A stretch of 33,930 bases of DNA from Candidatus Parcubacteria bacterium (GTDB taxonomy: Bacteria; Patescibacteriota; Patescibacteriia; Magasanikbacterales; UBA922), in contig JABGUG010000033.1 in assembly GCA_018646705.1 (NCBI GenBank), positions 1 to 33,930 on the forward strand. Reading direction: 5' to 3'. Position 1 is the first letter of the stretch; every line of letters starts with the position of its first letter. The notes under the pieces were generated by a model that had not been told where the DNA came from, did not search any database, and saw only the letters and a list, made by a program, of their open reading frames with translations. Below are positions 1-33,930 of this stretch, piece by piece. The position numbers were made by a program, and so were the translations under genes.

Positions 1-300
1 CATCCCGGTCGCCGGGTAGCTTCGCTACCTTGCGTCGGCCGGCCCTCATGGACCGGGTCGGCGGCGCCAACGGGCACCATATATCGCGTCGATACAGAAC
101 TCACGTTATGACTACCATCAAGTACGCGCAGTACTTCTAGGTAGGAGTGAGACGCAACACCCCGGCTTCGGCTGGGAAAGGAGGAAAGGAGGGACGGGAT
201 TCGACTGCGCGCCGAATCCCAACCCAACTGCATACTTATGTACGAACGTACGAACAGTACGAAATTACGAAAAAGTATATGAGTATGCTGAGGGTTAAAA
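1..300 (+). ncRNA. 3' part of a GC-rich structured non-coding RNA, family unknown (5' end outside window)
   Basis: GC-rich compared with the AT-rich rest of the window, no ORF, consecutive hairpins: GGTAG/CTACC (15-19/25-29), GCCGGCCC/GGGTCGGC (38-45/55-62), CTCAC/GTGAG + CTACC/GGTAG + AAGTAC/GTACTT (100-151), CCCGGC-TTCG-GCTGGG (161-176), GGGATTCG/CGAATCCC (196-220), AACCC/GGGTT enclosing GCATACT/AGTATGC (221-296). Followed by an intrinsic terminator. Confidence 0.5.
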
Positions 301-324
301 ACTCAAAATGTCAAAGGTAACAAG

Positions 325-358
325 AACCCCATCCGCGTAGTGCGAGTGGGGTTTTTTG
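325..358 (+). terminator. Rho-independent terminator
   Basis: AACCCCA...TGGGGTT stem with inner CGC/GCG followed by a T run. Confidence 0.85.
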
Positions 359-364
359 TTTACA

Positions 365-393
365 TTGACAAGGGGTTTTTTCTATTTTATACT
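365..393 (+). promoter_or_regulatory. Sigma70-type promoter
   Basis: TTGACA - 17 bp - TATACT, upstream of the ORF at 439. Confidence 0.75.
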
Positions 394-438
394 TGCAATG
401 TGGGACTTAAATAAGTGGGGTCTCTAACCTAAGTATAT

Positions 439-891
439 ATGAGCCAAGACAAAATTTTAGCTAAAGTTAACACAGTCGGAAAAGATCTCAAAAAATTACA
501 GGTCTCTTTTGATAAAAGATCTGGACAAGTTGATAAACAGTTTATACAGGCTGATAAACAGTTTATACAAATTGATAAACGTTTTATACAAATTGATAAA
601 CGTTTTGATAAAATGGATAAAAGGTTCGATGGGGTGGATGAAAGAATAGGTAACATAGATGAAAGACTCGATGTGGTTGCGATAAAAGTTATAAATATTG
701 AAGAAAAATTAGAAACATTTGCTACAAAAAAAGAAATGAATAGAGGTTTTGATTTGATCCTAAATAAGATTGATGGATTTTTGAAATTTTATGGAATTGT
801 TGATAATGAGACAACTGCTTTAAAAAGCGGGTATACTAGGTTAGATGACAGAATTACTGTTGTAGAGCAGAAACTTGGGTTGTCATCATAA
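439..891 (+). CDS. Small coiled-coil protein with heptad repeats (IDKRF/MDKRFD)
   Basis: 150-aa ORF, consensus promoter upstream, terminator downstream, in-frame 21-bp repeats encoding 7-aa units. Confidence 0.8.
   Translation: MSQDKILAKVNTVGKDLKKLQVSFDKRSGQVDKQFIQADKQFIQIDKRFIQIDKRFDKMDKRFDGVDERIGNIDERLDVVAIKVINIEEKLETFATKKEMNRGFDLILNKIDGFLKFYGIVDNETTALKSGYTRLDDRITVVEQKLGLSS
511..678 (+). repeat. Tandem 21-bp in-frame repeats (about 8 degenerate units) in the coiled-coil gene
   Basis: GATAAACAGTTTATACAGGCT / GATAAACAGTTTATACAAATT / GATAAACGTTTTATACAAATT / GATAAACGTTTTGATAAAATG and further degenerate units. Confidence 0.85.
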
Positions 892-913
892 AACTAGATT
901 TTTATGTAATATA

Positions 914-940
914 AAAAACTCTCTAAAATGGGAGTTTTTG
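914..940 (+). terminator. Rho-independent terminator
   Basis: AAAAACTC...GAGTTTTT hairpin with T run, just after the stop at 891. Confidence 0.75.
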
Positions 941-991
941 TTTATAAAAAGGCTTTAAAAATAGCCTTAATCATGATATTATATACGTACT

Positions 992-2485
992 ATGCTAGAA
1001 ACTATTCTTGTTTATTTGCCAAACAATTTTATTGGATTTTTCCTATTACTCAGCGCATTTATCTTGGGTCTTGTTTTGACATTTGCTATCAAAAAAAGTG
1101 AATGGATTATTTATGGTCTTCTTGTGTGGTTTCCACTTGAGAGTCTTGTACTCATGTATACGCCTATTAGATACTTTGCATATGTGAAGTATATTCCAGA
1201 AGTTATTATGTATGGGCTTGTTGTTGGGGCTTTTATATATTTTTTGAAAAAGAAGGGTAGAATATTACCTCGCCAGCCACTCAATAAATGGATTATAGGT
1301 TTTGTGATTGTAGGTATAATATCACTTGTACTCAATTGGTATAGCACATGGATATGGGCACTTGGAATGCGTCATTTACTCAGATTTGTATTCATGCTTT
1401 TTGTGATTTTGTGGATGGGATATGATAAGCATGTGCTCAAAAAGATTTTAATTTTTGGCGCAGCAATGATAAGTCTTGAGGTTTTCTTTGGGCTAATCCA
1501 ATATTTATCAGGAGGCTATCTAGATAGATTTTTATTTTCATCCAGAGCAGTAACTATAGGAAACGCTGCAATTTTGGCAGGACTTGATCAGTTTTGGGTA
1601 CAAGGAAGTCGTGTATTTGCTACTATGGGACGCTATGATAGATTGGGAAGTTTTGTAGTTATTGGTCTTTTGATGATGTTTCCTTTTCTTTTTTCAATTA
1701 AGCGTGAGAAAGAAAAGATACTATATTTTCTCATGGCATTTTTAGGTCTTATTGTTTTATACCTTACTCAGTCTCGTGCGAGTTGGATAGCCGCATTTAT
1801 GGGTTTTGTAACAGTAGGAGCTATCCTTAGAAGAGATAAACGAGTAATGGCAGTGATGGGTCTCTTTGTCGCAATAGTTGTAGTGTATCTTGTAGGATTT
1901 GCAATAATTAATACAAACGTGTTGTCTATTAGTGATAAACCAAATCAGACTTTGGCTGAGCGTATGTTTGAATCGTTTAGTTTTCAGGGTTGGCGAGATA
2001 GTTATGATGGATATGGAAGAATATTTTTTATTATAAATACACCACGCATGGTAGTGTCACAGCATCCATTTTTTGGTGTAGGTCCTGGACAATATGGTGG
2101 GGGAGTTGCATCAGCATTATTACATACAGATGTTTATGACAGATTACATTTACCGTTCGGTATACAAAATATTTATGGTCAAATTGATAATAATTGGTTA
2201 AGTATTTGGGGTGAAGTAGGAACTCTTGGTTTGATAATGTGGATAGGTTTTTTTGTAACCATTATAAAAATGTCGTGCCATGTGAGGAAAAATTCAGATA
2301 ATTCATTTGAAAAATTAATTGCAGAAGGGCTTGTAGGATTGACGGTTGGTATGATGGCTATTGGATTTTTTGGCCCGTATTATGAATTTAGATCACTCAT
2401 GTTTTATTATTGGACGATTGTAGGAATTGTAGCACTTATGTGGCATCATGAAAGGAACAAAGGAAATATTTTAAATGCAGAATAA
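992..2485 (+). CDS. O-antigen ligase/Wzy-like polytopic membrane protein
   Basis: 497 aa, many hydrophobic segments, LTQSRASWIAAFMG and HPFFGVGPGQYGG motifs typical of the WaaL/Wzy/PglL superfamily. Confidence 0.8.
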   Translation: MLETILVYLPNNFIGFFLLLSAFILGLVLTFAIKKSEWIIYGLLVWFPLESLVLMYTPIRYFAYVKYIPEVIMYGLVVGAFIYFLKKKGRILPRQPLNKWIIGFVIVGIISLVLNWYSTWIWALGMRHLLRFVFMLFVILWMGYDKHVLKKILIFGAAMISLEVFFGLIQYLSGGYLDRFLFSSRAVTIGNAAILAGLDQFWVQGSRVFATMGRYDRLGSFVVIGLLMMFPFLFSIKREKEKILYFLMAFLGLIVLYLTQSRASWIAAFMGFVTVGAILRRDKRVMAVMGLFVAIVVVYLVGFAIINTNVLSISDKPNQTLAERMFESFSFQGWRDSYDGYGRIFFIINTPRMVVSQHPFFGVGPGQYGGGVASALLHTDVYDRLHLPFGIQNIYGQIDNNWLSIWGEVGTLGLIMWIGFFVTIIKMSCHVRKNSDNSFEKLIAEGLVGLTVGMMAIGFFGPYYEFRSLMFYYWTIVGIVALMWHHERNKGNILNAE

Positions 2486-2509
2486 TTAAGATAAAACAGG
2501 ATATTATTA

Positions 2510-3526
2510 GTGAATATTTTTATGTCTAAAAAAGTTCAACAACCTGTAGATTGCGTGCTTGGTATTACATACAATTGTAATGCACGTTGTGTAATGTGTG
2601 ATATTTGGAAGATTAAAGATTTTCCAGAGTTACCTGTTGAAGAATATAGTAAGTTACCATCAAACCTGCGTGATATAAATATTTCAGGAGGTGAACCATT
2701 TTTGCGTAAAGATATTGCAGATATTATTAAGGTAGTTCAAAAGGCTGCACCAAAGGCTCGTATGGTAATTTCTACCAATGGATTTATGCCTGAACTTATT
2801 GAGCGTCAGATGAAAAAGATACTAAAAATTAAACCAGATATTGGTGTTGCTGTTTCAGTAGACGGGTATGGTAAGATGCACGAAGAGATCAGACGTATAC
2901 CAAATGCTTGGGAAAAGGTTACAGAGACAATAGAGCGCCTTCAGGGTCTTGGTATGACAAATCTTCGCATGGCGTTCACCATCTTGCCACAAAATATAAA
3001 AGATTTTGGTAAGGTGTATGATGAGACACAGAAGCGAGGAATTCAGTTTACACATGCCTTTGCGCAAAGTTCAGAACATTATTTTGGTGGAGCAACACAT
3101 GATGGTAATAAACCAAATTTAAAAGAACTTAAGAAACAATATTTGCATGTGATTAATCATGAATTAAAATCATGGCACCCAAAGAAATGGGTGAGAGCAT
3201 TTTTTTCTCATGGACTTTATAAATTTAGTATTGAAAAAAAACAAGTATTAAATAATGATCCAGGTACAAAGTTTTTTTACCTTGATCCACGTGGTGTTGT
3301 GTATCCTTCCGTTGTTCACAATTATCCAATGGGCAATATTTTGAATTATGATACATGGGATGACCTTTGGTATGGGTGGCGTGCATATGAAGCACGAAAT
3401 AAAGTTAGCACAATTGGACAACCAGCTTGGATGATATGTACAGCTCGTAGCGCAATAAAGAAAAATCCACACAAAGTAGCGTGTTGGGTATTTAAGAATA
3501 AAATTGGGGGAATGAGAGATTTATAA
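2510..3526 (+). CDS. Radical SAM protein
   Basis: CNARCVMC (CxxxCxxC) after LGITYN, and SGGEP motif. GTG start as listed, or ATG at 2522. Confidence 0.88.
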   Translation: MNIFMSKKVQQPVDCVLGITYNCNARCVMCDIWKIKDFPELPVEEYSKLPSNLRDINISGGEPFLRKDIADIIKVVQKAAPKARMVISTNGFMPELIERQMKKILKIKPDIGVAVSVDGYGKMHEEIRRIPNAWEKVTETIERLQGLGMTNLRMAFTILPQNIKDFGKVYDETQKRGIQFTHAFAQSSEHYFGGATHDGNKPNLKELKKQYLHVINHELKSWHPKKWVRAFFSHGLYKFSIEKKQVLNNDPGTKFFYLDPRGVVYPSVVHNYPMGNILNYDTWDDLWYGWRAYEARNKVSTIGQPAWMICTARSAIKKNPHKVACWVFKNKIGGMRDL

Positions 3527-3528
3527 AT

Positions 3529-4638
3529 ATGAATGTTAAACGATTTAAAAAATATAGTGTTCTAGCTTTGAAAAAAATAATCAATCATATTCGGACTGAG
3601 ATTTTTTTGCGTACAGGAAAGTGGATGCCACGTCCAATGAAAATATATTATTTGCTTACAAACAAATGTAATTATAAATGTATCATGTGCCCGCAATGGG
3701 AATGTGGCATAAAAGAGAATCCAAAGGACTATATTGGTGAGGATGAGATGAAACGTATTATTGATGAAGCATCTCGTATGGGGATTTATGAATTTGGTGT
3801 TTCAGGTGGTGAGACGCTTATTTATCATAAGAAGATGTTTAACCTTCTTGAATACGCAAACAAAAAAGGTCTTTATACTCATTTTGTTACTAATGGAGCT
3901 TTGCTTTCAAAGGACTATATTCAAAAATATAATGACATGGGTGGTGGACACATATCTTTATCAATTGATGCGATAGGGGATAAACACGATGAACTTCGTG
4001 GTATGCCAGGAGCATATGGTGCTATTGAAAATGTCCTTAAAATTTTTAAAGAAAATTCGTTTCCAAATATTTTACTTAAGATCAACACAGTATTGTCAGG
4101 TGGTAATTTTGATTATATTATTGATGTATTAAAACTTGCTATTGAAAATAATTCAGTAATATTTGTACAGCCCTACGATGTGTATGATTATGATAAGAAG
4201 TTGGATTCAGACGAAAAAGAAGAAAAATTTTCATTGTGGGTAAAAAAAGAACAGCAAGAAAAATTGAAACAAGTAATAGACAAAATGATTGAATTAAAAA
4301 AGAAACATCCACAAATTATTTTAAATGAAGAAAAGCATATACGAGCAATGTATGGTTACTTTGTAAAATGCAAAGTAGACCAAACATGTTTTGCAGGTAT
4401 GGATAATGTAAGTATTATGCCAAATGGCAAAGTTTCATTTTGTAAGTACGGTGAATATTCTGATCTAAAAGAACAAAGTTTGAAAGAATTTTTAAATAGT
4501 AAAAAAAGAAAAGAAGTGGTGAGAGACAGTTTGAAATGCAAGCATGGATGTTTGTTGTCTTGCATGTTTCGCCCATCTTTGGGTGAGATGCTTACCAGCG
4601 GACCAAAGCAATTTTTGAAATTAGTCAAAAGTAAATAA
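3529..4638 (+). CDS. Radical SAM protein with SPASM-like C-terminal cysteine cluster
   Basis: CNYKCIMC, SGGE motif, C-terminal CFAGMDNVSIMPNGKVSFCKYGE...CKHGCLLSC. Confidence 0.88.
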   Translation: MNVKRFKKYSVLALKKIINHIRTEIFLRTGKWMPRPMKIYYLLTNKCNYKCIMCPQWECGIKENPKDYIGEDEMKRIIDEASRMGIYEFGVSGGETLIYHKKMFNLLEYANKKGLYTHFVTNGALLSKDYIQKYNDMGGGHISLSIDAIGDKHDELRGMPGAYGAIENVLKIFKENSFPNILLKINTVLSGGNFDYIIDVLKLAIENNSVIFVQPYDVYDYDKKLDSDEKEEKFSLWVKKEQQEKLKQVIDKMIELKKKHPQIILNEEKHIRAMYGYFVKCKVDQTCFAGMDNVSIMPNGKVSFCKYGEYSDLKEQSLKEFLNSKKRKEVVRDSLKCKHGCLLSCMFRPSLGEMLTSGPKQFLKLVKSK

Positions 4639-4640
4639 GT

Positions 4641-5840
4641 ATGAAAATAGTACTTGTAAATAAATATTGGTATATGCGCGGAGGCTCAGAGAGAGTTGTC
4701 TTTGCAACGAAAAAATTACTCGAAAGTGCTGGTCACAAAGTAGAGATTTTTGGTCTGAAGCATCCTGAAAATATAATAGAAAACAATTATTTTATTGATC
4801 ACATTAGTTACTCAGGAGCAAAAGGCCTGAACAAATTACGCATGGCATGCAAATCAATATATAACAAAGATGCAAAAAATAAATTTGAAAAGTTACTTAT
4901 AGATTTTAAACCAGATGTAGTTCATTTTCATAATATTTATCATCAGCTTTCTTTTTCTCTTCTGGACGTAGTGCGACAAAGAAATATACCATCAGTCATG
5001 ACACTGCATGATTACAAAATGATTAGCCCAAATTATAATATGTTCCATCATGGTAAAATAGATGAGACATGTTGTGGTAAAAAATATTATAAGTGTATAC
5101 TGAATAATTGTATGGAAAACATGGGAGAGAGCATTGTGGCAACCTTAGAAGCATGTATGCGTAAGTGGAAAAAATATTCAGATGTAATTGATGCATATAT
5201 TGCACCAAGTGAATTTGTACGAGAAAAACATATTGCACATGGTATCAATAAAGCACATATATCTACCGTAGCAAATCCTGTAGATGAAGTAGATATTTCT
5301 TCTTCTGAGAAAGATGGCGGATATGTATTATTTTTTGGTAGACTGTCAGCAGAAAAAGGGCTTGATGTGTTACTTGATGCTTCAAAACAGATTCCAGATA
5401 TACTAATCAAGATTGTGGGCACAGGGCCTATGGAGAGTATTTTAAAATCTAGAATCAGAGATGAGCAGTTGAATAATGTAGAGCTTCTAGGATTCAAACA
5501 AGACAAAGATCTTGATAAACTTATATCTCATGCCCAATTAGTCGTAGCACCATCTGTTTGGTATGAGGTATTGGGGCTTAGTATTTTAGAGGCAAAATTA
5601 GCTGGAAAAGTTGTTGTAGGAAGTGAAATAGGAGCTATACCAGAATCATTACCATCTGAATTATTATGCAAACCAAGTGACAGTGGTGACCTTGCTCAGA
5701 AGATGCAGACATGGTATGGTGCACCATTTGAAAAAATAAATAGTCTTGGAAAACAATTTCGCAAAGAAGTACAAGAAAAACATAATCCAAAAAAATATCT
5801 AGATGAAATACTTAGTACTTATGAAAGGATATCCAAATAA
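4641..5840 (+). CDS. Glycosyltransferase, GT4-like
   Basis: N-terminal MRGGSERVVFATKKLLESAGHKVEIF, C-terminal FFGRLSAEKGLDVLLDA and APSVWYEVLGLSILEAKLAGKVVVGSEIGAIPE. Confidence 0.9.
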   Translation: MKIVLVNKYWYMRGGSERVVFATKKLLESAGHKVEIFGLKHPENIIENNYFIDHISYSGAKGLNKLRMACKSIYNKDAKNKFEKLLIDFKPDVVHFHNIYHQLSFSLLDVVRQRNIPSVMTLHDYKMISPNYNMFHHGKIDETCCGKKYYKCILNNCMENMGESIVATLEACMRKWKKYSDVIDAYIAPSEFVREKHIAHGINKAHISTVANPVDEVDISSSEKDGGYVLFFGRLSAEKGLDVLLDASKQIPDILIKIVGTGPMESILKSRIRDEQLNNVELLGFKQDKDLDKLISHAQLVVAPSVWYEVLGLSILEAKLAGKVVVGSEIGAIPESLPSELLCKPSDSGDLAQKMQTWYGAPFEKINSLGKQFRKEVQEKHNPKKYLDEILSTYERISK

Positions 5841-7815
5841 ATATACATTTTTTGTAGTAGCGCTTGCAATGCTATTTTTTGCATTGCCTGTTTTTGCTAA
5901 GCCTGCTCCTATGTTGGCAAATTATTATTTAGATGTATTACAGAATAATAGTAGTTTTATTTCTAATATGGCACGATATGATGTGCTAGTACTTACTCCT
6001 ACTCAAATTGCTGCACGCGGCAGTGTAGTCAGTGCAATAAGGAAAAAAAATCCAGACATTATAATTTTGGCATATGTGCCGTCTCAGAGTTACAATTACA
6101 TATATTCTTCTAATGACATATTGTTTAAAAACATGAACGTACAAGATTCATGGTGGCTTCGTGATAGTAGTGGAAAACAAATTTCAACATGGAATGGAAT
6201 TTATAATACAAACATGGATCATGGTTGGAGTAGATATTTGGTAGAATTTTGTAATAATTATATTACATCTCTTGACCATGTTGATGGTATATTTTTTGAT
6301 ATGGTTTCAGAAAATATTTCGTGGGCAAATGGTGGGAATGTAGATATGAATGGTGATGGAAATAAAGATAGCGCAAATCAGGCTGATGCTCTATGGCGTG
6401 AGCGAACACAATATTTACTCAAGTATTCTGAAGATAATTTGAACACAGATTATATTATAATTAATGGTAGTTCGCATGCAGACTTTCAAAAATATGTGAA
6501 TGGGCGCATGTTTGAGACATTTCCTACGCCGTGGGAAAACGATGGTGCATGGTCCACTATTATGAATAATCTTGTGCGTATTAAAAAAGATAATATTAAA
6601 CCTAACTTATTTATTTTTAATAGTAATACAAATAATACCGGAAACAGTAGTGATTACAAGACTATGAGATTTGGTATTACAAGTAGTCTGTTGGAAGATG
6701 ATGTGTATTCTTCTTTTGATTATGGAGATGAGAGCCATGGACAGACATGGTGGTATGATGAATATGATGTTGATTTGGGTAACCCTATTTCAAAATCAAG
6801 CTCGAAACAATCGCATAGCATTTATAAGGAAGATGTATGGCGTCGTAATTTTGAAAATGGTATTTCAATTGTAAATAGTACAAATAATAAACAAACAATA
6901 GATTTGGGTGGTGAATACGAAAAAATTCATGGGTCACAAGATTCACAAACAAATGACGGGGCTATTGTTTCAGAAGTTTCTATACCAGGAGAAGATGGAC
7001 TTCTACTACTCAAGACGTTTGAAACATTAAACGATTTGGTATTTACCAACGGTGCCTTTTTACGTTTTTTCCGCACAGATGGATCGCGTGTACGTAATGG
7101 TTTTTTTGTATTTGAAGATGGAGAAAAAGGTGGAGTGCAGATTGCTCATATTGATATTGATAATAATGGTAAACGTGATTTGGTGGTAGCTCGTCGGAAT
7201 AAAATAATGGCATGGCGTGATGACGGTCAGCTTTATCTAAAAGTATATCCATACGGCGGTCGTTATACTGGAAATCTTGTTTTGGCTGTAGGAGATCTCA
7301 ATGGAGATAGAAAAATGGAAATATATGTAGCCCCTACAGAAGGCCATGCAGAGCCTATACGTGTATACACACGGTATGGTAGGAAGATGCGCAAAGATTT
7401 CTATCCATTTGGAACAGGTTATACAGGAGGTTATACAATGGCTATTGGAGACACAGATCCTGTAATAAATAGCAATCAATTATTTATAGGGAGTCTCAGC
7501 GGCAGACCAGTGGTCTCAGTTTTTTCATATAGATTTGATCAATTATACAAATGGGATGCATTTGAGTCATGGTTTACTGGAGGAGTCTACGTAGCAGCAG
7601 GAGACGTAGATGGGGATGGAATTGATGAGGTTGTCACAGGAAAAGGTGTTGGTGGTAAACCTCTTGTAAAAATATTTGATATTACAGGGAAGCTCAAATA
7701 TCCAGAGTTTAGCGCATACTCAAGTTTTGGAAATCCAGGAATAGATGTACGTGTAGTTGATGTGGACTTTGATGGAAGGGAAGATATAGTAGGAGTGAGT
7801 GAAGGCGCATTCTAA
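5821..7815 (+). CDS. Secreted surface protein: putative glycoside-hydrolase-like (GHL15-type) TIM-barrel plus FG-GAP/VCBS-like repeats
   Basis: Signal peptide after ATG 5821 (track start 5803 overlaps the previous CDS more); DVLVLTPTQIAA...DGIFFDMVS; C-terminal DIDNNGKRDLVVA, GDLNGDRKMEIYVA, GDVDGDGIDEVVTG. Confidence 0.7.
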   Translation: MKGYPNKYTFFVVALAMLFFALPVFAKPAPMLANYYLDVLQNNSSFISNMARYDVLVLTPTQIAARGSVVSAIRKKNPDIIILAYVPSQSYNYIYSSNDILFKNMNVQDSWWLRDSSGKQISTWNGIYNTNMDHGWSRYLVEFCNNYITSLDHVDGIFFDMVSENISWANGGNVDMNGDGNKDSANQADALWRERTQYLLKYSEDNLNTDYIIINGSSHADFQKYVNGRMFETFPTPWENDGAWSTIMNNLVRIKKDNIKPNLFIFNSNTNNTGNSSDYKTMRFGITSSLLEDDVYSSFDYGDESHGQTWWYDEYDVDLGNPISKSSSKQSHSIYKEDVWRRNFENGISIVNSTNNKQTIDLGGEYEKIHGSQDSQTNDGAIVSEVSIPGEDGLLLLKTFETLNDLVFTNGAFLRFFRTDGSRVRNGFFVFEDGEKGGVQIAHIDIDNNGKRDLVVARRNKIMAWRDDGQLYLKVYPYGGRYTGNLVLAVGDLNGDRKMEIYVAPTEGHAEPIRVYTRYGRKMRKDFYPFGTGYTGGYTMAIGDTDPVINSNQLFIGSLSGRPVVSVFSYRFDQLYKWDAFESWFTGGVYVAAGDVDGDGIDEVVTGKGVGGKPLVKIFDITGKLKYPEFSAYSSFGNPGIDVRVVDVDFDGREDIVGVSEGAF

Positions 7816-7836
7816 AGTCTTAATTTTTTAGAAAAT

Positions 7837-7867
7837 AAAAACCACTCTATTTCTAGAGTGGTTTTTT
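7837..7867. terminator. Bidirectional terminator between convergent genes
   Basis: AAAACCACTCTA-TTTC-TAGAGTGGTTTT, A run and T run on both sides. Confidence 0.9.
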
Positions 7868-7882
7868 AATCTACGTTATCTT

Positions 7883-9064
7883 TTACACTGGCAACTGACT
7901 AAGTCGCGCAGTTCTTTTTGCTTGTCTTTTTGTAGGTACTGCATACACTTTTTCTACTTGTGGTGCAATAATATTCCAAGCATATTCTTCTTCAATTGTT
8001 TCTAAATTCTTTTTACCCATAGCAGATCTCTGTTCTGCTGAAGTGTTCAAGAATTCATCCATACATCTTTCAATTGAGTCTACGTCATTCTCATAAAAGA
8101 GTGCTCGTGGATTATTGATAAGTTCCAAGTGTTCTGGAATAGTTGATACAAGAACTGGCTTATTATAGCTCATAGCTTGAAGCACTGTAATAGGAAGCCC
8201 TTCGTTGAGAGATGGGTGTACAAGTGTAAGTGCATTTTTGTAGAGTTGTTCGAGCATATCACCTGATTGAAAGTCAGTAAATACAATATCATTTACATTA
8301 CTTGCTTGAAGGTGAAGTTGTTTTACATATTCATTTGTATATACTTCGCCACCAACAATTGCAAGTTTAAGATTTTTTATTTTTGGATCGTCAGCATTAT
8401 GAGCTTTCAAGTTGTGAAATGCTTCAATAAGCAAGTGAGCACCTTTGTGAGGTACAAGACGTGAAACCATTACAAGATAATTATCTTTTTCAAGACCAAA
8501 TTTATCAATAAGGTTGTTCCCAATTTCATATTCAGGAATATATACACCATTTGGAATATATGCGGTATCTTTTCCGAATTCATTTACACAATATTTTTGA
8601 AGACTTTGAGACACTGTAATTGTTTCATGTGCAAAAGTACATGCCGCACGTTCACCAAGACGCAAGAAAAATTTTGCGATCATATTCCATTTTTGATGAT
8701 AACGATCAATAGAATGGAATGTAATTATAATTTTTGCACGTGGTTTAAGAATGCGAGGGATCCAAGAAAGTAGAGAAGGTCCAACACCGTGATAATGAAT
8801 AACATCATAATCTTGGAAGAGTGCATGTATAGTCGAAGTAAATGTGTGAGTAATTGCATCCAAATGTTTGGTATGAAGTGATGGGGTGAATGCAATATTC
8901 ACTCCATTTACATCCTTTTTTAATATTTCTGGATACCATTTTCTACTATAAGCAATCACTTCATGACCAATTTCAACAAGACGTACCGAAAGATCATGTA
9001 CGTGTCGTTCCACGCCACCGTAGTGGGCTGGCATTCCTTTTTGTCCGATCATTGCGATCTTCAT
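7883..9064 (-). CDS. Glycosyltransferase, GT4-like
   Basis: MKIAMIGQKGMPAHYGGVERHVHDLSVRLVEIGHEV; VSRLVPHKGAHLLIEAF; HPSLNEGLPITVLQAMSYNKPVL. Confidence 0.92.
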   Translation of the reverse strand: MKIAMIGQKGMPAHYGGVERHVHDLSVRLVEIGHEVIAYSRKWYPEILKKDVNGVNIAFTPSLHTKHLDAITHTFTSTIHALFQDYDVIHYHGVGPSLLSWIPRILKPRAKIIITFHSIDRYHQKWNMIAKFFLRLGERAACTFAHETITVSQSLQKYCVNEFGKDTAYIPNGVYIPEYEIGNNLIDKFGLEKDNYLVMVSRLVPHKGAHLLIEAFHNLKAHNADDPKIKNLKLAIVGGEVYTNEYVKQLHLQASNVNDIVFTDFQSGDMLEQLYKNALTLVHPSLNEGLPITVLQAMSYNKPVLVSTIPEHLELINNPRALFYENDVDSIERCMDEFLNTSAEQRSAMGKKNLETIEEEYAWNIIAPQVEKVYAVPTKRQAKRTARLSQLPV

Positions 9065-9126
9065 AGCTGAAATTAAGATGTTTTGGCCTTATTTAGCCAA
9101 AAAGGATGATTTAAATATAACAGACA

Positions 9127-9155
9127 AGTATAACATAAATTTGTTGATTTGTCAA
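9127..9155 (-). promoter_or_regulatory. Sigma70-type promoter for the GT4 gene at 7883-9064
   Basis: Minus strand: TTGACA - 17 bp - TATACT. Confidence 0.75.
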
Positions 9156-9181
9156 GGTATTTATAAGGTATTTTGAATACA

Positions 9182-9211
9182 AAAAAAGCGCTAATTTTAG
9201 CGCTTTTTTAT
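9182..9211 (-). terminator. Rho-independent terminator of the 9224-11071 gene
   Basis: AAAAAAGCGCTAA-TT-TTAGCGCTTTTTT perfect inverted repeat with T run. Confidence 0.88.
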
Positions 9212-9223
9212 AGTATTTTGTGA

Positions 9224-11071
9224 TTAATGTACGATAACACCTTTTTGCTTGCCAATAGTGTCAGTGGGTATAGAAGTATCTAGGTTGGTTGATGAATGGG
9301 CTATAGGTACACCAATGTAGCCATCTTGCCCAGATATACTTATATTTTCAAGTAATATTGGTGATGTTCCTATCCGCGAGCTTATCGGGGTTATCGCAAG
9401 TTCAAAATATACTCCAGCAGTAGTGTGCTCTGGCAGACTTGAAAGTGACCAAGAAACACGCCTATTTGCAGAATTAAAGGAGATTTGGGCTCCATGAGTC
9501 ACGCTTGTTTTTCCAGTCCAAGATACATAATTTGGTAGCTTAGCAGAAAATACAATATTATCTGCGCGACTTGTGGAATTAGTTATCTGAGCCATGGCCC
9601 AATATTTTGTTTCTTTTCCTACTTGTAGAGGAAGAGGTCCTCGCCCAAGTTGGTCACCTTCGTTTGTGTAATATCTAAGCTCGGTATTAAATAATAACTG
9701 AGTACCAATTGCAATTCGTGATGAGTCTGTGCTTGTTTCATACAAAGCTTTAGAAAGACCAGGAACATTACCTGAAATGGTTGGTGAGAGAAATAATTCT
9801 AGATCCGTACCTCCGGTAGGAGAGTACTTAATTGGTACAAGTAATGATAAATTTACTAATCCACCTGGGTTGATTTGGGATAAGTCTGGTATATTTTTTT
9901 GTGAAATAGTTACCACGTTGTTTGATAGTGAACCACCATTTAGATTAATAAACTTGGTTGTATTAATAATCGACGTAGGTAATGGAATATCAAGAGTTAG
10001 ATTTGATAAAGATACATTGCTGTCATTGCGTATTTGCAGTGATAAAACAGGTATTTCATTTGGTCTAGCAAAATCTATTTCATTATTCCATGAAGTTTGA
10101 ATTTCGAGATGAGGATATACAATATTAAATTCATGAGAAGATGTTTTTTGAGATATGGCTTGATTGTTTATATCCACTGTTGGGGTAATATTTAATTCAA
10201 GTATTTCTTGTTTTGAAGGTAGGTTTACATGAAGTATACCATTTAGTTTTGTTGATTCTTCCGGTTTGAGTTTTTCTATATACCATGAATTATCTTCTAC
10301 TAAACCCTTGAGTGTTTTGGGGTCTGATAATGTTACTCCAGTAGGGAATAAGAGAGGTATTTTAATATTATTTAGGTCTATATCTCCATTATTTATGATA
10401 TCAAGGGTAATAGGCAGAGAAATATTATTTGTTATTTTGTCAGCAAGTTCAATGTTCATTTCTAGTACTGAACCACGTAATATAGAAATATGAGGGCTTA
10501 TCTTTTGTTCTTGTTTTTTTCTTCCTTCCTGAGTGTAGGAAAGAGTTGCAAGTAGTGGGTTTTCAATATCAGGGGTTCCATAAAACCAACCCGAGATAGA
10601 AAATTGTCCGCCATAGGTAGGCTTTATATTTTTAAGGGTAAATATGTTATTATCAAAATCAAACAAGTCTTCCGGTATTACGCTGTCTATTATAAAATTT
10701 TGTGGCAAGATTACATCCAAAACAGGTGAGTTGAGAGTCGTGTTACTGTCATTTCTATAGTTAATGGTATATGTAGTGTATTCTCCACTCAAGATTCGTT
10801 CGTGAGTTGGGCGTACTGATAGATACACAAGGTCTGTTACACTTGGGTCGTACATCAACCAAGACAAAGATCCTGCAAGTAATATAATCATTGAAAAGAG
10901 TAGGGTAACATCAAATATAAAAAGTTTACGTGCATGCATGAACTTCAAATGATACTTCTTTTTGTAGTGCATCTCTAGATAATGAATAGGGGATGATATG
11001 AATGCAAAAAACCACTTGTGTGGGGCATGTAACAAATGATGCTTAGATAAGTATTCTTCGACAAATTTCAT
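9224..11071 (-). CDS. Single-pass membrane-anchored protein with DUF11/CARDB-like beta-sandwich repeats
   Basis: Hydrophobic segment LFIFDVTLLFSMIILLAGSLSWLMY near the N-terminus; repeated TYTINYRNDSNTTLNSPVLDVILP / LPITLDIINNGDIDLNNIKIPLLFPTGV / VLSLQIRNDSNVSLSNLTLDIPLP segments. Confidence 0.7.
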   Translation of the reverse strand: MKFVEEYLSKHHLLHAPHKWFFAFISSPIHYLEMHYKKKYHLKFMHARKLFIFDVTLLFSMIILLAGSLSWLMYDPSVTDLVYLSVRPTHERILSGEYTTYTINYRNDSNTTLNSPVLDVILPQNFIIDSVIPEDLFDFDNNIFTLKNIKPTYGGQFSISGWFYGTPDIENPLLATLSYTQEGRKKQEQKISPHISILRGSVLEMNIELADKITNNISLPITLDIINNGDIDLNNIKIPLLFPTGVTLSDPKTLKGLVEDNSWYIEKLKPEESTKLNGILHVNLPSKQEILELNITPTVDINNQAISQKTSSHEFNIVYPHLEIQTSWNNEIDFARPNEIPVLSLQIRNDSNVSLSNLTLDIPLPTSIINTTKFINLNGGSLSNNVVTISQKNIPDLSQINPGGLVNLSLLVPIKYSPTGGTDLELFLSPTISGNVPGLSKALYETSTDSSRIAIGTQLLFNTELRYYTNEGDQLGRGPLPLQVGKETKYWAMAQITNSTSRADNIVFSAKLPNYVSWTGKTSVTHGAQISFNSANRRVSWSLSSLPEHTTAGVYFELAITPISSRIGTSPILLENISISGQDGYIGVPIAHSSTNLDTSIPTDTIGKQKGVIVH

Positions 11072-11079
11072 ATGTGTAT

Positions 11080-11085
11080 ATTATA
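11080..11085 (-). promoter_or_regulatory. -10 element 8 nt upstream of the ATG at 11071
   Basis: Minus strand TATAAT followed by ATACACAT-ATG; no clear -35. Confidence 0.4.
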
Positions 11086-11118
11086 CATGAGAAGTAAGGA
11101 TTAAGGAATAAGAATACA

Positions 11119-11164
11119 AGTTAGCAAGTAACTAGTTTACTAGTAAACTAGTTACTTGCTAACT
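11119..11164. repeat. Perfect 46-bp palindrome
   Basis: AGTTAGCAAGTAACTAGTTTACTAGTAAACTAGTTACTTGCTAACT equals its own reverse complement. Confidence 0.95.
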
Positions 11165-11181
11165 CTATGTATCCAATAAAA

Positions 11182-11204
11182 AAACCACCTTGCGTTGGTA
11201 GTTT
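11182..11204 (-). terminator. Terminator of the minus-strand HTH gene
   Basis: Minus strand AAACTACC-AACGCAA-GGTGGTTTTTTT (one G-U pair), 14 nt past the stop codon at 11218. Confidence 0.7.
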
Positions 11205-11217
11205 ATGTTTTTATTTA

Positions 11218-11541
11218 TCATTCCTTAATCCTTGTATCTTTCTTTACACTTTTTGTACTTGGAGAGTATAAGGTGTTTTTTATTTTCCACTTATCCACAT
11301 ACTGCCCAATACCGAATTTTTCTGATTTATTCTTCACAGTTGTCTTTTTTTGAGACCATTTTACTAAACTCTCGAAATTTATCTTATATCTACCAGCAAC
11401 TACCACATAAGTAATTTCCTGGTTTTTTATAGCTCTACGGATAGTTTGTGGATTTACCCCAAATAAACGCGCTGCTTCTGATATAGAAACACGAACAATC
11501 TCTTTTTGGTCTCCAGTGGGTTGTGGAATTATGTTATCCAT
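11218..11541 (-). CDS. Small HTH (excisionase/MerR-like) DNA-binding protein
   Basis: SISEAARLFGVNPQTIRRAIKNQEITYVVVAGRYKINFESLVKWSQ; ATG at 11541 preferred over track start 11571. Confidence 0.75.
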   Translation of the reverse strand: MDNIIPQPTGDQKEIVRVSISEAARLFGVNPQTIRRAIKNQEITYVVVAGRYKINFESLVKWSQKKTTVKNKSEKFGIGQYVDKWKIKNTLYSPSTKSVKKDTRIKE

Positions 11542-11561
11542 AGTGATTTTTGTATAGAGTA

Positions 11562-11590
11562 ATATTAACAAATGGGACTATACTTGTCAA
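11562..11590 (-). promoter_or_regulatory. Sigma70-type promoter of the HTH gene
   Basis: Minus strand TTGACA - 17 bp - TAATAT. Confidence 0.65.
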
Positions 11591-11821
11591 GTATTGGTGA
11601 TTTACTAAGTTTTTATTAATCTTATTTAAAAATAGATGTAGGTAATGCTTTATTTGTATATAATATTGTATACAAAGATAAGGTCTATAGGGCTTTACAA
11701 ATAGAGAAGTATATGCTAATCTATACAATTATATATAAAAGTATATAGTAGTTTATACAAAGTAGTAACTTGTAATTTTTAATTAGTAGCTAGTTAGAAA
11801 TTATACTAGTCACACATTACA

Positions 11822-11856
11822 AGTAACTAGTTACTAGTTACTAGTTACTAACTAAC
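11822..11856. repeat. Heptamer array ACTAGTT (3 perfect units plus partials)
   Basis: AGTAACTAGTTACTAGTTACTAGTTACTAACTAAC. Confidence 0.9.
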
Positions 11857-11904
11857 AATAGGTGGATAATTTGTTTGTGTATAGCAAATTTCTGTGTTAT
11901 ACTT

Positions 11905-12031
11905 TTTGCCGTCATACGACTACTATAAACAGTAAATACGATGACTAAAATATAAGCCATACAGTAAAAACCCGTATCTTAATGCCAAATTCCTTTTGTT
12001 ACAGGGATCATTGTTCTACTACGGGCTTTTT
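11905..12031 (+). ncRNA. Candidate small RNA or sigma-gene leader ending in an intrinsic terminator
   Basis: TATACT at 11898-11903; rod: CCCGTA(11971-11976)/TACGGG(12020-12025), AATG(11981-11984)/CATT(12009-12012), ATTCC(11989-11993)/GGGAT(12004-12008), followed by CTTTTT; no ORF. Confidence 0.45.
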
Positions 12032-12043
12032 CTTGTTACTACA

Positions 12044-12087
12044 ACTAGTTACTAGTTACTAGTTACTAGCCACTAGTGTACTAGAAC
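12044..12087. repeat. Heptamer array ACTAGTT (3 perfect and 2 degenerate units)
   Basis: ACTAGTT ACTAGTT ACTAGTT ACTAGCC ACTAGTG followed by TACTAGAAC. Confidence 0.9.
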
Positions 12088-12091
12088 AGGT

Positions 12092-12116
12092 GTAACACTT
12101 TTTTATTTCTTACGTC
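12092..12116 (+). promoter_or_regulatory. Possible ECF-type promoter upstream of the sigma gene
   Basis: GTAAC ... CGTC with 16 nt between AAC (12094-12096) and CGTC (12113-12116); resembles the AAC-N16/17-CGTC ECF pattern. Confidence 0.35.
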
Positions 12117-12123
12117 TTCTATT

Positions 12124-12690
12124 ATGAAGGCCAAATATCGTGAAAAATTACTTGTACACAAGGTACAAGAAAATAAAGATAACGAGGCCTTCGGCGAACT
12201 CTATGATCTTTATATAGAAAAAATATATCGATTTGTATTTATAAAGCTTTCCAATAAAGAAGAGGCAGAGGATATAACGAGTGATGTCTTTCTAAAGACT
12301 TGGAATTATTTGATAGCGGATAAAAAGCAATTGGAAATAAAAAGTTTCAGTGGGCTTATATATCGCATAGCACGTAACACATTGGTAGACTTTTTCAGAC
12401 ATAAAAGTGTAAGACGTGAGTATGGTATTGAAACATTAGAAGATATAGGCGAAGATAGTGAATTGATAGAAAAGATCGATGTAAAACATGAAGTGGATAA
12501 TATAATGCATGTACTTAAGAAAATGAAACGTGAATATCAAGAAATTATTTTACTTAGATACATAGAAGAGTTGAGTATCGCAGAGATAGCAGAAATTTTA
12601 GAAAAAAGAAAAACAAATGTTCGTGTGACACTTCACCGTGCATTGAAAATTTTAAAAGAATTACTTTCTAAGGAGGCAAGTCGTTTATGA
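12124..12690 (+). CDS. ECF-type RNA polymerase sigma factor (sigma-70 family)
   Basis: Region 2: FGELYDLYIEKIYRFVFIKLSNKEEAEDITSDVFLKTW; region 4: YQEIILLRYIEELSIAEIAEILEKRKTNVRVTLHRALKILK. Confidence 0.95.
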   Translation: MKAKYREKLLVHKVQENKDNEAFGELYDLYIEKIYRFVFIKLSNKEEAEDITSDVFLKTWNYLIADKKQLEIKSFSGLIYRIARNTLVDFFRHKSVRREYGIETLEDIGEDSELIEKIDVKHEVDNIMHVLKKMKREYQEIILLRYIEELSIAEIAEILEKRKTNVRVTLHRALKILKELLSKEASRL

Positions 12691-14027
12691 GAGAACTCAA
12701 ACGACAATTAAAAGAAGTTCGAAAAAAGACAGGTCTGGTAAATCCAGATCGTTCTTGGGTTTTGGAAAATAAACAAAGACTTTTTGATCAGATTTCTAAT
12801 ACTACTGTTGTTGTTGAAAAAGAAAAGAAACAGAAAACTCCAGAAAATATGCAATATGCATGGCTTAGTTTTACACGTAAGGCAAAAGTATTTTTACCAC
12901 AAAACATGGCCACTTTGGCACGACCTCTTGCAACAGCAGTGCTTGCACTTATGCTTACGACTGGTGGTTGGGTTGCTAGCGCATATGCTGAACCAGGAGA
13001 TGTGTTCTGGGGAACAAAAGAAGCATTTGGTGCTGTTGTAGAGCAGGGCCGCCTTGCTTTTACGCCAGACAATGAAGAGGCTTCACTCCATCTTGAATTT
13101 GCAAGCAAGAGAGCAAAAATATTGCAACAAGTGGTAGATATAGAAAATATCGATCCAGTAAAAAAGAAAAAAATGGTACAAAAGGCTGTGGAAGATGTTG
13201 AGAAGAAGCTTGCGTCAGCAGACGAGAGCTTGCAAAATTCAACTCCTGAAAAAGCATCGGGAATGGTGAAAGACGTTTCTCTAAAGACAAAAGAAATTTC
13301 AAAAACTTTAAAAGAAACAGCAGATAAAGTTGAGGCCGAAGATAGTGAATTTGCAAAAGATATAAATAAAACAGCAACTGAATCAACAAAAAAGAGTCTT
13401 GAGATGGTTGAAACTGTGGTTCAAAAGAAAACAGAAGCACAGCTTGAAATATCTGAAGATGAAAAAAATGTTATTAAAGAGCATATCGATGGTGTGGTAG
13501 AGGATTTGAAAGAAGATGTTGAAGAGGCTCAAACTCAAGCAGAAGAATTGACTGAAGGAGTTGAATCAGGAATTATAAATGAACACGAGCTTGTCACTTC
13601 CACTGCAATTATGGTGGTAGAAGACGAGGTGGTTGAGGGTGATACATCAACAAGCACTTCTGAAAATTCTGAAATCGAAGTAATTGTAGAAGATTCTTTA
13701 TCAACAAGCACTCCTGAAATCGATAATAAAGATAATGAAGAAGCAGGGGATGCAAATGAAGGCCTTATGGAATCAGGTGAAAAAGTAAAAAATGTGGTTC
13801 AGTTGATCGACGATGCTGTTGATTCGTTTGATGGAGATGTGGAAGATGTGGATGTGCTCGTAGAAGAAAATCTGCTCGAAGCAATCCAAAAAACACAAGA
13901 ACTTAATGATTCTGTAGAAAAAGCGATTGAGGATGTTGGCAAAACTATTGAAGAGTTTTTACCACAAATTAGTAATAGTGGTTTGAGAGATGGTGAGACA
14001 CAAAAAGTAGAAAATATTGAAGAGTAA
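12687..14027 (+). CDS. DUF5667-like membrane protein, candidate anti-sigma/surface sensor
   Basis: 4-nt overlap with the sigma gene; cytoplasmic N-terminus, one hydrophobic segment, then AYAEPGDVFWGTKEAFGAVVEQGRLAFTPDNEEASLHLEFASKRAKIL (DUF5667-like); acidic Ser/Thr-rich C-terminal half. Confidence 0.75.
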   Translation: MRELKRQLKEVRKKTGLVNPDRSWVLENKQRLFDQISNTTVVVEKEKKQKTPENMQYAWLSFTRKAKVFLPQNMATLARPLATAVLALMLTTGGWVASAYAEPGDVFWGTKEAFGAVVEQGRLAFTPDNEEASLHLEFASKRAKILQQVVDIENIDPVKKKKMVQKAVEDVEKKLASADESLQNSTPEKASGMVKDVSLKTKEISKTLKETADKVEAEDSEFAKDINKTATESTKKSLEMVETVVQKKTEAQLEISEDEKNVIKEHIDGVVEDLKEDVEEAQTQAEELTEGVESGIINEHELVTSTAIMVVEDEVVEGDTSTSTSENSEIEVIVEDSLSTSTPEIDNKDNEEAGDANEGLMESGEKVKNVVQLIDDAVDSFDGDVEDVDVLVEENLLEAIQKTQELNDSVEKAIEDVGKTIEEFLPQISNSGLRDGETQKVENIEE

Positions 14028-14080
14028 TAAAATAAGTGATTATTCATTTTATTCATTAATTTAATTAAGTCCACGCCCTG

Positions 14081-14378
14081 TCACGTAAAATCGTCTACGC
14101 GATCACGTGATATACATACTGTACGGCCATGGTCTCTCAGGAGATTTTTCTGAGAGGTCAAATGCCATACAGTATCGCCACGTAAAATCGTTTATACGAT
14201 CACGTGGCAAGGGCAATATCTGACTGTGGCCAGTCGGATATCTCTCATCCCGGTTTATTATCGGGAGATCCCACTTGACCAAAAGGTCGGGTCTCGCAAG
14301 AGGCGTCAAAGTGGTTATTAATTCCGCCTTATTGCGTTGACGTTCTAGTTCTAAACTCGGAATGCGCATCGTAATAAG
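14081..14378 (+). promoter_or_regulatory. Highly structured 5' leader RNA of the S-layer-like gene
   Basis: Contiguous hairpins at 14081-14110, 14116-14175, 14177-14208, 14216-14241, 14245-14268, 14271-14314, then crossing helices 14321-14326/14358-14363 and 14328-14336/14370-14378; no terminator before the ATG at 14392. Confidence 0.75.
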
Positions 14379-14391
14379 ACAAAGGTTATTT

Positions 14392-17300
14392 ATGACAGAT
14401 GTATTTAAATTCGGTAAAAAACTCTTTACATTTTCTGTTGTTGCAGTAACAATCGTATGGAGCATGGGCCTTGCAGCTCTTGTCCCTGCTACTGCTTACG
14501 CTGAAACTTGTGTAGAGCTTGAAGCCGGAGATTTGTTTAAAGTTCCTGGTGGCGCTGCCGTTTATATGGTTACCGCTGACATGGACTCTATGTATTTCCC
14601 AAGTGAGGAAATATTTGAAAGTTGGAATCTCGATTTCGGTGACGTTACTGAGATTGCAAACACATGTTTTGACATGTACGAGCAAGCAACCCCAGCTGGC
14701 GTAAGTTATCGCCCTGGTACTTACTTACTCAAACGTGTTGAATCTCCTTCAATCTACGTTGTATTGTCTGGCAATCAACGTCAGAAGGTAGAAAGCCCAT
14801 CAGCTCTTGCAGCTCTTTACGGTGATAACTGGGGCGTACTTGTACGTGATATCCCATCATATTACTGGAGCAACTATGTAGCTGCTGAAGGCGAACTTAC
14901 TTCAGCTGTACCACACGATGGTATGATTGTACGTAAGACAGGTGAAACTACTGTTTATCAAGTCATGGACGGTATGCTATATGAGGTCACTGGCCTCGAA
15001 GCTGCTGGTATGATGGATTTCGGTGGTGTTAAAGGTTATGAAGTTGCAGATCTTGGTGGTCTTGCTGTTGCTGCTACTACAGTAACTGTTACAAGTATCT
15101 TCGAAGATCCTACACAACTTGGTAACATGCCTGATACTCCAATTGCTACAGGTGGTGATGTTATGGTTAGTTTGAGTGCAAATACTCCAGCTGCTGGTGA
15201 CATCCTATCTGATTCTTTAGCAAATGAATATCCACAAGGTAATATTTCTTTCACCACAGTAAACTTTAAAGCTGGTAGTGATGATGCTGTAGTTAAGACA
15301 GTTAAATTCACTCGTTCTGGCATTTCTAGTGATACTGATCTTGGTAGTTTGTATCTCTATGATGGTGATACAAAACTTGCTGAGTACAACAGTTTCAACA
15401 GCAAGGTAGTTACATTTACCAACAATAGTGGACTTTTCACTGTTCCTGCTGGCACAACTAAATCTATCACTCTTCGTGGTGATTTGGTACGTAGTGATCC
15501 TTCTGTGCTTTCTGGAAAGAAAATTGCATTTGGTATTGTTTCTAGTGATCATGTAGTAGTAGACGGTGGTGTTGTTACAGGTTCATTCCCTGCTACAGGT
15601 AATGTAATGACAACTACTGCTGTTGCTGATCTTGGTCATGTATATCTAACAAGTTATACAACATTCCCAGCTACTGTAAAAGCTGATGAAGCTAACAAAG
15701 AGTTCTGGAGAATGACTATGACTGCTGACGCACAAGACATGGAAGTTCGTTACCTCAAACTTACCATGGTAGGTACTATTGCTGTTACTGACGTTGCAAA
15801 CCTTAGACTTGAGTCTAATGGTGTGCAAGTTGGTAGTGCTATGGATCTTTCAAGTAACAATACTGTTATCTTTGATCTTGGTAGCGATCCTATCGCTATC
15901 CCAGCTGGTCAAAGTCGTGTTGTTGTCCTTCGTGGTGACATGATGGGCGGATCAGGACGTGCTATGAAATACAGTATCCAACGTATCTCAGATATTGTTG
16001 CATATGATATGGAATATCTTGTTCCTGTAAGCGTTGCAAAAGATGCATTAACTACAGCATTTAGTCTTATCCAACCTGAAACAGGCGATGGAACAAATGT
16101 TGACAGTGGTACATTGACCGTAGGTCTTGCTACTGAATCACCAACAGGAAATATTCCTGACGGCGGTACAAATGTAGAGTTTGCTAACTTTACATTCGAA
16201 GCTACAGGTGAAAATGTAAAAGTTGATAACCTTGTAGTTAGTTGTAATGGTAGTGATGCTACTGACTATGTAGACAATTTGAAACTTCTTTTGAATGGTA
16301 CACAGGTCGGTACAACTGACACCACACTTTTGTGTGATGACGCTGCTACAGATTCAACTACATTTACATTTGGTAACACATTTATAGTTCCTGCAGGTAC
16401 TCTTGCAAACTTAAAGGTTGTTGCTGATACTAATGATACTACTGTTGCTGCAGACGCTACATTTGCTATGGATCTTGTTGCTGGTTCTAGTAATGCACAA
16501 GGTCAAACAACTATGACTGCTCTTAGCACTACTGCTGAGACAGGTCGTACGCTAACAGTAAAATCAGGTGTTGTCTCTATTGCTGAGAATGCATCATTTG
16601 GTGATAAGACTTCTACAAATCCAACTGGTACAGTAAATGCAAAAGAAGTACAAGTTGCTTCATTTACTATTACTGCTGGATCTGCTGAGGCTGCAGATGT
16701 AACACAAATTCAGTTATCAGATAATACTACAGGTCAATCTGCTAATTATCAGAATTTGAAGATTAAAAATGGTGATACTCAGATTGGTTCAACTATTAAT
16801 AGTTTGAACTCTTCTGCAAGTACATACTCATTTACACCTGCTACTGCTATTCGTATCGAATCAGGTCAGCAGTATGTAGTAGATGTATATGCAGATATTA
16901 AGAGTAGTGCTACTGAAGCAGGTAATGTTGCTTACGCACCTTTTAACTACAATACAAATGCTATTACAGCTACAGGTGTATTGACAAATTCAAGTGCAAA
17001 CTCAAGTAACAGTGAAACTGCAATGCAAGAGCAATATATTGCTTCAAATGGTAACCTTACAGTTACTGTTGATGGTGATACTGCTAATGCAGCACAATTG
17101 GTACTTGGTTCATTACAGCAAGAGCTTGGAACATTCAAGCTTGAAGCTGATGCTGCTGAAGATATCAATGTAACTGATCTTGTAGTCTCTGTATCTACTA
17201 CTGATACTGAACAGGGTACACTTCAGAATTTGACAATGTATATTGATGGCGAAGCATATGGTCCAACTGTTAATCTTCCACTAGCTGTAAGTACAGGAAC

Positions 17301-18057
17301 TTACTGGAATGCAAGTTTCAGTGGTCTTGATCTCACAGTACCTAGAAGTAAAAATGTATTGATCACTATAAAAGCTGATCTAACTACATTTGACAATGGT
17401 GGTGATGCTGACGGTAGATTCCATGCTGCAATGGTATACAATATTGGTTCAGGAAGTGAACCTATTACAGCTACTGGTAATTCCTCAGGAGCAAGTATTA
17501 CAGGAGTAGACCTCTATCTTGGGGCTGCTACTGATGCTGATCAAGTAGGTAATGAAATGATTACTTACAAGACATTGCTTTCTGTTGCATTTGCCGCAGA
17601 TAGTCCATCAGGATCTGCTACTGGCGGAACTGATTCTATCGTTGCTAAATTCGTTGTAAGTAACTCAACTAATGTAGGAAGTTATTCTGCAACTCTTGAG
17701 AACTTCAATCTTACTATTGGTAACACAGGTGTTTCTGCTACTGCTGCACGTACATTGGATATCTATAAGAATTCAGTTAGTACAGCAAATTCAGTTGCAT
17801 CTACCGACTGGGGAACTGCTCACATGAACTTAGCTGACACAGTTATTTCTGAAGCAGGCTTTACAGACATTAGCATTTCTGCTGGTGGTTCTGTAACACT
17901 TATCGTAGAACTTGATACTAATGATGCAGGTTCTGATGATAAATTATCTTTCAACGTAAACGCAAGTGATGTACAATGGACCGATGGTTCTACAGCTGCG
18001 GCTGACATTACTTCAGTTGACGGATTGCCTCTTACTGCTAAGACTCTTACATACTAA
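14392..18057 (+). CDS. S-layer-like modular surface protein with signal peptide
   Basis: AAAGG 6 nt before ATG 14392 (track start 14362 lies inside the leader); signal peptide LFTFSVVAVTIVWSMGLAALVPATAYAE; about six diverged beta-sandwich modules of roughly 130-160 aa. Confidence 0.8.
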   Translation: MTDVFKFGKKLFTFSVVAVTIVWSMGLAALVPATAYAETCVELEAGDLFKVPGGAAVYMVTADMDSMYFPSEEIFESWNLDFGDVTEIANTCFDMYEQATPAGVSYRPGTYLLKRVESPSIYVVLSGNQRQKVESPSALAALYGDNWGVLVRDIPSYYWSNYVAAEGELTSAVPHDGMIVRKTGETTVYQVMDGMLYEVTGLEAAGMMDFGGVKGYEVADLGGLAVAATTVTVTSIFEDPTQLGNMPDTPIATGGDVMVSLSANTPAAGDILSDSLANEYPQGNISFTTVNFKAGSDDAVVKTVKFTRSGISSDTDLGSLYLYDGDTKLAEYNSFNSKVVTFTNNSGLFTVPAGTTKSITLRGDLVRSDPSVLSGKKIAFGIVSSDHVVVDGGVVTGSFPATGNVMTTTAVADLGHVYLTSYTTFPATVKADEANKEFWRMTMTADAQDMEVRYLKLTMVGTIAVTDVANLRLESNGVQVGSAMDLSSNNTVIFDLGSDPIAIPAGQSRVVVLRGDMMGGSGRAMKYSIQRISDIVAYDMEYLVPVSVAKDALTTAFSLIQPETGDGTNVDSGTLTVGLATESPTGNIPDGGTNVEFANFTFEATGENVKVDNLVVSCNGSDATDYVDNLKLLLNGTQVGTTDTTLLCDDAATDSTTFTFGNTFIVPAGTLANLKVVADTNDTTVAADATFAMDLVAGSSNAQGQTTMTALSTTAETGRTLTVKSGVVSIAENASFGDKTSTNPTGTVNAKEVQVASFTITAGSAEAADVTQIQLSDNTTGQSANYQNLKIKNGDTQIGSTINSLNSSASTYSFTPATAIRIESGQQYVVDVYADIKSSATEAGNVAYAPFNYNTNAITATGVLTNSSANSSNSETAMQEQYIASNGNLTVTVDGDTANAAQLVLGSLQQELGTFKLEADAAEDINVTDLVVSVSTTDTEQGTLQNLTMYIDGEAYGPTVNLPLAVSTGTYWNASFSGLDLTVPRSKNVLITIKADLTTFDNGGDADGRFHAAMVYNIGSGSEPITATGNSSGASITGVDLYLGAATDADQVGNEMITYKTLLSVAFAADSPSGSATGGTDSIVAKFVVSNSTNVGSYSATLENFNLTIGNTGVSATAARTLDIYKNSVSTANSVASTDWGTAHMNLADTVISEAGFTDISISAGGSVTLIVELDTNDAGSDDKLSFNVNASDVQWTDGSTAAADITSVDGLPLTAKTLTY

Positions 18058-18096
18058 TCGTTTTCGACTAGTATAGTACGGGCTTAGTTCGTATCG

Positions 18097-18127
18097 AAAA
18101 ACCCCTCATTTGAGGGGTTTTTTGTTT
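18097..18127 (+). terminator. Rho-independent terminator of the S-layer-like gene
   Basis: AAAAACCCCTCA-TT-TGAGGGGTTTTTTT. Confidence 0.92.
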
Positions 18128-18159
18128 TTTAAGATAATATTTGTTAGCATTATTTTTTC

Positions 18160-18188
18160 TTGAATAAGCACCAAATATCTGCTATACT
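18160..18188 (+). promoter_or_regulatory. Sigma70-type promoter
   Basis: TTGAAT - 17 bp - TATACT; -10 ends 11 nt before the ATG at 18200. Confidence 0.7.
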
Positions 18189-18199
18189 TTCATAGTTAT

Positions 18200-20434
18200 A
18201 TGGCATTATATAAGATAGAAAAATTACCAAAATACATACGATTTGGCGTGTATATACTCATGACCTTTCCTTTGTGGTATACGTCGAGCACAATGTATCC
18301 AGCACATTTTGGCAAAACAGTGCTTTTTCAGATTGGTATTGAAATTCTTTTGATACTAATGTTTTATTATCTCTTGAAGAGTCATAAGCGTTTATTTCAT
18401 TTTAGACTGCTTGATTGGCTGATACTTGGTTTTTTCATTTCTCTTTTTATAGCGTCAGTTTTTGGGGTGGATTTTACGAGGAGTTTTTGGGGATATCAAT
18501 CTAGGGCGCAAGGTCTGTTTACATTACTGCATTTTTTTGGTCTCTATGTTCTTTTGCGTCAATTCTTTGGTAAACAAAAATATTGGAAGATTTTATTACA
18601 TTCCATTGTAGGAGTTGGAGTGCTTTCTTCACTAGTTGCATGGATTGGCCCATACATGGCTGTTTTTGATGGGGTGATTATAGAGAGTTCTAGGCTTAGT
18701 GGACTTGTGACTAACCCGATCTTCTTTGCTGCATATCTTATTATTCCTACTTTTTTTTCCTTCCTGCTTGCCATGCAAGAGAATGATAATAAATATAAGA
18801 GTTTGTTATTTTTTTCTGGATTAGTTCTTCTTGCTACATTAATGGCCACACAAGTTAGGGGAGTTTTAGTAGCACTTATTTTTTCTATTGTTATATTTTG
18901 GTTTGGCTATTTATTTATAGAGAAATCAAAAAAAATAAGAACTATAATGTTGTCAATTGGTATTGTTTTGGTTTGTCTGGGAGTAAGTTTGTATTTTTTC
19001 AATATATATTCAGACACACTTTACAACAATGCACCTAAAGTTTCTAGGATTTTGGATATATCACTCAACACCGGGACAGGAAGGACTCGTTTGATGGCAT
19101 GGGATATTGCATATGAGGGTTTCAAGGATAGGCCTGTTTTTGGGTGGGGGCCAGAAAATTACCAAAATATTTTTGATATTTATTATAATCCTGATTTTTT
19201 GGAATTTTCTCTTGAGGAGACTCTCTGGGACAAACCACATAATTATGTAATGGAGTTATTATCAACTGGTGGAATTGTTACCACTGTGTTTTATTTAGCC
19301 ATTTTAATTTCTTTACTTGGATATTTAATTAGTTTAATTAAAAAGTCTTCCAGTAAAAATCAAAAGATAATATATTTAATTATTATTACAGCTATACTAT
19401 TCTATCTTGTTCAAAATCTTTTTGGCATAGAAACATCGTACTCTTATCAATTATGGTTTGTGTTAATGGCTTATATAATGTTTGAATATATTTCCAAAAA
19501 AGAGCAAGAAGTGACTGACAAGACATATTTTTATAAAAAAAGTGCGCCAATATTTTTAATTATTTTTTTTATTATTACACCCATCTTTTTGTTTCAAAAT
19601 ATAAATATGTACAGAGCGTCTATATATATGGGTAATGCACGAGATGCTGCAGTAGTCGGTGATGCAAATTTGTGGGTCACGCAAGCTAAGTCAGTTTTAG
19701 ATGTGCCCACTCCATTTTTATGGGAGCAGGGTATATTTTTGGTTCAAGATATTTCCTTATTAAGCGAACAAAGGGTTTTAAGTAAGGATATCCTACAAGA
19801 AGTTGAAGATTCTTTAGTTAATATATTTTTAAGTTATCTAAATAGTGTTCCAGATTCATTTAGGATTAATTTATTTTTTGGTGAGTTTTATGCATTTATG
19901 GGCGAGTATGTAGATCTTTCTTATATGGAAAAATCTGACGAATATATGATAAAGGCACAAAGTATAAGCCCACTAAATCAGCGTGTATCATTTTTGTTAT
20001 CAAAAAATTATTTGTTAGAAGGTGAGATCAATGAGGCTTTGAGTATTTTGTATGAACTTGTTTTAACGTACCCCACTTCTTTTGAAGTACATTGGTTTTA
20101 TGGTCTAATGTTGGTTGAGGCAGGTGATCTTGATAATGGGATTATAGAATTAGAAAAGGGGTCTGGGTTTGGTTTTAGACATTCAGGTAATATTGAATTT
20201 ATGATAGATTTGTATGCTAAACAAGGGGATTATGATAAGATAATTCCGTTGTACGAGAATCTTATAAGTGAAGATATAAATAATGGATCTCTATATGCAC
20301 GCTTGGCTGCGACGTACGCCGTTTTAGGAGACACAAATAATATGATTGAATCCATTAATAGCGCGGTTGAAAAAGATCCAAGTCTGCAGACGGAAGCTAA
20401 AATATTTTTAGAACAACAAGGTATTTCATTTTAA
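18200..20434 (+). CDS. O-antigen ligase/Wzy-like membrane protein with C-terminal TPR-like region
   Basis: Polytopic N-terminus, TRLMAWDIAYEGFKDRPVFGWGPENYQ motif, C-terminal helical repeats. Confidence 0.85.
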   Translation: MALYKIEKLPKYIRFGVYILMTFPLWYTSSTMYPAHFGKTVLFQIGIEILLILMFYYLLKSHKRLFHFRLLDWLILGFFISLFIASVFGVDFTRSFWGYQSRAQGLFTLLHFFGLYVLLRQFFGKQKYWKILLHSIVGVGVLSSLVAWIGPYMAVFDGVIIESSRLSGLVTNPIFFAAYLIIPTFFSFLLAMQENDNKYKSLLFFSGLVLLATLMATQVRGVLVALIFSIVIFWFGYLFIEKSKKIRTIMLSIGIVLVCLGVSLYFFNIYSDTLYNNAPKVSRILDISLNTGTGRTRLMAWDIAYEGFKDRPVFGWGPENYQNIFDIYYNPDFLEFSLEETLWDKPHNYVMELLSTGGIVTTVFYLAILISLLGYLISLIKKSSSKNQKIIYLIIITAILFYLVQNLFGIETSYSYQLWFVLMAYIMFEYISKKEQEVTDKTYFYKKSAPIFLIIFFIITPIFLFQNINMYRASIYMGNARDAAVVGDANLWVTQAKSVLDVPTPFLWEQGIFLVQDISLLSEQRVLSKDILQEVEDSLVNIFLSYLNSVPDSFRINLFFGEFYAFMGEYVDLSYMEKSDEYMIKAQSISPLNQRVSFLLSKNYLLEGEINEALSILYELVLTYPTSFEVHWFYGLMLVEAGDLDNGIIELEKGSGFGFRHSGNIEFMIDLYAKQGDYDKIIPLYENLISEDINNGSLYARLAATYAVLGDTNNMIESINSAVEKDPSLQTEAKIFLEQQGISF

Positions 20435-20458
20435 TTTTTATAATTAATTTATAAATGT

Positions 20459-21073
20459 ATGAAGAAAAATTTTATTTTTGGTTTAGTAAGTCTTCTAGTT
20501 GTTATTCTAATGTTTGCGTTTGTATACTTTTTATTTTTCAAAGATAGTGTTAACGACTCAGTAGAGACAAGCGCACTAATTACTGAGTTTGATCAACTAG
20601 TGCAAGATAATCCAGAATTACAAAGTTTTGTAGATGAGATTGAGAAATGGGAAAGTAAACAGGCAGAAGATCCAGAAAGAGTAGAAACATTCAATACTCT
20701 TGGTATGGCATGGAAAAGTCTGGGAGATAGGACAAAGGATGATAGACATTACGAACGCGCGTTAGAAGTGTATAAGGAGGGGATAGAAAGAACTGATGGT
20801 AAAAATACATTGTTTTTGAAAAATGCTGCTGCTATGTCTAAATATTTAAAAAGATATGAAGATGTAGAAGGATTTTATCTGAGTGCTATAGAGGTTGCTC
20901 CTGGTGAACAGGCTACTTATATAGAGTTGGCAGAGTTGTATGAATATCAACTTAAGAAAAATTCAGAAGAAATTATTTCACTACTTGACAGTGGAATAGA
21001 ACGTGCCGTTATTTCTTCTATAATACAAAGTCATAAGCAGAGATATTTAAACAGATCACAAAACAATAATTAA
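20459..21073 (+). CDS. Membrane-anchored TPR-like protein
   Basis: N-terminal TM; helical repeats NTLGMAWKSLGDRTKDDRHYERALEVYKEGIER. Confidence 0.65.
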   Translation: MKKNFIFGLVSLLVVILMFAFVYFLFFKDSVNDSVETSALITEFDQLVQDNPELQSFVDEIEKWESKQAEDPERVETFNTLGMAWKSLGDRTKDDRHYERALEVYKEGIERTDGKNTLFLKNAAAMSKYLKRYEDVEGFYLSAIEVAPGEQATYIELAELYEYQLKKNSEEIISLLDSGIERAVISSIIQSHKQRYLNRSQNNN

Positions 21074-21077
21074 TATT

Positions 21078-23105
21078 ATGCGTGAAAAATACTTAGTTTA
21101 CACAATAAAATTTTTAGCGATTCTTTCTTTCTTCACTCCGCTTCTTGTACCGTATAAACATTTTATATTTCCTTTTATAGTTCCAAAGATTGTGGTTTTG
21201 AGATCATTAATTTTATTGATGCTTGGAATATATATATTGTTGTTGGTGACTAATGTGGAGAAATACAAATTAAAATTAAATCCGGTCAATATTGTTGTTG
21301 GTTTGTTTTTGGTTAGTTTTGGTGTTTCTACATTTATTGGTCCAGATTGGTATAGGAGTATGTGGGATAATCACGAAAGAATGCTTGGGTTTTTTACTGT
21401 TTTTCATTATATATTGTATTATTTTATTCTCAGTTCAGTTTTCAAAGAGTGGAAGGACTGGAGATTTCTTATGCGTGTATTTTTGACTGCAGGAAGCATT
21501 GTAATGTTAATAGGATTATGGCAAAAATTTGTTAATCCAGAGGCCCTGCTCAATCGTAATGCTGTGAGAGTCTCTGCAACACTAGGTAATGCCATTTATA
21601 TGAGTGGTTATGGATTATTTTTGTCTTTTATTGGGGTTTTGTTAGGTCTAAAAGAAAAGAAAAAAAGTTTTTGGCAGTGGTATAGTTTTCTAGGTGCATT
21701 CTTAGGTTTCGCAGGAATTTTTTTAGGCGGAACAAGAGGAACTTTTTTGGGACTTATGGCAGGTTTGTTGGTTGTAGTGATAGGCTATATTTTGATGCTT
21801 AAGGATCATGCACGTCTTCGTAAGTATCTTATAGGTTTGATAATTGCAGGCATTTTAGTCTTAGGCATTTCTTGGGTATATCGTGATACAGCTTTTATAA
21901 ATAAGACACCAGTTGTGGGTCGTTTAGTAAATATATCTTTAAGTTCTGGTAGTGCTGAGACACGTCTTATGGCGTGGGAAATAGCTGTTGACGCGTGGAA
22001 AGAAAAACCTATAATTGGTTGGGGACCGAATAATTATTATTATGCATTTAATAAATACTATAGATCTGAGTTTCTCGAACATGGGTTTCATGAAACCTGG
22101 TTTGATAATGCACATAGTGTAATATTTAATACACTGGCTGTACAAGGTATTTTTGGTATATCATTTTATTTTGGTATGTTTCTCATTCCTATTTATTTAT
22201 TATGGAGAGATCGTCGTAAACAAATTCACATTGTGATTTTTTCATCTGCATTTTTGGTAGGTCATTTTGTACACAATGCATTTGTTTTTGAAAATCCAAC
22301 ATCCTATCTTTATTTTTTCTTTTTTCTTGCGTTTGTAAATCACACACTCACAATGAGCGATGTTTCTGATACAAAAGATGGCGGGTCCGGTAAAAAAGTA
22401 GGACTTCCTATTATGGGTATAGTTATGTTTTTTATACTATTGTTTGTATATACAACAAATATAAATCCGGCTCGCGCTAACATGAGAAGTTTTGATGCAA
22501 TTCAAAATCTTTCACGTGGTATGGATCCTGTAAAACTTTTTAATAATGCTGTGGAAATTCCCACACCACATATTGATGACATTAGAAATGATTTTGGAAG
22601 GATGGGTTCTCAATTGATTGTAGAGCATATTAGAAAAGATGATTTTGATTCAGTAAAAGATACATACGAATTGATTTATAGTGAATTGAAGAAGAATATA
22701 GAATTGCATCCAATGGATATTCGTGTACATATACAATTATCTCAGTTAGTGCAATTTGTAGCTGACGCAACTAAAAATGCTACCTTACTTTTTGAAGCAG
22801 AAGCCTTACTAGAAGACGCTCATGCATTTTCACCAAAACGACAGCAAGTAGAGTATATACTTGCGCAAATTAAGCTTAGGCTTGGAAAAGGTCAAGAGGC
22901 TGTAGAAATATTACGAACAAGTGTTGATAATAACTATAAGATAGCAGAAGGTTGGTGGAGGCTTGCGTCATTTCACTATACACTCGGTCAAAAAGATGTA
23001 GCTAGAGATGTAGTAAATGAAGCACGTGAAAAAGGAGTAGTCTTTACAGGGCAAGGTAAGAAGATCGTAGATCAAATACTACTTGGAGTCACGAGTACGA
23101 AATAA
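21078..23105 (+). CDS. O-antigen ligase/Wzy-like membrane protein with C-terminal TPR-like region (paralog of 18200-20434)
   Basis: TRLMAWEIAVDAWKEKPIIGWGPNNYYYAFNKYY matches the paralog; LGGTRGTFLGLMAGL; helical-repeat tail. Confidence 0.85.
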   Translation: MREKYLVYTIKFLAILSFFTPLLVPYKHFIFPFIVPKIVVLRSLILLMLGIYILLLVTNVEKYKLKLNPVNIVVGLFLVSFGVSTFIGPDWYRSMWDNHERMLGFFTVFHYILYYFILSSVFKEWKDWRFLMRVFLTAGSIVMLIGLWQKFVNPEALLNRNAVRVSATLGNAIYMSGYGLFLSFIGVLLGLKEKKKSFWQWYSFLGAFLGFAGIFLGGTRGTFLGLMAGLLVVVIGYILMLKDHARLRKYLIGLIIAGILVLGISWVYRDTAFINKTPVVGRLVNISLSSGSAETRLMAWEIAVDAWKEKPIIGWGPNNYYYAFNKYYRSEFLEHGFHETWFDNAHSVIFNTLAVQGIFGISFYFGMFLIPIYLLWRDRRKQIHIVIFSSAFLVGHFVHNAFVFENPTSYLYFFFFLAFVNHTLTMSDVSDTKDGGSGKKVGLPIMGIVMFFILLFVYTTNINPARANMRSFDAIQNLSRGMDPVKLFNNAVEIPTPHIDDIRNDFGRMGSQLIVEHIRKDDFDSVKDTYELIYSELKKNIELHPMDIRVHIQLSQLVQFVADATKNATLLFEAEALLEDAHAFSPKRQQVEYILAQIKLRLGKGQEAVEILRTSVDNNYKIAEGWWRLASFHYTLGQKDVARDVVNEAREKGVVFTGQGKKIVDQILLGVTSTK

Positions 23106-23126
23106 TATTATTACGTAAATTCGTTA

Positions 23127-23939
23127 TTGGCGAACATGCAATTTCATATGAATCCAAAAATTTCTATATTAATGAGTGCATACAATGCTGAAAGTTTTAT
23201 TGCCAGTGCAATAAAGAGTGTTTTAGATCAATCTTTCAAAGATTTTGAATGTGTCATTGTTAATGATGGGTCAACAGACGGAACTGATAAAATAATAGAA
23301 CAGTTTAGAAAAAGCGATCCACGTATTCATGTGATTCATAATGAAAAAAATATTGGACTCACTCGTTCTCTTAATATGGGCTTGAGTCATTGTCTTGGAG
23401 ATTATATTGCCAGACTAGATGCTGATGACGTATGTGCCAATGATCGTCTGGAAATGCAATATAAATTAATGGAGTCTACAAAAGATATTGCACTGTGTGG
23501 ATCTAGTGCATGGTATTTAGATGAAAATGATAAAAAGATTGGTGAAAAAAATTTACCAACAGATTACGTAGATATAAAAAAGAAACTTTTGTTCAACAAT
23601 CAATTTGTCCATAGTAGCCTGTTTATAAGAAAAAATGTATTAGACAAAGAAGGTTTTTATAACGAAAGTTTCAAGGCAAGTCAGGATTATGAATTGATAT
23701 TGCGCATAGCTTCTAAATATAGAGTAGAAAATATTTCTAAACATCTTGTAGGTTGGCGGGTGGAGGAGAATTCCTTATCATGGTCAAGTAAAAGACAAGA
23801 GTGGGATGCAATTCATGCTAGATGGTGGGGGATTACGAAATACAGTTACCCTAAATTAGTTGGTTTATTTCATATAATTTTACGCATTGGTTGGCTTTGT
23901 TTGCCACAAAAAATGAAAATGAAAAGATATGCACATTAG
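23127..23939 (+). CDS. Glycosyltransferase family 2-like
   Basis: PKISILMSAYNAESFIASAIKSVLDQSFKDFECVIVNDGSTDGT; ARLDADD. Start uncertain (ATG 23136 or 23151 preferred over the TTG). Confidence 0.92.
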   Translation: MANMQFHMNPKISILMSAYNAESFIASAIKSVLDQSFKDFECVIVNDGSTDGTDKIIEQFRKSDPRIHVIHNEKNIGLTRSLNMGLSHCLGDYIARLDADDVCANDRLEMQYKLMESTKDIALCGSSAWYLDENDKKIGEKNLPTDYVDIKKKLLFNNQFVHSSLFIRKNVLDKEGFYNESFKASQDYELILRIASKYRVENISKHLVGWRVEENSLSWSSKRQEWDAIHARWWGITKYSYPKLVGLFHIILRIGWLCLPQKMKMKRYAH

Positions 23940-24870
23940 TTTTATTATACCTACACTCGATAGAGTAAAAGATTTAGAAAGACTACTAAAGTCTTTTCTT
24001 ACTCAAACAAAAAAACCAGATGAGATCATTATTGTTGAACAAGGTGATAGATACTTCAACACTTCAACACTTCAACACTTCAACACTCTGCCAATAAAGG
24101 TTTATCATGTAGATTTTAAATCCCTCACAAAGGCACGTAACTTTGGAGTAGAAAAAAGTTCAGGAGATGTTGTTGGATTTTTGGATGATGATATTGTTTT
24201 GGACAAAGATTATGTAGAAAAAATTGAACATTTTTTTTCTAAGAATTCAGAAGCTTTGGGAGTGCAGGGAGTTATCACTAATTTTGAAGAAGGTCATACG
24301 AAGAAGGTTGGTGGAAATTCATTTATTTACAAAATGTATAATTATCTAGCAAAAATATTTTTACTAAATAATTCTAGTACTAAAAATAAGTTATTATTAT
24401 CAGGACGTAATCAGTATGCAAGTCGTGTGGAGAAAATAATCAATTGTGAATGGTTGAGTGGCATTGGAAATTATCGAAAAATAGTTTTTGAAGAATTTAC
24501 ATTTGATGAAAATCTAAAGGGTTATGCACTTGGAGAAGATAAATTATTTTCTTATCCTATTTTTGAAAAGCATCCTACATCTTTGTTTGTGGATCCTGAA
24601 ATAAGATGCGAACACCACCATGCTGATTCTGGTCGTCCAAAGGATAAGAAGTGGGTAGAGATGAAAGTAAATTATACATATTATCTATGGGTTAAATTAT
24701 TTAAGAAAAAAGGATTGCGTGCCAGATTTAGTTATGTTTGGGCAAATATTGGAGACGTAAAGATAGTTTTTTTATCAGTATTACTTAGACAAAATAGTTT
24801 GAGATTTTGGTGGTGGCATGTAATTTTTTATATGAAATTATTATTTGGTAAGAATGAATATGAAGCGTAA
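23929..24870 (+). CDS. Glycosyltransferase family 2-like containing an octanucleotide repeat
   Basis: HISFIIPTLDRVKDLERLLKSFLTQTKKPDEIIIVEQGD...KARNFGVEKSSGDVVGFLDDDIVLD. Confidence 0.9.
   Translation: MHISFIIPTLDRVKDLERLLKSFLTQTKKPDEIIIVEQGDRYFNTSTLQHFNTLPIKVYHVDFKSLTKARNFGVEKSSGDVVGFLDDDIVLDKDYVEKIEHFFSKNSEALGVQGVITNFEEGHTKKVGGNSFIYKMYNYLAKIFLLNNSSTKNKLLLSGRNQYASRVEKIINCEWLSGIGNYRKIVFEEFTFDENLKGYALGEDKLFSYPIFEKHPTSLFVDPEIRCEHHHADSGRPKDKKWVEMKVNYTYYLWVKLFKKKGLRARFSYVWANIGDVKIVFLSVLLRQNSLRFWWWHVIFYMKLLFGKNEYEA
24053..24084 (+). repeat. Simple sequence repeat: 8-bp unit ACTTCAAC x4, inside the GT2 CDS
   Basis: ACTTCAAC ACTTCAAC ACTTCAAC ACTTCAAC followed by ACT; unit length not a multiple of 3. 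Confidence 0.95.
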
Positions 24871-25996
24871 GCGATTGCTGTTATTTTTTACATATGGGGT
24901 TTCTCTAAAGACCTGGAAAGAATCCGGTACGCTTGAGCGAGATCTTGTTTTGTATAAAAAATTACAGGAGGAAGGAGTCGACACATTATTTATAACCTAT
25001 GGTAGGAAACAAGATTTAGAAATAGCAAAAGAAGTTGATGTCAATGTATTTTGTAATACATTTTATTTACCTCGTTTTATCTATTTCCTTTTTCTTCCTT
25101 TTTTGATTTTTGTTAAACGTATAAAGTTTGATCTTATAAAATCACATCAGTTTATAGGTACTTTACCTGCTGTAATAATGCATTGGTTAAGTAAGAAAAA
25201 GTACTATGCACGAGGTGGGTATGTACCCACATATTTTTTTAAGTCAGAAAAGTATAATTCTATAAAACATTTTTTTCGATATGTAATGACATTATTTGAT
25301 GAAATACTCATTGCAAAGTATGCAGATAAGATTCTCGTTCCGAGTGATGAAGAGAAAAGATATTTACAAGAAAGACATAAGCGTACAAAAGATTCAATTT
25401 TTGTATTACAGCCAAACTGGATAGACACAAATATATTTGTTACAAATCCAGAAATTAAGAAAAAAAATAGAAGTATTATTTTTATTGGACGTTACGAAGA
25501 TCAGAAAAACCCAATTCTCTTTTTGGAAAGTATAAAGGATATCCCAGATATTAGTGTTACCATGGTTGGTGCAGGAAGTTTGTATGGAGATGTAGTTTCT
25601 TTTGTAAAAGAGAATGGCTTGAATGTAAAAGTACATGAAGATCGTATAGAAAATAGTAAACTCCCTAAAATGCTGCAAGAACACCAGGTGTATGTACTTA
25701 CAACAAGTTTTGAGGGGGGGAGCCCAAAGACATTACTTGAGGCAATGTCGTGTGGATTGCCTGTGGTGGCTTCTGATACATTTGGAACGCGTGAAGCCTT
25801 TGAGAATGAAGAACACGGTTTGAAATGTGAGTTAAATAGCACTGCCTTTAAAAAAGCAATAACAACCCTTTTGAATAATGAAGAAATTTGTGATAAGTTT
25901 GGTATGCAAGCACGTAAGCATATAGAATCACATTATTCACTTGATACTGTTTTTACAACAGAATATTCATTAATTAATCATCTTACGTCTCCTTGA
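24845..25996 (+). CDS. Glycosyltransferase, GT4-like
   Basis: IIFIGRYEDQKNPILFLESIKDI; LTTSFEGGSPKTLLEAMSCGLPVVASDTFGTREAF. Confidence 0.9.
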   Translation: MVRMNMKRKRLLLFFTYGVSLKTWKESGTLERDLVLYKKLQEEGVDTLFITYGRKQDLEIAKEVDVNVFCNTFYLPRFIYFLFLPFLIFVKRIKFDLIKSHQFIGTLPAVIMHWLSKKKYYARGGYVPTYFFKSEKYNSIKHFFRYVMTLFDEILIAKYADKILVPSDEEKRYLQERHKRTKDSIFVLQPNWIDTNIFVTNPEIKKKNRSIIFIGRYEDQKNPILFLESIKDIPDISVTMVGAGSLYGDVVSFVKENGLNVKVHEDRIENSKLPKMLQEHQVYVLTTSFEGGSPKTLLEAMSCGLPVVASDTFGTREAFENEEHGLKCELNSTAFKKAITTLLNNEEICDKFGMQARKHIESHYSLDTVFTTEYSLINHLTSP

Positions 25997-26021
25997 CAGG
26001 GGTAGTATTTTTACGTAAAAT
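25993..26021 (+). promoter_or_regulatory. Sigma70-type promoter overlapping the upstream stop codon
   Basis: TTGACA - 17 bp - TAAAAT; -10 ends 9 nt before the ATG at 26031. Confidence 0.75.
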
Positions 26022-26030
26022 AAGCACAAT

Positions 26031-27053
26031 ATGAAAAAAGCACTCATCACAGGGATTACTGGCCAAGATGGATCATACTTGGTCGAACTCTTATTAGAAA
26101 AAGGTTACGAGGTTCACGGAATCATCCGTCGTTCTAGTAGTTTTAATACTGATCGAATCGATCATATTTATCGAGATCCTCATGAAAAAGGTGTAAAAAT
26201 GTTTTTGCATTATGGAGATTTGTCTGACGCGAGTAATATAGAGCGTATTTTGAAAAAAGTTAAACCTGATGAAGTCTATAATCTTGGAGCACAGAGTCAT
26301 GTTCGTGTAAGTTTTGACACACCAGTTTATACAGGTGATGTGGTTGGGTTAGGCACACTTCGTTTGCTAGAGGCAATTAGGAATTCAGGCATTGAAACAA
26401 AATTTTATCAAGCTTCTAGTTCTGAAATGTTTGGTAAAGTTCGTGAAGTTCCACAAAAGGAAACAACGCCATTTTATCCACGCTCCCCATATGGTTGTGC
26501 AAAGGTTTTTGCATATTGGACCACAATAAATTATCGTGAAAGCTATGACATGTTTGCATGCAACGGGATTCTCTTTAATCACGAATCTCCTAGGCGTGGT
26601 GGTACATTTGTTACTAAAAAGATTGTGGACGGTCTTATCAATATAAAAGAAGGAAAACAAGAGACTTTATTTTTAGGAAATTTAGATTCAAAACGTGATT
26701 GGGGTTATGCCAAAGAATACATGGAGGCAATTTGGCTTATGCTTCAGCAAGACAAGCCCGATGACTTTGTAATTGCTACTGGCGAGACACACAGCCCAAG
26801 AGAGTTTGTCGAAGAATCTTGTAAATTGTTAGATATCGATTTGGAATGGACAGGAAAAGGTCTCAAAGAGAAAGGAAGAGATAAGAAAAGTGGTAAGACT
26901 ATTATTGAGATCGATTCAAAATATTTCAGACCAACTGAAGTTGATTTGCTTATTGGCGATGGGTCAAAAGCAAAGAAGGTCTTGGACTGGGAACCAAAAG
27001 TAAGATTTAAGGATCTAGTTAAGATTATGGTGGATGATAGGTTGGCAAAATAG
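26031..27053 (+). CDS. gmd: GDP-mannose 4,6-dehydratase
   Basis: [84 protein letters not shown]. Confidence 0.95.
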
Positions 27054-27099
27054 TTTTTTGAGATAGCTATGTTAAGCGAAGCGTAAGTAAGGATATATT

Positions 27100-29802
27100 A
27101 TGTGGAAAAACAACTGGAATAAAAGACGTTTTAAGATCTTGTCTTTTTTGGTATTAATTATAACAATATCATTTTTTTTTATTACTCCAGTTATAGTGCA
27201 GACTGTTTTATCAAGAGAAGCCAAGCTAAATTTCATCGATAAAATAGGGATAGAAAGATATGAGAAAATGAAGCGAGTGTTTTTTTCAGTTTCAAATTTA
27301 AAATATTCAGCATTACGAATGAAGAATAGCGATATTCCACAAGTGTATTTATATGCAGAGTCAGGAGACTTAAGTAAAATTACAGAAAATATAACGCAGG
27401 TTTCTTCGAGAAAAAAAATAAAAGGAACAATGAACTATGATGATAAGGAATACAGTATCCTTATGAAGGTAAAGGGTGGTGGTGAGACTCATTGGCAAAA
27501 TGATAAAAAATCTTGGGGAGTTATTGCAGATGATACATTATTTGAAGGACAGCAAAGGGTCGATTTTATTATTGCTAGAGACAGGGGGTTTTTACAAGAG
27601 GCATATAGTAATTTTATAGCACAGAAAATGGGCTTGATTACCCCTCAGTATAGATTTATTGATTTATTTATAAATGATGAGAGGCAGGGTCTATATTTTG
27701 AACTTGAGCATTGGTCAAAAGAGGCTGTGGAAAAAGCAGGCTTGACTGGAGACACAAATTTTTATGGAGACGCTGGATCCTTGCAAGATAGTTATGTTGA
27801 ACCACAAAAGTATACGAAGAATCCACATGATGAAAGAGATACAACTACAGACTTGTTTACTTTGGAACAGATAGCAAATCATCCTGATGATAAATATTTT
27901 TGGGATAATATTTTTTCTATTATCGACAAAGAAAACTTTTTTATATGGCAGTCTCACTCCGTTATTTTGCGAAGCGCACATCAGCATAGTGGTAATAACG
28001 TGAAACTATACTTTAATAACACGAAGGGCTTGTTTGAGTTTTTTCCATGGGATATTAATGCAGAGGGAGATGAGTATATTTTTGGCGAGCAAGAGATATC
28101 TTATAATAAACTGGTGACACGTATACTGAAGAACCCTAGATTTATGTATGAAAGAAATAAGGCATTGTATGGGTTTATTAAAGATAAAGATTTATGGAAA
28201 GATGGGGGAGAGTATTATAAGGATTTGAAAAAAGATATTAAACCGTCCTTAGCAAAAGATTCATTGAAAACACTAAGTACAAAATCAGCCTTTAGAATGA
28301 TAGATAATTTTGAAGATAATTTTGAAAATTGGCGTGATGAAATTGAGGATAAAATAGAGAAGGGTGGTTTAGAGGTTCGTGTAGATTTTTCTGATAAAAA
28401 AAGTACTATTGTATTAACAAATAATTATATAAGCCCGGTAAATATCGAAAGAATTTTATTTTTTTATAAAGATAAACAATCTATTCCTAATAAAAGAATA
28501 ATCTTAACAAATAGCGGTGGCCACATATTGAGAGATTTTGTGTGCGATGAAGAAGAGTTGGTGTGTTCTGTAGGTTTTGAAGATGAATTATTAATTTTTT
28601 CTGATAGGGAAATTATTGAAGATGAGGTTGGGGCACTGTCTTTTTTGAAAAGTATATCACCTGAGCACTATCTTGAAATTTCTGGAGACATAGGTGATTT
28701 CGATCATGTTATGCTAGAGTCTAAGAATTCTGTTACAGGTAAAAAAACAAAAGACAAAAATACTCAAATTATCTATATAGACAATAAACAATTTGAAAAT
28801 TTAAAAGATATAAACATGAGTGCGGTTAGTTTTTCATCTCGACATAAATCTTTTTTATTACATGGAGACAGTGAGCTTTCAATTGGTCCTGGTTCATTCT
28901 TTTTTGACAAAAATGTTATTATTCCAAAAGAGACGATATTGACTATACAGCCAAACACTACACTAACATTTAAAAAAGATGTTTCACTTTTATCATATAG
29001 TCCTGTACATGCAGAAGGTTTAACGCACAAGTCTATTAAGGTTGTGTTAGACGGAGGAATATTTGGTATTGTTACAGCGCCTGAAAAAAGTACTTTTAAA
29101 AATTGTGTATTTTATGGTGGTGGGCAATCAGCTATCAATGGTATTTTTTTGAGCGGTATGTTGTCTTCCTATCATTCAGATATTAATATTGAAAAGTGTG
29201 AATTTAGAGATGCAAGTGGGGACGACGCTGTAAATGCAAAATACTCAAAAATAGAAGTAGAAGATAACATATTTCATTATAATGCATTTGATGCCTTAGA
29301 TGTTGATTTTGCAAAAAAAGATAGCTATATTTCAAAAAATATTTTTATAAATAATGGTAATGATAGTATAGATTTGAGCGGATCATTTATTGATATTAAG
29401 AATAATCAAATAAGTTCATCTGGTGATAAATGTGTGAGTGTTGGTGAAAAATCAATCGTTTTATTGGATTCAAACATGTTACAGAAATGCAGTATTGGCG
29501 TTGCTGTGAAAGACAGCTCTGAAGTAATAATATCAAATAATATAATAGTTAATAACGATGAAGGGGTTTCAATGTACCAAAAGAAAGAAATCTTTGGAGG
29601 TGGTAAATCTGCCTTGTATAATAATGTGTTTTGGGATAATATTATTGACTTGAAAAAGGATAGTTTTTCTGATATTATTGATTGTGAATCAAATATAGTA
29701 AATAGTGCTGAATGCAGGGAAAATATCAATACAGAGCCTATATTTGATGAAAATTATACTATATTGAACATTAGTGAGATAGAGATTTTTTATAGAGATT
29801 AA
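27100..29802 (+). CDS. CotH-kinase-like domain protein with C-terminal right-handed beta-helix
   Basis: N-terminal TM; KVKGGGETHWQNDKKSWGV; HSGNNVKLYFNNTKGLFEFFPWDINAEGDE (CotH-like PWD motif); C-terminal NIFHYNAFDALDVDFAKKDSYISKNIFINNGNDSIDLSGSFIDIKNNQISSSGD repeats. Confidence 0.8.
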   Translation: MWKNNWNKRRFKILSFLVLIITISFFFITPVIVQTVLSREAKLNFIDKIGIERYEKMKRVFFSVSNLKYSALRMKNSDIPQVYLYAESGDLSKITENITQVSSRKKIKGTMNYDDKEYSILMKVKGGGETHWQNDKKSWGVIADDTLFEGQQRVDFIIARDRGFLQEAYSNFIAQKMGLITPQYRFIDLFINDERQGLYFELEHWSKEAVEKAGLTGDTNFYGDAGSLQDSYVEPQKYTKNPHDERDTTTDLFTLEQIANHPDDKYFWDNIFSIIDKENFFIWQSHSVILRSAHQHSGNNVKLYFNNTKGLFEFFPWDINAEGDEYIFGEQEISYNKLVTRILKNPRFMYERNKALYGFIKDKDLWKDGGEYYKDLKKDIKPSLAKDSLKTLSTKSAFRMIDNFEDNFENWRDEIEDKIEKGGLEVRVDFSDKKSTIVLTNNYISPVNIERILFFYKDKQSIPNKRIILTNSGGHILRDFVCDEEELVCSVGFEDELLIFSDREIIEDEVGALSFLKSISPEHYLEISGDIGDFDHVMLESKNSVTGKKTKDKNTQIIYIDNKQFENLKDINMSAVSFSSRHKSFLLHGDSELSIGPGSFFFDKNVIIPKETILTIQPNTTLTFKKDVSLLSYSPVHAEGLTHKSIKVVLDGGIFGIVTAPEKSTFKNCVFYGGGQSAINGIFLSGMLSSYHSDINIEKCEFRDASGDDAVNAKYSKIEVEDNIFHYNAFDALDVDFAKKDSYISKNIFINNGNDSIDLSGSFIDIKNNQISSSGDKCVSVGEKSIVLLDSNMLQKCSIGVAVKDSSEVIISNNIIVNNDEGVSMYQKKEIFGGGKSALYNNVFWDNIIDLKKDSFSDIIDCESNIVNSAECRENINTEPIFDENYTILNISEIEIFYRD

Positions 29803-29833
29803 GTAAGAAAATAATCACATACAAAATTATTAT

Positions 29834-30592
29834 ATGGCAGATTTAGATACATCAGAAAATATTAAATTGCATTTTCGTCGTTTTGAATGGAAGTATATTA
29901 TAGATAGAAAAATGATGCATAGGATAATAAGTGAACTTTCTACATATATGGAGTTGGATGATCATATAAGTACCGAGGCAAGAGATCGGGGCCCTCAGAA
30001 TGCGTTTTATATGGTGCGTAGTGTATATATGGATAATAGTGGTTTAGGATCATATCACGAGAAAATGGCCGGTTGTGATTTTCGAAAAAAAATGAGGGTA
30101 AGAACGTATGAAGGTGATGTTTCAGATGACACAAAGGTATTCGTTGAGATAAAGAGAAAGAAGGGAGACACTATTATCAAAGATCGTGTGGTAATGCCTT
30201 ATGGTTCTTGTCAGAATATTTTTGACCAAGGAGTATATAATCTAGACCAATTTCCTGTTGGAGATAGAGATTTTTTAAAGGAATTTTTGTGGACATACAA
30301 ACGTAATTGTATGCGACCGTTGCTAAACGTATCTTATAAGCGATGCCCCTTTGTAGATAAGGTTAGGAAAAGATTTAGAGTAACTTTTGATTATGATATA
30401 GATAGTGTTTTAGTGAATGGTGAAATTAATTTTCAAGGAGAGACTAATAAGAAAAGTGGTGATATTATTATGGAGGTGAAGTATGATGGTATGTTGCCAA
30501 GTTGGTTTTATAACATACTTAAAAAATATAGTTTATCTAGGTCATCATTCTCAAAATATTGTTTTGGTGTACAAAAAGTTTTTGATTTTTAA
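29834..30592 (+). CDS. VTC domain protein, putative polyphosphate polymerase
   Basis: FRRFEWKYIID, RSVYMDN, KMRVRTY, FVEIKRKK, IMEVKYDG: tunnel-fold basic/acidic motifs as in VTC domains. Confidence 0.8.
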   Translation: MADLDTSENIKLHFRRFEWKYIIDRKMMHRIISELSTYMELDDHISTEARDRGPQNAFYMVRSVYMDNSGLGSYHEKMAGCDFRKKMRVRTYEGDVSDDTKVFVEIKRKKGDTIIKDRVVMPYGSCQNIFDQGVYNLDQFPVGDRDFLKEFLWTYKRNCMRPLLNVSYKRCPFVDKVRKRFRVTFDYDIDSVLVNGEINFQGETNKKSGDIIMEVKYDGMLPSWFYNILKKYSLSRSSFSKYCFGVQKVFDF

Positions 30593-30615
30593 ATAATTTA
30601 TTTAAGTTTATATAT

Positions 30616-31299
30616 ATGGATACCTTATTACAAAGTCTTTCACAGGGAAGTTCTATGGGTTTATTTGATATCATTATTTCTATAGGGATTTCTTTTGCAC
30701 TCTCATTGTTCATTGCTTTTGTGTATAAATATACTCACAGGAGTGTTTCTTATTCGCGTACATTTTTGAATAGTCTTATCATAATTTCTACAGTTGTTAG
30801 TGTCATTATGATTATAATAGGTGGGAATGTAGCGGTAGCTTTTGGTGTTTTTGGTGCATTGAGTCTTATTCGTTTTAGAACAGCAGTAAAAGACCCAAGA
30901 GACATGGCATTCATGTTTTTTGTGATAGCCGTTGGTATGGCAAGTGGAATTGGAAGATACGACATAGCTATAATCAGTACATTTTTGATTTGTCTCATTA
31001 TTTTCTTATTGAACAGATACAACTTCGGAAGTACACAGCATAGTGATTATATACTCACTTTTTCTCTTGATTCAAATGGCGGTGCTAGCGATATATATAA
31101 ACCAATTTTCAAAAGATTTGTTGATATAGAGCAACTATTAAATGTACACACAAAGCAAGCCGGAAAAATTATGCATTTTACATTTAGTTTGAAGTTTAAA
31201 GACGAACACAAGATTGATGATTTTGTGAAACAACTTGATATGACACAAGGCGTTAGTCAGGTCGACATCCTTTCAACAAAAGATGATATAGAGTATTAG
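30616..31299 (+). CDS. DUF4956-like integral membrane protein
   Basis: Several TMs, GGNVAVAFGVFGALSLIRFRTAVKDPRDMAFMFFVIAVGMASGIGRY; adjacent to the VTC gene. Confidence 0.8.
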   Translation: MDTLLQSLSQGSSMGLFDIIISIGISFALSLFIAFVYKYTHRSVSYSRTFLNSLIIISTVVSVIMIIIGGNVAVAFGVFGALSLIRFRTAVKDPRDMAFMFFVIAVGMASGIGRYDIAIISTFLICLIIFLLNRYNFGSTQHSDYILTFSLDSNGGASDIYKPIFKRFVDIEQLLNVHTKQAGKIMHFTFSLKFKDEHKIDDFVKQLDMTQGVSQVDILSTKDDIEY

Positions 31300-31334
31300 T
31301 AATAAAAATATTTATAGCGTATACTTAATATATT

Positions 31335-32270
31335 ATGGATAAAGACTCAAAAATATATGTAGCAGGGCATAACGGAATGGTTGGTTCTGCAATTGTAAGA
31401 AAATTACAATCAGATGGCTATACAAACTTTGTTTTTCGTACGAGCAAAGAGCTTGATTTGCGTGACCAAAATGCCACAGCAGATTTTTTTGCTACTGAAA
31501 AACCAGAGTATGTTTTTTTGGCTGCTGCAAAAGTCGGTGGAATACTTGCCAACAGAGAACAAAAAGGCGAGTATTTTTATGACAATACAATAATTGAATT
31601 AAATGTCATACATAATGCGTATACAAATGGAGTGAAGAAGTTATTCTTCTTAGGAAGTAGTTGTATATATCCAAAATTTGCAGAGCAGCCAATCAAGGAA
31701 GAATATCTCATGACAGGACATTTAGAGCCAACAAATGATGCATATGCCGTTGCAAAGATCGCAGGAATTCAGATGTGCAAGGCATATTATGAACAATATG
31801 GTTTCAAATCTATTTCAGTCATGCCGTGTAATCTGTATGGACCCGGAGACAATTTTGACCCCAAAACATCTCATGTGTTACCAGCCTTGTTACAAAAGGT
31901 AGTTGAGGCGAAAGAAAATGGTGACAAGGAGATTGTGATGTGGGGTACTGGAAAACCAAAAAGAGAGTTTTTATATGTAGATGATGTCGCTAGTGCCTGT
32001 GTGTTTCTAATGAATAGCGATGTTGAAAATGACATATTTAACATAGGTATGGGAGATGATATTGCAATTAAAGATCTTCTTACATTAATTTGTGAAATTG
32101 TAGGATTTGATGGTGAAATAAAAAATGATTTAGATAAACCCGATGGAACACCGCGTAAGTTGTTGGATGTTGGCAAGTTGCATAACCTTGGATGGAAACA
32201 CAAAATTGAACTAAAAGAAGGAATAGAAAAACTATATGCTTGGTATATAGAGCATAGAGATAAAAAATAA
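31335..32270 (+). CDS. fcl: GDP-L-fucose synthase
   Basis: KIYVAGHNGMVGSAIVRKL; LGSSCIYPKFAEQPIKEEYLMTGHLEPTNDAYAVAKIAGIQMC. Confidence 0.94.
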   Translation: MDKDSKIYVAGHNGMVGSAIVRKLQSDGYTNFVFRTSKELDLRDQNATADFFATEKPEYVFLAAAKVGGILANREQKGEYFYDNTIIELNVIHNAYTNGVKKLFFLGSSCIYPKFAEQPIKEEYLMTGHLEPTNDAYAVAKIAGIQMCKAYYEQYGFKSISVMPCNLYGPGDNFDPKTSHVLPALLQKVVEAKENGDKEIVMWGTGKPKREFLYVDDVASACVFLMNSDVENDIFNIGMGDDIAIKDLLTLICEIVGFDGEIKNDLDKPDGTPRKLLDVGKLHNLGWKHKIELKEGIEKLYAWYIEHRDKK

Positions 32271-32275
32271 TAAAT

Positions 32276-33244
32276 ATGAAAAAAGCACTTATATTTGGAA
32301 TTTGTGGTCAAGACGCGGCATATATGTCCCAATTATTGTTGGACAAAGGCTATGAAGTTCATGGAGTAGGTAGATCAGTTACCCATGAAAGAATGTGGCG
32401 ATTAGATGATCTTGGGATAACTGACAAAATTAATATCTCCAGCGGAGACATTACCGATGCTTCTTATTTGGTTCAATTATTTTCTGATTTACAACCAGAT
32501 GAGTGTTATAACTTTGCTGCAATTTCATTTATAGGACAATCATGGAAGACAGCAGAGACAACTTTAAATGTGAATACAACTGGTGTATTACATATTTTGG
32601 AAGCAATAAAAACTGTTTCGAAGCATACACGTATGTATCAAGCTGGAAGTTCTGAGATGTTTGGTCGCCCAGATACAAAAATTCAAGATGAGTCTACGCT
32701 TTGTAATCCATGTAATCCATATGGAGTATCAAAGCTAGCTGCATATAATTTGCTAAATATTTATAGGGATGCTTACGGTATATTTGCTGCAAATGCATAT
32801 TGCTATAATCATGAATCTCCTCTGCGCGGTATGGAGTATGTAACACGCAAAATTACTGATGGTGTTGCACGTATTTCTCTTGGAAAACAAAAAGAGCTTA
32901 GACTTGGTAATATTGAAGCGTCGAGAGACTGGGGACATGCAAAAGATTATGTTCAAGCAATGTGGGCAATGCTTCAGCAAGATAAACCAGATGATTATGT
33001 ACTTGCTACAGGAGAGACGCATAGCATAAAAGATCTACTCACCATTGCTTTTGCTCATGCAGGAGTGGATAATTGGGAGCAGTATGTGGTAGAGGATGAA
33101 CGATTTTATAGGCCACTAGAACCACATACACTATGTGGAAATAGTGCAAAGGCAAAAGAAAAATTACAGTGGGAACCAGCAACTTCATTTGAAACTTTGG
33201 TTCAGGAAATGGTTGATGCAGACATGAAGAGGCTTAAGGGCTAA
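32276..33244 (+). CDS. Second GDP-mannose 4,6-dehydratase family protein
   Basis: GICGQDAAYMSQLLLDKGYEVHGVGR; GSSEMFGRPDTKIQDEST; PYGVSKLAAYN; NHESPLRGMEYVTRKI. Confidence 0.88.
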   Translation: MKKALIFGICGQDAAYMSQLLLDKGYEVHGVGRSVTHERMWRLDDLGITDKINISSGDITDASYLVQLFSDLQPDECYNFAAISFIGQSWKTAETTLNVNTTGVLHILEAIKTVSKHTRMYQAGSSEMFGRPDTKIQDESTLCNPCNPYGVSKLAAYNLLNIYRDAYGIFAANAYCYNHESPLRGMEYVTRKITDGVARISLGKQKELRLGNIEASRDWGHAKDYVQAMWAMLQQDKPDDYVLATGETHSIKDLLTIAFAHAGVDNWEQYVVEDERFYRPLEPHTLCGNSAKAKEKLQWEPATSFETLVQEMVDADMKRLKG

Positions 33245-33246
33245 TT

Positions 33247-33930
33247 ATGTTTAGAAAAATTCAAAAAGGTATAGAAGTTCTTAAAAATAACTTATTTAAT
33301 AGAAATAAGCTTATTTTTATTTCAGAACCAATTAATTGGGTTATAGAAGAAATTTGTTTTGAACTTATTAGCAACATAAATAAAAAATATTCCATAAAAT
33401 CAAACATAAGCTACTCACCAATTTTTTTGAAAAATAAAGTCTTACATTTTTCAAGCATAGCTACATTAGTAAAAGGGGATAGGGTCGTTAATTTTAATGA
33501 TTCAAATAAGTCAGTTTTAAGCTGGTATCATGTGTTGCCTGATGATAAGAGAATTCCTTTTATTCCAGAACTGAATAATAAGATAAATTTTGTACATACA
33601 TCATGCCGTACTACGCAAGATGATTTAATTAAACATGGTTTTGATACAAAAAAAGTAGTTTTAATCCCAGAAGGAATAAAGCTAGATAATTTTGAAGTTT
33701 TTTCTGAAAAACAAAAAGATGAAATTAAAGAAGAATTACATTTACCAAAAAATAAAGTTATTATTGGCTCATTTCAAAAAGATGGGCATGGATGGAAAGA
33801 AGGTCTTGAGCCAAAGGAGGAGAAAGGTCCTGATGTCTTTTGCGATGTCATAGAAAAGTTATCACAAAAATTTGATATACATGTTTTACTAACAGGACCA
33901 GCCCGAGGTTATGTAAAAAATAGATTGGAA
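33247..33930 (+). CDS. Partial glycosyltransferase (GT4-like), truncated by window end
   Basis: Open frame from ATG 33247 to the edge (228 codons, not in the ORF track); FVHTSCRTTQDDLIKHGFDTKKVVLIPEGIKLDNF...NKVIIGSFQKDG...GPDVFCDVIEKLSQKFDIHVLLTGPARGYVKNRLE. Confidence 0.75.
   Translation, partial: MFRKIQKGIEVLKNNLFNRNKLIFISEPINWVIEEICFELISNINKKYSIKSNISYSPIFLKNKVLHFSSIATLVKGDRVVNFNDSNKSVLSWYHVLPDDKRIPFIPELNNKINFVHTSCRTTQDDLIKHGFDTKKVVLIPEGIKLDNFEVFSEKQKDEIKEELHLPKNKVIIGSFQKDGHGWKEGLEPKEEKGPDVFCDVIEKLSQKFDIHVLLTGPARGYVKNRLE

Follow-up and report, generated by a model that had tools for sequence, protein, structure and literature searches.

A conserved structured RNA directly upstream of the main S-layer-like gene in Magasanikbacteria, with a 3′ core found in related families

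The main S-layer-like gene in a 33,930-nucleotide stretch of DNA (the window) from a 1.04 Mb draft genome is preceded by a leader of about 300 nt that is a genuine RNA structure under selection, not chance pairing. Comparison with relatives from Candidatus Magasanikbacteria and other Patescibacteria places it in an RNA family absent from Rfam 15: its general kind is known (a cis-acting leader or intercistronic RNA) and its setting is unusual. The leader probably sets the amount of coat protein made. As a single-copy RNA kept in many families of one class and tied to the surface-coat gene and to a sigma factor / DUF5667 pair, it offers a concrete, testable handle on how the outer surface is controlled in reduced, probably host-dependent cells, and it would help annotators to recognise the main surface protein of these genomes.

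Architecture of the leader

A reading made from the sequence alone had described a heavily paired leader of roughly 300 nt in front of the S-layer-like gene. That leader is real and larger than described: the region 14040-14400 folds to -130.1 kcal/mol, compared with -84.7 +/- 5.0 kcal/mol for shuffled versions (z -9.1), and none of 100 dinucleotide shuffles folded as well. Its parts, and the gene that follows, are listed below with the basis for each in brackets.

14075-14378, + strand: whole structured leader or intercistronic RNA (fold z -9.1; kept within the family)
14075-14079 with 14210-14214, + strand: P1, closing helix GCCCT/AGGGC of a multibranch junction (sequence, fold)
14080-14111, + strand: extra hairpin GTCACGTAAAATCG...CGATCACGTGAT, a near-copy of 14177-14208 (sequence, fold)
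14117-14174, + strand: hairpin PA, with arms TACTGTACGGC (14117-14127) and GCCATACAGTA (14164-14174) and a variable apex (family leaders)
14177-14208, + strand: H2, hairpin of the junction (fold)
14216-14241, + strand: H3, lineage-specific hairpin of 11 pairs with a TGGC loop (sequence, fold, relatives)
14271-14314, + strand: H4, outer stem 14271-14279/14305-14314 and inner hairpin 14291-14304, enclosing the class-wide bulge (covariation; other families)
14282-14290, + strand: bulge, AAAGGUCGG here and AAAGGUCGA in the consensus; no other sequence in the element is as well conserved (alignments)
14328-14378, + strand: H5, outer stem of 12 pairs (14328-14339/14367-14378), internal loop AC (14340-14341) / GCG (14364-14366) and inner hairpin (covariation)
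14379-14391, + strand: AU-rich spacer with AAAGG, from H5 to the start codon (relatives)
14392-18057, + strand: S-layer-like gene of 1221 aa with a signal-like N-terminus, predicted to be nearly all beta with arrays of Ig-like domains (sequence, model)

Several details of the earlier description hold. The compound hairpin at 14116-14175 (a stem of ATACTGTA/TACAGTAT, GGC-AT/AT-GCC and GGTCTCTCAG/CTGAGAGGTC), the 11-bp hairpin with its TGGC loop at 14216-14241 and the start site AAAGG-N6-ATG, with its ATG at 14392, all lie where they had been placed, and no terminator-like site was found on the + strand within the leader, as had been stated. Two points need correction. The last helix contains a further in-frame ATG, at 14362, upstream of the start; only the closest relative shares it, and conservation favours 14392 as the start codon. 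The crossing helices that the earlier reading proposed can indeed be drawn in the window (CGTCAA at 14304-14309 with TTGACG at about 14338-14343), but by eye they are not kept in relatives (for example L018, L026 and L036), where the nested helices 14271-14314 and 14328-14378 are conserved instead. The most conserved part of the leader is this 3′ domain (14271-14378), not the long compound hairpin. A pseudoknot of three pairs between GGUC in the bulge and GAC in H5, at positions that hardly vary, is possible.

The 5′ part also contains a pair of near-identical hairpins (CACGTAAAATCGT..ACGATCACGTG), one on each side of PA at 14080-14111 and 14177-14208. The extra hairpin at 14080-14111 is retained only in the closest relative, and that genome has just one hairpin of the pair, which suggests a recent duplication or conversion.

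Conservation as RNA

In relatives, too, the sequence before the main S-layer-like gene folds strongly, with similarly low energies, and within the family these leaders share one order of elements: a closing helix around PA, then H4, H5 and the start codon. Equivalents of P1 in many relatives pair GCYCTTT with AAAGGGC or CUCCCUG with CAGGGGA around PA, and the position of H2 is taken by a hairpin of variable sequence. PA itself occurs in 35 of 37 family leaders in the form TACTGTRYGGC ... GCCATACAGTA, with arms 27 to 142 nt apart; the 3′ arm is near-invariant and the 5′ arm carries G-U pairs and compensatory changes. Most family leaders have the AC/GCG loop of H5, and in most relatives the end of H5 lies 13-21 nt from the start codon, in a spacer that holds a Shine-Dalgarno-like sequence in only 13 of 36 leaders.

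Covariation was assessed in two alignments. In a structure-blind alignment of 18 leaders, covering 31 pairs of the 3′ domain, standard pairs filled 77.3% of cells, against 60.5% after shuffling and 38-48% when the pairing was slid, and 28 of the 31 pairs had changed on both sides. A 38-leader alignment, which was made with the model and is biased towards the structure, gave 83.1% against 58.4% shuffled, with double changes in 31/31 pairs; across its 38 sequences all 12 pairs of the H5 outer stem covary. A tree-aware null, in which substitutions were replayed along the tree, reached 47 +/- 3% for the 18-leader and 51 +/- 3% for the 38-leader alignment, with maxima of 55% and 64% (400 simulations each), and the observed values were never reached. 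Significance of single pairs (10 pairs at E<0.05) comes from the fitted alignment only. When 34 diverged sequences were aligned with MAFFT, blind to structure, and every pair of columns was tested without guidance in the manner of R-scape, no pair was significant, probably because alignment drift cut the power of the test; the guided tests are those relied on here. Pairing in excess of both the shuffles and the tree-aware null is the reason for calling the structure real. The sequence-only reading had made its idea depend on conserved pairing upstream of orthologous S-layer genes; such pairing was looked for and is present, and the idea survives.

Distribution across genomes and families

Leaders were fetched through homologues of the S-layer-like protein in 44 of 46 family genomes. 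Of the 46 family genomes (Magasanikbacteria), 33 contain a single site, and no more, for a model built from 18 of these leaders (R1), which also matches many leaders outside its training set; three R1 sites from outside the fetched set (G004, G003 and G038) directly precede S-layer-like genes or gene fragments. Nearly all Magasanikbacteria members carry one copy of the element, immediately in front of their main S-layer-like gene, and shorter S-layer-like paralogues have no such leader upstream. The family would be missed by sequence comparison alone: a DNA similarity search found matches in no more than 6 of 97 related genomes. Rfam 15 gave no match at gathering score in the window, in 20 family loci or in 20 other-family loci, and at E<=10 the window returned chance-level matches on the opposite strand only; the failure of the earlier reading to recognise a known family is borne out. 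Its suggestion of a new structured RNA class before an S-layer gene is strongly supported by the lack of an Rfam match, the covariation, the single copy and the fixed gene.

Searched at E<=0.01, R1 has no site in 42 genomes of the order's other families. This model does not see the 3′ core outside the family. H4 was detected with a scripted stem-bulge-stem search, which stands in place of a class-wide H4 covariance model: the sequence-only alignment available for one (A5) is out of register on its 3′ side. A score of 20 was reached by 33 of 36 family leaders and 22 of 30 other-family leaders. Among the controls it was reached by 5 of 792 shuffles and 4 of 88 stretches of coding sequence, and by none of 12 regions upstream of paralogues. 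H4 with AAAGGUCGA or a close variant precedes homologues in families f4, f6 and f9 and in most of f11-f18; it is weaker in f2, and in f5 it was found with a second model (R2). Altogether the H4 core stands before the orthologue in at least ten further families, including the named Uhrbacteria and Buchananbacteria, whose assignment to a single class rests on kinship labels from the genome search. This class we take to be the one usually named ABY1. Other classes of the phylum supplied only a few homologues, and H4 was not found in these, a weak negative because several of the loci start inside the gene.

PA is family-specific. The f4 leaders (L146-L164) carry a different hairpin in its stead, about 150-280 nt before the ATG, with a pyrimidine-rich 5′ arm and a conserved 3′ arm of the GGGAGAGAGAAA type; here again the 3′ arm seems to be the better conserved one.

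Gene neighbourhood and transcription

The earlier reading had not included the site of the RNA between genes of a sigma factor / DUF5667 / S-layer set, the lack of a recognisable promoter next to it, or its class-wide invariant motifs. The features upstream of the leader are as follows.

11895-11903, + strand: extended -10 element TGTTATACT ahead of the sigma gene (sigma upstream regions)
11956-11966, + strand: second copy of GCCATACAGTA, the 11-mer of the PA 3′ arm, with a terminator-like hairpin behind it (to 12034; three closest genomes)
12092-12118, + strand: GTAAC-N16-CGTCTT, an ECF-type promoter motif upstream of the sigma gene (sigma upstream regions compared with leaders)
12124-12690, + strand: ECF-type sigma factor (Pfam / NCBIfam)
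12687-14027, + strand: 446-aa membrane protein, in the place of DUF5667 (anti-sigma-like) proteins (TM segment, PGD..W..K motif)

The order ECF sigma factor, membrane DUF5667 protein, RNA and S-layer gene is kept, with the sigma gene at the same place in 20/20 relatives examined. The 446-aa protein has no Pfam match in the window, and its counterparts score above the DUF5667 cut-off in 5 of 6 relatives. With a short N-terminus, a single TM segment and a long outer part, it looks like an anti-sigma factor by its layout. At most other-family loci the upstream gene encodes roughly 320-440 aa.

Promoter motifs are concentrated before the sigma gene. The ECF motif GTAAC-N-CGTC precedes the sigma start in 19 of 21 genomes, with a one-base variant in the other two, and precedes the RNA in 0/35 leaders; the extended -10 occurs in 21/21 sigma upstream regions versus 9/35 leaders. 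In detail, GTGTAACACTTT-N-CGTCTTCT ends a few bases from the sigma ATG (12092-12123 in the window) and is near-invariant in the 21 genomes. So close to the start codon, the motif suggests that the sigma message may be leaderless, and the sigma gene may be autoregulated. Strong promoter motifs before the sigma gene and not before the RNA indicate that the RNA probably lies between genes of a single operon, and the simplest reading of these motifs would have the sigma, DUF5667 and S-layer genes co-transcribed with the RNA between them. In several genomes the RNA begins only about 7-25 nt after the stop codon of the preceding gene. A promoter of unrecognised type just before the RNA is possible, as the absence of motifs is weak evidence in organisms whose promoters are little known. 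Direct driving of the S-layer leader by the ECF sigma factor was considered and ruled out by the lack of the ECF motif in all 35 leaders.

Other observations concern the same region. Elsewhere in the genome the ECF motif has one match only (G000:C32:47061-47088, L144), about 240 nt upstream of an ABC-transporter-like gene, which is a candidate for a second place in the sigma regulon. Repeat units ACTAGTT / TACTAGT at 11800-11855 and 12045-12075 flank the region upstream of the sigma gene. Five relatives (L014, L022, L023, L031 and L033) have a long, near-perfect hairpin without a T-run after the stop codon of the upstream gene, which could be a processing site. The second copy of GCCATACAGTA sits between the extended -10 and the sigma gene and is also present in the two closest relatives; the stretch 11956-12034 is possibly a small RNA or an attenuator that shares the PA 3′ arm. 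A widespread GCCAUACAGUA small RNA was ruled out: outside the three genomes, extra copies occur near the control frequency.

The S-layer-like protein has no Pfam domain and no sequence relative in the PDB. A structural model of residues 1-1076 (mean pLDDT 70.5) is nearly all beta, and Foldseek matches it, at low TM-scores, to multi-domain surface and adhesion proteins, including the Ig-like domains of PrgB. A large, exported protein predicted to consist of beta domains, with one main copy per genome across the class, is compatible with an S-layer identity and does not prove it. Directly downstream are two Wzy_C (O-antigen ligase-like) proteins with TPR repeats (18200-20434 and 21078-23105), possibly for surface glycosylation.

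Proposed function and alternatives

Control of mRNA stability or translation, the role suggested by the sequence-only reading, is still the likeliest function, and one that we infer. In the form tentatively favoured here, to which we give slightly less than an even chance, a cis-acting RNA shields the 5′ end of the S-layer message and presents its AU-rich start site, so that S-layer output exceeds that of its regulators. With no terminator and an end 13-21 nt before the start codon, transcription should run into the S-layer gene, and the leader should belong to its message. Most of that message would come from transcripts that read through the sigma / DUF5667 operon, or else from a promoter of atypical kind, with trimming afterwards. 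The genome encodes RNase J and RNase Y, so that a processed or primary 5′ end would need protection, and the compact fold would shield the S-layer segment from both. The presence of these nucleases, the short distance to the start codon and the missing terminator are what favour a protective, start-presenting cis element. H5 would keep the AU-rich start region available to ribosomes; counting against this, predicted folds leave only about half of that region unpaired (mean 0.54). The S-layer protein could in this way be made in large excess over its regulators, its output uncoupled from the sigma and DUF5667 genes. The invariant AAAGGUCGA bulge and the AC/GCG loop would be contacts (tertiary, ribosomal or protein) that give the fold its specificity.

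The main rival is a strong one, though less probable: a translation switch that responds to a small ligand (metabolite or ion) or to a protein, be it the S-layer protein, the DUF5667 protein or a ribosomal protein. The binder would sit at the AAAGGUCGA bulge and the AC/GCG loop, and H5, next to the start codon, would be opened or locked accordingly. Invariant unpaired motifs inside covarying helices are the usual mark of an aptamer or protein site, the distance from H5 to the start codon is near-fixed, and the sigma and DUF5667 neighbours suggest regulated surface synthesis. Against it, no alternative helix that is both conserved and mutually exclusive with the main fold was found, relatives do not keep the TTGACG/CGTCAA pairing seen in the window, and the element is tied to one kind of gene, as most metabolite riboswitches are not. 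The broadest version has similar, less than even odds: a new class-wide cis RNA whose AAAGGUCGA bulge would detect either a small ligand or, by way of a protein partner, the state of the envelope, and which would set S-layer synthesis, forming one conserved circuit for the cell coat with the ECF sigma factor and the DUF5667 protein. A plain 5′ stabiliser of the ompA or slpA type, in which pairing matters and sequence does not, would suit the very stable fold, the large exported surface-type protein and the freely varying apices and extra hairpins. It is nevertheless improbable, as the sequence itself is kept: AAAGGUCGA throughout the class, the AC/GCG loop and the GCCAUACAGUA arm within the family. 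Invariant unpaired sequence across a class is not needed by a plain stabiliser and indicates specific recognition. To our knowledge the ompA and papA stem-loops have no conserved bulge and no relation to this leader in sequence or architecture.

The remaining alternatives shift the role of the RNA away from the S-layer message. Upstream of the sigma gene, at a distance of about 160 nt, a copy of GCCAUACAGUA stands in front of terminator-like hairpins; it could make the leader the target of a small RNA that pairs with the PA 5′ arm, or one of two sites competing for a PA binder. The 11-mer is exact in two genomes and has one change in a third, at the same place in diverging surroundings, but this holds for the three closest genomes only; elsewhere extra 11-mers are about as common as a reversed control, and the class-wide H4 would be left unexplained, which makes the proposal very improbable. 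Still less probable is a mainly free non-coding RNA, cut from the transcript and acting elsewhere: the length and complexity are like those of free structured RNAs, but the element always stands directly before the same gene, lacks a 3′ terminator and keeps a tight spacing to the start codon. As for a DNA-level feature (operator repeats or hairpin clutter) with no role as RNA, the PA arms do form an inverted repeat, yet the range of their spacing (27 to 142 nt) and the compensatory changes in several helices make such a feature scarcely credible.

Comparison with known systems

Among open-licence papers, none was found that links S-layers to structured RNAs, or these lineages to noncoding RNA. 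One of the closest counterparts is the slpA gene of L. acidophilus, for which a structured, untranslated leader was proposed to protect the mRNA (Boot et al., 1996, as quoted in PMC6482533). As far as that quotation describes it, slpA has its own promoter and one large stem-loop, whereas the RNA described here has about 300 nt, several helices and invariant motifs, is class-wide and lies between genes. The 5′ stem-loops of E. coli ompA and papA, as cited in PMC3997798, are alike in placing a 5′ structure ahead of the part of the message that encodes an abundant surface protein.

For other operons, selective RNA processing and stabilisation is an established mechanism (PMC4423207, PMC10311766). 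The cip-cel operon of Clostridium cellulolyticum, where intercistronic structures make the genes of one operon for a surface complex unequally expressed, would be a parallel to the present case (PMC4423207, PMC10311766). Its structures are mainly simple stem-loops that guard 3′ ends; here a complex fold, with putative processing, lies 5′ of the gene that would be favoured. Finally, unlike the orphan cis-regulatory motifs and riboswitch candidates, the leader matches no Rfam 15 family, but it resembles them in its design: covarying helices around invariant unpaired nucleotides, attached to one class of gene.
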